Source of the DNA: an uncultured Eubacteriales bacterium
Lineage (GTDB): Bacteria; Bacillota; Clostridia; Christensenellales; Aristaeellaceae
DNA length: 59,641 nt
Assembly (NCBI GenBank): GCA_902778995.1
Contig: CACYZW010000003.1
Span: 1 to 59,641 of the forward strand
Reading direction: 5' to 3'
Positions 1 to 59,641 of the stretch are shown here, piece after piece; the first letter of the stretch is position 1, and every line of letters starts with the position of its first letter. A model generated the notes under the pieces. The model was given only the letters and a program-made list of their open reading frames with translations. It searched no databases and had not been told where the DNA came from. The position numbers were made by a program, and so were the translations under genes.

Positions 1-42
1 AGCCAGCATCGCGCAGAGTACCAATGCCAGAATCTTCTTCAT
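1..42 (-). CDS. Secreted protein, N-terminal fragment only
   Basis: Only the first 14 codons are in the window, reading MKKILALVLCAMLA, the start of a Sec signal peptide (two lysines, then a hydrophobic run). An AAAGGAG ribosome binding site lies just upstream (about 54-60), and a near-consensus promoter with a leader of about 135 nt precedes it. The signal resembles those of the other secreted proteins in this window. Function cannot be judged from this fragment. Confidence 0.8.
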   Translation of the reverse strand, partial: MKKILALVLCAMLA

Positions 43-124
43 AATCGGATACACTCCTTTGAATATATTGTGCAGGCCGCGCGCGGCCTTGCATCCGTTC
101 ATAGGGCCAATGCGCCTGGAGAAG

Positions 125-145
125 GGATTGTGTGCCACACAATCC
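125..145. promoter_or_regulatory. Perfect 10-bp-arm palindrome in the 5' leader
   Basis: Arms GGATTGTGTG and CACACAATCC flank one central base, a perfect inverted repeat in the leader of the gene at the window edge. A second GC-rich palindrome (GGCCGCGCGCGGCC, about 75-88) lies between it and the start codon. It could be an operator or an RNA hairpin. The regulator is unknown. Confidence 0.4.
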
Positions 146-184
146 AGCTTCACAAAAATTACAGCCCATCAACCAACACATAAT

Positions 185-213
185 ATTATAGCACATCCCT
201 AAAGCGTTGTCTA
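185..213 (-). promoter_or_regulatory. Sigma-A promoter of the edge gene
   Basis: On the minus strand, -35 TAGACA (208-213), a 17-bp spacer and -10 TATAAT (185-190). It is oriented toward the secreted-protein gene ending at position 42. Confidence 0.75.
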
Positions 214-284
214 CTGTTTTTTACATTTTTTCTTCTCATTATTTGCTATAAAACGTTATCGGTTATCAATAATATATATATTCC

Positions 285-326
285 AAAAAAACAAGCGCCC
301 CCGGCAAAACTGCCGGAGGCGCTTGT
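285..326 (-). terminator. Intrinsic terminator of the aquaporin gene
   Basis: The minus strand forms a long stem (ACAAGCGCC paired with GGCGCTTGT, extended by CCGGC/GCCGG) followed by a run of T (the A-run at 285-290 on the plus strand). It lies 15 bp after the aquaporin stop codon. Confidence 0.85.
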
Positions 327-341
327 GCAGACAACGGGCCG

Positions 342-1034
342 TTACCTGCCCTCCAGGAAATTGTAGGCGAACGCCGCCAGCGCCGCGCCCACGAAGGGAC
401 CCACGATGAACACCCACAGGCAGGCCAGGGGCGCGAAGTTGCCGCTGAAGGCCGCGAACAGCGCGGGGCCGAGGCTGCGGGCGGGGTTGACGGAGGTGCC
501 CGTCAGGCCGATGCCCAGGATGTGCACCACAACCAGCGTAAGCCCGATCACCAGGCCGCCGAAGCTGCCGTGCTTGGCCTTTCTGCTGGTGACGCCCAGT
601 ATTGCGGTGACGAAGATGAAGGTCAGCACGATCTCCACCAGCAGGCCCGCCAGCACGTTGCCGCCCACGCCCGCCAGTCCGTTCGAGCCGAAGCCCCCGG
701 TCATGTCGGTGACGTGACCCAGGCCGAAGATGGCCGCCAGCACCGCCGTGCCGCAGATCGCGCCCACGCACTGGGCGATCACATAGCTGATGAACTCACC
801 CAGGTTCATGTCGCCGCTGAGCATCACGCCCAGGGACACCGCTGGGTTGATGTGGCAGCCCGAGATGTTGCCGATGGAATAGGCCATCGCCACGATGGTC
901 AGGCCGAAGGCCAGCGCCGTGAGTATGTACCCGCCGCCCGCCGCGGCGTCGCAGCCCACCAGCATCGCCGTGCCGCAGCCCAGGATCACCAGCGTCGCCG
1001 TGCCGATGGCCTCCGCAATCAGCTTCTTGCTCAT
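342..1034 (-). CDS. Aquaporin / MIP family channel (AqpZ-like)
   Basis: A 230-residue protein of the major intrinsic protein family, which carries water or small neutral solutes across the cytoplasmic membrane. Both halves carry the family signature: the first pore loop reads HINPAVSLG near residue 65 and the second SVNPARSLGPAL near residue 185 (two NPA boxes), with six hydrophobic helices and a conserved AEAIGT start. Serine before the second NPA and a histidine in helix 5 favour a water-type (AqpZ) filter over a glycerol facilitator; that is inference. The ATG at 1034 was chosen because AAGGAGGAGA lies just upstream; an in-frame upstream extension lacks a binding site. Monocistronic, with its own promoter and terminator. 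Confidence 0.93.
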   Translation of the reverse strand: MSKKLIAEAIGTATLVILGCGTAMLVGCDAAAGGGYILTALAFGLTIVAMAYSIGNISGCHINPAVSLGVMLSGDMNLGEFISYVIAQCVGAICGTAVLAAIFGLGHVTDMTGGFGSNGLAGVGGNVLAGLLVEIVLTFIFVTAILGVTSRKAKHGSFGGLVIGLTLVVVHILGIGLTGTSVNPARSLGPALFAAFSGNFAPLACLWVFIVGPFVGAALAAFAYNFLEGR

Positions 1035-1081
1035 TCCAATTCTCCTCCTTGTTCTGTAAAAAAATATGTTATTACCGCACA

Positions 1082-1110
1082 ATTATACTGCCGACAAGGT
1101 AGGATTACAA
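1082..1110 (-). promoter_or_regulatory. Promoter of the aquaporin gene
   Basis: Minus strand: TTGTAA (1105-1110), 17-bp spacer, TATAAT (1082-1087), about 45 nt before the ATG at 1034. Confidence 0.7.
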
Positions 1111-1199
1111 GCGAATGTCACAGTTGTTAATAGTATCGTCAAAGGGGCGTCAAGATTGGGCACATGCCGGATCCGTCCCCGGTAGCGCCGCAGCGGCAG

Positions 1200-1216
1200 G
1201 TTGCCGCCGCGGCAAC
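1200..1216. other. GC-rich hairpin downstream of rho
   Basis: GTTGCCGC and GCGGCAAC form a perfect 8-bp stem, 27 bp past the rho stop codon. No T-run follows in the rho direction, so it is not a classic intrinsic terminator. It could be a processing or partial-termination site. Confidence 0.3.
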
Positions 1217-1242
1217 TGGCTGTTCCCTCTTACCGCTTTATT

Positions 1243-3348
1243 TCACTTCCCCAGCGAATACCCTTCCTTTTCATACACGGCCAGCCACCCCTTCAGTTTG
1301 CTGAAGAATTCGGCATTGCTGGCGGTCTTGCTCATCAGGTCGATCAGCTGCTCGTACATCTCCTGCTGTCTGCCGCCGAGCATCCTGCGCACCTGGTATT
1401 CGCCGTTGATCTCGTCCTCGTTGAGCAGCAGCTCCTCGCGCCGCGTGCCCGACTTCAGCAGGTCGATGGCCGGGAACACCCGGCGGTCGGAGAGCTTGCG
1501 GTCCAGGTGCAGCTCCATGTTGCCGGTGCCCTTGAATTCCTCGAAGATGATGTCGTCCATGCGGCTGCCCGTCTCCACCAGGGCCGTGGCGATGATGGTG
1601 AGACTGCCGCCGTTTTCGATGTTCCTGGCCGCGCCGAAGAAGCGCTTGGGCTTGAACAGGGCCCCCGGGTCCAGGCCGCCGGAGAGGGACCGGCCCGTGG
1701 GCGTGATGGTCAGGTTGTAGGCCCGGGCCAGCCGGGTGATGGAATCCATCAGCACCACCACGTCCCTGCCCATCTCCACCAGCCGCTGCGCCCTGGCCAG
1801 CACCATCTCGGAGACGCGGGTGTGGTGGTCGGGTTCCTCGTCGAAGGTGGAATAGATCACCTCGCCCTTGATGGAGCGCTGCATATCCGTGACCTCCTCG
1901 GGCCGCTCGTCGATCAGCAGCACGATCAGATGCACGTCGGGGTACTGGGCGGTGATGGCGTTGGCCACCTTCTTCAGCAGCGTCGTCTTGCCCGCCTTGG
2001 GCTGAGAGACGATCATGCCCCTCTGTCCCTTGCCGATGGGCGCGAGCATGTCGATCAGCCGCAGGGACAGGTCGCCCTTGCCCTCCGGCGGCTCGAGCCT
2101 GAGCCGCTGGTCGGGGTAGATGGGCACCAGATCCTCGAACCGGGGGCGCTCGGCGGCCTTTTCAGGGCTCTCGCCGTTCACCTCGGTGATGTACATCATG
2201 GCGCTGTAGCGGTCGCCATCCCGCTGGGCGCGGGTCTTGCCGACCACATGGTCGCCGCTGCGCAGATTGAAGCGGCGAATCTGGGCGATGGATATGTACA
2301 CGTCGTTCGGCCCGGGCAGGCAGTTCTCCGCCCTCAGGAAGCCGTAGCCGTCGGGCTGCAGCTCCAGCACGCCCGCGCCGTCGCCGCACTCGCCCGAGGC
2401 CAGCATTTCCGGCACGGCGGGGTTGGATGTCTTCAGCTCGGCGTTGTAATAGCCCTCGGGGCGCTGGCGCTCCGCCTGCTCCACGCCCTGGCCGTTCTCC
2501 GGCTGGGCTGCCGGCGGCTGCTGGGTGCGGCGCTGAAAGTCCCGGTTTTCCCACGCCTGGCCGGCGGGACGGGCGTCCCCCGGCCTGCCGTAGCGCGGAT
2601 TTACCGGGCGGGGAACGCTGCCCGCGCCGGACGGCAGTATGCGCTGGGGCCTGGCGTCGCCCTGGGTCGTCCGCCCGGCGTTCCAGTTCTGAAACCTGTT
2701 TTGCCGCTGCGGGGGTTCTCCCATCGCCCTGGGACTCACCCTCGACGGGCTCGCCATCCTGTTCCGAAGGCCGGACCGGGCGTCGGCGCTGTTTTCCTGC
2801 ACCACGTCGGCGGCCTTCGGCTGGGCGCCCTGTGCCGCCGGCTTCGCCGCCTGCGCATCCGGGGTTTCAACGGTATGGGGCGGGATCTTCTGTTCCGAAG
2901 CCGCCCTTTCCGCCGGAGCCTTCTGGGGCTGCGCGGCGGAGGCGGGCTTTCCGTCATGCCCGGCTGCCGCAGGCGCGGGGACCTCGGGCGCTGCGTCCTT
3001 TCGCACCGGCTCCGTTGCGGCGGGCGCGGGTACGGCAGGAGCCGCTTCGCCCTTGGCCTCCGGCGCCGACGCCGTGGGCGCGGGCTTCCGGCCCCGCGCA
3101 CCGGTCCTGCGCGGCGCAGGCTTTTCAGCGGCTTCGCCGGCGGATCGCCTGCCCCTTCCCCTGCCTTTTTCGGGTTTGGGCGCTTCGCCGCCCTGCCCGG
3201 GCGCGGTCGCCTGACGGGCCTGATCCGCCTCCATCAGCATATTGATCAACGTGCTCTTGTTGGTGCCCGCCGGAATCCGAACGCCCATTTCCTTGGCGAT
3301 GCCCCGCAGCTCAACGACTGTCTTTTGGTTCAGGGATTGATAATCCAT
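1243..3348 (-). CDS. rho: Transcription termination factor Rho with a large disordered insert
   Basis: Hexameric RNA-dependent ATPase that ends transcription. The 701-residue chain is far longer than the roughly 420 of E. coli Rho. Residues 1-43 are the Rho N-terminal helical domain. About residues 45-310 are a low-complexity Ala/Pro/Arg/Gln/Lys region. The cold-shock-like RNA-binding domain follows ([10 protein letters not shown] ... [13 protein letters not shown]), then the ATPase core with Walker A QPKAGKTT near residue 450, [11 protein letters not shown] near 480, and the Q/R-loop region ending in [11 protein letters not shown]. All catalytic motifs are intact. The start is supported by CGGAGGTAACC before ATG. 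It lies 32 bp after the methylase gene and is probably cotranscribed with it. Insert-containing Rho proteins are known in high-GC Gram-positives and some Firmicutes, where the insert adds RNA binding. Confidence 0.96.
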
Positions 3349-3380
3349 AGGTTACCTCCGATGGGATGTTTGGATGTGCG

Positions 3381-4400
3381 TTACCGTGGCTTTCTGCAAA
3401 TGGCAATATCCCGGGTGATGGCCTGCTCGACCCAATGCGCGAATCCGTCATACGCGCCCCCCTCCAATACCTCCAGCCCGGCCCCCGCCATCAGCGCGCG
3501 CACGCGATCAAGCTTCATGTTCTGGGCGTTGAAGGAAAGGGCCATCGCGCCGCCGGGCTTCAACGCCGCCCGCCAGTCGGGCAGCGCCCTTTCCAGCAGC
3601 GCCTCCAGCCAGTTGCCCTTCGAACGCGCGCCCCGGCCCAGCTGGGCGTCGTGACGCACGCCATAGGGCAGGTCGCAGGCGACGATGTGAAAGGCGTTGC
3701 GCCCCAGGGCGCCGCCTGTTCCGGCAGCGTCCAGGCATACGAGGCTCAGCGTCCGCCGCGCGTCGCGCGCCTCCCGCGCATATTCAAACCGACATTCCGA
3801 CGCGCTGCCGCCCTGTCTCAGGGTACGCGACAGGCGGGCGACGTTATGCTTGAAGCGGTGATATTCCAGGTAGCGCCTGAAATATTGCTCGGCCTCCCTG
3901 AGATCGTTCCTGTCCACGTCCGCGCCCACGGCGTCCCAACCGTAGTTGGCCGCCACAAACAGCCCGGTGGCCCTGCCGCACATGGGATCGAGCATGGCAA
4001 GGCTGCCGCGCTCCCGCCAAAAGGCGCTCGCGTACAGCGCAACGTTGACCAGCAGCTGCAGGAACATCTCGTTCGTCTTGCCCTTGTATTTCAGAATCGC
4101 GGGCAGATCCCGGCCCACTGCGGCGTCCGCGCGCCCGGCAATCGGCATGAGCAGCCCGTCCCGATCCTCAAACAGACCGTACAGCAGCGAATGGCGGCGC
4201 AGCGCTTCGACGGCGGCGGCGTCCAGAGCCGCCTCCGAACGCAAATCCAGGCATGGCATGCCAAGGCGCTCATCCGTAGCGATTTCAGCGCCGGGAGCGA
4301 GCCGCGCCAGCATCATTTCAAGCTCCGCCATAGCCAGCTTCACCGCTTCGCTTTGATAGCGCGCGTTGGCATGAGGCCAGAGCAGCATTTTATAATGCAT
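3381..4400 (-). CDS. Putative class I SAM-dependent RNA/DNA methylase (TRM11/RlmKL-like)
   Basis: A 339-residue protein with an N-terminal region of about 130 residues and a Rossmann methyltransferase domain. The motifs are DPMCGRATGLFVA (SAM-binding motif I, near 145), ADVDRNDL (motif II) and CDLPYGVRHD (a D-L-P-Y-G motif IV, near 240), which in the family marks methylation of an exocyclic or ring nitrogen of a base. The pairing of DPMCG with DLPYG matches guanosine-N2 methylases of the TRM11/RlmL group; no clear THUMP domain is visible, so the RNA target is open. The start at 4400 has ACGGAGAACAGAAT upstream. rho follows after 32 bp in the same direction. Confidence 0.75.
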   Translation of the reverse strand: MHYKMLLWPHANARYQSEAVKLAMAELEMMLARLAPGAEIATDERLGMPCLDLRSEAALDAAAVEALRRHSLLYGLFEDRDGLLMPIAGRADAAVGRDLPAILKYKGKTNEMFLQLLVNVALYASAFWRERGSLAMLDPMCGRATGLFVAANYGWDAVGADVDRNDLREAEQYFRRYLEYHRFKHNVARLSRTLRQGGSASECRFEYAREARDARRTLSLVCLDAAGTGGALGRNAFHIVACDLPYGVRHDAQLGRGARSKGNWLEALLERALPDWRAALKPGGAMALSFNAQNMKLDRVRALMAGAGLEVLEGGAYDGFAHWVEQAITRDIAICRKPR

Positions 4401-4494
4401 ATTCTGTTCTCCGTAAAATTATGTAGGGTTCACAAATTAAAAACTGGAAAATCGCTTCCAATGACTGCGGATTATTGCACTTCAACGCAAATGT

Positions 4495-4640
4495 ATGAAA
4501 TTCCGTAACCATTCGGTCCTGTGCGCCCTCCGGCCCGCCGCGCGGGCCGCTTCCCTGTGAAACGGGGGCTTTGGGGTGTACTTGCTTCTTACAGGCTCCC
4601 GGACTGAGGGCGCTTTCTCGTGGAGAACTGAACAAATAGG
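4495..4640 (-). ncRNA. Structured RNA candidate, possibly 6S-like
   Basis: A stretch of about 140 nt with no credible ORF, just below the rpsU terminator. On the minus strand GCGCCCTC (near 4610) pairs with GAGGGCGC (near 4528), enclosing a CCTGT/ACAGG pairing and a perfect CGGCCCGC/GCGGGCCG hairpin, with an AAGTACACCCC stretch between them. The long closing stem around a partly open interior, and the lack of coding, recall bacterial 6S RNA, but I could not align it to a known family. It could also be a leader of the methylase gene. The name is inference; the pairing is seen. Confidence 0.4.
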
Positions 4641-4682
4641 AAATCCCAAATAAGAATCATCGGCTGTCTTCAAAGGATTGAA

Positions 4683-4713
4683 AACAGCCCCTCCGGGGAA
4701 CCAGAGGGGCTTT
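4683..4713 (-). terminator. Intrinsic terminator of rpsU
   Basis: Minus strand: AGCCCCTC ... GAGGGGCT stem followed by GTTTTCAATCC, 8 bp after the rpsU stop codon. Confidence 0.85.
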
Positions 4714-4720
4714 CATTGGT

Positions 4721-4834
4721 TTAATATTTGCGCTTACGAGCAGCTTCAGCCTTCTTTTTACGCTTTACGCTGGGCTTTTCGTAATGTTCCCTTTTCCGCA
4801 ATGATTCATTTTCCCGAATGCGTACCTCGGACAT
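4721..4834 (-). CDS. rpsU: Ribosomal protein S21, short form lacking the central helix
   Basis: A 37-residue protein that begins MSEVRIRENESL and continues RKREHYEKPSVKRKKK to the end AEAARKRKY. Both ends match Firmicute S21 (usually about 57-58 residues), but about 20 residues that normally lie between them (the first helix and turn, with the FKR..C stretch) are missing exactly in frame. The gene is otherwise complete: a TTGACG-18-TATAAT promoter, an AGGGGAGGG binding site, a stop codon and a strong terminator. It sits downstream of prmA-rsmE-mtaB-hit, the usual S21 position. S21 binds the 30S platform near the anti-Shine-Dalgarno. Whether the short form still assembles is unknown. Confidence 0.85.
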   Translation of the reverse strand: MSEVRIRENESLRKREHYEKPSVKRKKKAEAARKRKY

Positions 4835-4899
4835 GTGCTTTCCCTCCCCTCGCGTTTAAATGGCATAGCCAATGTAGCATGGGGTCCGCCACAAAGGTT

Positions 4900-4929
4900 A
4901 TTATACCGCATAGCGCGTGTACTCGTCAA
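4900..4929 (-). promoter_or_regulatory. Promoter of rpsU
   Basis: Minus strand: TTGACG (4924-4929), 18-bp spacer, TATAAT (4900-4905), giving a leader of about 60 nt. It separates rpsU from the hit operon upstream. Confidence 0.8.
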
Positions 4930-5102
4930 CCCTTGAAAGTGACAAATCCAATAATTTCACAAAACTTTGAAAATACGTCGACGATTTGCCCAACTTTTTG
5001 GACTTTCCCTTGCGCTATGCCCCTGGTATATACGTTTTGCACCGAGAAACGGGGAAACGGCATTATCAGACGTTCCCGTTCCCGGTTTCCCATGGAAAAA
5101 GC

Positions 5103-5438
5103 CTATCCCATCCGCTCGGGCAGCTGCTTGCCGCCCATCAGATGGATGTGCAGGTGATTGACCGACTGCGCCCCGTGCTTGCCGCAGTTGCTGACAACCC
5201 GGAAGCCGGTCTTGTCCACGCCCTCGCTTTCGGCGATCCTCTGAACGGCGTCGGTCAGCGCTGCGGCGGTCTCGGCGTCGCATTCGAGGATGTTGTCCAT
5301 GTGCTTCCTGGGCACGATCAGCACATGCACCGGAGCCTGGGGATTGATGTCCCTGAAGGCGTACACCTTGTCGTTTTCAAATACGGTTTTGCCGGGAATT
5401 TCACCCGCGATAATCTTGCAAAACAGACAGTCGCTCAT
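5103..5438 (-). CDS. HIT family nucleotide hydrolase/transferase (HinT-like)
   Basis: A 111-residue histidine-triad protein that starts SDCLFCKIIAGEIP and ends with the active-site triad NHLHIHLMGG near residue 100. Family members hydrolyse adenosine phosphoramidates and aminoacyl-AMP in the cytosol. Length matches HinT (about 114). The first ATG at 5441 lies only 4 nt from AGGAGG, the second (5438) 7 nt, so the second is preferred. The start overlaps the end of mtaB, which indicates translational coupling in the prmA-rsmE-mtaB-hit operon. Confidence 0.93.
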   Translation of the reverse strand: MSDCLFCKIIAGEIPGKTVFENDKVYAFRDINPQAPVHVLIVPRKHMDNILECDAETAAALTDAVQRIAESEGVDKTGFRVVSNCGKHGAQSVNHLHIHLMGGKQLPERMG

Positions 5439-6742
5439 CATTTTTCCTCCTGTTCTCTTTCGATGACGGTCCCGTGGGCCAGCGTGCCCTCCGCGCCGTC
5501 GATGCGCACCCGGCACAGCTCGCCCGGCCGGGCTTCCGCCCGCACGCGCACGTACTGGCCGGTGTAGCCCTCGCTCAGCCCCGCGCCCGCAGCCTGCTCG
5601 AACAGCACCTGCTGGCTGGAACCCACCAGTCCTTGGACGAAGGCCCGCTCCAGTTGGTTCCCGACCTCGATCAGTTTTTTTGCGCGGGCATGCTTGAGGG
5701 TCTCGTCCACCTGATCCGGCATTTCGTCGGCGACGGTGCCCTTGCGCCGGGAATAGGGAAACACGTGGATGCGCGACAGCTTCGCCTTCCGGACGAAGGC
5801 CAGCGTCTCCTCGAATTCCGCTTCCGTCTCGCCGGGAAAGCCTGCGATCACGTCGGTGGTCACGGCGCAGTCGGGCATATGCCGCCTGAGCGTATCCACT
5901 GCGGCGAGGTATTCCTCCGGGGTATAGCGGCGGCGCATCCGTTTCAGCACCCCCGCGCTGCCGGATTGCAGCGACAGGTGAAACTGGCGCATCAGCCCCG
6001 GCAGGCCGGAGACGGCGCGGGCGAACTCCTCAGTCACGGTCACCGGCTCCAGCGAGCCCAGGCGCACCCGGCGCACCCCCGGCGCGTCGTGCACGGCGCG
6101 CACGGCGTCCAGCAGCGTGGCCGCCGTCCCCCGGCCATAGCTGGCCAGGTGGATGCCCGTCACCACGATCTCCCGATATCCGGCCCTGCCCAATCGCGCG
6201 GCCTCCGCCGCCACGTCCGCAAGGGGCATGGAGCGCACAGGCCCGCGCACGCTGGGGATGATGCAATAGCTGCACCATCGGTCGCACCCCTCCTGAATCT
6301 TCATGGTGGCCCGGGTCCTGCCCTCGTGCCGGGAGACGAACAGGCTCTCAAAGCCCGCGCCCTTCAACGGCTCCACGGCGTTGATCGTCCGCCCCTCGGC
6401 CAGCGCCGATTCCAGCAGCGCCACAACCTCGCCCCGGCGCTGCGCGCCCAGCACCAGCGCCACGTTGTCCATGCCGGCGAGATGCGCGGCCTCCCGCTGC
6501 GCCAGACAGCCGCACACCACGATGGCGCAGTCCGGGTGCTCCCGGGCCACCCGGCGGACGGTTTTGAGCGACTTCTGGTCGCCGGTACCGGTGACGGTGC
6601 AGGTGTTGATCAGGTAGACGTCCGCATCGTCCTGAAATCCCACGGCGCGGTACCCCGCAGCCTCAAACCGTTCCAGCATGGCTTCGGTATCGTACTGGTT
6701 CACCTTGCAGCCAAGGGTATAAGTCGCGATCGTCCTGGCCAT
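5438..6742 (-). CDS. mtaB: tRNA t6A37 methylthiotransferase MtaB
   Basis: Radical-SAM enzyme that adds a methylthio group to t6A37 of tRNAs reading ANN codons. The protein has the N-terminal UPF0004 domain with three cysteines (TLGCKVNQYD, INTCTVTGTGDQKS, VCGCLAQRE), the radical-SAM CxxxCxxC (GCDRWCSYCIIPSVRG, near 155) and a C-terminal TRAM domain. The GCKVNQYDTEAM signature separates MtaB from MiaB and RimO. About 434 residues, normal for the family. The ATG at 6742 is chosen; an in-frame TTG two codons upstream is possible. The 3' end overlaps hit. Confidence 0.92.
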   Translation of the reverse strand: MARTIATYTLGCKVNQYDTEAMLERFEAAGYRAVGFQDDADVYLINTCTVTGTGDQKSLKTVRRVAREHPDCAIVVCGCLAQREAAHLAGMDNVALVLGAQRRGEVVALLESALAEGRTINAVEPLKGAGFESLFVSRHEGRTRATMKIQEGCDRWCSYCIIPSVRGPVRSMPLADVAAEAARLGRAGYREIVVTGIHLASYGRGTAATLLDAVRAVHDAPGVRRVRLGSLEPVTVTEEFARAVSGLPGLMRQFHLSLQSGSAGVLKRMRRRYTPEEYLAAVDTLRRHMPDCAVTTDVIAGFPGETEAEFEETLAFVRKAKLSRIHVFPYSRRKGTVADEMPDQVDETLKHARAKKLIEVGNQLERAFVQGLVGSSQQVLFEQAAGAGLSEGYTGQYVRVRAEARPGELCRVRIDGAEGTLAHGTVIEREQEEK

Positions 6743-6758
6743 TCCCAATTCCCCATTT

Positions 6759-7487
6759 CTATAGGTCTCCCCACAGCTGCATCGCCAGCGCCGCCGAAAC
6801 CACCGCGGCGGTCTCCGTGCGCAGTATGCGGGGGCCGAGGGTGACGCAGCGGCCGCCGACGGCGGCTATGGCGTCGATTTCCTCGGGGGCGATGCCGCCC
6901 TCGGGGCCGATCACGATGCCGATGTCCCGGGCGTCGGGCTTCATTTCCCGGACGTCCTTCAATCGCGTCTCCCGCGCTTCCTCCCAGGGAACCAGCAGCA
7001 GGTCGTGGCCGGCCATCGCCCGAACCGCGCTTTGCCAGTCCATCGGGGCCGCGACGCTCAGGGGGACGCCCCTGCCGCACTGCTTGGCGGCCTCCCGGGC
7101 GATCTTCTCCAGGCGCTCCCGGCGCTTTTCGCCGTCCCTGCCGTCCAGCTTCGCCACACAGCGCGACATCCGCACGGGCACCAGCGCCGCCGCGCCCACC
7201 TCTGTCAGCTTCTGGGCGATGAAATCCAGCTTGTCCGCCTTGGGCAAGCCCTCGTAGACGGTCACGCGCACCGGGGCTTCGTTGTCGGGCAGTGGCTCCG
7301 ACAGCCGCACCGACACGCGGGTGCCGTCGATTTCCGCGATTTCGCCCTTCCAGCGCCCGCCCGCGCCGTCCATGGCGCAGACCGCGTCCCCAACGCCAAG
7401 CCGCAGCACCTTCAGCGCGTGCTTCGCTTCCTCCGGCGGCAGCGAGGCGACGCCGTTCGCCGGCGAATCAACATAAAAGCTGTGCAT
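6759..7487 (-). CDS. rsmE: 16S rRNA (uracil1498-N3)-methyltransferase RsmE
   Basis: SPOUT-class methyltransferase that modifies U1498 in the decoding centre of 16S rRNA. The 242-residue chain has an N-terminal PUA-like part (MHSFYVD ... HALKVLRL) and the C-terminal trefoil knot with IGPEGGIAPEEI and LGPRILRTETAAV, the SAM-binding knot signature. It lies between prmA and mtaB, with 16 bp to the latter. Confidence 0.94.
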   Translation of the reverse strand: MHSFYVDSPANGVASLPPEEAKHALKVLRLGVGDAVCAMDGAGGRWKGEIAEIDGTRVSVRLSEPLPDNEAPVRVTVYEGLPKADKLDFIAQKLTEVGAAALVPVRMSRCVAKLDGRDGEKRRERLEKIAREAAKQCGRGVPLSVAAPMDWQSAVRAMAGHDLLLVPWEEARETRLKDVREMKPDARDIGIVIGPEGGIAPEEIDAIAAVGGRCVTLGPRILRTETAAVVSAALAMQLWGDL

Positions 7488-7555
7488 GGTCGCTCCCTCA
7501 CGCTTGATAAGACCGTCGAATTTTCATATTATTGTGCTCTGTCGGGCGCGGCATA

Positions 7556-8506
7556 TCAGCGCTTCCGCGCCGCCATCGCGCACCACTCGCCCCGAATCGG
7601 CGCGTCGATCACCTCGAAGCGGGCCTCGGCCAGCGCCCGGAGCACGTCGTCCCGGCGCTCGACGGAAATGCCCGAGCAGATGAACAGCCCGCCGTCCACG
7701 ATGCGCTGGCGCACCGGCTGGGCCAGCATGATGATGACGTCGGAGATGATGTTGGCGATGACCACGTCGCCGGATTCCTCGACTACCTCCAGAAGGTCGC
7801 CGCAGCGCACGTCGATCACGTCCTCGAAGCCGTTGATCTTCACGTTCTCCGCCGCCACGCGCACGGCCACGGCGTCCAGGTCGGTGGCCAGCACGGGTTT
7901 GGCCCCCATGTGCGCCGCCGCGATGGCCAGTATGCCGGTGCCGGTGCCGATGTCGATCACCCGGTCGCCGGGCTTCACGTACTTTTCCACCAGCTCCACG
8001 CACAGGCCCGTGGTCTCGTGGGTGCCGGTGCCGAAGGCCATGCCGGGGTCGATCTCGATTTCATGGTCCCCCGGCCGGAGATCCGCCTTCTCCCAGCTGG
8101 GCCGCACGACCATGTGGGCCCCAAGGCGGAAGGGCCGGAAGGCGGCCTTCCAACTCTCGGTCCAATCCTGCTCGGCCACGTCGTGGCGCAGGACCTCCAG
8201 CTTGCCCAGATCCATGCCAAGGGTCATTCCCCGCAGGCGGCGCAGCTCGCTTTCGATGAAGGCGACGCGGTCCGGCAGCTTGTCGTCCGCCTCGAAGTAC
8301 CCCGTCACCTTCACGTCGTCGCCGATGCGCTGGGCGATGGCCTCGTCGATGATGTCCCACTGCCCCTCTGGGCGCTGGTTCGCGGCCACGTCGTTTTTGT
8401 CCTCGATCATCGTGCCCGTGCTGCCCGCGTCCAGCAGAATCTGCGAAATCAGCTCCGACGCCTCCGTGGTCGTCAGTATCGTATACTCCATCCAGTCCAT
8501 AATCAT
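7556..8506 (-). CDS. prmA: Ribosomal protein L11 methyltransferase PrmA
   Basis: SAM-dependent enzyme that methylates lysines and the N-terminus of L11. The 316-residue protein has the small N-terminal substrate-recognition domain, then the catalytic domain with AFGTGTHETTGLC (near 175), DIGTGTGILAIAA (motif I) and VIANIISDV (the N-I post-motif). It is the first recognised gene of the prmA-rsmE-mtaB-hit group; a second in-frame ATG two codons on is equally possible. The 180 bp downstream, to the PIG-V gene, hold no feature I can name. Confidence 0.93.
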   Translation of the reverse strand: MIMDWMEYTILTTTEASELISQILLDAGSTGTMIEDKNDVAANQRPEGQWDIIDEAIAQRIGDDVKVTGYFEADDKLPDRVAFIESELRRLRGMTLGMDLGKLEVLRHDVAEQDWTESWKAAFRPFRLGAHMVVRPSWEKADLRPGDHEIEIDPGMAFGTGTHETTGLCVELVEKYVKPGDRVIDIGTGTGILAIAAAHMGAKPVLATDLDAVAVRVAAENVKINGFEDVIDVRCGDLLEVVEESGDVVIANIISDVIIMLAQPVRQRIVDGGLFICSGISVERRDDVLRALAEARFEVIDAPIRGEWCAMAARKR

Positions 8507-8686
8507 TAGCCTTTCATTCTCGATCTCAATTTCTCATTCTCAATGGGTTACGGCTCAGGGTTTCCGTTTCCAGTCGGGGAAGGAGGCATGTACGCCGTCC
8601 CTGCGGCCAGATTGTCTCTGCGATCAGGCACGGGATTGTCCCGAATGGGCCCCGTTCCCTTCGAACGGCAATGCGAAGCCGCAAGC

Positions 8687-9979
8687 TCAATACACCTTAC
8701 CCAGCCACAGCCCGATCCAGGTCATGTAGGCCAGGGCGGCGCACTCCAGCGCCAGCATGACCGCAAAGCCCCAGCGCCGCTTCGGTATCCCCGCAAGCAT
8801 CGGGTACAGCGCGTAGTTGCAGGAGGCGTAGCGCGGCCCGCTGAGCAGCCAGGTGGGGGCGAAGGACACGTAATGGTACACCAGCGCGTAGGCCACGTCC
8901 CCCGGCCGCGCGCGCTTCCTGCGCCACCATATCAGCAGCGGCACGGCGACGAGCAGCAGCACCTGGGGCCGCCACACGCCCAGCTGATAGAGGAAATCGT
9001 CGTAATCCACCGAATTGTACAGGCAGTATTGGAAGGTGTTGCCCAGGTGTCCGAATTCCTGGTACCAGTGCTCCCTCTGGAACACCATGAAATGGGTGGC
9101 GCTGCCGAACAGGTGCCAGTTGAGGCTCAGATAGCCCAGAAAGCCCAGGCTGACCGGCAATACCTTCAGAAGGCTCACGGCGATCCAGCGGGCATATTCC
9201 CCGCCCGTGACCGGCCCTTTGCCATCGTCATGCCGCTCCCGCTGGCTCCGCAGCAGCTCCCAGAATATGGGAATGGCCGTGGCCATGCCCAACAATCGCG
9301 CGCCCGAGGCCAGCGCCCCGAACAGCACCGCCAGGCCGAACCGCCGCTTCCGCGAGAAATACACCGCCAGCAGCGTCACCAGCAGGAACGTTGATTCAGA
9401 ATAAGCGATGGAAAAGAAATAGGTCATCGGGCAGAACATCAACAGCAGCATGGCCCTGCGCCCCTGCGTCGCGCCGCCGTCGATCTCCGCCAGCCGGTAC
9501 ATCACAGCCCCGCCGCCCAGCAGCGCCGCATTCGACACGATCAGCGCCGCAGCCGTGGCGGAGATGCCCGTCATCAGCGTCAGGCACCGGCATACCATGG
9601 GATAAAACGGGAAGAACACGATGAACAGCCGCGCCTCGCCGGTGGCGACGTAGCCGTTATCGATGATGTCGAGATAGTGGTGGGCATCCCAGGGAAACAG
9701 GTTTTCCCAGAGCGCGCCGAAAAATCCGGAAAGATCCTTCGTCTGTATCCAACAGCCCGTCGCGCATACCAGCACCACCAGCAGCCTGGACGCGATAAAG
9801 GCAATCAGGAGCTCGCATAGCAGCCTGCGCCAGGTTACGGGCGCCTGCGCGACGGGCGTCGCTTCGGCAATCGGGCCCAACGCGGATTTGAAATAACGCG
9901 GCAGCTCCGTAAGGGTCAGCGCGGCATATCCGGCCATCAGCAGCCAGCCCAGCCATCTTCCCAGCGCGTCCAGGTCCAT
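8687..9979 (-). CDS. Integral-membrane mannosyltransferase, PIG-V/Gpi18-like
   Basis: A 430-residue protein with about ten hydrophobic helices. After the first membrane-associated stretches comes a large extracytoplasmic loop with the family signature: FPWDAHHYLDIIDNGY near 135 and IVFFPFYPMV near 165. In PIG-V-type GT-C glycosyltransferases the WD.xxYxxIxxxGY and FFPxYP elements mark lipid-linked sugar donor use. Bacterial members are uncharacterised; a role in envelope glycan or glycolipid synthesis is inference. It stands alone, with its own TTGACG-18-TATAAT promoter. Confidence 0.82.
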   Translation of the reverse strand: MDLDALGRWLGWLLMAGYAALTLTELPRYFKSALGPIAEATPVAQAPVTWRRLLCELLIAFIASRLLVVLVCATGCWIQTKDLSGFFGALWENLFPWDAHHYLDIIDNGYVATGEARLFIVFFPFYPMVCRCLTLMTGISATAAALIVSNAALLGGGAVMYRLAEIDGGATQGRRAMLLLMFCPMTYFFSIAYSESTFLLVTLLAVYFSRKRRFGLAVLFGALASGARLLGMATAIPIFWELLRSQRERHDDGKGPVTGGEYARWIAVSLLKVLPVSLGFLGYLSLNWHLFGSATHFMVFQREHWYQEFGHLGNTFQYCLYNSVDYDDFLYQLGVWRPQVLLLVAVPLLIWWRRKRARPGDVAYALVYHYVSFAPTWLLSGPRYASCNYALYPMLAGIPKRRWGFAVMLALECAALAYMTWIGLWLGKVY

Positions 9980-10018
9980 CGGCCTTCCCCCCGTTTCCGT
10001 CGCGTCAAATCACGGCCC

Positions 10019-10048
10019 ATTATAACATTGAAGCGCAGGCTGCGTCAA
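10019..10048 (-). promoter_or_regulatory. Promoter of the PIG-V-like gene
   Basis: Minus strand: TTGACG (10043-10048), 18-bp spacer, TATAAT (10019-10024), about 35 nt before the ATG at 9979. Confidence 0.75.
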
Positions 10049-10105
10049 GAGAAGCAGGTTTCATAAACCGTCAAAAAAGAGTTGTTAGAATCGCCCAACG
10101 GCCGC

Positions 10106-11266
10106 TCAAAACGGGGCTTCGCTCCCGTCCTCCGCACCGGCGATGGCGATGCTCACGCCGTTGACCTCCACGCCCTCCTCGGCGCGGATGAGTATGTAGC
10201 GCTGGCCGTCGATCACGCGGGTCTCGATCAGGTCGCTGCGCTCAGGGTTGACCTGCACCACCACGTCCGGGGTGCGCACCTCGAACTTCTTCGGCTGGGC
10301 GATGTTCACGGCGTTCAGGCTCATATTCTGGCCGAATTCGGCGTCGAACTTCTCCTCGAAGGCCGTCACCTTTTCCTCGGGCACGCCGCAGGCCTGCAGC
10401 ATGCCGGACACCTCCCGCCGGGAGATGACCAGCGGCTCCGGAACCTTGTCCTGGTCGTGCTCCCGGATCATGTCCCGAAGCGATTCGTGAACGGTTTGCG
10501 CCACCTCGAAGCTCAAATCCTCGTCCAGCGTATCCTCCAGCACCGCCTGGAACACCTCGCGCTGCTCGACGGCGGGCATCGGGGCGTCGCAGTGGAACAC
10601 GGCGTCCACGAAGGCGTCGTGGGTATCGGCGGCATCCCGGGTGAAGTAGAGCGCGCCATAGATGTTCGCCGCCCGATCGTCGAAGGCGGGGAACATGAAG
10701 CCCAGCTCCGGCGCGGAGACCACCCATTCCAGCTCCCGGCTGTGGAAGGCGTTGTCCTCGCTGAAATAGCTCAGCGCGGGCTTGGTCAGCTTCACCGGGC
10801 AGACGCTGACCAGTATGTAGTTGAAAACCTCCTCGGAAATCACGTCGACCTTGTTTTCATCGGCGTGGCGGAAGGGCAAATCGTAGGCGTCGTGCATCAT
10901 CAATATCAGATAATTGCCCTCGAGCTCCAGGTTTTCGATGATTTTCCGGCACAGCTTTTCCGCCCCCGCGTCCACGGTGAGGGCGGTATTGCGCAGCCCC
11001 ATCAGCAGCTGGTGGGCTTCGTCCTCCATCACCTGGTCGGGCCGGAATTCGATGTCGATCAGGTTTCGTCCCGGAACGCCCGCCAGCGTGCGCTTGAATA
11101 TGGCCAGGTACTTCTCCTGCTCCTCCATCGGCAGGGACAGCATCGGCACGTTGAAGGCCGCGACGACCTCCCGCTTCCCGTTGACATAGCAGCCCCGGAC
11201 GCAGCTGACGGCGTTTTTGTCCGGATTGAGCCGACGGCGAATCTCGGCAATTTCCTTTCTGTTCAT
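10106..11266 (-). CDS. DUF4317 family protein
   Basis: A 386-residue soluble protein that begins MNRKEIAEIRRRLNPDK and matches the conserved Clostridial DUF4317 family in start and length. No catalytic motif, signal peptide or membrane helix is visible; the protein is acidic. It follows the DUF308 gene in the same direction, but a terminator-like hairpin separates the two. Function unknown. Confidence 0.8.
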   Translation of the reverse strand: MNRKEIAEIRRRLNPDKNAVSCVRGCYVNGKREVVAAFNVPMLSLPMEEQEKYLAIFKRTLAGVPGRNLIDIEFRPDQVMEDEAHQLLMGLRNTALTVDAGAEKLCRKIIENLELEGNYLILMMHDAYDLPFRHADENKVDVISEEVFNYILVSVCPVKLTKPALSYFSEDNAFHSRELEWVVSAPELGFMFPAFDDRAANIYGALYFTRDAADTHDAFVDAVFHCDAPMPAVEQREVFQAVLEDTLDEDLSFEVAQTVHESLRDMIREHDQDKVPEPLVISRREVSGMLQACGVPEEKVTAFEEKFDAEFGQNMSLNAVNIAQPKKFEVRTPDVVVQVNPERSDLIETRVIDGQRYILIRAEEGVEVNGVSIAIAGAEDGSEAPF

Positions 11267-11280
11267 GGCTTACCTCGTAA

Positions 11281-11313
11281 AATTAAAATCAGGGCGCGCT
11301 CCGGCGCGCCCCT
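11281..11313 (-). terminator. Intrinsic terminator after the DUF308 gene
   Basis: Minus strand: stem GCGCGCC with GGCGCGC inside GGGGCGCGCC ... GCGCGCCCT, followed by GATTTTAATT. It lies 20 bp after the DUF308 gene stop. Confidence 0.8.
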
Positions 11314-11333
11314 CTGCAAAAGACGCTCTGTCC

Positions 11334-11873
11334 CTATTTTCCTGCCTGACGATATCTCCGCTCGATCAGCAGGTTCGACAGGCCGTTGTAGGCGATGATC
11401 CCGCCGATCACCATGACCGCCACCTTCATCGCGCTGAAGGCGAAGAAGATCAGGAACAGCCCCGCCACGACGGTCAGCGCTGCCAGCACCACCGGGCCCA
11501 CCCAGTTCATGCCGCCCATTTTGCGCATTTCCAGCGCCTGGGCCAGGTTCAGCACGCCGTTGACGACGATGGCTGCGCCGACGATCTTGGGCAGCAGCGA
11601 TATGACGCCCCTCGGCGCGACAAACACCACCACGCCCATGATCAGGCACAGTATGCCGATGGCCAGCGTGGTATAGTCGCCGCCCGACTGGTGGCGGTCC
11701 CTGAACCAGCTGACGAAGGATATCACCGCGCCCACCAGCAGCGCGACACCCAGTATCTTCGCCGCCACCTCCAGCGTCGTTCCGGGCCAGATGACCAGCA
11801 GCAGCCCCAAAATGAGCATTACGATGGACAGCAGTATGTTGTTCTTGCTGAATTTTTCAAAATGATTCTTCAT
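11334..11873 (-). CDS. DUF308 / HdeD-like membrane protein
   Basis: A 179-residue protein with about six closely spaced transmembrane helices arranged as three repeated pairs, each with a short glycine-rich turn (for example ILGLLLVIWPGTTL and LIMGVVVFVAPRGV). This is the HdeD/DUF308 pattern. HdeD is linked to acid resistance in E. coli; the role in Firmicutes is unknown. It starts 4 bp after the ppk stop codon, so it is cotranscribed with ppk. Confidence 0.8.
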   Translation of the reverse strand: MKNHFEKFSKNNILLSIVMLILGLLLVIWPGTTLEVAAKILGVALLVGAVISFVSWFRDRHQSGGDYTTLAIGILCLIMGVVVFVAPRGVISLLPKIVGAAIVVNGVLNLAQALEMRKMGGMNWVGPVVLAALTVVAGLFLIFFAFSAMKVAVMVIGGIIAYNGLSNLLIERRYRQAGK

Positions 11874-11876
11874 GGT

Positions 11877-14090
11877 TCAACGCTTCCTTTCTGATTTGCC
11901 TTCGGTCGATTGTCTTCTCTTCAGCAGCCCCCTGACCCGATCCTTCAGGCTCGCCTTGGGCTGGACGGACCTGGCGAACTCTATCGGATGGGACAGATAC
12001 CAGGCCTGAACGTCGATGGGCTCCGCGCCGTCGGGGCGCAGCCGGGTATAGATGCCCTCCGCGTCCTGCCGCCAGGCCCGGGTATTGTCTGAGAGCAGCA
12101 GGTTCAAATACGCCTCCAGGAACTGCTTCATCTCCGGCGAGCGCACCGGCCCGCCCACCTCCACGCGCCGGTCCTGGTTGCGGGTCATGAAGTCGGCCGA
12201 GGACAGGTACAGCTTCATCTCCGCCCCGTCGCCAAAGGCGTAGATGCGGCTGTGCTCCAGGAAGCGGCCCACCACCGAGATCACGTTGATGTTCTCGGTC
12301 TTGCCGGGCACGCCGGGCAGCAGGCAGCATATGCCCCGGATGATCAGGTCCACCCTGACCCCGGCGCAGCTGGCTTCGCTGAGCTTGTCGATCAGCTCCC
12401 GGTCCGTGATGGAGTTGGCCTTCACCCGGATGCGCCCCTGGGCGCCCCGGGCGATCTGTTCGTCGATCATCTCCATGATGCGGTTCTTCATGGCGTAGGG
12501 CGCCACCAGCAGCTTTTCATATTCCCCGGCGCTGTTGCCGATGAGCATGTTTTCAAAGAAGTTCACCGCGTCCCGGGTGATGATGGGGTCCGTGGTCATC
12601 ATGCAGAAATCGGTGTACAGCGTGCTGGTCTTTTCGTTGTAATTGCCCGTGCCCACCTGGGCGACGTAGCCCAGGCCGCCCCGCTCCCGCCGGGTGATCA
12701 GGCACAGCTTGGCGTGGCACTTCAAATTTTCGGGCCCATAGATGATGCGGCAGCCCGCCTCCTCCAGCTCCATGGACCAGTCGATGTTGTTCTGCTCGTC
12801 GAAGCGGGCCCGCAGCTCCATCAGCACCGTCACCTCCTTGCCGTTCTCGGCGGCGGCGCACAGCGCCTTGGCGATGGCGGAATTGCGGGCAAGGCGGTAG
12901 ATCGTGATCTTGATGGAAACCACGTTCGGGTCCCTGGCGCTCTGGCGCAGCAGATCCAGGAAGGGCTGCATGCTCTGGTAGGGATAGAACAGCAGCACGT
13001 CGCGCTGCTCGATCTGCTCCCATACGGGTTGGTCGGGATTCAGGTAATCCGGGTATACCGGCACATGAGGGGCGTTGAACAGCGTCCTGGGAACCTTCTC
13101 GATGCTGTCCACATAGTCCAGCACCAGCGGGCAGGCACAGCTGAACACCCGTTCCGCGTCCAGCTTCAGGAATTCGCACAGCCGCTTGGCCAGCCGGGGG
13201 GCCTTGCCCTCCAGCTCCAGCCGCACCGGGGCCAGCCTGTCCCGTTTTTTGAGCAGCCCGCGCATAAAGTTCAGGAAATCCGGGTTTTCGTCGTCGAATT
13301 GCTCCTCGCTCAGGCTGATGTCGGCGTTGCGAGTGATGGAGATCACCGCCTGCTCCCCCACGTCGTAGATCTTGAATATCTTCCTGATGTGCGCGGCGAT
13401 CACGGCCTCGGTGCGGATATAGCGCGCGTCGCCGCCCGGCAGCATGATGATCCGGGGCAGCGTCGGTGGCACGTCCACAATGCCGAGCACCGCTTGCTGC
13501 TTCCCCGCGACAGCCTGCTTGCTCCCCGTCTGCTTGCCCTGGCTCTGCTTGCCCTGGGGCTTGCCGCTGCTGAGCGTCAAAAGCGCGGCGGCGTACAGCG
13601 CCTTGTTCTTCAAATGGGGAAAGGGATGGCTGCGATCTATCACCTGGGGCGAGAGCAGCGGTCGGATATTTTCCTTATAATATTCCTGGACGTATACCTT
13701 CTGGGCGGCGGTCAGCGTATCGTAGCTCACCTCCGTCACCCCGGCGTTGTCCAGCTCGTCCATCAGGGTGTGGTAGATTTCGTCCCGGCGCTGAATCAGC
13801 GGTGTGACCGCCACGCAGATGGCGCTGACCTGCTGCCGGGCCGTCATGCCCGATTTATTGTCCTTTTCGTCCGGGGCCAGCATGTCCATGTCGATCAGGC
13901 TGCCCACGCGCACCATAAAAAATTCGTCAAGATTGCTGGTAAATATCGAAACGAAGCGCAGCCGCTCCATCAGCGGCAGGCTGGGGTCGATGGCCTGGGC
14001 CAATACCCGCTCGTTGAATTTCAGCCAGCTCAGCTCACGGTTCTGGGTAAAGCTCAGATCCCTTTGCTTGACGACGGGGATGTTTTCCAC
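11877..14090 (-). CDS. ppk1: Polyphosphate kinase Ppk1
   Basis: Makes inorganic polyphosphate from ATP, with a phosphohistidine intermediate. Domains in order: N-terminal (RELSWLKFNERVL), head, and two phospholipase-D-like catalytic domains with ENLKCHAKLCLI (the catalytic HxK) and DFMTRNQDRRVEVG. The start used here is GTG at 14090, because AGAGGAGG lies 8 nt upstream, giving 737 residues. The ATG at 14156 lies against a TATAAT box and has no binding site. A segment near residue 200 rich in Lys-Gln (GKQSQGKQTG) looks like an insertion. The polyphosphate product acts in stress survival. Confidence 0.93.
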   Translation of the reverse strand: MENIPVVKQRDLSFTQNRELSWLKFNERVLAQAIDPSLPLMERLRFVSIFTSNLDEFFMVRVGSLIDMDMLAPDEKDNKSGMTARQQVSAICVAVTPLIQRRDEIYHTLMDELDNAGVTEVSYDTLTAAQKVYVQEYYKENIRPLLSPQVIDRSHPFPHLKNKALYAAALLTLSSGKPQGKQSQGKQTGSKQAVAGKQQAVLGIVDVPPTLPRIIMLPGGDARYIRTEAVIAAHIRKIFKIYDVGEQAVISITRNADISLSEEQFDDENPDFLNFMRGLLKKRDRLAPVRLELEGKAPRLAKRLCEFLKLDAERVFSCACPLVLDYVDSIEKVPRTLFNAPHVPVYPDYLNPDQPVWEQIEQRDVLLFYPYQSMQPFLDLLRQSARDPNVVSIKITIYRLARNSAIAKALCAAAENGKEVTVLMELRARFDEQNNIDWSMELEEAGCRIIYGPENLKCHAKLCLITRRERGGLGYVAQVGTGNYNEKTSTLYTDFCMMTTDPIITRDAVNFFENMLIGNSAGEYEKLLVAPYAMKNRIMEMIDEQIARGAQGRIRVKANSITDRELIDKLSEASCAGVRVDLIIRGICCLLPGVPGKTENINVISVVGRFLEHSRIYAFGDGAEMKLYLSSADFMTRNQDRRVEVGGPVRSPEMKQFLEAYLNLLLSDNTRAWRQDAEGIYTRLRPDGAEPIDVQAWYLSHPIEFARSVQPKASLKDRVRGLLKRRQSTEGKSERKR

Positions 14091-14158
14091 CTTAAAAGCC
14101 TCCTCTTTCAACCTCAAAGGCGGGGTCGGGTCGCTGTATACCGTGGGTTTCGCCATCT

Positions 14159-14187
14159 ATTATAGCAGATTTTTCGCAGCCTGCCAA
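14159..14187 (-). promoter_or_regulatory. Promoter of ppk1, overlapping the apparent upstream start
   Basis: Minus strand: TTGGCA (14182-14187), 17-bp spacer, TATAAT (14159-14164). The expected +1 (about 14150-14153) falls within or after the ATG at 14154-14156, so translation must begin downstream, at the GTG at 14090. Confidence 0.75.
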
Positions 14188-14268
14188 CGTTTCAGAGGCA
14201 ACAAAATGCGGCTGAATGTCAGTTTTTTGCCAAAATCCGTCAATTGAATGTCATTTTTGAAAACAGCC

Positions 14269-14297
14269 TTGTCCCGCAGGGCGCTTTATGATATAAT
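14269..14297 (+). promoter_or_regulatory. Promoter of the secreted-protein gene
   Basis: TTGTCC (14269-14274), 17-bp spacer, TATAAT (14292-14297), 48 bp before the ATG at 14346. Confidence 0.7.
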
Positions 14298-14345
14298 TCA
14301 CTTGGTTTAATATACCCATAATTCATTCAAGGAGGAAAACCGAAC

Positions 14346-15635
14346 ATGAAGAAAATGCTTGCTCTCCTGCTGGCATTGATGCTGGCGCTGACCAGCACAG
14401 CGGCTCTGGCAGAGGCGACCACTTTTCCCGCCTTCCAGGGCATGACCGTACAATCCGAAAACGATGTGGATCGGGAAGTTCTGAAGAACGCGCTGACCCA
14501 GATGGGTCTCGACGAGTACACCCTCTCCATCGTCGATACCGTGGCCAGCATCGTCTCCGAGACGTCCGAGAAGGTCGTCATCGCCCCCAACGGCTTCCAG
14601 TATGAGGAGCTGGTGAAGGGCACCAGCCTGTTCTCCATGGTCAGCCAGTTCACCGAGAACGGCCTGCTGGCTGCCACCAGCCTGCTGCCCAACTACACCT
14701 TCAGCATATCCACGGAAGAGATCGGCCAGATACTTTTGGCCATGGCCCAGCAGGCCGAGGACTTCCAGGCGCTGGATACCGAGGCACTCACCCAGGCCAT
14801 CACCGGCTACTCGAATGCCTTTATCGACACCTGCGTCAAGTCCGTCACCCCGGGCCAGCCCGAGCAGGGCGATTTTGTGCTGGACGGCATCAGCTACAAT
14901 GTCAAGGTGCCCATCAACGTGGATCTGGCCGCCATCATCGACGCCTCCAACAAGATGACCACCGACCTGTTCAACGACGAGGCCGTCAAGTCCACCCTCG
15001 AAACCCTGAAGGGCATGGGCGTGAACATCGAAGCGCCGGAAGTCAACGATACCCCCGTGGATCCTGCGACCCTGCCCACCGTGGCTGTGGACGCCTATAT
15101 GACCATCGACGAGCAGGGCAACCAGGGCGATACCACCGACGTAGTGTTCTCCGTGACCCTTCCCGGCAGCGAAGAAGCCGCTACCATCGGCGACGTACTG
15201 GTTGAGGGCAAGAAGGTGCGCATCGTCGCCCAGTTCCTCACCGCGGGCCTGAACATCGGCTGCACCGTGGATCCCACCGAGAACGGCGGCAGCTTCCGCT
15301 CTGACTTCGATTTCAACGGCCTGTACTTCGGCATGGCCAGCGTGTGCGACAACCAGGAAAGCGGCACTGTCGTGGACAGCTATCTCTACCTGATGGACGA
15401 CGCGAACCCCGCGTTCACCAACCACACCACCATCGTAAAGAGCGGCGAACTGACCCTGTCCGCCGACGGCGAGGGCAAGACCGTCGTGACGCTGTCCGAC
15501 CTGACCGGCGAGAACGCTGAGAATGTCACCGGCGGCATCGTCACGGACTTCATGCTCAACGGCATGGGCAATCTGTTGACCAGCGCCGGCAAGCTGATGC
15601 CCGATGAAATCAGCGCCCTCACCAGCCTGTCATGA
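14346..15635 (+). CDS. Secreted protein of unknown function
   Basis: A 429-residue protein with a clear Sec signal peptide (MKKMLALLLALMLALTSTA, cleavage likely after ALA) and no lipobox. The mature part is acidic and rich in Thr, Asp and Asn, with two halves: helical to about 200, then a predicted beta-rich part with phrases such as VVFSVTLPGSEEAATIG and KTVVTLSDLTGE. No known domain was recognised. A strong AAGGAGG precedes the ATG. It is monocistronic, with promoter and terminator, and convergent with the APC permease gene. Some features recall secreted lipid- or sugar-binding beta proteins, but that is not a call. Confidence 0.8.
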   Translation: MKKMLALLLALMLALTSTAALAEATTFPAFQGMTVQSENDVDREVLKNALTQMGLDEYTLSIVDTVASIVSETSEKVVIAPNGFQYEELVKGTSLFSMVSQFTENGLLAATSLLPNYTFSISTEEIGQILLAMAQQAEDFQALDTEALTQAITGYSNAFIDTCVKSVTPGQPEQGDFVLDGISYNVKVPINVDLAAIIDASNKMTTDLFNDEAVKSTLETLKGMGVNIEAPEVNDTPVDPATLPTVAVDAYMTIDEQGNQGDTTDVVFSVTLPGSEEAATIGDVLVEGKKVRIVAQFLTAGLNIGCTVDPTENGGSFRSDFDFNGLYFGMASVCDNQESGTVVDSYLYLMDDANPAFTNHTTIVKSGELTLSADGEGKTVVTLSDLTGENAENVTGGIVTDFMLNGMGNLLTSAGKLMPDEISALTSLS

Positions 15636-15726
15636 GCGGCGCCGCTGACGCAAGCCCCGCGGCCTGAGCGACAGTCGGTTGAAAAGATCGATCCCGACAA
15701 CGGCGACCCGTTGACAGATGATTCAA

Positions 15727-15761
15727 GGGGCGCGGCGATTCACTGTGAATCGCCGCGCCCC
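15727..15761 (+). terminator. Terminator hairpin after the secreted-protein gene
   Basis: GGGGCGCGGCGATTCAC and GTGAATCGCCGCGCCCC form a near-perfect 17-bp stem followed by GTCGTTTC. Weak T-run but a very stable stem. Confidence 0.7.
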
Positions 15762-15773
15762 GTCGTTTCATGA

Positions 15774-15850
15774 TGGAAACGCCGCACAATGCTTGCAGCA
15801 CATGAACGGCTGGATTTCAGCCGCCTGTTGCCCGCAAAACCCTCGATTGC
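15774..15850. repeat. Interspersed repeat family B, partial copy B3
   Basis: Shares CCGCACAATGC and the hairpin core CGGCTG...TTTCAGCCGCCTG with the longer copies at 17701-17836 and 27624-27779, in inverted orientation relative to them. The match fades toward 15850. Confidence 0.5.
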
Positions 15851-15859
15851 GCAAACACG

Positions 15860-15968
15860 CAAGTGATCGCATTTTGCCTGTCCCGGCGACACGGCAAGCA
15901 GAAAACCCTTCCGACTTCGATTTCGCGGAAGGGTTTTCTGTGTTTGCGGGCGCTTTGTCAGCGGTCTG
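15860..15968. repeat. Interspersed hairpin repeat family A, copy A1
   Basis: About 109 bp, beginning AAGTGATCGCATTTTGCCTG and ending GCGGTCTG, with a perfect inner hairpin GAAAACCCTTCCG / CGGAAGGGTTTTC. Similar copies are at 32901-33007 and 38195-38300. This copy overlaps the last codons of the APC permease gene and lies between convergent genes, where it could end transcription in both directions. Confidence 0.85.
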
Positions 15969-17625
15969 CGCCGTCGGAATCCAACGGCTTTGCCTGTTCA
16001 ATGCTTTGCCGCCTCAAGGCGTCGTGATTTCTGCGCACCAGCCGCTGGATATGGATCATGACCCCGAGGCCGATAAAGATGACCGCCAGCATGATCGACC
16101 CTTCCAGCTTGAGCGTCGAACGGACGGCGTAGACGCTTTCGGCGGCCATCAGCCGCTTGGCGAGCCACATCACCGACGAATAGAGCAGCAGGGCGAACAG
16201 CACCGCTCCGGACGCCGACGCGCCCATGTTCGCCGTCGCGCTGGAGCGCACCACGGTTCGAAGGTAAAACAGGAAGCCCAGCAGGCACCATATCGCCAGT
16301 ATCAGGAAGGCGTCCGAGCCCATGGTTTCCACCGCCGTGAGCCCAGGAATCAGTTGGACGACGATAAAGGCCACAGATATGACCGTTCCCAACGCGCCCA
16401 GCATTACAAACCTGCGGTTGCCGATTTTTCGCGCGATCCTCCAGGTGGAAACAGAGGTATAGCCGAAGGCAATGATGGCCCCCAGGGAGGTCAATTCCAT
16501 AAAGCATTGCAACGCGTTTCTGCCAAAGATGGAGATCACGATGGAGACCACCATGATGAACAGTATGCTGTAGGTGGTCTTTGAAAACTTTTCGGACAAT
16601 ATGTTGTCCTCCGCCATCGTGGAAAGCACGCGGGTCGTGGCGCGATAGGCCGCCATCATGCCCGTCAATATGGCGGCCAGGGCGGCGATGGCCACGATCA
16701 GCAGCCCCGCGCTTCCCATAATCGACTTTGCAGCATAAAAGGTCGGGGCCGCGTCCACGCCGTTCAACCGGCCCAGATCTCCGATATACGCCTGCCACGA
16801 GGCATAGTCGTCCGGACGCGCGCAGACGCCGACCAGCGTCAGGGCGATGTAGACGATGCCGCTCAGAACGATCGAGGCGATGATGATCCACCGGGACCTT
16901 TGAATCTTGAAATCGAAGTGTGCCGTCTCCAAAGATATGACCTCAAAGCCCACGAAGGCCCAGGGCGCCAGCATGACGATGGAAAAGATCCCGAAGGCCG
17001 GATTGACGCCCCTTATGCCGAAGGCGTCCTGCAGGCCCTCCAGCTTCATGCGGGGCAGGCATACCGCCGCGACGATCACCACGCCCAGCAGCAGTATGAC
17101 GGCCAGTATCGTTTGCAGCTTCTGCAGCAGGGGCTTCGCGTTGATGAAGAGCAGGCCGATGGTGGCCAGGGCGACGATGGACGCGCCGACCTCGCCCATG
17201 AAGATGTGGTTTCCGGCGATGTTATAGTAGTAATAGCCGTATTGCAGCCGCCTGCCAAATACCATGCGGATGACCAGGAACAGCGAGGTCGCGTTCATAA
17301 ACAGTATCGTAAGGTAAGAAAGGGACAGAAACCAGGCGCACAAAAAGGCATGGTCTCTGTCAAAGGCCGCCTTTGTGTAGGCGTATACGCCGCCCGTCCC
17401 CGGCCTGTGCCGCATCAGGAAATAGAAATTGGCCCCGATAATCAGCATGATAAACACGCTTATGGCCATGGCGATGGCCGTGCCCAGGGGACCGGCCACG
17501 GGCAGGAAGGTCGTCCCGGGCATCATAAACGCGCCCCACCCGATGGTACAGCCAAAGGCAATGGCCCACACATCCAGGGGCGACAGGTATCTGTCGTATT
17601 CGCCGTAAATTCTGTTGTCTTCCAT
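15958..17625 (-). CDS. APC-superfamily amino acid permease
   Basis: About 555 residues with 12 or more hydrophobic helices. The first helix carries FGCTIGWGAFMMPGTTFL, the unwound G-rich segment typical of APC transporters, and a later one VGFEVISLETAHF, the conserved helix 6 region. It should import or exchange amino acids or polyamines across the cytoplasmic membrane; the substrate cannot be told. The start at 17625 (MEDNRIYGEY) has GGAGG 7 nt upstream. The 3' end lies inside repeat A1. A promoter and repeat B1 precede it, giving a leader of about 210 nt. Confidence 0.86.
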   Translation of the reverse strand: MEDNRIYGEYDRYLSPLDVWAIAFGCTIGWGAFMMPGTTFLPVAGPLGTAIAMAISVFIMLIIGANFYFLMRHRPGTGGVYAYTKAAFDRDHAFLCAWFLSLSYLTILFMNATSLFLVIRMVFGRRLQYGYYYYNIAGNHIFMGEVGASIVALATIGLLFINAKPLLQKLQTILAVILLLGVVIVAAVCLPRMKLEGLQDAFGIRGVNPAFGIFSIVMLAPWAFVGFEVISLETAHFDFKIQRSRWIIIASIVLSGIVYIALTLVGVCARPDDYASWQAYIGDLGRLNGVDAAPTFYAAKSIMGSAGLLIVAIAALAAILTGMMAAYRATTRVLSTMAEDNILSEKFSKTTYSILFIMVVSIVISIFGRNALQCFMELTSLGAIIAFGYTSVSTWRIARKIGNRRFVMLGALGTVISVAFIVVQLIPGLTAVETMGSDAFLILAIWCLLGFLFYLRTVVRSSATANMGASASGAVLFALLLYSSVMWLAKRLMAAESVYAVRSTLKLEGSIMLAVIFIGLGVMIHIQRLVRRNHDALRRQSIEQAKPLDSDGADR

Positions 17626-17700
17626 ACACACGCCTCCGTATACGCCTGCGGCATCGAATGTGAAGCCTTTCACGATTCAGCCCGATGCCAGCGCGATCAT

Positions 17701-17836
17701 AAGGAAACAACGCATAATCGAGTCGTGCAGCAACGGTATGCATTTCAGTCGATCGCAAACTGCAGGCGGCTGAAATTCAGCGGTTATATATGAAACCCGT
17801 CCTGAACGATGCGCCATGCGCACTGTGCGGTGTCTC
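17701..17836 (-). repeat. Interspersed repeat family B, copy B1, in the APC permease leader
   Basis: Matches 27624-27779 over most of its length: ACACCGCACAGTGCGCATGG at one end, the palindrome GCTGAATTTCAGC in the middle, and GCACGACTCGATTATGC near the other end. It lies between the TATAAT at 17846 and the permease start, so it should be transcribed as 5' leader. Confidence 0.75.
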
Positions 17837-17845
17837 CATAACAAA

Positions 17846-17874
17846 ATTATAGCACAGCCTTCGCCATTTGAAAA
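17846..17874 (-). promoter_or_regulatory. Promoter of the APC permease gene
   Basis: Minus strand: TTTTCA (17869-17874), 17-bp spacer, TATAAT (17846-17851). Confidence 0.55.
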
Positions 17875-17896
17875 GGTTTTTCGTGCGATTTGACGC

Positions 17897-17949
17897 GGCT
17901 CACGCATAAATACGTGAGCCTTTCGCGCAAAATCTGCGGATTTTGCGCG
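17897..17949. other. Two adjacent perfect hairpins
   Basis: GGCTCACG/CGTGAGCC (17897-17920) and CGCGCAAAATC/GATTTTGCGCG (17924-17949) stand back to back between the divergent permease promoter and the merR terminator. No gene is visible here. They may end readthrough or form an operator pair. Confidence 0.45.
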
Positions 17950-18029
17950 GGAAGACAGGGAACGCAGAAATGACCGGAAACTTCGTTGCAGCTACGCGCC
18001 TGAAGACGCGAATTTCCTGACAGGCGTGA

Positions 18030-18071
18030 AAACGCCCCGGTCCTGCCGCGGGGCGGGCATGCGGGGCGTTT
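18030..18071 (-). terminator. Terminator of the merR-like gene
   Basis: AAACGCCCCG (18030-18039) pairs with CGGGGCGTTT (18062-18071). On the minus strand the stem ends in GTTTTC, 25 bp after the regulator stop codon. Confidence 0.7.
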
Positions 18072-18096
18072 GCGGCTGTGCCGCTTCTGCAGACGT

Positions 18097-18912
18097 CTAC
18101 CTTTTCTTCACCGGATAACAGATTTCAGTCACGAATTCATCGGGATTCTGCGTTTCGTGGGGGCTGACGTGGTAGATGTTGAACATCGGCCCGGCGGGCG
18201 CGTAGCCGTTCGCCTCCATCCACGCGATGACGGCGGCGTAGACCTCCGTGATCTGGGTATAGCTTCCCTGATAGGTGCAGCTTGCGACGGTCACCTCCGG
18301 CAGGGTGCGGAATTTCACGTGCGCCGTGTCAGGGTAGCTGCCCTTCACGGTCTTCCAGGCCATCATCTCCACGTTTTCTTCCTTGTATTCCCCGTCGAGA
18401 TAGGTCACCGCGCAGAGGCAGGGGTCGTCCTCCACCAGGTTCATCCGGCAGGTCTCTTCCGCCATCTTGCCCCATATCATCCCTTCGTCCTCGTAGCGGG
18501 GAAGGGTCATCTGTACGGTTGCGGCGTAGCGCTCGGGGATCGTCTTGATCGTAACGTTATAATTCATGCTCTCTTCCTTTCTCAGCCTCTTCCGGGCTGC
18601 GTCCAGAATCGTCAGCTTGCGCGCCGTATCCTGCGACAGGGCCTCCAATTCCCTCTGTCGCGCGGAAAAGAACCGCTCCATCTGTTCGCGGTCATCATAG
18701 ATGGCCAGGATTTTGACGATATCGGCGAGGGAAAAGCCCATGTCCTTCAGCGCCGCGATGCGGCCCGCCGTCGGGAGCTGATCCTCTCTGTAATACCGGT
18801 AATCCGTAAAGCGGTCGATTTCAGCCGGCTTCAAAAGGCCGATCTCATCGTAGTGGCGAAGCATCCTGACGCTGACCCTGGACAGCTTTGAAAATTCTCC
18901 GATTTTCAGCAT
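18097..18912 (-). CDS. MerR family regulator with GyrI-like effector domain
   Basis: A 271-residue activator of the BmrR/TipA type. Residues 1-70 are the MerR winged helix (MLKIGEFSKLSRVSVRMLRHYDEIGLL, then RYYREDQL), followed by a helical dimerisation segment to about 115. Residues 125-270 form a GyrI/effector-binding domain (INVTI-like start YNVTIKTIPERYAATV, end EFVTEICYPVKKR). Such proteins sense lipophilic cations or drugs and twist a promoter with a long spacer. Start at 18912 with AGGAGG. Its own promoter has a 19-bp spacer, as expected for a MerR target, so it probably controls itself. No efflux gene is adjacent. Confidence 0.88.
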   Translation of the reverse strand: MLKIGEFSKLSRVSVRMLRHYDEIGLLKPAEIDRFTDYRYYREDQLPTAGRIAALKDMGFSLADIVKILAIYDDREQMERFFSARQRELEALSQDTARKLTILDAARKRLRKEESMNYNVTIKTIPERYAATVQMTLPRYEDEGMIWGKMAEETCRMNLVEDDPCLCAVTYLDGEYKEENVEMMAWKTVKGSYPDTAHVKFRTLPEVTVASCTYQGSYTQITEVYAAVIAWMEANGYAPAGPMFNIYHVSPHETQNPDEFVTEICYPVKKR

Positions 18913-18952
18913 GGGGTACCTCCTGTCGCTGGTTCCTTGTGAGCTCAGGTAG

Positions 18953-18983
18953 ATTGTAATGCCTGCCACAGTGGGAGAGTCAA
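18953..18983 (-). promoter_or_regulatory. MerR-type promoter with 19-bp spacer
   Basis: Minus strand: TTGACT (18978-18983), spacer CTCCCACTGTGGCAGGCAT (19 bp), TACAAT (18953-18958). The long spacer with an internal dyad around CCACTGTGG is the hallmark of MerR-activated promoters, and TTGACTCTCCC resembles known BmrR-type sites. Confidence 0.75.
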
Positions 18984-19019
18984 GGGGCTGTTTTTATTTT
19001 TTTGGTTCTTCACGTTTTC

Positions 19020-19170
19020 TTGTGGAATATTGGGGAACTCCCTCAGTCATGCTGCGCATGCCAGCTCCCTCAAAGAGGGAGCCTTCAGGCAACGAAGGCG
19101 GTTATCCTGCCTCCCTCACCGAGGGAGGTGGCCGAACGCAGAGAGGCCGGTGGGAGTTTTCATTCCACAA
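19020..19170. repeat. Composite interspersed repeat (family D)
   Basis: The outer ends TTGTGGAAT (19020-19028) and ATTCCACAA (19162-19170) are inverted repeats. Inside are AGCTCCCTC...GAGGGAGCC and GCCTCCCTC...GAGGGAGG hairpins plus GGCCGAACGCAGAGAGGCC. Similar CTCCCTC/GAGGGAG elements are common between genes of gut Clostridia (from memory). Looks like a small non-coding mobile repeat. Confidence 0.65.
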
Positions 19171-19280
19171 CTCTCCGTGAAGAGCCTTTTTTTTGTTGGA
19201 TCGGCACCCAAATAGGTTACCTTTTCCCCCGGATAACTCCCCGGTCTGGCCATTCGGCCCATAAGCAGCCATATAATTTG

Positions 19281-19303
19281 CGCCTCCCTCGAAGAGGGAG
19301 GCG
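19281..19303. repeat. CGCCTCCCTC hairpin, solitary unit of family D
   Basis: CGCCTCCCTC / GAGGGAGGCG, a perfect 10-bp stem with a GAA loop, 27 bp after the one-domain ribF stop. It may serve as terminator of the long translation operon. Confidence 0.6.
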
Positions 19304-19330
19304 GATTGGGGGGCTTACAGGACAGAACCG

Positions 19331-19903
19331 TTACAGGGCGTCGCCCTCCGCCTCGATGCGCAGCAGCCGCCGGGCATGTCCGGTCTCCCCCGCCTCCAGC
19401 AGCTGCCGGATCCTGGTGGATGAACAGACGACATCGCCGTCCATCACCGGGGGCACGATCTCGGCGCGGTAGCCCAATTCCCCCGCCATCCGACGGATCA
19501 GCGCCGCGTTGCCGCGACCCTTCGCGCCAAAGGAATAGTTTTCGCCGACCACGATGGCCTTGACGCGCAGCTCGGCGACCAGCGAGCGCAGAAACGCCAG
19601 CGCATCGGTCGCGCCGTATCCCGGGGTAAAGGCCTGCACCAGCGCCCATTCCGCGCCCAGGCGCTCAAATTTCTTCAGGTTTTCATCCAGCGGCAGCAGC
19701 GCCTTCGGGGCCATCTCCGGGCACAGCACCGACAGCGGATGCCGGTCGAAGGTACAGACCACGCTCTGCGCCTCCAGCTCGCGGGCCAGCGCCACCGCCC
19801 GGCGAATCAGCGTCTGATGGCCGATGTGCACCCCGTCGAACATGCCCAGCGCCACCACGGCGCGGTCTCCCGTAAATTCAGTCGTGTCGTAAATGACCTT
19901 CAT
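19331..19903 (-). CDS. FAD synthetase (RibF adenylyltransferase domain only)
   Basis: A 190-residue protein equal to the N-terminal FMN adenylyltransferase domain of RibF: GMFDGVHIGHQTLI (nucleotide-binding HxGH-type motif), TFDRHPLSVL, VVGENYSFGAKGRG and SSTRIRQLLEAGE. Normal bifunctional RibF (about 310 residues) continues with a riboflavin kinase domain after LLGRPY; here the chain ends at LLRIEAEGDAL, just at the domain boundary, with repeat D following within 30 bp. It should still make FAD from FMN; riboflavin kinase must then be elsewhere. Last gene of the rimP operon, 4-bp overlap with truB. Confidence 0.87.
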   Translation of the reverse strand: MKVIYDTTEFTGDRAVVALGMFDGVHIGHQTLIRRAVALARELEAQSVVCTFDRHPLSVLCPEMAPKALLPLDENLKKFERLGAEWALVQAFTPGYGATDALAFLRSLVAELRVKAIVVGENYSFGAKGRGNAALIRRMAGELGYRAEIVPPVMDGDVVCSSTRIRQLLEAGETGHARRLLRIEAEGDAL

Positions 19904-20805
19904 GCTTTGTCTCCCGGTCTGTACAGCATGGCACGAAATTTCACGTCCCCGTTGGGCTGAGGCGCGCCGATGCCCGCAAATTCATCGTTCAGGTAGACCC
20001 GCACGGCCTCCGCCGCCGGCGCGGGACGGTCCAGCCACGCGGCTCTGAGCGGATTGCCATTGAGCACGGCGTGGCGCGCGCGCTCCCCCACCCGCACCTC
20101 GGGCAGGTGGGAAAGGGGCGCGTCCAGCGGAATCAGGGCCGATTCGAGCCGTCCCCCGGCGGCCAGCGCCTCCACCGCCTCCGGCGACAGCGCGTCCTCG
20201 ATGCGGAATATGCCCGCCGCCACCCTTTCCAGCGATTGCATGTGCGCCCCGCAGCCCAGCGCCCTGCCGATGTCGTGGCAGAGCGTGCGGATGTAGACGC
20301 CCTTCCCGCAGCTGATCCTCAGGACGTGAACGTCGCCACCCGCGTCCCCCAGGTATTCGACGGCGTCCACCCGACAGGGCCGGGGCTCCAGCGCGATTGC
20401 CTCGCCCCTGCGCGCCATCTGGTAGAGGCGCTTGCCGTCCCGCTTCAGCGCGGAATACATGGGCGGAACCTGCATGATGTTCCCGGTGAACCGGGGCAGC
20501 ACGGCGCGAATTTCCGCCTCCCCGGCGCATACCGGTCTTTCCGCGACGACGCGCCCCGTGGCGTCCTGGGTGTCGGTCTCCAGGCCCAGGCGGATGCGGG
20601 CCACGTAGACCTTCTGCTTGTCGATGATATAATCAAACAGGCGTGTGGCGGAGCCGACGCACACCGGTAGCACGCCGGAGGCTTCCGGGTCGAGGGTGCC
20701 GCCGTGCCCCACCGCCGTGTCCCTCGGCAGGCGCCTGCGCACGAAGACGACCACGTCCGACGATGTTCGCCCCGCAGGCTTGTTCAGGTTCAAAAATCCG
20801 TTCAT
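19900..20805 (-). CDS. truB: tRNA pseudouridine55 synthase TruB
   Basis: Makes pseudouridine 55 in the T loop of tRNAs. The 301-residue protein starts MNGFLNLNKPAGRTSSDVV and has GHGGTLDPEASGVLPV with the catalytic aspartate, plus PPMYSALKRDGKRLY and CGKGVYIRTLCHDIG. The C-terminal part is a PUA-like tail. The ATG at 20805 overlaps the end of nrnA (coupling); an in-frame ATG at 20823 is less likely. Confidence 0.94.
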   Translation of the reverse strand: MNGFLNLNKPAGRTSSDVVVFVRRRLPRDTAVGHGGTLDPEASGVLPVCVGSATRLFDYIIDKQKVYVARIRLGLETDTQDATGRVVAERPVCAGEAEIRAVLPRFTGNIMQVPPMYSALKRDGKRLYQMARRGEAIALEPRPCRVDAVEYLGDAGGDVHVLRISCGKGVYIRTLCHDIGRALGCGAHMQSLERVAAGIFRIEDALSPEAVEALAAGGRLESALIPLDAPLSHLPEVRVGERARHAVLNGNPLRAAWLDRPAPAAEAVRVYLNDEFAGIGAPQPNGDVKFRAMLYRPGDKA

Positions 20806-20806
20806 A

Positions 20807-21802
20807 TCATTCCGTTTCCGCATTCCGGTTGAGGGCCTCCCGGGCCATCGCCAGCGTCTTTTGCAGCGCCTCCTCCAGGGGCAGCTTCATAGACACCCCG
20901 GCGGCGCAGTCGTGTCCGCCGCCGCCCAGGGGGACGGCCACGTTTTTCGCCACGTTGAAGGGTTCCTTGGAGCGCAGCGACAGCTTCGTGCCCTCGGGCC
21001 GCTCCATCGCCAGCACGGCGACCTTCACGCCCATCATTTCAACCAGGTAGTTCACGATGCCCTCGCTGTCCTCCTTGTCTGCGCGGCAGTCGCGCAGCAT
21101 CTTTTGGGTCAGCCGCGCCCAGCTCAGCGTGCCGTCCGGGGACAGCTCCAGCCCCGCCAGCACGACGCCCAGCAGCTTGGTGCGCCCCACCGTCCGGGTG
21201 CGATAGAGCCTTTCGGTGATCCGCGCCACGTCCACGCCGGCCTCCAGGCAGCGGGCCGCCGCGCGCAGCGTCTGAGGCCGGGTGTTGGAATAGTTGAAGT
21301 GGCCGCTGTCGGTGGAAATCGCCACGAAAAGGCATTCGGCCATGGCCTCGTCCAGGTGAACGCCCAGCGCTTCGATCAAATCCACGACCAGTTCGCCCGA
21401 TGCGGCGGCCTCGCCGTCCAGCATGTAGAGTTGACCGAAACCCGGATTCGTAAAGTGGTGATCCAGCGCCGCCTGGTCGGGGCAGCTCTGAAACAGCGCC
21501 ATGCCCGCGTCCCCAAGCCGCTCGATCTCGGATACATCCACCGCCAGGGCGGTCTGCGGCACAAAGGGCAGCGGTTCTTCGGTATTCACGATGTTGTCAG
21601 CGCCGGGAAGCATTGCGTACAGCAGCGGTATGCCGTCGGGCAGACATACCACCGCGCGCTTGCCCATTGCGCGCAGGGCATGCCAAAGCGCCAGCGTCGA
21701 CCCGGTGGCGTCCCCGTCCGGCGAAACGTGGCCAAACAGCGCGATGTCCTCCCGCTTCCGCAGCCAGTCGGCCAGCTGCTCAATCGTCACTCTCTGGCTC
21801 AT
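20807..21802 (-). CDS. nrnA: DHH phosphoesterase, NrnA-type (nanoRNase / pAp phosphatase)
   Basis: A 331-residue DHH/DHHA1 enzyme that degrades 2-5 nt RNAs and pAp in Firmicutes. Motifs: FGHVSPDGDATGST (motif I, near 25), AVDVSE (II), LDHHFTNPGFG (DHH, III), ATSTDSGHF-like AISTDSGHFNYSN (IV), and the DHHA1 GGGGHDCAAG near 305. It overlaps rbfA by 23 bp, the usual order in Clostridia. Confidence 0.92.
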   Translation of the reverse strand: MSQRVTIEQLADWLRKREDIALFGHVSPDGDATGSTLALWHALRAMGKRAVVCLPDGIPLLYAMLPGADNIVNTEEPLPFVPQTALAVDVSEIERLGDAGMALFQSCPDQAALDHHFTNPGFGQLYMLDGEAAASGELVVDLIEALGVHLDEAMAECLFVAISTDSGHFNYSNTRPQTLRAAARCLEAGVDVARITERLYRTRTVGRTKLLGVVLAGLELSPDGTLSWARLTQKMLRDCRADKEDSEGIVNYLVEMMGVKVAVLAMERPEGTKLSLRSKEPFNVAKNVAVPLGGGGHDCAAGVSMKLPLEEALQKTLAMAREALNRNAETE

Positions 21803-22145
21803 CGACGTGGTGCTCCTTCAAAAGCTGGTTGATGTGGGCGGCGTATTCTATGTTGGTATCCAGCTCGAACAGTATCTCAGGCACGTAGCGCAGGTCCACC
21901 CGCCGACCCAGTTCCCGCCGGATGAAGCCCGACGCTTTTTTCAGCGCCGTCATCATATCCTTGCGCCTGTCCGCCTCGAGGATGCTGACCCGCACCTTGC
22001 AGTAGCGCAGATCGCGGGTGACCTCGCAGCGCACGATGGACCAGGTCCCGCCGATGCGCGGATCGTTCAGATCATCCCGTATGATGCTGTCGATGGCCTT
22101 GTGCACCTCCTGGGAGATGCGGTCTATTCTGTCAAAAGATGGCAT
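21780..22145 (-). CDS. rbfA: Ribosome-binding factor A
   Basis: A 121-residue KH-type factor for late 30S maturation. It has the SFDRIDRISQEVHKAI start, the DPRIGGTWSIV strand and the FELDTNIEYAAHINQLL end typical of RbfA. The 313-bp gap to infB upstream is unusually long for this operon and holds the infB terminator-like hairpin; the rest of that gap has no recognisable feature. Confidence 0.93.
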   Translation of the reverse strand: MPSFDRIDRISQEVHKAIDSIIRDDLNDPRIGGTWSIVRCEVTRDLRYCKVRVSILEADRRKDMMTALKKASGFIRRELGRRVDLRYVPEILFELDTNIEYAAHINQLLKEHHVDEPESDD

Positions 22146-22404
22146 TTGTCGTCCTCCATACTCGCGATAAATGGTGTCGTGTCAGTGGTGTCGTTGTGGT
22201 ACCCGCGTCGGCGCACAATCAAAGCGTAACCGGCATGCGGAGCCATGTTGCCTTTGCTTCGCATTGAAAACAACTCATGGTTTTCAAAAGCCCCTGTCCA
22301 ACCTATCTGTGCCTGTTTCTGACCGCACAGCCATCCATTCTAATCAATCCTATTATATCCAATAGGTCACAATAATTCAAGCAAAGTTTTATAGGATACA
22401 ATTA

Positions 22405-22439
22405 ACCGGCGGGTGTCCATATTGTGAACGCCCGCCGGT
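22405..22439 (-). terminator. Hairpin downstream of infB
   Basis: ACCGGCGGG (22405-22413) pairs with CCCGCCGGT (22431-22439). On the minus strand it is followed by TAATTGTAT, 20 bp after the infB stop. It may partly end transcription between infB and rbfA. Confidence 0.65.
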
Positions 22440-22459
22440 CTTGTTTATTCAATTCAAAG

Positions 22460-25171
<2,712 letters not shown>

Positions 25172-25231
25172 TCCCTCAATGCACCCCCGTACACTCTGTC
25201 TGGTCTTTAGCCCATGTAGTTCATCGGGCCT

Positions 25232-25546
25232 TTATGCTTCGCCGAATGGTTCGGCGGTTGATAACGCTATGATTCTCTCGGCCATGCGCGGTTCGGTGAC
25301 CACAGCGGCCATCCGCCCCGGCTTTCCGATGGCGTCGCCCAGCGCGTATTCGCCGGTGCGCAGCAGTGGAACGCCATGGCTCCTGCAGGCGTCGCCCAGC
25401 GCCTTGACGGCGTTTGGGGACGCCGCGCCGTCCAGCAGCGCCGCGCAGGCGCCGCCCCCGCGCACGGCCTGGACGCAGGCCTTTTCGCCGGTGATCAGCT
25501 TGCCCGCCCTGGCGCACAGGCCGAGCATGTTCAGCATGCGATCCAC
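25232..25546 (-). CDS. L7Ae-family RNA-binding protein YlxQ
   Basis: A 104-residue L7Ae/L30e/S12e-type protein: MLGLCARAGKLITGEKACVQAV start and a GVPLLRTGEYALGDAIGK segment. Family members bind kink-turn RNA. It lies between ylxR and infB, the normal position, with 5 bp after ylxR. Confidence 0.88.
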   Translation of the reverse strand: MDRMLNMLGLCARAGKLITGEKACVQAVRGGGACAALLDGAASPNAVKALGDACRSHGVPLLRTGEYALGDAIGKPGRMAAVVTEPRMAERIIALSTAEPFGEA

Positions 25547-25551
25547 GCGCC

Positions 25552-25836
25552 TCAGTCCTCCCCGGACGGCGGCACGATGCTGGCCTCGAGCTGATCGAAC
25601 ACCGCTTCGTCGATCTTCGCTTCCAGCGCCCGCTCCAGCGCCTTGCTCTTGCGGGCCTTACGGAAGCATTCGATCTGTCCGCAAATGTAGGCCCCGCGCC
25701 CCGGCGCCTTGCCGGTGCGATCGATGTGGGCCTCGCCCTCCTGGGGCTTCACCACGCGCAGCAGCTGGACCTTGGGCTTCATCTCGCGGCAGCCCACGCA
25801 CATGCGCATGGGAATCTTGCGCGGCTTGACGGGCAT
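25552..25836 (-). CDS. rnpM: YlxR/DUF448 protein (RnpM type)
   Basis: A 94-residue RNA-binding protein with [19 protein letters not shown] and [16 protein letters not shown], the two conserved segments (four cysteines) of DUF448. A homologue was shown to bind and regulate RNase P in B. subtilis (from memory). The ATG overlaps the nusA stop as TGATG, so the two are translationally coupled. Confidence 0.9.
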
Positions 25837-26927
25837 CAGACTTCCTCCTGCGCCTCGGTCATGTGCATGGCCTCGGCTTCCACCTGACTCTGGCTCTTGA
25901 TGTCGATCTTCCAGCCGGTCAGCTTGGCGGCCAGGCGGGCGTTCTGCCCCTCCTTGCCGATGGCCAGCGACAGCTGGTTGTCGGGTACCACCACCGCGGT
26001 GGCCTTTTCCGCTTCGGAGACGAACACGCTGAGCACCCGGGCGGGGTTCAGGGCGTTGGCGATGTATTCCGCCGGGTCGTGGGACCAGCGCACGATGTCG
26101 ATCTTCTCGGTCTTCAGCTCGTTGACCACGTTCTCCACGCGCATGCCCCTGGGGCCCACGCAGGAGCCCACGGCGTCGATCAGCGGATCGGTGGACACCA
26201 CGGCCATCTTGGTGCGGTAGCCGGCTTCGCGGGCGATGGACTTGATCTGCACCACACCGGTGACGATCTCGGGCACCTCCAGCTCGAACAGGCGCTTCAC
26301 CAGGCCGGGATGGGTGCGGGAGACGAACACCTGCGGGCCGCGGCCCTGGCGGGAGACCTCCAGCACGTAGACCTTGATGCGGTCGTTGATGGCGAGCTCC
26401 TCGGTGGGCATCTGCTGGCTGGCCTCCAGAAGGCCCTCGGTGCGGCCCAGCTCCACATATACCTGCTTGTTTTCAACCCGCTGCACGATGGCGGTAAGGA
26501 TCTCGTTTTCCTTCTGGCTGTACTCGTCGTAGATCACGCCGCGCTCGGCCTCGCGCAGATGCTGCACGACCACCTGCTTGGCGGTCTGCGCCGCGATTCG
26601 GCCGAAATTCTTGGGCGTCACCTGCACCTCTACCAGATCGCCCAGCTCGTACTGAGGCTGTATGGCCCGGGCATCCTCCAGGGAAATTTCGCACTGGGGA
26701 TCCTCCACGGTCTCCACCACGGTCTTGCGGCTGAGCACCTCGACGCTTCCCTTTTGGGCGTCGATGGTGGCGCGGACGTTGGCGTTCTTGCCGAAGTTCT
26801 TTTTATATGCTGAAATCAGCGCGGCTTCGATCGCGCCGAAGAGTACGTCTTTATTGATGCGCCGTTCCTTGCTCAGGGCGTCGAGGGCGCTGAAAAACTC
26901 ATTGGAGTCGATTCCTCCGTTTGCCAT
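25836..26927 (-). CDS. nusA: Transcription elongation factor NusA
   Basis: Binds RNA polymerase and RNA and controls pausing and termination. The 363-residue protein has the N-terminal domain ([20 protein letters not shown]), an S1 domain ([13 protein letters not shown] ... [12 protein letters not shown]) and two KH domains ([36 protein letters not shown]). The C-terminal acidic repeats of proteobacterial NusA are absent, normal for Firmicutes. The start at 26927 ([11 protein letters not shown]) has AGGAGGAAT upstream; a longer in-frame extension overlaps rimP and is not credible. Confidence 0.95.
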
Positions 26928-26997
26928 GGCTGCATTCCTCCTGTTCCTTCTACCGCGTTCCGCGCGTCCGCCATCGACGCGCCGCGACGGGGTCTGT

Positions 26998-27507
26998 TTA
27001 TATTTGTGTCGGGGGCTGCTGCGCGGGCGCGTCGTCCTGCAGATCCTCCTCGTCGAATTCAATCAGCGGGCGCACGATGGCCACTTCCTTCAGCGGGAAG
27101 CGCAGCGTCTCGCCCGCCTCCGTGGCGATGACCACCTCGCCGTTCTCAAGGCCCGCCAGCTCGCCGGAAAACTGCTTGCCGCCGTTTACGGGGCGATAGG
27201 TCTTCAGCTCCACCACCGTGCCCTTGCAGCGTTCAAAATCCCTTTCGGTTCTGAGGGGACGGTCGGCGCCTGGGGATGAAACCTCCATGTAATCGTATTC
27301 CACCCGCTCCACCAGCGGCAATATCCTGCGGTGAAAGGCTTCGAGATCGTTCAGGGCAATGCCGCCGGGCTTTTCAACGTAGAAACGCAGAAAATGACCG
27401 GTCGGCTCCTTGACCAGCTCAGCGTCGACCAGCTCAACGTTCATTTCCGCGGCGATTTTCTGTGCAATTTCTCTGGCTTCCCTGACCGGCATCGATTTGC
27501 TCGGCAA
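26998..27507 (-). CDS. rimP: Ribosome maturation factor RimP (TTG start)
   Basis: About 169 residues, with EFVDAEL-like VELVDAELVKEPTGHFLRFYV, LNDLEAFHRRILPLVE, and MEVSSPGADRPLRTERDFER, the RimP signature. It acts in 30S assembly. The start is set by AGGGAGGGG lying 6-7 nt before TTG at 27507; the ATG at 27492 is about 20 nt from it. First gene of the nusA operon, whose leader of about 410 nt contains repeat B2. The C-terminal tail (DEEDLQDDAPAQQPP) is acidic and disordered. Confidence 0.9.
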   Translation of the reverse strand: MPSKSMPVREAREIAQKIAAEMNVELVDAELVKEPTGHFLRFYVEKPGGIALNDLEAFHRRILPLVERVEYDYMEVSSPGADRPLRTERDFERCKGTVVELKTYRPVNGGKQFSGELAGLENGEVVIATEAGETLRFPLKEVAIVRPLIEFDEEDLQDDAPAQQPPTQI

Positions 27508-27623
27508 CCAAACCCCTCCCTTTGGGCAATGGGCGCTACATAAATACAACGATTTCCATAGAAGCCCTGTGTCTCCGGCGAACCATGCGACGTCCGCCTG
27601 CGGCGACCCATCCGTGAACCGTT

Positions 27624-27779
27624 AAGGAAGCACTGCATCATCGGGTCGTGCAGTAACGGGATGAATTTCAGTCGATTGCAAGACGCCAATTTCGAAGGCC
27701 TGCTGGCGGCAAGTCGAGAAATCAGCAGGCGGCTGAAACTCAGCCGCTAATGCGCCATGCGCATTGTGCGGTGTTTCCC
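27624..27779 (-). repeat. Interspersed repeat family B, copy B2, in the rimP-nusA leader
   Basis: Homologous to B1 (17701-17836), with about 20 extra bases near 27690-27720. Both keep CCGCACA.TGCGCATGGCGCAT, a GCTGA...TCAGC palindrome and GCACGACxCGATxATGC. It lies downstream of the operon promoter. Confidence 0.75.
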
Positions 27780-27922
27780 TTGCAAATTTCAAAAACACAC
27801 CGCCGATGATCGGCGGTTGTTGACGGTTGACAGTGTTGCATGCGGCGGTAAATGCCGTTTTCGGAGCCACGCCTTGCTCGCCCTGCGCGACCAAAGGCGA
27901 GGCATTCCTCAATTCTTTTCCA

Positions 27923-27951
27923 TTATACCACGTTTTGCCGAATAATACAAC
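27923..27951 (-). promoter_or_regulatory. Promoter of the rimP-nusA-infB operon
   Basis: Minus strand: TTGTAT (27946-27951), 17-bp spacer, TATAAT (27923-27928), just past the murA stop. The same hexamers and spacing occur at 31603-31631. Confidence 0.7.
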
Positions 27952-27982
27952 CGGTTAAACCGCAGAAAAACGGCATAAAATG

Positions 27983-29278
27983 TTATATGTTCGGCAGAAA
28001 GGCGCCCATGGCTGTCGGTTTTTCCTCGCGTACGCGCTCGATGTGCGCCCCGAGGCTGCGGAGCTTTTCATCAAAGCGCTCATAGCCCCGCATGATGTAT
28101 TCCACGCCCGAAATCTCGGTAACGCCGTCGGCCATCAGCGCCGCGATCACCAGCGCCGCCCCGGCCCGCAGGTCGGTGGCGTTGACCCTCGCGCCCACCA
28201 GGCGCTCCACGCCGGTGATGATGGCGGTGGTCTCAATGACGCGGGAAATCGCGCCCATCTTCCGAAGCTCGTCCAGATAGCGGAAGCGGGATTCAAACAC
28301 CGTTTCCGTAACGATGCTGGTGCCGTTGGCGACGGTCAGCAGCGCGGCCAGCGGCTGCTGCAAATCGGTGGGAAAGCCGGGATAGCCCTGGGTCTTTACG
28401 TTCACAGACCGGAAGCTGCGGTTGCTGCGCACGTGGATGATGTCGTCCTCACTGGCGACATGCACGCCCATCTCCAGAAGCTTTGCGGAAAGGGCCTCCA
28501 TGTGGGTGGGTATGGTTCCGGTGATGATGACGTCCCCGCCCGTGGCCGCCGCGGCGATCATCAGCGTGCCCGTCTCGATCTGGTCGGGCACCACGGTATA
28601 ATTCGTGCCGTGCAGGTGTCTGCCGCCGCGTATGCGGATCACGTCGGTGCCCGCGCCCTTGACCACCGCGCCCATGCTGGACAGGAAGTTTGCCAGATCG
28701 ACGATATGAGGTTCCTTCGCCGCGTTGTGGATGCAGGTGGTGCCGCTGGCGCACACGGCGGTGAGCATACAGTTCACCGTCGCCCCGACGCTGGGCATTT
28801 CCAGGAAGATGTCGCCGCCTGTCAGCTCGTCGGCGGTGGCGACGATTACGCCGCCGGGCGTATCCACCTCCGCGCCCAGGATGCGCATGCCCTTCAGCGT
28901 CTGGTCGATGGGCCTCGGGCCGATGTCGCAGCCGCCCGGCAGGGGAACGCTGCAATGGCCAAACACGCCCAACAGCACCGGAGCGAAATAGTAAGAGGCG
29001 CGCATGCGGCTGGCCAGCTCGTAGGGCGGGTCATATTTGTCCGCAGTGCGCGGGTCGATGGTCATGACGTTATCCTTGAACTCCACCCGGGCGCCCAGGT
29101 ATCTGAGCATCTCCATGATGATATGTACGTCGTTGATATCCGGAACATTTTCTATCACGGAAGGGGAATCGCCCAACAGGGCAGCGGGAATGATGGCCAC
29201 CGCAGCATTCTTGCCGCCGCTGACCATGACCTCGCCCTCCAGGCGCGCACCGCCATAAATCCGCATTCTTTCCTTCAT
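27983..29278 (-). CDS. murA: UDP-GlcNAc 1-carboxyvinyltransferase MurA
   Basis: First committed enzyme of peptidoglycan synthesis; transfers enolpyruvate from PEP to UDP-GlcNAc. The 431-residue chain has SGGKNAAVAIIPAALL near 22, the active-site loop LPGGCDIGPRPIDQTLKGM with the fosfomycin-target cysteine near 117, and GYPGFPTDLQQPLAALL. Length normal. Start ATG with GGATGGAG upstream. It stands between the rimP operon and the fmdB-type gene. Confidence 0.95.
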   Translation of the reverse strand: MKERMRIYGGARLEGEVMVSGGKNAAVAIIPAALLGDSPSVIENVPDINDVHIIMEMLRYLGARVEFKDNVMTIDPRTADKYDPPYELASRMRASYYFAPVLLGVFGHCSVPLPGGCDIGPRPIDQTLKGMRILGAEVDTPGGVIVATADELTGGDIFLEMPSVGATVNCMLTAVCASGTTCIHNAAKEPHIVDLANFLSSMGAVVKGAGTDVIRIRGGRHLHGTNYTVVPDQIETGTLMIAAAATGGDVIITGTIPTHMEALSAKLLEMGVHVASEDDIIHVRSNRSFRSVNVKTQGYPGFPTDLQQPLAALLTVANGTSIVTETVFESRFRYLDELRKMGAISRVIETTAIITGVERLVGARVNATDLRAGAALVIAALMADGVTEISGVEYIMRGYERFDEKLRSLGAHIERVREEKPTAMGAFLPNI

Positions 29279-29351
29279 CTTAACTCCATCCGGTTCAACC
29301 GAAAATCATCGGTTCATAATCAAACCGCCCGAAGGGGCGTCAGTTGACGTA

Positions 29352-29561
29352 TCAGCGCCCGCAGCCGGCGCAGCCCTGGCAATTGCCGCCGCAGCTGCAA
29401 CCGCCGGCGGAAGTCCGGCCCAGAGATGACCACTTGCCCTCGTATACGCGGGCCACAGCGCCCCCGCATTTGGGGCAGCGCACCTCGTCCCTTGCGGACA
29501 CGGAGCGCAGCATATCGAACCGGTGGCCGCATTGCATGCACTTATAATCGTATACCGGCAT
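29352..29561 (-). CDS. FmdB-family zinc ribbon protein
   Basis: A 69-residue protein: MPVYDYKCMQCGHRFD ... VRCPKCGGAVARV, the CxxC/CxxC zinc ribbon of the FmdB/CxxC_CXXC_SSSS family, followed by a Gly/Cys-rich tail (GGCSCGGNCQGCAGCG) with extra cysteines that could bind another metal. GGAGGAAAC precedes the ATG at 29561. It has its own promoter. Role unknown. Confidence 0.85.
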   Translation of the reverse strand: MPVYDYKCMQCGHRFDMLRSVSARDEVRCPKCGGAVARVYEGKWSSLGRTSAGGCSCGGNCQGCAGCGR

Positions 29562-29609
29562 GTTTCCTCCGGCGCGCAAAAACAGCGCTATATTTCTATC
29601 GCTTACTCT

Positions 29610-29638
29610 ATTATACATGACTTCTCTGCGGCAGGCAA
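29610..29638 (-). promoter_or_regulatory. Promoter of the fmdB-type gene
   Basis: Minus strand: TTGCCT (29633-29638), 17-bp spacer, TATAAT (29610-29615). Confidence 0.65.
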
Positions 29639-29708
29639 GTCTGTTTACGTGCTTATTACCGTATCAGAACCTTACAAACCCGTGAATTGGGGTATCAGCG
29701 CATGAAAT

Positions 29709-30749
29709 TTAACCTTTTTCGCCACACAGCAACAGGGCGTCCGCGCGGCATGCCAGCGCCAGCATCGACACCGCGCTCAGCCATCCAACCGCCCGATAGC
29801 CCGCGCCGATCGCCCGCCACAGACTCAGCGCGCCCGCAAGGGCCGCGACGGTGACGGCGGCCATGAGGGTTGCCCCGCGCCTGCCCCCTCTCAGCAGATC
29901 GAGCATCCCGCCAAGCACCGCTGCCAGGGTCGTGACCGCGCACAGATAGCCAAAGGCGGCGCAGGCCCAGAACCCGAACAGCCCCCACCGCGCCGACAGG
30001 AGCACCGTGGGCATCGCCTGGGCCAGCAGCTGCCTGCCGCCCCGGACCACGGCGCCGTGGGCCGTCGCCAGCAGCGCAAGCAGCGCCACAGCGCAATATA
30101 TCCCCAACCGCCAGGGATTCGCGCCCTTCCCAAAGCGCAGGACGACGCCTGCGGCCAGCGCCCCGTTCATGGCGGCATAGGCCAGCGCCAGCAGTATCGC
30201 CGCAGGCCAGCTGTCCTCCAGCGCCAGCTGTACCGCGCCGCCCATCCGCAATCGCGGCGGCCTGGGGTCGACGGCCAGCGCCCCGTAGAACGCCACCCCC
30301 GCCGCCAGCGCGAGCAGGCCCAGCCAGGGCAGCGCCCGCAGGCGCGACAGGTTCAAAAGCAGCGCGATCAGCAGCGCCATTGACGCGCCCCACAGCCATC
30401 CAAAGCGCCAGGGCAGCGTCAGCGCGCCCGTCTCCCCCGCCCCGCACAGCATGACCGCCGCGGTCAGCGCCAGCAGCAGGGCGTACAGCGCTCCGGCGAC
30501 CCTTCGCGCCCGCGACCCCATCAGCCTTTGGCCGAACGCCTCAAAGCCGTCCGCTTCAACGCGGGCGGCCCAGCGTCGAAGCAGCGCCGTCAGCATGCCG
30601 AACAGCATCGGCGCGACGCAGACGCCGATCCAACCCGCGCGGCCCGCCTGGGCAAAGAACAGCACGATCTCCCGTCCGGACGCATAGCCCGTGCCCGCCA
30701 CCGCCGCCACCACGGCCAGCGCCGTCCGCGCCTCGCAACGCTTTTCCAT
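29709..30749 (-). CDS. YkvI-like integral membrane protein
   Basis: A 346-residue protein with about ten transmembrane helices. The N-terminal GTGYASGREIVLFFAQAGRAG matches the unwound first helix of the YkvI family (LeuT-fold, amino-acid-transporter relatives). Ala/Leu-rich and very high in GC, like its neighbours. Substrate unknown. It follows the small membrane protein gene by 66 bp. Confidence 0.75.
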   Translation of the reverse strand: MEKRCEARTALAVVAAVAGTGYASGREIVLFFAQAGRAGWIGVCVAPMLFGMLTALLRRWAARVEADGFEAFGQRLMGSRARRVAGALYALLLALTAAVMLCGAGETGALTLPWRFGWLWGASMALLIALLLNLSRLRALPWLGLLALAAGVAFYGALAVDPRPPRLRMGGAVQLALEDSWPAAILLALAYAAMNGALAAGVVLRFGKGANPWRLGIYCAVALLALLATAHGAVVRGGRQLLAQAMPTVLLSARWGLFGFWACAAFGYLCAVTTLAAVLGGMLDLLRGGRRGATLMAAVTVAALAGALSLWRAIGAGYRAVGWLSAVSMLALACRADALLLCGEKG

Positions 30750-30815
30750 GACAAAACCCCCGTTTCACATTCATGGTATGCGAAACAGGGGTAGGAAATA
30801 ATCCGCAGATCTGCT

Positions 30816-31142
30816 TCAGTCGTCCGCTTCGGCCTCGCGTCCAAGCTCCTCCGCGGTCTTGTCCACAGGGGTCAGCTGGACCTGCTCCCATCCTGCCGAG
30901 GGATCGTCCTCGCGCTCGGGAGGCTGTCCCTCCCCCACCATTTCAGGGGGCCGGGTCACGGTTTCAGCCGGCTCGGCAAACTGTGGATCGGGCGCGCCGG
31001 AAGCGCCCGGACGGGTCAGGCTCAACGCTCCCTGGATCAATCGAACGAGCAACAGGGTCAGAAGGACGGCCAGAATCGCCGCCGCGACCACCGTCCCGAT
31101 GCTCAACGGCCCACGTCCGGGACGCCTGCGCTTTTTACTCAA
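30816..31142 (-). CDS. Small single-span membrane protein
   Basis: A 108-residue protein with a basic N-terminus (MSKKRRRPGRGP), one transmembrane helix (about 15-35) and an acidic, proline-rich disordered tail, presumably outside. No known domain. Its ATG overlaps the stop of the P-loop gene (ATGA type), so the two are translated together. Confidence 0.75.
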   Translation of the reverse strand: MSKKRRRPGRGPLSIGTVVAAAILAVLLTLLLVRLIQGALSLTRPGASGAPDPQFAEPAETVTRPPEMVGEGQPPEREDDPSAGWEQVQLTPVDKTAEELGREAEADD

Positions 31143-31564
31143 TCTGCGTACTTCCGGATATACTCCGGCACCTCGTCCTCGGCGGAACCGATGGACAGCA
31201 CGAACTTGCAGTGATGGACCTCGGAAATCACATTGAGGTTTTCAAAGAACTTCTCCATTTCGATATCGTCCAGAGGCGTCTTTACCAGCTTCTTGAAGGC
31301 GTCCACGGCGATCAGGCACAGGTCAAAATCCGCCGAGAGCATGCCGCACAGGAAGGCCAGGAACTCGTGGGCCGTGCATTTGTAGGCCGCGGGATACTCG
31401 CTGGCATCCACAAAGCGGATCTCATGCCGCAGGTCGTACATATAGCGCTTGTCGTCGTCAATGAAGATAATATTGCCATGCTCGGTCTTGAGCGCGTCGT
31501 TGGTCATATCGATCAACCGCTTCGTCTTGCCGCTGCCCTTGTCACCCAAAATCACACGTATCAT
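31139..31564 (-). CDS. Small P-loop ATPase-like protein
   Basis: A 141-residue protein with Walker A GDKGSGKT at residues 7-14, a possible Walker B strand DLCLIAVDAF near 83, and KFVLSIGS (sensor-like strand) near 122. It is about half the size of a full P-loop ATPase, so it may work with a partner or as an adaptor. Such short proteins are conserved in Clostridia without known function. It has its own promoter and is coupled to the small membrane protein. Confidence 0.75.
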   Translation of the reverse strand: MIRVILGDKGSGKTKRLIDMTNDALKTEHGNIIFIDDDKRYMYDLRHEIRFVDASEYPAAYKCTAHEFLAFLCGMLSADFDLCLIAVDAFKKLVKTPLDDIEMEKFFENLNVISEVHHCKFVLSIGSAEDEVPEYIRKYAD

Positions 31565-31602
31565 AGCGATCCACTCCTTTTTCTTAAGGTGGGTATGCAG
31601 TC

Positions 31603-31631
31603 ATTATACTATAGAAAAGCGAAAAATACAA
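31603..31631 (-). promoter_or_regulatory. Promoter of the P-loop gene
   Basis: Minus strand: TTGTAT (31626-31631), 17-bp spacer, TATAAT (31603-31608). Confidence 0.65.
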
Positions 31632-31797
31632 GCCGTCCTCACCTTATTTTCCTGAAAGGATGCAGGAATTTCCCCGCCATCGTCGAATAATGAATGCATT
31701 CCTTTCCCGGCAGCGCGTTCCGCGCCCCGGGACGATGCGGCGGCTGTCAAGCAAGCGCCGACGGACAGATTCATCCATGGATCAGCGAGGCGCGCCT

Positions 31798-32400
31798 ATG
31801 ATCTACACGGAAAGCTACGGCTACATGCCCGAATTGAATACCCCCCGGCTGCGGCTGCGCAGGCTGACCATGCGCGACGCCGGGGACATATACCGGTACA
31901 GCCGCGACACAGAGGTGGCCCGCCATGTGCTGTGGGACGCACACCGATCCGTATCCGACAGCCGCGCCTATCTGCGCTTTATGCTCCGCCGATATCGCAA
32001 TCACGAGCCGGCGAGCTGGGGCATCGAATGGAAGCAGACTGGGGAAATCATCGGCACCATCGGCTTCATGTGGATACAGTCGGACAACGCCGCCGCCGAG
32101 GTGGGCTATTCCCTGTCCCGGGACTATTGGAACCGGGGCATCATGACGGAGGCGCTGCGGGCCGTGATCGGCCACGGCTTCGGCAGCATGAACCTGAACC
32201 GCATTGAAGCCCAGCACGAAACGGGCAACCCTGCCTCCGGCGCGGTGATGCGCAAGTGCGGCATGCAGCGGGAGGGTACGCTGCGCCAGCGCCTGTACAA
32301 CAAGGGCCGCTATGTGGACGTGGAGCTGTACGCCATATTGCGCATGGAATACGACAGCCGGAATAAAAGGACGCCATCGCGACGCCCCACGGGGCTGTGA
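31798..32400 (+). CDS. GNAT N-acetyltransferase, RimJ/RimL type
   Basis: About 200 residues: LNTPRLRLRRLTMRDAGDIY start, IIGTIGFMWI central strand, VGYSLSRDYWNRGIMTEALRAVI (acetyl-CoA pyrophosphate loop) and HETGNPASGAVMRKCGMQREG. This is the pattern of ribosomal-protein or small-molecule acetyltransferases. Start ATG 31798 is chosen because homologues begin close to it; in-frame ATGs at 31777 and 31660 lack binding sites. Substrate unknown. Confidence 0.88.
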   Translation: MIYTESYGYMPELNTPRLRLRRLTMRDAGDIYRYSRDTEVARHVLWDAHRSVSDSRAYLRFMLRRYRNHEPASWGIEWKQTGEIIGTIGFMWIQSDNAAAEVGYSLSRDYWNRGIMTEALRAVIGHGFGSMNLNRIEAQHETGNPASGAVMRKCGMQREGTLRQRLYNKGRYVDVELYAILRMEYDSRNKRTPSRRPTGL

Positions 32401-32478
32401 CGCTTCTGTGACGCTGGATGTGGCATTATTTTTTCAGCAGAAGGCGACCATCGTGTTTCCCGCAAAGGAGGAATGGAC

Positions 32479-32763
32479 ATGACAGAGTTTGTTGAACTGA
32501 ATCTGGATGAGATGGCAAACGTGACCGGCGGACGCCTCGTGACAATCAACACTGGCACGGACCAAAACGCCGCCATACGCAATGCCCCCGGCAATGGCGA
32601 TATCATCGCATCGCTGAAGAACGACACCATCGTCGATACCGTGGGTACCCCCGTTTACGATTCAGGGACCGACAGGAACTGGATCAGGGTCAAGTTCAAG
32701 AAAAAGGGCAAGACCAGGACCGGCTGGGTCGCGGCATCCATCGTCGGCCTGAAGCGGAAATAG
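32479..32763 (+). CDS. Double-glycine leader fused to an SH3b domain
   Basis: A 94-residue protein. Residues 1-18 (TEFVELNLDEMANVTGG) have the L-x-L-D-E-x-x-x-V-x-G-G pattern of bacteriocin-type leaders cut by C39 peptidase exporters. The rest is one bacterial SH3 domain: AAIRNAPGNGDIIASLK, then RNWIRVKFKKKGKTRTGWV. The start at 32479 is chosen because AAAGGAGG is 7 nt upstream; the ATG at 32473 is too close. No Sec signal, no modification enzyme and no C39 exporter are seen nearby. The cargo is a folded wall- or ligand-binding type domain rather than a typical bacteriocin. Three hairpins follow the stop codon. Confidence 0.8.
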   Translation: MTEFVELNLDEMANVTGGRLVTINTGTDQNAAIRNAPGNGDIIASLKNDTIVDTVGTPVYDSGTDRNWIRVKFKKKGKTRTGWVAASIVGLKRK

Positions 32764-32774
32764 ACGTCATGGAC

Positions 32775-32833
32775 AGGGCTGCAGCGTGAAATCACGCCGC
32801 GGCCCTCGGGATGTTGACATAGTCAACATCCCG
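32775..32833 (+). terminator. Two back-to-back hairpins after the leader-SH3b gene
   Basis: AGGGCTGCAGCGTGA / TCACGCCGCGGCCCT (32775-32806, two mismatches) and then CGGGATGTTGAC / GTCAACATCCCG (32807-32833, perfect). Neither has a T-run. The first is repeated at 33007-33040. Confidence 0.55.
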
Positions 32834-32900
32834 CGAGAACGCTGAAAAGCCCTCAAGGCAAGGCGCCGGGACAGACAAAAAAGGGAGCTTACCAAATCGT

Positions 32901-33007
32901 AAGTGACCGCATTTTGCCTGTCCCGGCAACACGGCAAGCAGAAAGCCCTTCCGAATCCAAGTTCCTCGGAAGGGTTTTCTGCGTTTGCGGGCTTTGCCAG
33001 CGGTCTG
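32901..33007. repeat. Interspersed hairpin repeat family A, copy A2
   Basis: About 107 bp, beginning AAGTGACCGCATTTTGCCTG and ending CAGCGGTCTG, with inner hairpin GAAAGCCCTTCCGA / TCGGAAGGGTTTTC. It lies between the convergent leader-SH3b and mscS genes. Confidence 0.85.
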
Positions 33008-33040
33008 GGGGCTGCAGCGTGAAATCACGCCGCGGCCCCC
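33007..33040 (+). terminator. Hairpin with T-run, second copy of the 32775 hairpin
   Basis: Stem GGGGGC...GCCCCC around GCGTGAAATCACGC, followed on the plus strand by TGCTTTTTTTT. It includes the last codons of the mscS gene on the other strand, so it can end plus-strand transcripts just before antisense readthrough. Confidence 0.75.
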
Positions 33041-33897
33041 TGCTTTTTTTTGTTTCCCTCGGATACGACCACGTTCACATAGCTATACGGAATCTCGATG
33101 CCCGCGGCTTCAAGCGCACGCTTGACGCGGGTATTGATGTCGCTCTTGACCGCCTCGGTGGAATTGGCGGCGGTATAGTAGACCGTGGTGGCCAGCACAA
33201 GGCTGCTGGCGGCATATTCCAGGAAGTAGACCGGCGCATAGCCGACGCCGCCCGGGCCGGGCTTTCCGGGCACGGCGCAGGGGCTTTCCTCCACCGCGCG
33301 TCGGATGATGGCGCAGGCCTCGTCCACATCTGTGCGATAGGCCACGTTGAATTGTAAGAAGATGGATCGAAGCCCGCTCTGGCGGCTCATGTTTCGAAGG
33401 CGCATGCCGTTGAGCTTGCTGTTTGGAATGACGAGCTCCATGGTGTCCGGGCCCTGGAGCACCACATGGCGCATCGTGATATCCTTGACAATGCCAGAAG
33501 TACCGTCCTCCAGCTCGATGCGCTCGCCCAGGTTGAAGGGTCTCGTGGCGCTCATCATCAGCCCGCAGATCAGGTCGGCGATCACCGGCTGGGCGGCAAA
33601 GCCGGCGATGGCCGCGATGACCGTCGTGCCCTGGAACAGCACCTGGCCAAAGGGGCGGGTGATCGGAGAGCTCAGCACCACCCACTGAACCGCCAGAAGG
33701 ATCAGCACAAAGCGGGATATGCGCTCCACAAACCGCAGGTTGATGTTCTTCTTGTCGTACAAAAATTTCCTGGCGGCCTTCTTCTCCAGTTTAAGCACGA
33801 CCACCAGCACGATAATGGTGCCCGTAGCCGTTATCGCGAGCTTCAACCACTCCCCAAGGGTGGGGTGTGTTTCAAAAAAATGTATGACCTCGTTCAT
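33025..33897 (-). CDS. Small-conductance mechanosensitive channel (MscS family)
   Basis: A 290-residue channel that vents solutes on osmotic downshock. It has three N-terminal helices, the pore helix with IAAIAGFAAQPVIADLICGLMM, then the beta domain (FNLGERIELEDGTSGIVKDITMRHV) and the alpha/beta C-terminal vestibule. The start at 33897 has AGAGGA upstream. Minus-strand neighbour of the stress-signalling genes upstream (34011-37205), but 113 bp separate them. Confidence 0.9.
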   Translation of the reverse strand: MNEVIHFFETHPTLGEWLKLAITATGTIIVLVVVLKLEKKAARKFLYDKKNINLRFVERISRFVLILLAVQWVVLSSPITRPFGQVLFQGTTVIAAIAGFAAQPVIADLICGLMMSATRPFNLGERIELEDGTSGIVKDITMRHVVLQGPDTMELVIPNSKLNGMRLRNMSRQSGLRSIFLQFNVAYRTDVDEACAIIRRAVEESPCAVPGKPGPGGVGYAPVYFLEYAASSLVLATTVYYTAANSTEAVKSDINTRVKRALEAAGIEIPYSYVNVVVSEGNKKKQGAAA

Positions 33898-34010
33898 TGG
33901 GATTCCTCTATTACCGCTTCTGTATACGCGAATAGCCGCCGGGGATAATCCACCTGCGGCAATCGCCCCCCCACCGGACATGGCGGGGCATATTTCGCTG
34001 CTACGCGCCT

Positions 34011-34307
34011 TTATTCGATCGTCAGGATATCCGTAAAGCCGGTTACCTCGAAAACCTCCATCACCAGGTCGCTGACGTTGGTCACCTTCATGCTTCCCTG
34101 CTTGCTCATCTGCTTCTGGGCGGACAGCAGCACGCGCAGTCCGGCGGAAGAGATGTAATCGAGCTTTTCAAAATCCATGATCAGCTCGGTCACGCCTTCG
34201 AGGCTGGACTTGATTTCCTTTTCCAGATCGGGAGCGGTGGTGGTGTCGAGGCGGCCCTGCACGGCGATGGTCAGGGTGCTTCCGTTCTGCTGCTTGTTGA
34301 TGGTCAT
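34011..34307 (-). CDS. Anti-sigma factor antagonist (STAS domain)
   Basis: A 98-residue SpoIIAA/RsbV-type protein: LTIAVQGRLDTTTAPDLEKE and MDFEKLDYISSAGLRVLLSA, with the phosphorylatable serine in DYISSAG. In partner-switching systems the dephosphorylated form binds the anti-sigma kinase. It is the last gene of a three-gene unit with the kinase-like protein and the SpoIIE-type phosphatase, in the order phosphatase-kinase-antagonist. No sigma factor gene is present, so the output could be a distant sigma factor or another target. Confidence 0.92.
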   Translation of the reverse strand: MTINKQQNGSTLTIAVQGRLDTTTAPDLEKEIKSSLEGVTELIMDFEKLDYISSAGLRVLLSAQKQMSKQGSMKVTNVSDLVMEVFEVTGFTDILTIE

Positions 34308-34371
34308 GTGTCAATACCTCCTGTTTTATGGCTCCTTGCCTGTCTAAAGTGGTTGATGCAGTGGCAATAAG

Positions 34372-34779
34372 CTATATCCGCTTGCGAATGGTCAATATAT
34401 TTCGGCCATCCTTGCGGGCATAGAGCATGTCGTCCATGGTCTTTTTGACCAGGAATATGCCCAGACCGCCCACTTCACGCTCCTGTGCCTGGAGCGTGAC
34501 GTCCGGGTCGGGCTTGCGCAAAGGATCGTAGGGGACGCCGGTGTCTATGAATGAAATCGACGCCATCCGGCTTTCCTCATCAAAATCAAAGCGCACCGTA
34601 ACGTCGCCCTTGTTCGGGGCATAGGCATAGCTGGCGATGTTGGCCAACAGCTCGTCTATCGCCACGTCGATCTGCATCTGCGCCTTCATCGGGCAATTCA
34701 GGCTCTCCAGCGCTTCGTTGACCTGATCGGTCAGCCAGGTAATGCGATCTATGGTTGCCTCAAAAGTCCATTCCTTCAC
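34372..34779 (-). CDS. Anti-sigma-type serine kinase (RsbW/SpoIIAB-like ATPase)
   Basis: A 135-residue GHKL ATPase: AIDELLANIASYAY (N box), SFIDTGVPYDPL (G1) and VGGLGIFLVKKTMDDMLY (G2). It should bind ATP, phosphorylate the STAS protein and hold a target partner. Its start overlaps the phosphatase stop by 4 bp, so the two are coupled. Confidence 0.92.
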   Translation of the reverse strand: MKEWTFEATIDRITWLTDQVNEALESLNCPMKAQMQIDVAIDELLANIASYAYAPNKGDVTVRFDFDEESRMASISFIDTGVPYDPLRKPDPDVTLQAQEREVGGLGIFLVKKTMDDMLYARKDGRNILTIRKRI

Positions 34780-37205
34780 GGCGTCTGCCTCCCATCTGCG
34801 CCATAGTAGACAAAACCCAGCATGGTGATGTCGTCAAACTGCTCCACGCCTCCGGCAAACGCCTCCACATCCGCGCGCACGTCGGGAAGGACCCTTGTCA
34901 TGGGGGCATTCCGAAGGGCGTTCAGTTTGTCCCTCAAGCGATCCGTACCGTACTGCTGATTCTGGGGGTCGATGGCCTCGGGAACGCCGTCGGTATACAC
35001 GAACAGCCGGTCTCCCGGTTCGAGCTTCAATTCATACTCCTTGAAGCGTACATTCTCCATGGCCGCCAGCGCAAGGCCGTGCTTGTCCTTGAACAGCTCG
35101 TAATCGCCGCCGGCGCGCATCAGCATCGGATACTCATGCCCTGCGTTGGCGCAGCGCATTTCGCCGGTTCTCAGGTCGATGATGCCAATCCACACCGTGA
35201 CGAACATCTCGGCGTCGTTGCCTTCGCACAGGATGTTGTTCGCTTCATACAGTATCTCCGAGGGCGTAATGCCCGATCCCGCAAGTCCCCGAACGGCTGT
35301 CTTGCTGCGCATCATAAACAGCGCCGCGGGAATGCCCTTGCCAGCCACATCGGCGATGACCATCGCCAGGCGGTTGCTGTCGATAAAGAAGAAGTCGTAG
35401 AAATCGCCGCCCACTTCCCTGGCCGGATCCATCATCGCGAAGAGCTCAAAATCCTGCCTGGGGAAGTCAAAATTCTTGGGCAGGGCGGCGTCCTGAATGG
35501 TGCGCGCAAATTCGAGTTCCTCCTCGATGCGCTTTTTGGCCGCCGCAATGTACCCCTTGAGCGCGTTCACGGTCTGATTGATGTCGTCCGACAGCGACGC
35601 AAACTCCGATGCCTCGCGCACATTGACGGTCTCGTTCAGGTCGCCTTCGGTGATCCTGGCCAGCGACCGGTTGACCAGCTGCAAGTTTTCCGCGACGATA
35701 TACCGCACCAGCAGCGTGATCAGCAGGTATATGACGGTGAAGAGCAGTATGTCCCCCAGCAGCGATTCATAGGCCTGAATGTCGCGCTCTTCATACACCT
35801 CGTCCAACGGCAGCAGCACCAGCAGCATCGAGCCGTCGGACAGCTTTTCGACGCGACACAGGGACTCTTTGTCGAACATGGTAGCCGTGAAGAAGGTATC
35901 GCCTGCCGCCAGGTGTTTCCTCGCGATGTACCATTCCGAAAAGACCATGTTTTTGTGGGCTCCGGCGATGCTGTACCCCGTGGAAGACACGATGTCAAAG
36001 CAGCCGGTGCTGCCCACATGGAACATGGAAAGGATGTCGTGCAGACCGGATTGGTTCAGCGTCTGCGACACATTGCCCGCATCCAGCACCGATTGCAGGC
36101 AATCGTCGCCGCAGCGCGCCGCAGCCACCACCCGCTGGGAGGACAGCCACCTCGACTGGACGTCCACTGCATGGGAGGTCAAACGATCCATCATGCCGAT
36201 ATACAGCGGCGATTCGCCCGCAGCGCATATCAGCTTGCCCTCCTTCGAGATCAGACTGACGCTTTCAAGCTTGTACAGCGCGCGCCAGGATTCCAGAAAG
36301 TCCTGATCCACCGCCTGAGGGCCGCCCGCGTTCTCCACGGCGCGAACAATGGCCCGGGTATCGGTCTGAACCAGCGATCCCACCATTTCCTCCATGCGCG
36401 CCTGGGTGGTCTGAATGCCGGCATGGGTCTGCACGATATCCTGTGAAACATCGGCCAGAGCTTCCCTGGAATACTGTATGGCCGACTGGGTCTGTATCGC
36501 AAAGGAAAGCCCGCTGTTGATTATGAACACCACCAGCGCCACGCCGAACAGCCACGACTGGAACCTGTGGGAAACGGTCAATTCTTCGCGGGACCGGTGG
36601 CGGAAGGGATTGCGCCACTCCTTGCTGATCACCTTCAGCATAACCGCGCAGGCCGCCATGCCCAGCCCGGTAAAGCCGATCATGGGGATGGCGCAAACGC
36701 GCACCACATAGAAGGCCATATCCATGTCGCTGCGGTGCGTTATCAGCACCGCGTACATGTGAAAGACCTCCATCACCGCGCCCATGAAAAAGGCATAAAC
36801 CCCGGATGGCTTTTCGCGCTTGAATATGAACACATTCGCAAACGCCGCCACGATGCCCGCCAGGCAGGTGGATGCGCTGCACGCAATGGTCGTATACGCG
36901 CCTATGTTCCAATAGGTTCCGGCGATATAGCGCTCAACGCCGCCGATCAAACCGGCGATGATGCCCGAGAGCGGATGAAAAAAGAGTCCCGCTGCCAGCG
37001 GCCCGATGTCGCGGAGGTTCAACAGCATGTGGCCGTAATCCACGCCGAAGTGGGTGGAAAGCACGGAGCATATGCCATAGATGACGCCTACGAGGATCCT
37101 ACGGGCCAAAGTCAACGGTTTGCCCGACAACCGCATCCACAGCAGCATCGTCAGCAGCGTATACAGCAGCGCCATGCCGGTCATTTTCAGGATCATCGCG
37201 ATCAT
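34776..37205 (-). CDS. Membrane-bound SpoIIE-type PP2C phosphatase
   Basis: An 809-residue sensor phosphatase. Residues 1-200 form a 5TMR-LYT-like membrane module (GHMLLNLRDIGPLAAGLFFHPLSG), then a transmembrane helix near 225 and an extracytoplasmic segment of about 230 residues. Another helix (about 480-505), a HAMP-like linker (LARITEGDLNETVNV) and the C-terminal PPM/SpoIIE phosphatase follow (MDPAREVGGDFYDFF, VIADVAGKGIPAALFMM, LFVYTDGVPEAID, FDDITMLGFVY), all metal-binding aspartates present. It should dephosphorylate the STAS antagonist when a ligand or envelope signal is sensed. LYT-type modules in other systems bind wall- or membrane-derived signals. Confidence 0.92.
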   Translation of the reverse strand: MIAMILKMTGMALLYTLLTMLLWMRLSGKPLTLARRILVGVIYGICSVLSTHFGVDYGHMLLNLRDIGPLAAGLFFHPLSGIIAGLIGGVERYIAGTYWNIGAYTTIACSASTCLAGIVAAFANVFIFKREKPSGVYAFFMGAVMEVFHMYAVLITHRSDMDMAFYVVRVCAIPMIGFTGLGMAACAVMLKVISKEWRNPFRHRSREELTVSHRFQSWLFGVALVVFIINSGLSFAIQTQSAIQYSREALADVSQDIVQTHAGIQTTQARMEEMVGSLVQTDTRAIVRAVENAGGPQAVDQDFLESWRALYKLESVSLISKEGKLICAAGESPLYIGMMDRLTSHAVDVQSRWLSSQRVVAAARCGDDCLQSVLDAGNVSQTLNQSGLHDILSMFHVGSTGCFDIVSSTGYSIAGAHKNMVFSEWYIARKHLAAGDTFFTATMFDKESLCRVEKLSDGSMLLVLLPLDEVYEERDIQAYESLLGDILLFTVIYLLITLLVRYIVAENLQLVNRSLARITEGDLNETVNVREASEFASLSDDINQTVNALKGYIAAAKKRIEEELEFARTIQDAALPKNFDFPRQDFELFAMMDPAREVGGDFYDFFFIDSNRLAMVIADVAGKGIPAALFMMRSKTAVRGLAGSGITPSEILYEANNILCEGNDAEMFVTVWIGIIDLRTGEMRCANAGHEYPMLMRAGGDYELFKDKHGLALAAMENVRFKEYELKLEPGDRLFVYTDGVPEAIDPQNQQYGTDRLRDKLNALRNAPMTRVLPDVRADVEAFAGGVEQFDDITMLGFVYYGADGRQTP

Positions 37206-37262
37206 GTCATGCTACCCCATTCAGCCCGCTTTGGTCTTTGCTTTACGTCAACCGCCTTTTAT

Positions 37263-37290
37263 ATTATACCAATTATCCATGAATCGTCAA
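37263..37290 (-). promoter_or_regulatory. Promoter of the partner-switching operon
   Basis: Minus strand: TTGACG (37285-37290), 16-bp spacer, TATAAT (37263-37268), 58 bp before the phosphatase start. Confidence 0.75.
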
Positions 37291-37361
37291 GTATATTCTG
37301 GTGAAATCCGTTTTTACAGGATTTATGTAAACAAAATTTCTACTTTTGGGCCTTATTGTTA

Positions 37362-37390
37362 TTGCTTTTTTTCGCATAATAATGTATGAT
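37362..37390 (+). promoter_or_regulatory. Promoter of the response regulator gene
   Basis: TTGCTT (37362-37367), 17-bp spacer, TATGAT (37385-37390). Divergent from the phosphatase promoter, about 70 bp apart. Confidence 0.5.
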
Positions 37391-37440
37391 AGAGGTAAGT
37401 CATGGATTCTTAAAAAAATACAGATAAGGAGGTCTGCAAC

Positions 37441-38136
37441 GTGTCCAACAAACCCCTCGTGCTTTGTATAGACGATGAACAGAACATACTGGAACTGCTT
37501 TCATTCAATCTGGAGGCATCCGGATATGACACGGTAACAGCGACCAGCGGAACAGCGGGATTGGAACAGGCCGTCAGCAAATCCCCCGCCCTCATTCTTC
37601 TTGACCTGATGCTGCCGGATATGGACGGCACGGAGGTATGCCGCCAGCTCAAGGCGGGCCCCACCACGGCTTCCATTCCCATCATCATGCTCACGGCCAA
37701 GGATTCAGAGGTAGACAAAATTCTTGGACTCGAGTTGGGCGCCGACGATTACATCACCAAACCCTTCTCCGTGCGCGAGCTGATTGCCCGCGTCAAGGCG
37801 CTGTTGCGCCGCGCCACCCCTGCGGGCAGCGGCTCCGGCCTGATCAAGATCGGCAGCCTGACCATCGATCCTGAAAACTATGAAGCCTTCCGCAACGGGG
37901 AAAAGCTTCAGCTCACGTTGAAGGAATTTGAGCTGCTCAAGCAGCTGGCATCCACGCCCGGCAAGGTGCTGACCCGCGATTTCCTGCTGGATCACATCTG
38001 GGGCTATGAGTTCTACGGCGAGACCCGCACGGTTGACGTTCACATCCGCCACATTCGCCAGAAGCTGGGCGACGATCAGTACATGATCGAAACCGTGCGC
38101 GGCGTCGGCTACAAGATGACCGCCGGCAACAACTGA
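37441..38136 (+). CDS. OmpR/PhoB-family response regulator (orphan, GTG start)
   Basis: A 231-residue regulator. Receiver domain 1-120 with DDE (acid pocket), LLDLMLPDMDG (phospho-acceptor aspartate) and ADDYITKPFSVREL; winged-helix domain with RTVDVHIRHIRQKLGDDQYMIETVRGVGYKM. Start GTG with AAGGAGG upstream. No histidine kinase is adjacent; a terminator and repeats follow. The divergent partner-switching operon and the SH3b genes downstream are candidate targets, by position only. Confidence 0.93.
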   Translation: MSNKPLVLCIDDEQNILELLSFNLEASGYDTVTATSGTAGLEQAVSKSPALILLDLMLPDMDGTEVCRQLKAGPTTASIPIIMLTAKDSEVDKILGLELGADDYITKPFSVRELIARVKALLRRATPAGSGSGLIKIGSLTIDPENYEAFRNGEKLQLTLKEFELLKQLASTPGKVLTRDFLLDHIWGYEFYGETRTVDVHIRHIRQKLGDDQYMIETVRGVGYKMTAGNN

Positions 38137-38158
38137 TCCCTGCCTGGACGCTCACAAG

Positions 38159-38190
38159 CCGAGCCCCGGCGGTCATCCGCCGGGGCTCGG
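38159..38190 (+). terminator. Terminator hairpin of the response regulator gene
   Basis: CCGAGCCCCGGCGG / CCGCCGGGGCTCGG, a perfect 14-bp stem with a 4-nt loop, 22 bp after the stop. No T-run; repeat A3 follows at once. Confidence 0.7.
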
Positions 38191-38194
38191 TCGT

Positions 38195-38300
38195 AAGTGA
38201 CCGAATTTGGCACTTCCCGGCAACACGACAGGCAGAAACCCCTTCTGATCCAAGTTCGTCAGAAGGGGTTTCTGCGTTTGCGGGCTTTGTCAACGGCTTG
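38195..38300. repeat. Interspersed hairpin repeat family A, copy A3
   Basis: About 106 bp, starting AAGTGACCGAATTTGGCAC, with inner hairpin AGAAACCCCTTCTGA / TCAGAAGGGGTTTCT (perfect). Base changes relative to A1 and A2 are matched on both arms. Again between convergent genes. Confidence 0.85.
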
Positions 38301-38340
38301 AGTGCCCCGGCGGATAGACGCCGGAACATCGTTGTTCTGA

Positions 38341-38533
38341 TAAAACCCCTGACGATATGATCGTCAGGGGTTTTGCCGCGTGCTCCACGCATGCAGGCAA
38401 CGCACTGTCGGCAGTCCGCGGAACCGCGACTGTGTGCCCGCTTACGTCCGCGAGCCGCTCCAAATGCCCGTCCGCGGCAGGCGTTTGATGCGCTCGCAAA
38501 CCGGAGCCCTGCGGATTCAGCTCCGACAAGGCG
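38341..38533. repeat. Interspersed repeat family C, copy C1
   Basis: About 193 bp, highly similar to 39442-39634. It begins with a perfect hairpin AAAACCCCTGACGAT / ATCGTCAGGGGTTTT that looks like a two-way terminator, and continues with GTCCGCGGAACCGCGAC and CCGCGAGCCGCTCC. It lies just past the 3' end of the first SH3b paralogue. Confidence 0.85.
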
Positions 38534-38570
38534 CCATGCTTGGACGCCTTGTCAAAAATCGGTTACCCGA

Positions 38571-39185
38571 TCAAACGCCATAGAGGACAGCCCACATGGC
38601 ATCGTTGAGCTCCACGAACATCGAGGAAACCCACAGCTTCTTGCCGTCCTTGCAAACTTCGATCCAGGCGACGCCACGATTGTCATAGCCGTAGCGACCG
38701 GTCATCTTCAGCTTGTCGCACTTCTCGACAACGCCCTGGCTCTTGAACTTCAGGCCGGGGTTCTTGCGCAGGTTGGTGTGAGCAATGACCTTGATCTTGC
38801 CATGGAACACGCTCTTGTCGCAGTCGATGGTGCTCTTGCGGCAGGTGGACATGCCCTTGCCGCCCTTGGTCCAAACGACCAGGACGGGGCCTTCGAGCTT
38901 GTACACCTTCAGATTGCACTTCTTGAACCAGCAATAGGTGTCGTCTGCCACGTTCACGAGAACCTTGGCGTAATCGCCGCAAACCTTCACGCAGTAGCCC
39001 ACGGAATCCTTGCTGGCGACGCTCTCAGTCTTCTTGCTGGACTTGGGGGCAGTGTAGGCATTGGAATCCTTGGTCAGATACACGTAACGGTTTACCAGAT
39101 GGGACTCGGCCAGCGCCGCGCCCGCAAACGCCAGTACCATCGTCAGCACCAGAAGCGCTGCGACAATCTTCTTCATGTTCTTCAT
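38571..39185 (-). CDS. Secreted two-SH3b protein, paralogue 1
   Basis: A 204-residue protein with a Sec signal peptide (MKNMKKIVAALLVLTMVLA, cut after ALA). The first SH3b-like domain is at about 27-95 (DSNAYTAPKSSKKTESVA ... WFKKCNLKVY), then a GGKGMSTC linker, then a second SH3b at about 130-195 (HTNLRKNPGLKFKSQGVV ... KKLWVSSMFVEL). The mature protein has eight cysteines. Such domains bind peptidoglycan or wall peptides in many secreted proteins. Binding site AGGAGGGAAAACA. It has its own promoter. No catalytic domain is attached. Confidence 0.82.
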   Translation of the reverse strand: MKNMKKIVAALLVLTMVLAFAGAALAESHLVNRYVYLTKDSNAYTAPKSSKKTESVASKDSVGYCVKVCGDYAKVLVNVADDTYCWFKKCNLKVYKLEGPVLVVWTKGGKGMSTCRKSTIDCDKSVFHGKIKVIAHTNLRKNPGLKFKSQGVVEKCDKLKMTGRYGYDNRGVAWIEVCKDGKKLWVSSMFVELNDAMWAVLYGV

Positions 39186-39342
39186 TGTTTTCCCTCCTAA
39201 TGCACTTGCAACAGTTTGACAATAATTCCTTTCGCAGGGACGCGCCTGCAAATCCGCGGTCTGCAAGCGTTTCCGGGCGAAGAATTACTACAGATGATCC
39301 GGTCGCCGACAAAGCGGCGTCCAAGCCATCCGTCGCATGATA

Positions 39343-39372
39343 ATATTACCATGTTTTACCATTATTTGTCAA
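39343..39372 (-). promoter_or_regulatory. Promoter of SH3b paralogue 1
   Basis: Minus strand: TTGACA (39367-39372), 18-bp spacer, TAATAT (39343-39348), giving a leader of about 150 nt. Confidence 0.75.
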
Positions 39373-39441
39373 TCGTAACACACCGTTGAAACGAGGCAAA
39401 AATATACAAAATGTTCAGCATTTTTTGTCATTGTGATAACA

Positions 39442-39634
39442 TAAAACCCCTGACGATATGATCGTCAGGGATTTGCCGCGTACTCCACGCATGCAGGCAA
39501 CGCGCCATCGGCAGTCCGCGGAACCGCGACTGTGTGCCCGTATACGTCCGCGAGCCGCTCCAAATGCCCGTCCGCGGCAGGCATTTGAAGCGCTCGCGGA
39601 CTGGAGCCCTTGCGGATTCAGCTCCGACATGGCG
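39442..39634. repeat. Interspersed repeat family C, copy C2
   Basis: Second copy of the 38341-38533 repeat, past the 3' end of SH3b paralogue 2. Its first hairpin has a changed outer end (TCGTCAGGGATTTG), so the stem is shortened. Confidence 0.85.
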
Positions 39635-39689
39635 ATCTACCCGAAGGCTTCGTCATGGCAGGGGTTCAACGTTTCCTGAAATCAAATGA

Positions 39690-40316
39690 TCAATCCACAG
39701 GAACATATTTCGGGACATAGTACAGGAAAGCATCCTGTTCTTTGGTGAGCTTCACAAACGCACTGGAAACCCACAGCTTCTTGCCCTTTACGCAAACTTC
39801 CAGCCAGGCAACGGGACGATTGTCAAAGCCATAGCGGCCGGTCAGCTTCAGCCTGTCGCACTTCTCCACGACGCCCTGGCTCTTGAACCTCATGCCGGGG
39901 TTCTTGCGCAGGTTGGTGTGGCCGGTGACCTTGATCTTGCCGTGGAACAGCGCCTTGTTGGTGTCGATGGTGTTCTTCAGGCACCTGGACATGCCCTTGC
40001 CGCCCTTGGCCCAGACAAACAGGATTTGGTCGTAGTCGATCACTTCCAGATCGCACTTCTTGAACCAAGTATAGGTGCCGTCACCCATGTTTACGATGAC
40101 CTTGGCAAACTTGCCGCAGGTATCCACGCAGTAGCCGTGAGAACCTTCCTTGGCCACGCTGGCGGTCTTCTTGCTGGACTTGGGTCCGGTGTAAGCGTTG
40201 GAATCATCGGTCAGGACAACGTAATTGCCCTCCAGCCTGGAAGCAGCCATTGCGGCAGTTCCAGCCAGCGCCATGACCATGGTAAGCACCAAGAGCATTG
40301 CAACAAACTTCTTCAT
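39690..40316 (-). CDS. Secreted two-SH3b protein, paralogue 2
   Basis: A 208-residue close paralogue of the 38571-39185 product, colinear through the whole chain: signal peptide MKKFVAMLLVLTMVMALAG, first domain with DSNAYTGPKSSKKTASVA and WFKKCDLEVI, second with HTNLRKNPGMRFKSQGVV and KKLWVSSAFVKL. It has six mature cysteines, at the positions shared with paralogue 1. The C-terminus is extended (YYVPKYVPVD). Binding site AGGAGGGAAATATCA. The duplication includes the leader and the 3' repeat C. Confidence 0.82.
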   Translation of the reverse strand: MKKFVAMLLVLTMVMALAGTAAMAASRLEGNYVVLTDDSNAYTGPKSSKKTASVAKEGSHGYCVDTCGKFAKVIVNMGDGTYTWFKKCDLEVIDYDQILFVWAKGGKGMSRCLKNTIDTNKALFHGKIKVTGHTNLRKNPGMRFKSQGVVEKCDRLKLTGRYGFDNRPVAWLEVCVKGKKLWVSSAFVKLTKEQDAFLYYVPKYVPVD

Positions 40317-40477
40317 TGATATTTCCCTCCTAAAGAATGATTCAATGAGATGTATATTCGTTCGCACGAAGCCGCGCCGGCGATTCCGCGGTCTGCCAAC
40401 GCAGCCCCGTGCGGGAACGACACTCTGTCAAAGGCGTTGCGCAGGAAAAGGGCGCAACCAATCTTCAACTTGGCTTA

Positions 40478-40506
40478 ATTGTATCACAATATATGACCAT
40501 TGTCAA
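40478..40506 (-). promoter_or_regulatory. Promoter of SH3b paralogue 2
   Basis: Minus strand: TTGACA (40501-40506), 17-bp spacer, TACAAT (40478-40483). Confidence 0.85.
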
Positions 40507-40697
40507 TATCTTTTGTCATAAAATATTCATTATTTTTGACGACAAAAGCCATATTCTGTGGTATGAAGATATATCCATCACTTCGGGCTTCTCCCGAAGC
40601 GTCAGGCATGCGCCAAATCGCGGAGCAAAACGCCAATGCCTCGACACATGCCAGAAACCACACTGCTCAGCCCAAAATGCTGCCCCTGTGACCAAAG

Positions 40698-40724
40698 ATG
40701 CGGCGCGAACAGATCGCGCCGCAT
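40698..40724 (-). terminator. Terminator of SH3b paralogue 3
   Basis: ATGCGGCGCG / CGCGCCGCAT perfect stem with a 7-nt loop, 20 bp after the stop, followed on the minus strand by CTTTGG. Confidence 0.7.
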
Positions 40725-40744
40725 ACGCCGGTCATCTGGCACTA

Positions 40745-41395
40745 TCACTTCACCAGCTTGGAATACTCAGAGGAGACCCACAGGCACTTGCCCTTGTACT
40801 TCACGCCGTAGAAGATCACGAAGCGGGAATCATATCCGTATACGCGGCGATACTTCACCTTATCGTTCTTGTGCAGCGCAACGCCATAGTTCTTCTTCAG
40901 GCTGGATTCCTTGTGCAGCCAAACCTTGGAAGTGGCCTTCACATGCTTGTAGCAATCGGGGCTGATGCGAACGTGAAACTCATCCAACTCGTCGTCGGCA
41001 TCGTCGTCCTTCATGATCAACAGCTCGCTGGACATGCCGACGCCGCCGTTGGAATAGACGACGTAGATGGGGAAGTAGATGTCATTGCCCATATCCTTCC
41101 AATCTTTGTCGACCTTCAGGTTGTCGGTCTTGAACCAGCGGGTGATGCTGTCGTCCAGAATGTCCAGATACAGCTCGACCCAGTCGCCGCACACGCGCTT
41201 CACCAGCGCGTAGGAGCCCTTGCGCACGATCGTTTCGGTGGGCTTGCCGCCCTTGTGCTTGTAGGCGACGGTGTTCTTGGTGAACTTCACGCAGTCACCG
41301 ACCTTGATCTTGCAGGCAGCCATGGCGGAACCCGCCAGCGCGAGCACCATCGTCAGCACCAGCAGCGCCGCAACCAGTTTCTTCATGTTCTTCAT
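40745..41395 (-). CDS. Secreted two-SH3b protein, paralogue 3
   Basis: A 216-residue protein with signal peptide MKNMKKLVAALLVLTMVLALAG, close in wording to paralogue 1, but a more diverged mature part. First domain: FTKNTVAYKHKGGKPTETIV ... DDSITRWFKTDNLKV. Then an acidic insert (KDDDADDELDEFHV), then a second domain: TSKVWLHKESSLKKNYGVAL ... KGKCLWVSSEYSKLVK. It pairs best with paralogue 4. Binding site GAGGAGGGAGAACC. Confidence 0.8.
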   Translation of the reverse strand: MKNMKKLVAALLVLTMVLALAGSAMAACKIKVGDCVKFTKNTVAYKHKGGKPTETIVRKGSYALVKRVCGDWVELYLDILDDSITRWFKTDNLKVDKDWKDMGNDIYFPIYVVYSNGGVGMSSELLIMKDDDADDELDEFHVRISPDCYKHVKATSKVWLHKESSLKKNYGVALHKNDKVKYRRVYGYDSRFVIFYGVKYKGKCLWVSSEYSKLVK

Positions 41396-41536
41396 CGGTT
41401 CTCCCTCCTCGGAAATGCTCTCCTCCGAATTCTTCCTTCCACCGGCTGCTTCCGCCGCTCCGCGATGTGCGCAGGCAACCGATGACGTACGACGCTGCTT
41501 CCCAACCATTTGCATGGTTCGACCAGCGTTTGCCAG

Positions 41537-41565
41537 ATTATAACATTTTTCTATTCTTTAGTCAA
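41537..41565 (-). promoter_or_regulatory. Promoter of SH3b paralogue 3
   Basis: Minus strand: TTGACT (41560-41565), 17-bp spacer, TATAAT (41537-41542). Confidence 0.85.
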
Positions 41566-41637
41566 CCGCCTGGAGGGTTAATATTTTTTGCGCATTTCCC
41601 GCCGTCCTGCCTCCCTTTGGTCTTCATGCAATATACA

Positions 41638-41665
41638 AGTGGCGGGGAAGCTATTCCCCGCCACT
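41638..41665 (-). terminator. Terminator of SH3b paralogue 4
   Basis: AGTGGCGGGGAA / TTCCCCGCCACT perfect 12-bp stem, 29 bp after the stop, followed on the minus strand by TGTATATT. Confidence 0.75.
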
Positions 41666-41694
41666 GGCTTTTCGTGGGTATAGGTTGCCGGACG

Positions 41695-42357
41695 TTATTT
41701 GACCAGCTTGGTGTACTGCGCGGAAACCCACAGGCACTTGCCCCTGTAGCGAATGCCGTAGAAGGGCACGAGCCGATCGTCCAGCGCCCACTTGCGGCGA
41801 TAGGACACCTTGTCGTTCTTGCGCAGCGCGGTCTTGTACTGCCGGTTCAGGCTGGGCTCCTTGTGCATCCAGACGTTGCCGGTGGCCTTCACACGCTTGT
41901 AGCAGTTTTCGCTGATGCGGTAGCCGCCATCGTCAAACCATTTGCCGGAATCGTTGTAGGGGCCCATGTAAGTGTCGGATCCGTTTTCGCCGCCCTTGGC
42001 GTAGCAGACGAACACGTAGACCTCCCACGATCTGCTGCCGGCTTCAATCTCCACCACCTTGCAGGTCTTCTTCAGGTTGGATGTTTTGAACCAGGCGGTC
42101 TTGCTCTCGTCCCCGGCGTTCAAATACAGCTCCACCCAGTTGTCCCCGTAGGTGCGCCTGACCACGGCGATGGAGCCCTTCCGCACAACGGTATCGCTCT
42201 TTTCGCAGTTGTAATGGTCGAAGTAGGCGGCGGCGTTCCGCTTGAATTCGACCCGCGTGCCCTTGCTGAACTGGCAGGACGCCAGGGCCGCGCCGTTCAG
42301 CGCCAGGGCCAGCGCCAGCACCAGCAGCGCCGCAATCAGTTTCTTCATGTCCTTCAT
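41695..42357 (-). CDS. Secreted two-SH3b protein, paralogue 4 (possible lipoprotein)
   Basis: A 220-residue relative of paralogue 3: first domain with ADTVVRKG-like KSDTVVRKGSIAVVRR ... SKTAWFKTSNLKK, second with TGNVWMHKEPSLNRQYKTAL ... GKCLWVSAQYTKLVK. The signal peptide ends LASC, which fits a lipobox, so this member might be lipid-anchored, while the others look freely secreted. Binding site AAGGAGGGG. Confidence 0.8.
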   Translation of the reverse strand: MKDMKKLIAALLVLALALALNGAALASCQFSKGTRVEFKRNAAAYFDHYNCEKSDTVVRKGSIAVVRRTYGDNWVELYLNAGDESKTAWFKTSNLKKTCKVVEIEAGSRSWEVYVFVCYAKGGENGSDTYMGPYNDSGKWFDDGGYRISENCYKRVKATGNVWMHKEPSLNRQYKTALRKNDKVSYRRKWALDDRLVPFYGIRYRGKCLWVSAQYTKLVK

Positions 42358-42504
42358 GGTATCCCCTCCTTGATGATTGTTGGATATTGATTGGTTTCTA
42401 TTCGTTCACACCGTCCGCTTTCGCCGCTCCGCGGTTTGCGGGAAAGGGGCGGTGAAGGACGACCATGCTGTCCCGCAGGGCGGGTCTGTCATCTTTTCGT
42501 CAAA

Positions 42505-42533
42505 ATTATATCATTATTTCGATGCCTCGTCAA
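42505..42533 (-). promoter_or_regulatory. Promoter of SH3b paralogue 4
   Basis: Minus strand: TTGACG (42528-42533), 17-bp spacer, TATAAT (42505-42510). Confidence 0.85.
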
Positions 42534-42704
42534 CCATTTCGGAACAAATTTTCGCTGGTAAATCCTTCCATTTGTAATCATTTTTAAATATTATTCGTTA
42601 TTCTGTATTATATAGTCGTGACAGGAAGGGCTGCATAAGATCGTTCCGAACAGATGCGCGTCGGCTGTTACCAGCCGCCTCGGCAATGTGGCTGTACCTA
42701 TTAT

Positions 42705-42737
42705 AAAAACGCGGGGGCGGCATATCGCCGCCCCCGC
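42705..42737 (-). terminator. Terminator of the giant secreted-protein gene
   Basis: GCGGGGGCGGC / GCCGCCCCCGC perfect stem, followed on the minus strand by GTTTTTATAA. It lies about 65 bp after the stop; the rest of 42534-42800 shows no other feature. Confidence 0.85.
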
Positions 42738-42800
42738 ATCGTTCGCCCGGCGTGCGCCCCATCGCTGCGGCGTCGCCGTCGGGAAAATGTCCCCTTAGGC

Positions 42801-45800
42801 TTACACATCGTGATAGCCGGGCTGGTTCAGCTGGTCTTCCGCCGCCTCGACGGATACCGCCCTGTAATCCCATTCCTGGCCATCCCTGTCGATCAATACG
42901 GCCTTGCGCTCGTCGATCACCTTCATCGTCTCTTTCCAGTTCTCCGCCCAGGTGATGTTAAAGCCGGTCTCGGCGTCGCCGGTGAACGAACCCACCGTAA
43001 CGGCGGTATCGTTCGTCACAAAGCGCCGGGCAACCATCTCGTCCATATCAAACACGTAATACATCTGATATTCCATGGTGCCGCGGATAAAGGCGTACTC
43101 GTACACGTGGTCGTCTTCCGGTTCTTCCTCGGCCTCGGGTTCTTCCTCGAACTCCGTCTCGGATTCGTCCTCGACCTCGCCCTCGTCCTCGACCTCGACC
43201 TCGTCCGCGGATTCATCCTCGAATTCGATCTCGTCGTCGCCCGCTTCCTCTGCGTCGGCGGTTCCGTCAAGATACGGTGTGGCGTCCCAATCCGCAGGTA
43301 CGACGGTGACATAGGTGCCGTCCGCAACCGGCGCGATGAGCACCTTGATCGGGTCGTCCGCCTCGTCGAACACCGCCGGCGTCAGCGTGAACTCGCCCTC
43401 CAGGGCCGGCTCCGTCGCTTCTTCAGCATTCTCCATTTCCGTCGGCTCGGCCGCCTCGTCCAGGGCCTCTGCCTCATTCTCGACGGTGACATAGAGCACC
43501 TGGGCCTCGACGGGCGCGACCAGATAGCTCTCGTCCGGCGCCACCCTCAGCTGGGCGCCGGGCAGGGTGTAGCCCTCGGGCAGGGGTTCGGTGGCCGGCT
43601 GGGTGATGGGCTGTTCGTTCTCGTCCATCTCGCCGGTGGGTACCTGCACCGCGCCAACGGGGATCATGTGCACGCGCACCCGATAGGGCGGCGTCAGCTT
43701 CCGGTTGTCGGCAATAATCGACGTCTCGCGCTGGGTCAGGCCGTTGGCGTCGGCCTGCTCAATGCAGATGTCGTAGCCTTCCACCGGCAAGGTCTGCGCG
43801 GGGGCCGCGTCGTCCGGAACGCTCGCCTCGTCCAGCTCCAGGCCGTCGGAGGCGGGGGTGTCGATGGTCTCAAACTCGTCGTCGATCTCGATCTCGTCGT
43901 CCACCTCGACGTCGCCGGTCTCGTCCGTCACCTCGACCTCATCCTCGCCTTCGCCCTCGACGGGCAGGATGATCTCGCCGCTCAGCGCGCTCACCGGGAT
44001 GCGCATCTGGGCCTGCTCCAGTTCGTAGACGATCTCGACGATGCCGTTGTTCGCCAGCGCCTGCACCGTGGAGGCGCTCAGGCGCAGGTGCAGCTCGTCA
44101 TAGCGCTCGCGCTGGGTGCCCTCCAGCGTGATTACCTCGTCCGTCTCCAGGTCCTTCATGGGGTCGGCAGTGATAATCAGCCTGCGCGGCGCGTTCTGCA
44201 TGCCATCCGGCTCGCCCTCGATTTCTATTTCGGTTTCACCGGTCGGCGCTTCCGCAGTATCTTCGGGGACCACTTCTTCGCCGTTTTCGTCGATTTCGGG
44301 CTCCAGCTCCTCCTCAAACTGTACGAAGGGCCTGGGCTTTCCGTCTGCGCCGAAGAGTATCGTGCCATAGTCCACTTCGTTCAGCTTCAGTACGCCGACA
44401 GCCTCTTCCTCCGTCGTCTCCTCTTCTGTTTCGATATCGTCGTCAAAGCCGCCGTAGTCGTAGCCGCCTCCGCCGCTGCCGCTGCTGCCGCCGCTGCCGC
44501 CGCCGCTGTCGTCGCTGCTGGTCTTCACAATGGTGAAGTTCACATCCCTGGTGCCGGAGAAATTGCCCTTGCCCGTCAGCTTCACCTTCGCAGGCTTGTC
44601 GGTGGTGCTCACGTCGGTGTTGTTCTCATAGGTGACGGTATAATCGGTGTCCTTCTTCAGGGTCAAGTCGCCGTAGCGCACGGTCACCTCCGGCGTGATG
44701 GCCTTGCCGGTGTGCTTCTGGTTGGGGATGGCGTCCACGGTGACGTTGGCGTCCGCGATGTTCTTGGCTGTGACTTCAAAGTATTCATCCTTCAGCGTCA
44801 TCTTGAAGTTGCTGCCGAAGTTCATCTTGCCGATGGTGATCTTGTACTTGCCCACGTTCTCGCCGGCTTCGCGTTCGAGCCAGCCGTCGTCGGGGAAGAA
44901 CTTCGTGCCCTTGAGCTTCGCCTCCGCCAGCAGGTATTCCTGGTTCGTCACGGACAGCGCCAGCTTGCCGTCCTTCGTATTCACCGGCACGCCGTAGCCC
45001 GGAACGCCGGAGATATCCTGGTGAAGCGGACTGGTCTCGTCATTGGACAGCCAGGAGCCGTCCGGATACACGGGATCGTTCGTGCCGTAAGTCTTGGCCA
45101 CGCCTGCGCGGGGCGTGATCTCCACGGGCCTTTGCAGAATCTCTGCGGGAATCGTGACCGACGAGGCGGTGTAGTACTGGGCGTCGTCGCCCGTCAGGCC
45201 GAATGTGAACTTCAGGTTGTACTTGCCCGCGTCCGCCGCTGAGAACTGCTCGACGGCCTTGATGCTGTTGACATTGATCTGAACCTTGTTGTGCTTCTTG
45301 TAGAAAGCCTCGCCCTTCTTATCCGGGGTGAGCGTAAAGTTCTTGGCATCGGGCGGCGTGATGGCGTAGGCGTAACCGCCGCTCTCCGTCTTCTTGAAGC
45401 AGTTGCGGGTCAGGTCGTATTCCTTGGTCAGCGTCGGGCCTTTGTATGCGACGGTAAGCGTATAATTCGTGATCTCGAACTCCTCGCCGCAGTACATGCA
45501 GACCGGCGGATCGCTGTCCGGCTTCTGCACGTGATTCAGGACGAAAGTAGGAGGATTGTCCTCGGGCCCGCCATTCCATGTGCCGGGGCAGGTGATGATC
45601 TGTCCCTTGTTATCCACGGTTCCGTTGTTGGTGACGGTGGCGTGGTTGGTCAGCTTGCTGTCGGCTTCCACGACCATCGTGTGGCCCTTTTCGATGGTGA
45701 TTTCGCCCTTGTCCTTGTTTTCACTGGCCTTGCCCGCAAGCGTCAGCTTTCCATTGACCGCAATCTTCCCGGTATTGGTCATGTCGCCCTTGCAGGTCAA

Positions 45801-48800
45801 CGCGCCGTTGTCGTTCACCGTGCCACTGTTGGTCAGGGTGCCGTTGCACACCATCTCCCCATTGTTGCTGATGTTGATCGCCTTGGCATTGGTCGTATCG
45901 CCGTCAGCCGTCAGCTTTCCGATGCACGTAATCGTGCCATTGTTGTTCAGGCCGCCGGCGGTCAGGGTGCCCTCATCCTTGACCTCGCCCTCATTGGTCA
46001 GGGAGCCCGCCTTCGCCGTGCCGTCGACGCTGACGTTCAGGATGCCGCCCTTTTGGTTCTCGATCGCCCCGCTGCAGGTAAGGTTGCCATTGTCGTTGAC
46101 CTCGCCCGCATTGTTCAGGGAGCCCGCCGTCGCCTTGGCGCCGATGCCGAGGTTGATTACGCCGCCCTTTTTGTTCTCAATCGCGCCGCTGCAGGTCAGC
46201 GTGGCTTTTTCATCCCACACGCTGACGCTGCCTGTGTTGGTGAAGCCCTTATTACAGGTCAGCGTGCCGCTCACTTCAAACACGCCTCTGTTGGTCACAT
46301 CGCCGTTCATGGACACCGTCTGTCCGGAATAGACCGTGCCGGAATTGGCCAGCGCGCCGTTGATCGTGGTCTCGGTGTTGGCATAGAGCTCGCCATGATT
46401 GGTCAGCTTGCCTTCGCAGGTGAAGGCGCCGTCGGCGAGTATGGTTCCGGGCTTGCTGCCTTCGCCGTCGGAAGCCTCGGTCGCCAGGTTCTTGTTGGCC
46501 GTCATGCCGCCCTGGACGTAAATCTGGTGATCCGCCTTTACATTGAAGGCGCAGTCCATGGTAAAGTTTTCGGCATAGACGCTGATGTCCGTCAGCTTGC
46601 TCAAGAGGGAAACCGGCGGGGTCATGCCCGTGTCCCCTTCCTCCTCCGCGTCCCTGGACGGGTCATACTCATGGCAGATTGTATAGACCCCGTCGACCTT
46701 GTTCAGCGTGGTATTCAGGCTGACGTTCAGGATCACGGTGTCCAGCTTCTTGTCGCCCTTGACGGTGCCACTGCCGACGCTCGTCAGCGTGTCCGGCAGC
46801 GTCAGCCGCTGCAGCTTGGCGCAGCTGGCAAAGGCGCCGTCGCCGATGGTGAGCACGCCCGTGGGCACCACGATCTCGGCCAGCTTCTTGCCCTTGAAGA
46901 CGCCCTTGCCGATTTCGACCACAGCTTTGCCGTCGACCGTGCCGGGGATCATCAGGGACAGGGAATTTCCGTTTTTGTCGACATCCTTGCCCTTCCACTT
47001 GGTGATAATGACGTTGGCGTCGTCCGCAGTGCTGTCCAGGCGATATACATAGTGCTTGTCGGGCTTTTGGGAGGTCGCCGGGCCGACGTGCAGCACACAG
47101 CGCACAGCCAGGTCCGCGCGCTCCTTGTCAGGCGCGGTGAACGCATAGTCGCCGTCGCCCTTTTCGTTCGTATAGGCCTTGTCGGGATTGGAATACGTGT
47201 CGCACGTACTCTTGCTCCAATCCAGGGTCAGCTCCGTTCCGTCCTTCAGCTTCACATTGGTGCCGATTTTCTTTTTCAGCAGGCTCTGGGCGTCGGCAAG
47301 GGCAGGCCTGTAGGCATGGCAGTCTACCACCGTATCGAGATCGGCGATAGCCATGAAGTGCGCCGTATAGGTCGCCGGCGCTTTCGCAGGGGCAAGCGGC
47401 GTTCCAACCGGGTACTTGTTGCCGTCCTCGTCCCTCCAGAGGTCGAACTCATAGGTATAATTTTTATCCGCCTTCTTCGTCGGCGGGTTCGGCTCGCCCT
47501 TGTACTCGGGGACATCGCCCTTCTCGACAGAGTAGGAATACAGCTCCTTCCCCGCGTCGTCCACAAACGTGATGAGAATACCGGTAACCGGAGTTCCCGT
47601 GAAGGAGGCCACGTAGGTCGCGCCGCCGACTTCAACGGGCGGGAGCGCCTCGCCCACTTTATAGAGCTTGCCGTCACCCTCGTCATCCGTCCAGCCGTCG
47701 AACACATAGGCGGTGTATTGCGCGTCGTCGGGCCTGGTGGGTTCAGCGCCCTCATATACGGGTTCCTGGCCATACCCGAACGCCTTATTTTGCAGCACGG
47801 TTCCGTCAAAGTTGGTAAAGATGACCTCATATTGAACCGGGTCAGTGCCCAGGTAGTGGGCGTAGTAGGTCGCGTCGCCGGTCACCGCAGGCAGCGCATG
47901 GCCGTTGGCATAGTAATTGCCGTCGTCGTCGACCCAGCCGTCAAACAAATACTTGGTATACATTTCATCCGACTTCGTCGTCGTCGGATCGCCGGTTTCG
48001 CTCTTATACTCCGGAACCGCACCCGCTTTATAGGACGCGATCAGCAGCACGGTCCCGTCCTCGTTCATAAACGTGACGTTGTATTCCGTGCGTTCGACTT
48101 CATTATAATAGGCCTTATAAATCAGCGGGCTTGCCGCAGCGTCGTCGGCGGTTATCAAGGGAAGATCCTCGCCCAGCGGGTATTTATTGCCTTCAGCGTC
48201 CACCCAGCCAACGAACTCAAAGGCAGATTCTCCATCCGGATCCCGCGTCGGAAGCGCTTCGTCATCGGGATACGCGGGAACCTGATCCGCCGTACAGCCG
48301 ATCCGGCAAAGCTCCGTGCCATCATAGTTCTGGAATATGACGGTGCAGGGCTCTCTGTAAAGGGACGGGTCCTCTATTTCGGGGTCGACGACCTCCTCCT
48401 GCTGGGATTCGATCGGTATCGCATCAAACACGGCGGTATAGGCCGCGTTCGCGTCCGCCGGGGCGGGCTCGGGCGTCCAGCCGGTGAACACATAGGTATA
48501 CTGCTCCGTCGCCGGCTTCTCGGGCGCGGCGTGGGTGGGAACCTCGCCGGGCTGGGCCGTGGTGGTATCGATCACGTTCCCCGCGTCGTCCAGCCAGGAA
48601 ATGGTATAGACCACGGTCTGTTCCTGTTCCTCGGTCTGGGGATCGGTTTCCTCGGGGTTTTCCGGGTTCTCAGGATTTTCAGGGTTTTCCGGATTTTCAG
48701 GGGTCTCGGACTCCTTCGGGACTTCTTCAAATACCGCCGTATAGGTGGCCTTGCCCTCCACGGGGACAAGCTCCGGCTCCCAGCCCTTGAACACATAAGA

Positions 48801-49835
48801 ATAGGATTCGGAGTCGGCAAGGGTCGGATCGTCGTGCTTGGGCATCTCGCCGTAGGGCACCTTCGTTTCGTCGATGAGGTTGCCCTCGTCGTCCAGCCAG
48901 GTGATCTTGTACTTGCGGGTCTTTTCCGTAAAGGTGGCGGTGTAGGTCGCGTCGGCCTCGGCCTTGACGACTTCCGGCTCCCAGCCCGCGAAGGTATAGG
49001 TATACTGCTCGGTCGACGCCTTGACGGGGTCGTCGTGGGTGGGCTTCTTGCCCGCCTTGACCTGGGTCGTGTCGATCACGTTCCCCGCGTCGTCCATCCA
49101 TGTAATGGTGTACTTGTCCGATTTCTTTTCGCCCTTCTTGAACGTGGCGGTATAGGTGGCGTCGCCGGTCACCTTGGCCAGCGCCGGCTCCCAGCCCGTG
49201 AAGGTATAGGTGTACTTTTCCGACTTCTTGACCGGATCCTCGTGGGTGGGCAGCTTGCCATAGGCAACCTTGGTCTCGTCGATGACCTTGCCCTTGTCGT
49301 CCAGCCAGGTGATCTTGTACTGACGGGCCTTCTCCTTGAAGGTGGCGGTGTAGGTGGCGTCCTCCTTGGCCTTCACCAGATCGGGCTCCCACTTGTCAAA
49401 GACATAGGTATACTTCTTGGTCGGCTTTTTCTTCGGATCCTCGTGCTTGGGCATCTTGCCGTACTTCACCTCGGTGAAGTCGATCAGCTTGCCCTCGTCA
49501 TCCAGCCAGGTGATGACGACCTTGCGCTCGGTCTTCTTGAACTTGGCATTGTAGGTCATGTCCTTGGTGGCCTTGGTCACCTTCGGATCCCAGCCGGAAA
49601 AGACATAGGTGTATTTCCCGTCGCTGTAATCGGCGGGATCGGCAGGCTTTTCAGGCTTTTCGCCCTTTTTGACCTTCTCCTTTTTGACGGTTTCGCCGTT
49701 GACCTTCCACTTAATGGTGTAGGTCTTTTCCTTGCTCTTGGCAAAGGCGGGCGTAAAGGGCAGGGTCGTCATCAGCATTGCCATGCACAGTACGACAGCC
49801 AGCCAAGAAAGGCCCGAACGATGCTTTCTTTCCAT
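42801..49835 (-). CDS. Giant secreted multi-repeat protein (InlB-type B-repeats, LRR, Ig-like)
   Basis: A 2344-residue protein with a Sec signal peptide (MERKHRSGLSWLAVVLCMAM). In order: about ten InlB/Listeria-Bacteroides-type B-repeats, six of about 65 residues (ITWLDDxGxxID ... YTYxFxGWEP ... ATYTATF) then four of about 85; a BspA-type LRR block (VVEIGKGVFKGKKLAEIVVP); a run of short Asn/Gly repeats (NSGTV, NNGTI, LTCSGAIEN); a CMYCGEEF spot; Ig/MBG-like domains (ITPRAGVAKTYGTNDPVY; GKAITPEVTVRYGDLTL); a Gly/Ser hinge; and an acidic C-terminal third. No LPxTG, SLH or GW anchor is visible. B-repeat proteins act in adhesion and surface display. Start at 49835 with AGGAGGTAGAC. Confidence 0.88.
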   Translation of the reverse strand: MERKHRSGLSWLAVVLCMAMLMTTLPFTPAFAKSKEKTYTIKWKVNGETVKKEKVKKGEKPEKPADPADYSDGKYTYVFSGWDPKVTKATKDMTYNAKFKKTERKVVITWLDDEGKLIDFTEVKYGKMPKHEDPKKKPTKKYTYVFDKWEPDLVKAKEDATYTATFKEKARQYKITWLDDKGKVIDETKVAYGKLPTHEDPVKKSEKYTYTFTGWEPALAKVTGDATYTATFKKGEKKSDKYTITWMDDAGNVIDTTQVKAGKKPTHDDPVKASTEQYTYTFAGWEPEVVKAEADATYTATFTEKTRKYKITWLDDEGNLIDETKVPYGEMPKHDDPTLADSESYSYVFKGWEPELVPVEGKATYTAVFEEVPKESETPENPENPENPENPENPEETDPQTEEQEQTVVYTISWLDDAGNVIDTTTAQPGEVPTHAAPEKPATEQYTYVFTGWTPEPAPADANAAYTAVFDAIPIESQQEEVVDPEIEDPSLYREPCTVIFQNYDGTELCRIGCTADQVPAYPDDEALPTRDPDGESAFEFVGWVDAEGNKYPLGEDLPLITADDAAASPLIYKAYYNEVERTEYNVTFMNEDGTVLLIASYKAGAVPEYKSETGDPTTTKSDEMYTKYLFDGWVDDDGNYYANGHALPAVTGDATYYAHYLGTDPVQYEVIFTNFDGTVLQNKAFGYGQEPVYEGAEPTRPDDAQYTAYVFDGWTDDEGDGKLYKVGEALPPVEVGGATYVASFTGTPVTGILITFVDDAGKELYSYSVEKGDVPEYKGEPNPPTKKADKNYTYEFDLWRDEDGNKYPVGTPLAPAKAPATYTAHFMAIADLDTVVDCHAYRPALADAQSLLKKKIGTNVKLKDGTELTLDWSKSTCDTYSNPDKAYTNEKGDGDYAFTAPDKERADLAVRCVLHVGPATSQKPDKHYVYRLDSTADDANVIITKWKGKDVDKNGNSLSLMIPGTVDGKAVVEIGKGVFKGKKLAEIVVPTGVLTIGDGAFASCAKLQRLTLPDTLTSVGSGTVKGDKKLDTVILNVSLNTTLNKVDGVYTICHEYDPSRDAEEEGDTGMTPPVSLLSKLTDISVYAENFTMDCAFNVKADHQIYVQGGMTANKNLATEASDGEGSKPGTILADGAFTCEGKLTNHGELYANTETTINGALANSGTVYSGQTVSMNGDVTNRGVFEVSGTLTCNKGFTNTGSVSVWDEKATLTCSGAIENKKGGVINLGIGAKATAGSLNNAGEVNDNGNLTCSGAIENQKGGILNVSVDGTAKAGSLTNEGEVKDEGTLTAGGLNNNGTITCIGKLTADGDTTNAKAINISNNGEMVCNGTLTNSGTVNDNGALTCKGDMTNTGKIAVNGKLTLAGKASENKDKGEITIEKGHTMVVEADSKLTNHATVTNNGTVDNKGQIITCPGTWNGGPEDNPPTFVLNHVQKPDSDPPVCMYCGEEFEITNYTLTVAYKGPTLTKEYDLTRNCFKKTESGGYAYAITPPDAKNFTLTPDKKGEAFYKKHNKVQINVNSIKAVEQFSAADAGKYNLKFTFGLTGDDAQYYTASSVTIPAEILQRPVEITPRAGVAKTYGTNDPVYPDGSWLSNDETSPLHQDISGVPGYGVPVNTKDGKLALSVTNQEYLLAEAKLKGTKFFPDDGWLEREAGENVGKYKITIGKMNFGSNFKMTLKDEYFEVTAKNIADANVTVDAIPNQKHTGKAITPEVTVRYGDLTLKKDTDYTVTYENNTDVSTTDKPAKVKLTGKGNFSGTRDVNFTIVKTSSDDSGGGSGGSSGSGGGGYDYGGFDDDIETEEETTEEEAVGVLKLNEVDYGTILFGADGKPRPFVQFEEELEPEIDENGEEVVPEDTAEAPTGETEIEIEGEPDGMQNAPRRLIITADPMKDLETDEVITLEGTQRERYDELHLRLSASTVQALANNGIVEIVYELEQAQMRIPVSALSGEIILPVEGEGEDEVEVTDETGDVEVDDEIEIDDEFETIDTPASDGLELDEASVPDDAAPAQTLPVEGYDICIEQADANGLTQRETSIIADNRKLTPPYRVRVHMIPVGAVQVPTGEMDENEQPITQPATEPLPEGYTLPGAQLRVAPDESYLVAPVEAQVLYVTVENEAEALDEAAEPTEMENAEEATEPALEGEFTLTPAVFDEADDPIKVLIAPVADGTYVTVVPADWDATPYLDGTADAEEAGDDEIEFEDESADEVEVEDEGEVEDESETEFEEEPEAEEEPEDDHVYEYAFIRGTMEYQMYYVFDMDEMVARRFVTNDTAVTVGSFTGDAETGFNITWAENWKETMKVIDERKAVLIDRDGQEWDYRAVSVEAAEDQLNQPGYHDV
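43100..43250 (-). other. Glu/Asp-rich segment of the giant protein
   Basis: The coding strand repeats GAG/GAC/GAA codons and encodes runs such as DEVEVEDEGEVEDESETEF near the C-terminus. Such an acidic stretch could bind calcium or stay extended on the surface. Confidence 0.7.
48650..48710 (-). repeat. 9-bp tandem repeat encoding Pro-Glu-Asn units
   Basis: Short direct repeats code for ENPENPENPENPENPEE between B-repeats 5 and 6, a stiff linker that could change length by slippage. Confidence 0.8.
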
Positions 49836-50092
49836 GTCTACCTCCTGATGCTCACGTCGTTTTCGCAGTAAACCATTTATCACTAAAATGACGGGATATA
49901 CCTGTCTATCCGGCATTTTATTCGCCATGAACCCCCCCAATTCCTGCCTGTTTGCGGTATATAAATCAAAATACCATAATATTCTATATTCATTCACATT
50001 CCATACACAATCCAACCGCGGTCGGGAATTGAAAGGGCGCGATTGGGCCATAATACCTGCGAAACCAAATTATCTCTTCGGGAGGAAACGCC

Positions 50093-50752
50093 ATGACCAT
50101 TGGATTGATTCTCTTGACCGTCACCGGGCTGCTGATACTGTTCGGCGCGCTCCAGCGGGTGCTGGACCGGCTGCGCCTGACGGACACCCAGGCCATCGTC
50201 TTTGTCGTGCTGATCATCGCCGGGGGCTTTGTGCCGGATATCCCGGTGACGGACCGCTTCTCCTTCAACATCGGCGGCGCGCTGATCCCGCTGGCGCTGT
50301 GCCTGTGGCTGTGGGTCAGGGCGAACAGCGCCTACGAGCGCGCCCGCTGCCTGGTGGCGTCGGCCATCACCGGCATCGCCGTGTTCCTGCTGGGCCGCTA
50401 TATGCCCGCCGACCCCCAGGCCCTGCCCATCGAGCCCATGTACGCCTATGGCATCGCGGCGGGGCTGATCGCCTGGCTGCTGGGGCGCTCCCGCCGGGGC
50501 GCGTTCATCGCCGGTACGCTGGGCGTGATGTCCGCCAACGTGGGCAGCTGGCTCTATGCCCGACGCATGGGAGCCGACCAAAGTCTGTCCCTGGGCGGCG
50601 CAGGCGGCTACGACGCCATCGTGATCGCCGGGCTGCTGGCCGTGCTGGTGAGCGAACTGACGGGCGAGCTGGTGGAGCGCGTCCAGCGGGGGCGCAACAA
50701 GCCGAGCCGGGAGTTCGTCAACGGCGATTTCGTCGGGAGGGAACAGCGATGA
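50093..50752 (+). CDS. DUF1614 family membrane protein
   Basis: A 219-residue protein with about seven transmembrane helices, including IAGGFVPDIPV and FSFNIGGALIPLALCLW, which match the DUF1614 family. GGGAGGAAACGCC precedes the ATG. Its stop overlaps the spoIIP start (ATGA), so the pair is translated together; such coupling suggests a role in sporulation or wall remodelling, by inference. Confidence 0.8.
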   Translation: MTIGLILLTVTGLLILFGALQRVLDRLRLTDTQAIVFVVLIIAGGFVPDIPVTDRFSFNIGGALIPLALCLWLWVRANSAYERARCLVASAITGIAVFLLGRYMPADPQALPIEPMYAYGIAAGLIAWLLGRSRRGAFIAGTLGVMSANVGSWLYARRMGADQSLSLGGAGGYDAIVIAGLLAVLVSELTGELVERVQRGRNKPSREFVNGDFVGREQR

Positions 50753-51828
50753 GGCGCGCGCTGTGTCTGGCGATGGCCCTGCTGCTGTCCGCGCCGGCCG
50801 CCTGCCTTTCCGAAACCGCCAGTGACGGCGGCGAGCCCGTCTACACCCTGTACGACGAACAGGGCGCGGCGCTGACCATGCGGGGCGGGCGCATATGGCC
50901 CGGCGACGAATATATCAGCGGGGACGACCGGTGGTATCGCGTGGTGTCGGTGGACGACGCCGCCTGCGCCGCCACCGCCGAATACCTGGGCGGGGCGGAC
51001 GACGACGCCATCGACGCGCCCGCCTTCGCCGCCAAGAAAACCGACGCCGGTCTGTCCGGTGAGAAGCGGATCGCCATGTACTCCACCCACAGCGATGAAA
51101 GCTATGTGCCCGACGACGGCGCGGCCTCGAAGTGGCAAAACGCGGGCATCTATGACGTGGGCGACAGCCTGAAGGCGGCGCTGGAGGCCCGGGGCATCGA
51201 CACGGTCTATTCCAAGGAGACCTTTCTCCCCCACGACGCCGACGCCTATACCCGCTCCCGCCGCACGGCGGAGGAATTGCTGAAGCAAAATCCCGACGCC
51301 CTGCTGGACATCCACCGGGACGCCGTGCCCGCCGAGCAGTACGAAACCGAGGTCGACGGCAGGGACATCAGCAAGGTGCGCCTGTTCGTGGGCCGCACCA
51401 ACCAGAACGCCGCGGAAAACAGGGCCTTCGCCCGGCAGATCAAGGCGGAGGCCGACAGGGAATATCCGGGATTGATCAAGGACATCTTCATCGGCAAGGG
51501 CAACTACAATCAGGATCTCAGTCCCAATTCACTGCTGCTGGAATTCGGCACCCATGAGATCGACAAGGAAAAGGCCAAGGAGGCCACCGGCTACATCGCC
51601 GAGGTATTGGACAGCGTGCTGTTCGGCCCCGGCGCGAAGGCCGAGGGCGCAGAAAAGGCCCGCTCCGGGGCTGTGGCCAGGGGCATCGGATGGGCGCTGG
51701 GGCTGGCCGCCCTCGCCGCCCTCGTCTACGCGCTGGTCTCCACGGGCAGCGTAAAGGGGGCATGGGATAAGCTCGGCAGGGGGATTGGCGAGATGACGGG
51801 GGGACTGTTGGGAAAGCGGAACAGATAG
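50749..51828 (+). CDS. spoIIP: Stage II sporulation protein P-like wall hydrolase
   Basis: A 359-residue protein with an N-terminal signal (MRRALCLAMALLLSAPAACL). The SpoIIP amidase/endopeptidase domain starts near 105: IAMYSTHSDESYVPDDG (zinc histidine and glutamate), LLDIHRDAVPAEQY (second histidine) and NSLLLEFGTHEI (catalytic glutamate). Near 310-330 comes a transmembrane helix (GWALGLAALAALVYALVS) and a short tail. SpoIIP cuts septal peptidoglycan during engulfment. The usual protein is N-terminally anchored; here the visible anchor is C-terminal. Start ATG 50749 overlaps the DUF1614 stop, with GGGAGG upstream. Confidence 0.88.
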   Translation: MRRALCLAMALLLSAPAACLSETASDGGEPVYTLYDEQGAALTMRGGRIWPGDEYISGDDRWYRVVSVDDAACAATAEYLGGADDDAIDAPAFAAKKTDAGLSGEKRIAMYSTHSDESYVPDDGAASKWQNAGIYDVGDSLKAALEARGIDTVYSKETFLPHDADAYTRSRRTAEELLKQNPDALLDIHRDAVPAEQYETEVDGRDISKVRLFVGRTNQNAAENRAFARQIKAEADREYPGLIKDIFIGKGNYNQDLSPNSLLLEFGTHEIDKEKAKEATGYIAEVLDSVLFGPGAKAEGAEKARSGAVARGIGWALGLAALAALVYALVSTGSVKGAWDKLGRGIGEMTGGLLGKRNR

Positions 51829-51866
51829 CGTAGAAAAACAGCATCCGTAGAAAACAGCATCCAATG

Positions 51867-51907
51867 AAGACACCTGACGGGGCAAAGCGCCTTATCAGGT
51901 GTCTTTC
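51867..51907 (+). terminator. Intrinsic terminator of the DUF1614-spoIIP unit
   Basis: AAGACACCTGA / TCAGGTGTCTT perfect stem followed by TCAACG, 38 bp after spoIIP. On the minus strand it could also serve the convergent ABC gene. Confidence 0.75.
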
Positions 51908-52009
51908 AACGGGGGGCAGGGCTTTCTGCCTGCCGGAAAGCCGCCGCGCCGTCATCCGGCCCGGCTGCCTTTCCGTGGCACTTTTTTACATTCACTTCGC
52001 GCGGGGAAG

Positions 52010-54268
52010 TCATCCCCCAAGGCTGTTCACCTCGCCCACCGACAGCCCCACCGTTCTCGCGATCACATCGGTTTCGATCCCTTCCGCTTTCATGCGTCGG
52101 GCGATCTCAAACAGCTGTCCCTGCTCGCCGAGTTGAATCTGCGGGTCGAAGTCGCTGTCCGTGTCTATCCGGTGAATGACCTCCTCATAGGATTTACAGG
52201 GCGTCGCCTTCCCGCCCTCGACGCGATAAATCCGGTCCACCTTGCGCAGCGTATTGAGCCTGTGGGCCACCATCACAACGGTGCACTTCTTCATCACCGC
52301 GTCGATGGCCTCCTGAACCTGTTGCTCGCTTTCCACGTCCAGGGCGCTGGTCGCCTCGTCGAACAGTATGATCTTCGCCCCCCGCAGCAGCGCCCTGGCG
52401 ATGGCGATGCGCTGGCGCTGCCCCCCGGAGAGATTGCCGCCGTTTTCATGCATTTGGGTTTGCAGGCCGTCCGGCAGGGTGCGCAGCAGATCCTCCAGGC
52501 CGACGCTTTTCAGCGCTTCCAGCACCTGCTCCACCGACACGTATTTCAGGCCATAGACCAGATTGTCCCACAGCGTGCCCGAAAACATGACCGTGTTCTG
52601 GGGGACCACGGCCACGCGCCGCCGGTAGCTGTTCTTGTCAAGCGCGTCCACGTCCACCCCGTCGATCAGGATCTCGCCCTTCTGCTTTGAATAAAGTCCC
52701 AGGATCAGGTTCATCAGCGTGGTCTTGCCCGTTCCGGACTTTCCGATGAAGGCCGCGCTCGTGCCCGCGGGGATGCGCAGGCTGACGCCGTTCAGCACGG
52801 GCGCTTCCCCTTCGCCATAGGAAAACACCACGTCTTTGAGCTCGATCTCGCCGCGCACAGGCTCCGGCAGGCGCTGCGTCCCGTTGCGCTCGATGTCCTT
52901 TTCGAGCAGTATTTCATTGACGCTGACCAGGCTGTCATAGCCCTGGGTGATCTGGGGCATCTCGTCCAGCACCTTCTGAACGCTGTTGATGATCATCTCA
53001 AATATGGACTGGAACAGCACCACGGCGCCCACGCTGATATACCCTCTGGAAGCCAGGAACGCCGCGAAGCACAGGCAGACCAGCTTGAAGCCCTGGGAGC
53101 CGCCGTAGGTGATGTTGTTGACCCATACGCCCAGCCGGTCGTACTGGTTGGCCGCGTCCTGCACGCGCCGAACCTTGGAGGAGATGTTTTGCAGCTCCGC
53201 GTTCTGCATGCCCTGGGACCGGGTCAGGTTGTCCATGTCCAGCATTTCCTTGAACGCGGCGTTGGTCCTTTCCGTCTGCCTGCGCATGTACGCCTTGCTG
53301 TCCAGCAGGGGCTTCGCCGCCCTGCGGACGAACAGCACGGCCACAGGGACGATGATGACGTAAAACAGCAGCATCGGCGGGAACTTGATCCAGGCGGTGA
53401 CGATGACGAACATCACGTCGATGCACAGGTGCAGCACGTCGGTCAGCCGTTCGTAGATCAGCTGTTCGATAAACTGCACATCCGTGAGCTTTGACAGCAG
53501 CCTGCCGGTCTGGGCGGTGTTGTGATATTTCAGCGACAGCATTTGCAGCTTGCGCACGATGGCCATCTTGAAGGCGCTCTCCACGGCCCGGGCAAAGCGA
53601 TGGTATATGTTTGCGTCTATCCAGAAGCAAACCAGGTTGACCAGCAGCGCGACGACGGAGCCGAGCACATTGCCCAGCACCGCCCAGGAGAAGAAATTCC
53701 CGGAGGTTACCACCGCGTCGATGATGTTCGCGGCGAACACCGGCAGCATCAGAGCCCCGATGTGCTTGATCGCCTTTACAAGCATCGACAGTATAAAGCG
53801 CGCCTTGTGATTCCGGACGAGATAGCCCAGCACCGACAGCGGCTTTTCCCGCGCGGTCTCATCCGCGTTTTCATAGAAGGCGTACAGCTCGCCGCTCAGG
53901 TCCGGCTCCCTCGGCCCGTCGGCATACACGCTGTAGCGGTTCATGCCTCTTTTGTAGCGGAAGTCGATACAGTCGGCGTATTGGTTCAGCAGGCTCAGCT
54001 TGATTTCGTTTTCGATGCGGTCTTTGTCACTGTCGGACTGCGGAGCCATCCGGTCATCCCGCTCGCCGGGCGCGCAGATTTCCACACGCCGGACGCGCCT
54101 GCCCTTCGCTGACACGGTAATCTCCTTATAGCCGGCTTCGACCATGTGCCCCAGCAGCTCCTCGCAAATCAGGGTGCACGTCGCCGGACATTTGTCCACG
54201 TTCTTCTCCAGATACGCGATCGCGCCGGGGATATCCGCCTTTTGCCTCACCTTGAACGGAGCGTCCAT
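52010..54268 (-). CDS. ABC exporter with N-terminal GHKL-like domain
   Basis: A 752-residue half-exporter. Residues 1-140 look like a degenerate GHKL (histidine-kinase/anti-sigma type) domain: TLICEELLGHMVEAGY fits an N-box helix and DCIDFRYKRGMNRYSVYA the last strands, while no clear G1/G2 boxes are seen. A six-helix ABC membrane domain follows (about 180-460), then the nucleotide-binding domain with GKSGTGKTT (Walker A), VPQNTVMFSG (Q loop), NLSGGQRQRIAIARALL (signature) and IILFDEATSALD. The tail (about 690-752) contains IARRMKAEGIETDVIARTVG, a helix-turn-helix-like unit. No C39 peptidase. Start 54268 with AAAGGAAG. Substrate unknown. Confidence 0.85.
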   Translation of the reverse strand: MDAPFKVRQKADIPGAIAYLEKNVDKCPATCTLICEELLGHMVEAGYKEITVSAKGRRVRRVEICAPGERDDRMAPQSDSDKDRIENEIKLSLLNQYADCIDFRYKRGMNRYSVYADGPREPDLSGELYAFYENADETAREKPLSVLGYLVRNHKARFILSMLVKAIKHIGALMLPVFAANIIDAVVTSGNFFSWAVLGNVLGSVVALLVNLVCFWIDANIYHRFARAVESAFKMAIVRKLQMLSLKYHNTAQTGRLLSKLTDVQFIEQLIYERLTDVLHLCIDVMFVIVTAWIKFPPMLLFYVIIVPVAVLFVRRAAKPLLDSKAYMRRQTERTNAAFKEMLDMDNLTRSQGMQNAELQNISSKVRRVQDAANQYDRLGVWVNNITYGGSQGFKLVCLCFAAFLASRGYISVGAVVLFQSIFEMIINSVQKVLDEMPQITQGYDSLVSVNEILLEKDIERNGTQRLPEPVRGEIELKDVVFSYGEGEAPVLNGVSLRIPAGTSAAFIGKSGTGKTTLMNLILGLYSKQKGEILIDGVDVDALDKNSYRRRVAVVPQNTVMFSGTLWDNLVYGLKYVSVEQVLEALKSVGLEDLLRTLPDGLQTQMHENGGNLSGGQRQRIAIARALLRGAKIILFDEATSALDVESEQQVQEAIDAVMKKCTVVMVAHRLNTLRKVDRIYRVEGGKATPCKSYEEVIHRIDTDSDFDPQIQLGEQGQLFEIARRMKAEGIETDVIARTVGLSVGEVNSLGG

Positions 54269-54459
54269 CGCCTGCGCTTCCTTTCGTTGTATGATTCGGC
54301 CCACACCCATAAATCATAGCAGAATCGAACCGCCAATGCAAGACTTCCACAGCTTTTGGGTAAATACAAAAAAAAGGTATTCTATGAGACAGGGGCGGCG
54401 GTGCGACGCCCGCCGTAAAAAAAGCATTGTCCCAGTCGTCCGCCGACATATGAAACCGC

Positions 54460-54488
54460 TTGACATCAGTCCCCTGAGCCACTAATAT
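54460..54488 (+). promoter_or_regulatory. Possible promoter upstream of the hydroxy-acid oxidase gene
   Basis: TTGACA (54460-54465), 17-bp spacer, TAATAT (54483-54488). It lies 278 bp before the ATG at 54766, with the MITE-like element between them. Confidence 0.5.
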
Positions 54489-54517
54489 GATCTGTGAGGT
54501 CAAGGCATGTGTTTTCA

Positions 54518-54680
54518 ATACTGAATTCCGTCTAAGACATATACAAATGCGGAGTGGATTTTTTGTCCTGTCAAAGCTGAACGGAGGGAGGCGATGTCAT
54601 AGCATCGTTGACCGAAGAGAAGCAAAGACAGGGCAGAAAAGACGCCCGCAGTTGTGCATGGATTAGATGGAACTCAGTAT
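54518..54680. mobile_element. MITE-like element with 18-bp imperfect inverted ends
   Basis: The ends ATACTGAATTCCGTCTAA (54518-54535) and TTAGATGGAACTCAGTAT (54663-54680) match in 16 of 18 positions. Pairing continues inward (CAAATGCGG with CCGCAGTTG; GTCCTGTC with GACAGGGC), so the 163-bp element forms one long hairpin. TA dinucleotides at both edges fit insertion at TA. No ORF inside. Confidence 0.75.
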
Positions 54681-54765
54681 AAGCCCACATGCCCCCTGAA
54701 CGACCCTACCCGCAACTGACCCGCCGCCAATACGCACCAGACGCCACAAGAAGGAGGAATCCCCC

Positions 54766-55647
54766 ATGTCGGACATCGGAAACTCCAATCGCATCAGCCG
54801 GGCATACATCGATTCCCTGACCATCGAAACCCGTTACATCGACGCCGCCAGCCCCGATACCGCCTTCACGCTGTTCGGAGAGCGCTTCGCCTCGCCCATC
54901 ATGACCGCCGCGCTGTCCCATCTGGATCACTTCATGTTCCCCGGCGCCGCGCTCGCCCTCGCCGAGGGCGCAAAAGCCGCCGACGCCGCGCTGTGGTACG
55001 GCATGGCCGAGGAATCGGAGATCGAAGCCCTCGCCGCCACGGGCGCGCGCATGATCGAGATCATCAAGCCCTATACGGACCGCGACAAAATCATCCAGAA
55101 AATTCGCCACGCGGAAAGGCTGGGGCTGCTGGCCGTGGGCGTCGATATCGACCATGCCTTCGGCGGCGACGGCGGCCACGATGTGGTCGACGGCGAGGAG
55201 ATGACCGCGATTGGCAGTGAGGAGCTTTCCGAAATCTGCCGCGCCACCCCGCTGCCCGTCATTGTCAAGGGCGTATTGAGCCTCCACGACGCCAGGCAGT
55301 GTCTGGCCGCCGGCGCCGCCGGCATGGTGCTGTCCCACCATAACAACCGGATAGAATACGCCGTTCCCCCGCTCGCCATATTGCCGGAGATCGCCGCCAT
55401 CGCGGGAGACACGCCCCTGTTCGTCGATTGCGAAATCAAAACCGGCATGGACGCCTTCAAGGCGCTGTCCCTCGGCGCAAAGGGCGTGTGCATCGGCCGT
55501 CCGCTGATGACCGCCATCAAAAAGGGCGGCGCGGACGCCGTCCGGGACTATCTCACCGGCGAGGCGGACGCCCTGCGCAAGGCCATGGCCTACACGGGCT
55601 GCCCGGACCTGGACCACATGGACCCGACGGTGATCCGGCGCTTCTGA
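54766..55647 (+). CDS. FMN-dependent alpha-hydroxy-acid oxidizing protein
   Basis: A 293-residue TIM-barrel enzyme of the lactate/glycolate oxidase family, somewhat shorter than the usual 350-380. Motifs: ASPIMTAALSHL (near 43), PVIVKGVLSLHDAR (the FMN-binding lysine, near 170), LSHHNNR (at the place of SNHGGR; catalytic His and Arg kept), and GVCIGRPLM (phosphate binding). The altered SHHNNR loop suggests a different substrate. AGGAGG precedes the ATG. It stands alone, with its own terminator. Confidence 0.87.
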   Translation: MSDIGNSNRISRAYIDSLTIETRYIDAASPDTAFTLFGERFASPIMTAALSHLDHFMFPGAALALAEGAKAADAALWYGMAEESEIEALAATGARMIEIIKPYTDRDKIIQKIRHAERLGLLAVGVDIDHAFGGDGGHDVVDGEEMTAIGSEELSEICRATPLPVIVKGVLSLHDARQCLAAGAAGMVLSHHNNRIEYAVPPLAILPEIAAIAGDTPLFVDCEIKTGMDAFKALSLGAKGVCIGRPLMTAIKKGGADAVRDYLTGEADALRKAMAYTGCPDLDHMDPTVIRRF

Positions 55648-55775
55648 TCCCATCCCTGCGCCTGTCCTTTCCATATTTTTCCATCCCTTTCATTGCATCG
55701 CATCGCCTCGAAGGCGCTGCTGCCACGGCATAATCCGGACGAAGAACCGCTTCGCCGGATCGTAGGACGACGCGC

Positions 55776-55849
55776 AGATCCTTCGCCGCCCCGGGATGAA
55801 CGCAAAACGCCATCGCGTCCTCCCGGGCAGCGCGAAGGATCTTCTTTTT
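55776..55849 (+). terminator. Terminator of the hydroxy-acid oxidase gene
   Basis: AGATCCTTCGC (55776-55786) pairs with GCGAAGGATCT (55832-55842), with an inner CCCGGG/CCCGGG pairing, followed by TCTTTTTG. Confidence 0.7.
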
Positions 55850-55889
55850 GCCTGTGAAGATTATATTTATAAAATTCACGTTAAAAGTA

Positions 55890-55918
55890 TGGACTTTTGG
55901 GTGATAATATGCTATGCT
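55890..55918 (+). promoter_or_regulatory. Possible promoter of the sugar ABC operon
   Basis: TGGACT (55890-55895), 17-bp spacer, TATGCT (55913-55918); an alternative -10 GATAAT is at 55903-55908. Weak match, as for a regulated promoter. Confidence 0.4.
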
Positions 55919-55929
55919 GTCGTTAATCC

Positions 55930-55943
55930 GTATACCGGTATAC
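55930..55943. promoter_or_regulatory. Candidate operator GTATACCGGTATAC
   Basis: A perfect 14-bp palindrome 11 bp downstream of the likely -10 box, where a bound repressor would block transcription start. GTATAC half-sites are typical of GntR-family or similar repressors. No regulator gene is in view. Confidence 0.6.
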
Positions 55944-56055
55944 TGGTTTAACAATTCCACTGACATTAATAATGCCGTGCGTTTTTCGCGTCGTTTCAAG
56001 CGGATTATTTTGGCCGCAGAGTCGGCTGGAATATAAAATAAGGAGGCGTATGACA

Positions 56056-57381
56056 ATGAAGAAGATCCTGGTTCTGATGCTGGCTTTGATCCTGGTCGTG
56101 TCCTCGATGGCCGCCCTGGCGGAAATCCCCGAGCTGACCACGGAGCCGCTGCACATCGTGCTGTGGGACATCAGCAACGAAGAACCCCACAAATCCACCC
56201 ACGAAGCCGCCGTCAAGCGCTTCATGGAGGCCTATCCGAACATCACGGTCGAGCAGGTGCACATCCAGAACGACACCTACAAGCAGGACATCGTCGTCGC
56301 GATGAGCTCCGGCAAGTGCCCCGACATGTACATCCACTGGGCCGGCGGCCCCATGGCCGAGTACTACAAGTCCGGCTTCGTCAACGACATCACCGACCTG
56401 TACAACACCTACGACCATCCGGACTTCACCGACGCCGCCATCGCCCAGGCGACCTATGACGGCAAGGTGCTGGCCATCCCCTACGGCGGCATCTCCGGCT
56501 GCGACATCTTCTACAACAAGACCATCTTTGAAGAGGTCGGCGTAGAGGTGCCCCAGACCATCGACGAGCTGGAAGCGGTTTGCGACAAGCTGCTCGAGGC
56601 GGGCTATGTGCCCTTCGCCCTGGCCAACAGCTCCAAGTGGACCGGCTCCATGTACTACATGTACCTGGTCGCCCGTCACTCCGGCAACGACGAGTTCAAC
56701 GCCGCCTACGACGGCACCGGCTCCTTCACCTCCGACGCCTTCATCTGGGCCGGCAACAAGATCCAGGATTGGGTGAAGAAGGGCTACATCATCGAGGGCT
56801 GCAACAGCCTGGTCACCGACAACGGCGACGACCGCGCCCTGATGTACAGCAACACCTGCGCGATGATGCTGCAGGGCTCCTGGCAGACCCGCACCATGCC
56901 CACCGAGAACAAGGAGTGGTACGACGCCAACCTGGGCACCTTCCGCTTCCCCGTCGATACCGAAGCCGAGGCCAAGGGCGTGCCGCAGAACGTCGAAATC
57001 GGTACCGCCGTCGGCAACGCCTTCTCCTTCAACTGCTGGAAGGAAGACGGCTCCGTGGACGAAGAGAAGCTGAAGGCCTGCTATGTGCTGGCCACCCAGT
57101 TCTACAACGACGACATCTACAACAAGGAGCAGATGGAGCACAACACCATCCCCTCCATCAAGGGCTTTGAGGAGCAGGTTACCGACCCGAACATGAAGAT
57201 CGTCGTCGAGGTCTTCAACAATGCCTCCAACGTGCAGCTGTGGTACGACCAGTATCTGCCCGCTTCCGTGACCGAGGTGCACAAGAACTGCATGACCGAG
57301 CTGTTCGGCCTGGAAAAGACCCCCGAGGAGATCGGCGTGGAGCAGGACGAGGCCATGGCAGCCGCGCGCGCAGACATGTAA
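56056..57381 (+). CDS. Sugar ABC transporter substrate-binding protein
   Basis: A 441-residue cluster-B (CUT1) binding protein: LHIVLWDISNEEPHKSTHEA start of the mature part, YPNITVEQVHI, KVLAIPYGGISGCDIFYNK (ligand-cleft region) and SWQTRTMPTENKEW. It delivers a sugar or oligosaccharide to the permeases encoded next. The signal peptide MKKILVLMLALILVVSSMA ends with ALAE and lacks a lipobox cysteine, which is odd for a Gram-positive binding protein. Start 56056 has AAGGAGG 9 nt upstream; the ATG at 56050 is too close. A long hairpin follows. Confidence 0.92.
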   Translation: MKKILVLMLALILVVSSMAALAEIPELTTEPLHIVLWDISNEEPHKSTHEAAVKRFMEAYPNITVEQVHIQNDTYKQDIVVAMSSGKCPDMYIHWAGGPMAEYYKSGFVNDITDLYNTYDHPDFTDAAIAQATYDGKVLAIPYGGISGCDIFYNKTIFEEVGVEVPQTIDELEAVCDKLLEAGYVPFALANSSKWTGSMYYMYLVARHSGNDEFNAAYDGTGSFTSDAFIWAGNKIQDWVKKGYIIEGCNSLVTDNGDDRALMYSNTCAMMLQGSWQTRTMPTENKEWYDANLGTFRFPVDTEAEAKGVPQNVEIGTAVGNAFSFNCWKEDGSVDEEKLKACYVLATQFYNDDIYNKEQMEHNTIPSIKGFEEQVTDPNMKIVVEVFNNASNVQLWYDQYLPASVTEVHKNCMTELFGLEKTPEEIGVEQDEAMAAARADM

Positions 57382-57414
57382 GCACTCAATCCTGTCGAAC
57401 GACAGCGTTCGCAG

Positions 57415-57452
57415 GACAATGCCCGCAGGACCCCCCTCCTGCGGGCATTGTC
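57415..57452 (+). terminator. Hairpin between binding-protein and permease genes
   Basis: GACAATGCCCGCAGGA / TCCTGCGGGCATTGTC, a perfect 16-bp stem with a 6-base loop, followed by GATTGAAAG without a T-run. It likely protects the upstream mRNA or attenuates, giving more binding protein than permease. Confidence 0.75.
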
Positions 57453-57473
57453 GATTGAAAGGGAGGATAAGCA

Positions 57474-58379
57474 ATGCAAAAGCCCAATCAACTGGCCCGG
57501 GTCGAATCCAGGAATACGGCTGTTGCCGCGGCCGTATTTCTCATCCCGGCCATCGCGCTGATCATCGTCTACATGATCTATCCCATCATCGATACGTTCC
57601 TGACCAGCCAATACAGCTGGAACGGCATCTCCACGGACAAGCTCTTCATAGGCCTGGACAACTGGAAGACGCTGCTCCACGACCAGTATTTCTGGGCTGC
57701 GTTCAAACACAACGTGATCGTTATGATCTTCTCGATACTGCTTCAAATTCCCATCGGCATGCTTCTGGCCACGTTCCTGGACGCGGGCGGGCGCAGGCTG
57801 AACATCTTCAAGATCATCTGGTTTCTGCCCTATCTGATGAGCTCCGTCGCCATCGCCTTCCTGTTCACCTACATCCTGGCGACCAACGGCGGCCTCTTCT
57901 CCACAATCGCGACCCTGTTGAAGGGCAAGCGGACTGCGGTGGATCTGCTGGGCAAGAGCCCCCAGGCGCTCTACGCCGTCATCGGCGTCATGGCCTGGCA
58001 GTTCACGCCCTTCTACATGGTCTACTTTATCGCGGGCTATTCCAACATCCCCACCTCGCTGTACGAGGCGGCGGTCATCGACGGCGCGAATCGCAGGCAG
58101 TATCTGTTCAAGGTGGCCATCCCAATGCTGGGCCCCATATTCAAGACGGCCTGCACCATGTCGATGATCGGCTCGCTGAAGTACTTCGACATGATCTGGA
58201 ACATGACCCAGGGCGGCCCCGCCGGCGGCACGGAATTAATGGCGACCTACATGTACAAGCTCTCCTTCCAGCAGTGGAAGATGGGCTACGGCTCCGCCGT
58301 GGCCGCAGGCATGTTCATACTGATCACCGCCATCGCGCTGCTGTTCCAAAAGATATTTGTGGTAAAGGAGGATTTCTGA
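57474..58379 (+). CDS. Sugar ABC transporter permease (MalF/UgpA type)
   Basis: A 301-residue inner-membrane subunit with six helices and the EAA loop YEAAVIDGANRRQYLFKVAI near 200, which contacts the ATPase. GGGAGG precedes the ATG. The next gene starts 1 bp after its stop. Confidence 0.92.
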   Translation: MQKPNQLARVESRNTAVAAAVFLIPAIALIIVYMIYPIIDTFLTSQYSWNGISTDKLFIGLDNWKTLLHDQYFWAAFKHNVIVMIFSILLQIPIGMLLATFLDAGGRRLNIFKIIWFLPYLMSSVAIAFLFTYILATNGGLFSTIATLLKGKRTAVDLLGKSPQALYAVIGVMAWQFTPFYMVYFIAGYSNIPTSLYEAAVIDGANRRQYLFKVAIPMLGPIFKTACTMSMIGSLKYFDMIWNMTQGGPAGGTELMATYMYKLSFQQWKMGYGSAVAAGMFILITAIALLFQKIFVVKEDF

Positions 58380-58380
58380 C

Positions 58381-59241
58381 ATGCAGAGCAAAATGGCAAA
58401 CAGCAGTAAGGAAATCACCAAGAGCCGCATCGCATGGGTCATCGCCTTCATCTTCGCGACCTTCTGGCTGCTCGTCGCGCTGGTTCCGTTCGTGTTCATG
58501 ATCCTCAACTCGTTCAGAAAGCAGTTTGACATGCTCCAGCAGGGGCCGCTCCATCTGCCCGATCCCTGGTATTTTGACAACTATCCCGAAATCATACAAA
58601 AGGGCTTTTTCGGCTATTTCGGCCGCTCGGTGCTGATCGTGTCGATCTCGCTGGTGCTGATGCTGATCATCGCGTCCTTCGCGGCGTATCCGCTGTCGAG
58701 GATGAAGTTCAGGCTGCGCAACTTCCTCTACGCGGGCATCATCGCCATGATGTCGATACCGATGCACGTCACGCTGATCCCCATCTTCAAAATGACCAAC
58801 TGGATGGGCCTGTATGACAACAAGTATTCGCTCATCGGCCCCTATGTGGCCTTCGCGCTGCCCATGTCGGTGTTCATACTCACCGGCTTTATGATGACCA
58901 TACCCAGGGAGGTAGAAGAAGCGGCGGTCATCGACGGCTGCAACAAGTACAACATGTTCTTCCGCATCATCTGGCCGCTGTCCAAGTCCGGCCTGTCCAC
59001 GCTGGCGATCTACAACGGCGTTTCAATGTGGAACGAATTCGCCTTCGCCAACACCTTCCTGCATACCGCGAGCCAAAAGACGCTGCCGCTGGCGCTGGGC
59101 CAGTTCAAGGGCGAATTTTCGATGAACATGCCGATGATCCTGTCGGTGCTGGTGCTCTCCGCCCTGCCGATGATCATACTGTTCATCGTCTTCCAGGACA
59201 AGCTGGTCAAGGGCATGATGGCCGGCGCGGTCAAGGGTTAG
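58381..59241 (+). CDS. Sugar ABC transporter permease (MalG/UgpE type)
   Basis: A 286-residue partner permease with six helices, EEAAVIDGCNKYNMFFRIIW as its EAA loop near 180, and the usual C-terminus LVKGMMAGAVKG. AAAGGAGG lies 8 nt before the ATG, inside the previous gene. Its stop TAG is the first part of the inserted MITE-like element. No ATPase gene is seen in the window; CUT1 systems often share one (MsmK/UgpC type). Confidence 0.92.
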   Translation: MQSKMANSSKEITKSRIAWVIAFIFATFWLLVALVPFVFMILNSFRKQFDMLQQGPLHLPDPWYFDNYPEIIQKGFFGYFGRSVLIVSISLVLMLIIASFAAYPLSRMKFRLRNFLYAGIIAMMSIPMHVTLIPIFKMTNWMGLYDNKYSLIGPYVAFALPMSVFILTGFMMTIPREVEEAAVIDGCNKYNMFFRIIWPLSKSGLSTLAIYNGVSMWNEFAFANTFLHTASQKTLPLALGQFKGEFSMNMPMILSVLVLSALPMIILFIVFQDKLVKGMMAGAVKG

Positions 59242-59356
59242 AGTGTGTTTCTAAATGGAAGGAGATGCAGTTTCGGATGGATTTGACTGCATTTCAAGGC
59301 GCTTTTCCGCAGCTTTAGTGGACCCTAAGGCAAGGAATTTTAGAAACACACTCTAA
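59238..59356. mobile_element. MITE-like element with perfect 18-bp inverted ends
   Basis: TTAGAGTGTGTTTCTAAA (59238-59255) and TTTAGAAACACACTCTAA (59339-59356) are perfect inverted repeats around about 83 bp without an ORF. TA sits at each edge, as left by IS630/Tc1-mariner-type transposases. It lies between the permease stop codon and the next gene of the operon and keeps transcription direction unclear, since it can fold into a long hairpin. Confidence 0.85.
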
Positions 59357-59389
59357 TCGACCAAGATTCCGACAAGGAGGAAACAAACC

Positions 59390-59641
59390 ATGATACTGTA
59401 CGTCAACGCCGGCGCGTCCCGCGACGGCAACGGCTCCAAATCCATGCCCTTCAGGCACATCGACGACGCGGCCCGGGTGGCGGTGGCGGGGGACGAGATC
59501 ATCGTGGCCCCCGGCGTCTACCGGGAGAAGGTGACGCCCCGGAACGCGGGCCGGGAGGACGCGCGCATCGTCTATCGCTCCGAGGTTCCGCTGGGCGCGG
59601 TGATCACCGGCGCGGAGGTATTGACCGGCTGGACGCGCTAC
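59390..59641 (+). CDS. Right-handed beta-helix protein (pectate-lyase-like), 5' part
   Basis: The first 84 residues are in the window: MILYVNAGASRDGNGSKSMP, then PFRHIDDAARVAVAGDEIIV, PGVYREKVTP and VITGAEVLTGW. This is the N-terminal cap and first coil pattern of DUF1565/right-handed beta-helix proteins, many of which are polysaccharide lyases or glycosidases. No signal peptide, so the enzyme would act in the cytosol on imported oligosaccharide. AAGGAGG lies 9 nt upstream. Being next to the CUT1 transporter, it suggests a uronate-rich oligosaccharide as substrate (inference). Confidence 0.8.
   Translation, partial: MILYVNAGASRDGNGSKSMPFRHIDDAARVAVAGDEIIVAPGVYREKVTPRNAGREDARIVYRSEVPLGAVITGAEVLTGWTRY

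Follow-up and report, generated by a model that had tools for sequence, protein, structure and literature searches.

Double-glycine (GG) leaders are usually taken as marks of bacteriocins or pheromones, and genes that carry them therefore tend to be filed as antimicrobials. The gene described here lies in a stretch of 59,641 nucleotides from an uncultured Eubacteriales bacterium (the whole stretch analysed is called the window) and joins a GG leader to a bacterial SH3 (SH3b) domain. The nearest tested precedent found is EbfG1-4 of Synechococcus elongatus, four small GG-leader proteins that, in the available part of the source, are secreted with the help of the C39-peptidase transporter PteB and act in biofilm formation (PMC4997328). 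The combination of small GG-leader proteins with a C39 transporter is common to both cases, whereas the mature EbfG proteins are described there as carrying no domain of known function and the present system has an SH3b cargo, a Clostridia-type host and an NHLP exporter pair. The NHLP/NHLM export cluster consists of three genes, encoding a C39 ABC protein, an ABC protein without C39 and an HlyD protein (PMC3140520). As far as the available part of that source goes, its known cargo comprises NHLP and N11P type precursors, whereas for the window protein none of the NHLP and Nif11 leader models gives a match (at E 10, NCBIfam lists TIGR03949 alone). Class II bacteriocins share with the window protein a leader of the ELxxxxMxxVxGG type and weak profile matches (Bacteriocin_IIc and TIGR03949), but both profiles stay under their cut-offs, the cargo here is a folded SH3b domain and no immunity gene was seen. 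SH3 domains of autolysins, endolysins and enterotoxin-like proteins (PDB 2krs, 2kt8 and 4krt) are similar in fold and profile; by their PDB titles these entries represent portions or fragments taken from larger proteins, whereas here the domain stands alone behind the GG leader. The kind of export is already known, and what appears to be new is the SH3b cargo, the multi-copy family and an operator common with Sec-type proteins. In the open-access literature no report was found of GG leaders on SH3 domains, nor of such a family and operator, the latter having been looked for only as the operator of WalR.

The features of the locus are listed in the table. The full reading frame translates into MDMTEFVELNLDEMANVTGG followed by the 76-residue domain. 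The Shine-Dalgarno sequence AAAGGAGG is spaced 1 nt from the first ATG (32473) and 7 nt from the second (32479), and the 7-nt spacing makes a protein of 94 residues the likely product. Leader cleavage is predicted after position 32532. Taken singly, the profile scores of the window protein make a weak case: SH3_3 (Pfam) matches residues 33-89 with E 2e-4 and 21.8 bits, under the cut-off of 27; the Bacteriocin_IIc leader model (Pfam PF10439) matches residues 3-24 with E 0.015 and 15.7 bits (cut-off 27.1); and the cerein-7B leader model (NCBIfam TIGR03949) gives E 0.029 and 14.2 bits (cut-off 21.5). Comparison with paralogues and homologues turns these matches into a strong case. An AlphaFold2 model built from 5 sequences has a mean pLDDT of 76. 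Its residues 1-16 fall below pLDDT 50, its first strand begins at residue 19, immediately after the GG, and the leader sits, at low confidence, outside the barrel. The window protein has an SH3b fold. Among the nearest folds are the SH3b domains of an endolysin, of NlpC-type enzymes and of a C. perfringens protein, although Foldseek returned no match at E <= 0.001 (best E 0.01). The model and the alignment of homologues rule out that the leader is a piece of a longer conserved intracellular domain, the finding that would have spoken against the preliminary description. No RNA family was found close to the GG-SH3b gene. A mobile or phage origin was rejected on a tblastn search that gave no match among plasmids or phages.

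Table. Features of the GG-SH3b locus and of related loci; positions without a locus label are those of the window.
Feature	Position	Strand	Remarks
Acetyltransferase-like gene	31798..32400	+	Function by eye; stop overlaps the proposed operator; outside the system
Direct repeat TGTGACG-CTTC-TGTGACG (TGTGAC-N5-TGTGAC), proposed operator	32396..32413	+	
-10-like hexamer CATTAT	32424..32429	+	11 bp behind the second half-site
Shine-Dalgarno sequence AAAGGAGG	32464..32471	+	Read from the sequence
GG-SH3b reading frame	32473..32763	+	96 aa from the first ATG; likely start 32479
Double-glycine leader MTEFVELNLDEMANVTGG, 18 residues	32479..32532	+	GG leader in 24/24 mature-domain homologues; model residues 1-16 of low confidence
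Mature SH3b domain, 76 aa	32533..32760	+	
MscS-like gene, convergent	33025..33897	-	Function by eye; 65-68% identity in relatives
Sec-type protein, C-terminal SH3b	38571..39185	-	SH3_3 29.1 bits, over cut-off; A2 profile E 8e-10
Sec-type protein, SH3b-like end	39690..40316	-	SH3_3 23.5 bits, under cut-off; A2 E 1e-9
Sec-type protein, SH3b-like end	40745..41395	-	A2 E 4e-7; no Pfam match at E 1e-3; signal peptide by eye
Sec-type protein, SH3b-like end	41695..42357	-	A2 E 1e-9; no Pfam match at E 1e-3
VHDLKNFVTARVSVPKGTYLVMQ-type GG protein	L158:7639-7932, L141:5448-5741, L051:7618-7932, L231, L260		

Two GG-SH3b paralogues are encoded in the same genome, on contigs C15 and C97, and score 33.6 and 45.4 bits against SH3_3, both over the cut-off of 27. 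Fusions of this kind, which the preliminary description had proposed to seek in related genomes, were found when 300 genomes of the family were searched with the mature domain alone, a query chosen to avoid selecting for the leader: it gave 24 matches in 22 genomes, the window gene among them. An in-frame GG leader precedes the domain in all 24, so the GG of the window gene is not a chance occurrence in an SH3 protein, and the union of leader and SH3b domain reported earlier is real. Two of the 24 carry a linker of roughly 110 residues between leader and domain. Moreover, the seven short GG-SH3b proteins among ten proteins scanned all exceed the SH3_3 cut-off, and four loci on public contigs (L005-L008) have both the leader and the domain in common with the window gene. 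These contigs come from an uncultured Clostridiales bacterium (RUG340 and RUG677; RUG presumably denotes a rumen genome set), Christensenella sp. UBA2853 and a Clostridia bacterium from goat jejunum. In an alignment of 40 rows the two glycines are the only invariant positions, which is not independent evidence because most rows were picked with the GG pattern; the SH3b domain is conserved along its whole length. The pN/pS ratio was 0.12-0.36 for the whole gene (10 pairs from 5 orthologues) and 0.11-0.45 for the leader alone, and both leader and domain are under purifying selection.

The first profile, A1, matches 280 of the 300 family genomes at E 0.01, and many of the listed matches span the SH3b part alone; thus SH3b domains are common in the family and the GG-led ones form a subset. 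Many of the genomes carry GG-SH3b genes as tandems or as multiple copies. At E 1e-15, matches were obtained in 6 of 396 genomes of an order-level sample, all in the family of the window (one, G047, in the SH3b part only), and in 1 of 398 of a phylum-level sample, the own genome; since at most 13 candidates per genome were scored, absence beyond the family is not proof. An in-frame stop interrupts three of the GG-SH3b matches (G209:C24:42485, G060:C26:39046 and G060:C58:130), which suggests decay of some copies, and the leader-SH3b frame of G262 has no start codon ahead of the leader and therefore looks broken. GG leaders were also seen on larger proteins of 742 aa (L271:4236-6464, G060:C82), 201 aa (L272:2680-3285, G278:C310) and 198 aa (L257, G060:C66), which have in common a stretch of the REIVAGVTLAAMTMTGG type after the GG. 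The 201- and 198-aa proteins end in a window-like domain (tblastn; A5 profile); the 201-aa protein, with its GG-linker-SH3b arrangement, has no Pfam SH3 match, and the 742-aa protein no Pfam match at E 1e-3.

A C39 exporter elsewhere in the genome, on which the earlier proposal of a non-Sec route depended, was looked for, and two NHLP-type pairs were found. The genome, 83% complete, contains two C39 domains (PF03412, 126 and 124 bits), on contigs C26 and C108 and on no other, so that no exporter adjoins the window gene; by eye, the gene lists show none alongside either paralogue. Both C39 proteins match the NHLP ABC1 model (TIGR03796, 906 and 938 bits, cut-off 853) and are adjoined by an ABC2 partner (TIGR03797, 719 and 725 bits, cut-off 709). 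Together with an HlyD-like gene upstream of each pair, named by eye and traced by similarity, they resemble the described three-gene cluster as far as the available part of its source goes (PMC3140520). The C39 cysteine and histidine motifs are visible by eye in both exporters, and ABC_tran matches both, a simple ABC-signature pattern one only. One exporter is preceded by a GG peptide (L012 10442-10624, 60 aa as called), which an in-frame ATG seen further upstream would lengthen; none was found ahead of the other. The GG pattern used to list such peptides is loose and also caught spurious frames. At L011:7401-12010 (G000:C26), a gene for a transglutaminase-domain protein (Pfam) and, by eye, DUF58- and MoxR-like genes lie ahead of the exporter.

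Operons with the order GG-SH3b, HlyD, C39 ABC and ABC2 occur in three relatives, two of the same genus (G278:C259 and G086:C29) and one of another (G010:C158); ABC2 is cut by the contig end in G278 and lies in two pieces in G010. The four of five operon peptides that were scanned score 34.5-54.3 bits against SH3_3. Among the C39 loci of the genus, 24 of 25 were read (the upstream sequence reached 2.2 kb or more in 22 of them and was short in two), and an SH3_3-positive GG gene belongs to the operon in two of the 24. In five genus genomes a non-SH3 GG protein of about 78 mature residues (VHDLKNFVTARVSVPKGTYLVMQ) heads NHLP operons (G192, G282, G146, G108, and G086, where it occurs beside the SH3b ones). 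Its reading as a divergent SH3b domain was dropped (profile comparison probability 5.7%).

The distribution of exporters across genomes was also compared with that of the domain. Of the 22 genomes that have a window-type domain, 21 show a strong TIGR03796 match, over the cut-off to judge by the E-values; among all 300 genomes the number over the cut-off is 131 (Fisher 1.4e-7, with genomes treated as unrelated). Inside the genus the association is modest: full-length GG-SH3b matches occur in 14 of 19 genomes with C39 and in 2 of 9 without (P 0.015), the latter being G201 and G262. The non-Sec route put forward for SH3b domains is well supported, because the genome has its own C39 exporters, the exporter operons of three relatives begin with GG-SH3b genes, and an operator is common with Sec-type proteins. 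Taken together, the sequences argue well for C39 export of the window protein.

The proposed operator is the sole match in the window at <= 3 mismatches (shuffles gave a mean of 0.17). The same arrangement, TGTGAC-N5-TGTGAC followed after 11 bp by a -10-like hexamer, precedes all five aligned genus orthologues. In the own genome nine sites were found at <= 2 mismatches, against one for the reversed pattern, and three of the nine precede the three GG-SH3b genes. A genus pattern with the 11-bp spacing built in (TGTGAY-N5-TGTGAY-N11-TANNNT, <= 1 mismatch) gave 139 sites in 21 of 28 genomes and none for the reversed control; the site in the window departs from this pattern by 1 mismatch. Within 450 bp upstream and on the same strand, the operator precedes 44 of 61 full-length genus GG-SH3b genes, where about 0.02 were expected; the 61 were hand-picked among the matches listed (profile start <= 8, end >= 86) and include the three with an in-frame stop and that of G262. 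The products behind 105 of the 139 sites were classed by simple rules (Sec-type meaning a hydrophobic signal) without a signal-peptide predictor: 64 are Sec-type (4 with SH3b), 27 carry a GG leader (13 with SH3b) and 14 are other or none. Of the remaining 34 sites, 31 had been assigned to GG-SH3b genes in the upstream comparison and 3 lie at the ends of contigs; the site L174, paired with the G262 match, has no product under the class rules. Since the operator fronts both Sec-type and GG-leader proteins, one control element appears to serve two export routes.

The likeness to the WalR operator, printed as TGTWAH-N5-TGTWAH in the available part of the source (PMC9210968), lies in two hexamers, a 5-bp spacer and envelope-related genes. 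The half-site here is TGTGAY, which deviates at the fourth base; at the window site the 5-bp spacing fits the WalR rule, but the fourth base is G and not W. In other genera the operator was missing (<= 3 mismatches, 250 bp) at 17 of 18 GG-SH3b genes, one with 154 bp only, and it is therefore mainly a mark of the genus of the window. Many other-genus GG-SH3b genes have a different upstream motif by eye, TGCCAT followed by a GCGTATCAA-like stretch (L018, L019, L022 and L024-L035). In five genomes (L224, L230, L243, L247 and L254) the operator also precedes a peptide that is conserved and about 57-61 aa long, with IPCYSF or ITRYSY, then FFRRM or similar and GLSN or similar, and with neither a GG nor a clear Sec signal. 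At L164 (G000:C18:390) the operator is followed by a short reading frame with a GG-like stretch in another frame, which may reflect a damaged GG gene or a fault in the assembly.

The preliminary description had also placed four Sec-secreted SH3b proteins near the window gene. Four Sec-type proteins, their signals judged by eye, are indeed encoded 5.8 kb downstream (38571-42357), and all match A2, a profile of the GG-SH3b family, at E 8e-10 to 4e-7, but only one passes the SH3_3 cut-off. The TGTGAY operator is missing before these four genes. An OmpR/PhoB-type response regulator (Pfam Response_reg and Trans_reg_C) is encoded at 37441-38136, 4.7 kb from the GG-SH3b gene, and is a candidate reader of the operator. 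The convergent MscS-like neighbour is retained in 3 of 11 other loci compared (G228, G172 and G240).

In our judgement the window gene probably encodes a non-catalytic SH3b mini-protein that is exported by a C39/NHLP machinery and acts at a cell wall. An operator-controlled promoter would transcribe the gene, most likely as a single gene, and an operator of OmpR-family type would co-express it with Sec-type proteins, some bearing the same domain. The 18-residue leader would be recognised in trans by an NHLP-type C39 ABC exporter of the same genome and cut after the Gly-Gly, and the 76-residue SH3b domain would be pumped out, bypassing Sec. Outside, the domain would most likely attach to the cell wall, or to some other polymer of the envelope, and bind there without catalysis; it is the fold that suggests wall binding.

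Three other functions and one other location of the protein were considered. The exported SH3b domain might serve as a signal, either a pheromone that neighbours sense or a matrix factor required for adhesion. This reading would fit the part played by EbfG1-4 in Synechococcus biofilm formation, as given in the available part of PMC4997328, and the multi-copy, operator-controlled genes; with no receptor or adjacent sensor identified, and a fold that argues for binding of envelope polymers, we regard it as unlikely. Quite doubtful is a bacteriocin that leaves the cell by C39 export and whose SH3b domain targets the walls of rivals, so that these are inhibited or lysed. The leader does resemble those of class II bacteriocins, and family members are tandem or multi-copy in many genomes, but the folded SH3b cargo has no part that is catalytic or acts on membranes, inspection by eye of the window and of L005-L008 showed no small immunity-like gene next to it, and the operator is common mostly to Sec-type proteins. 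Nothing beyond the leader speaks for bacteriocin activity itself. The new class of wall-targeting peptide suggested earlier finds no support in the bacteriocin sense: the cargo is a folded domain, and by eye no immunity-like or modifying gene was noticed beside the gene in the listed loci.

It is very improbable that the protein is a cytosolic SH3-like protein with the GG pattern as a structural remnant. The exporter is not adjacent to the window gene, and two genomes carry the gene without an exporter match: G201 (88% complete) has a GG-SH3b gene with an intact leader and no C39 domain found, and G125 has a window-type domain and no exporter match listed. Against this stand the leader kept in every homologue, its low-confidence position outside the barrel, the operons with C39 exporters in relatives and the operator common with secreted-type proteins. 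Least credible of all is a RiPP precursor with SH3b as a scaffold or as a core modified before NHLP export: NHLP exporters are linked to bacteriocin-type natural products in the available part of PMC3140520 and one of the two exporters of this genome has a gene for a transglutaminase-domain protein upstream, but no lanthionine-type or other peptide-modifying enzyme was found near the own exporters (ten proteins against Pfam, ten against NCBIfam), and conservation extends over the whole domain.

For the exported wall-acting mini-protein that we favour, a wider and more tentative possibility, to which we would not yet commit, is that this lineage turned the GG/C39/NHLP route into a general secretion of small folded domains, chiefly SH3b, parallel to Sec and under one dedicated operator. 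The SH3b mini-proteins, up to about seven per genome, might then make up a secreted set that coats or senses the wall. The operator offers a direct way of cataloguing the secreted set in full and of tracing the regulator behind it. Here the cargo of a GG leader is a folded binding domain, encoded several times per genome and under an operator common with Sec-type proteins. If the export is true, many predicted bacteriocins of uncultured gut Clostridia would need another name, and the C39/NHLP exporters of these bacteria would be part of their normal envelope biology.
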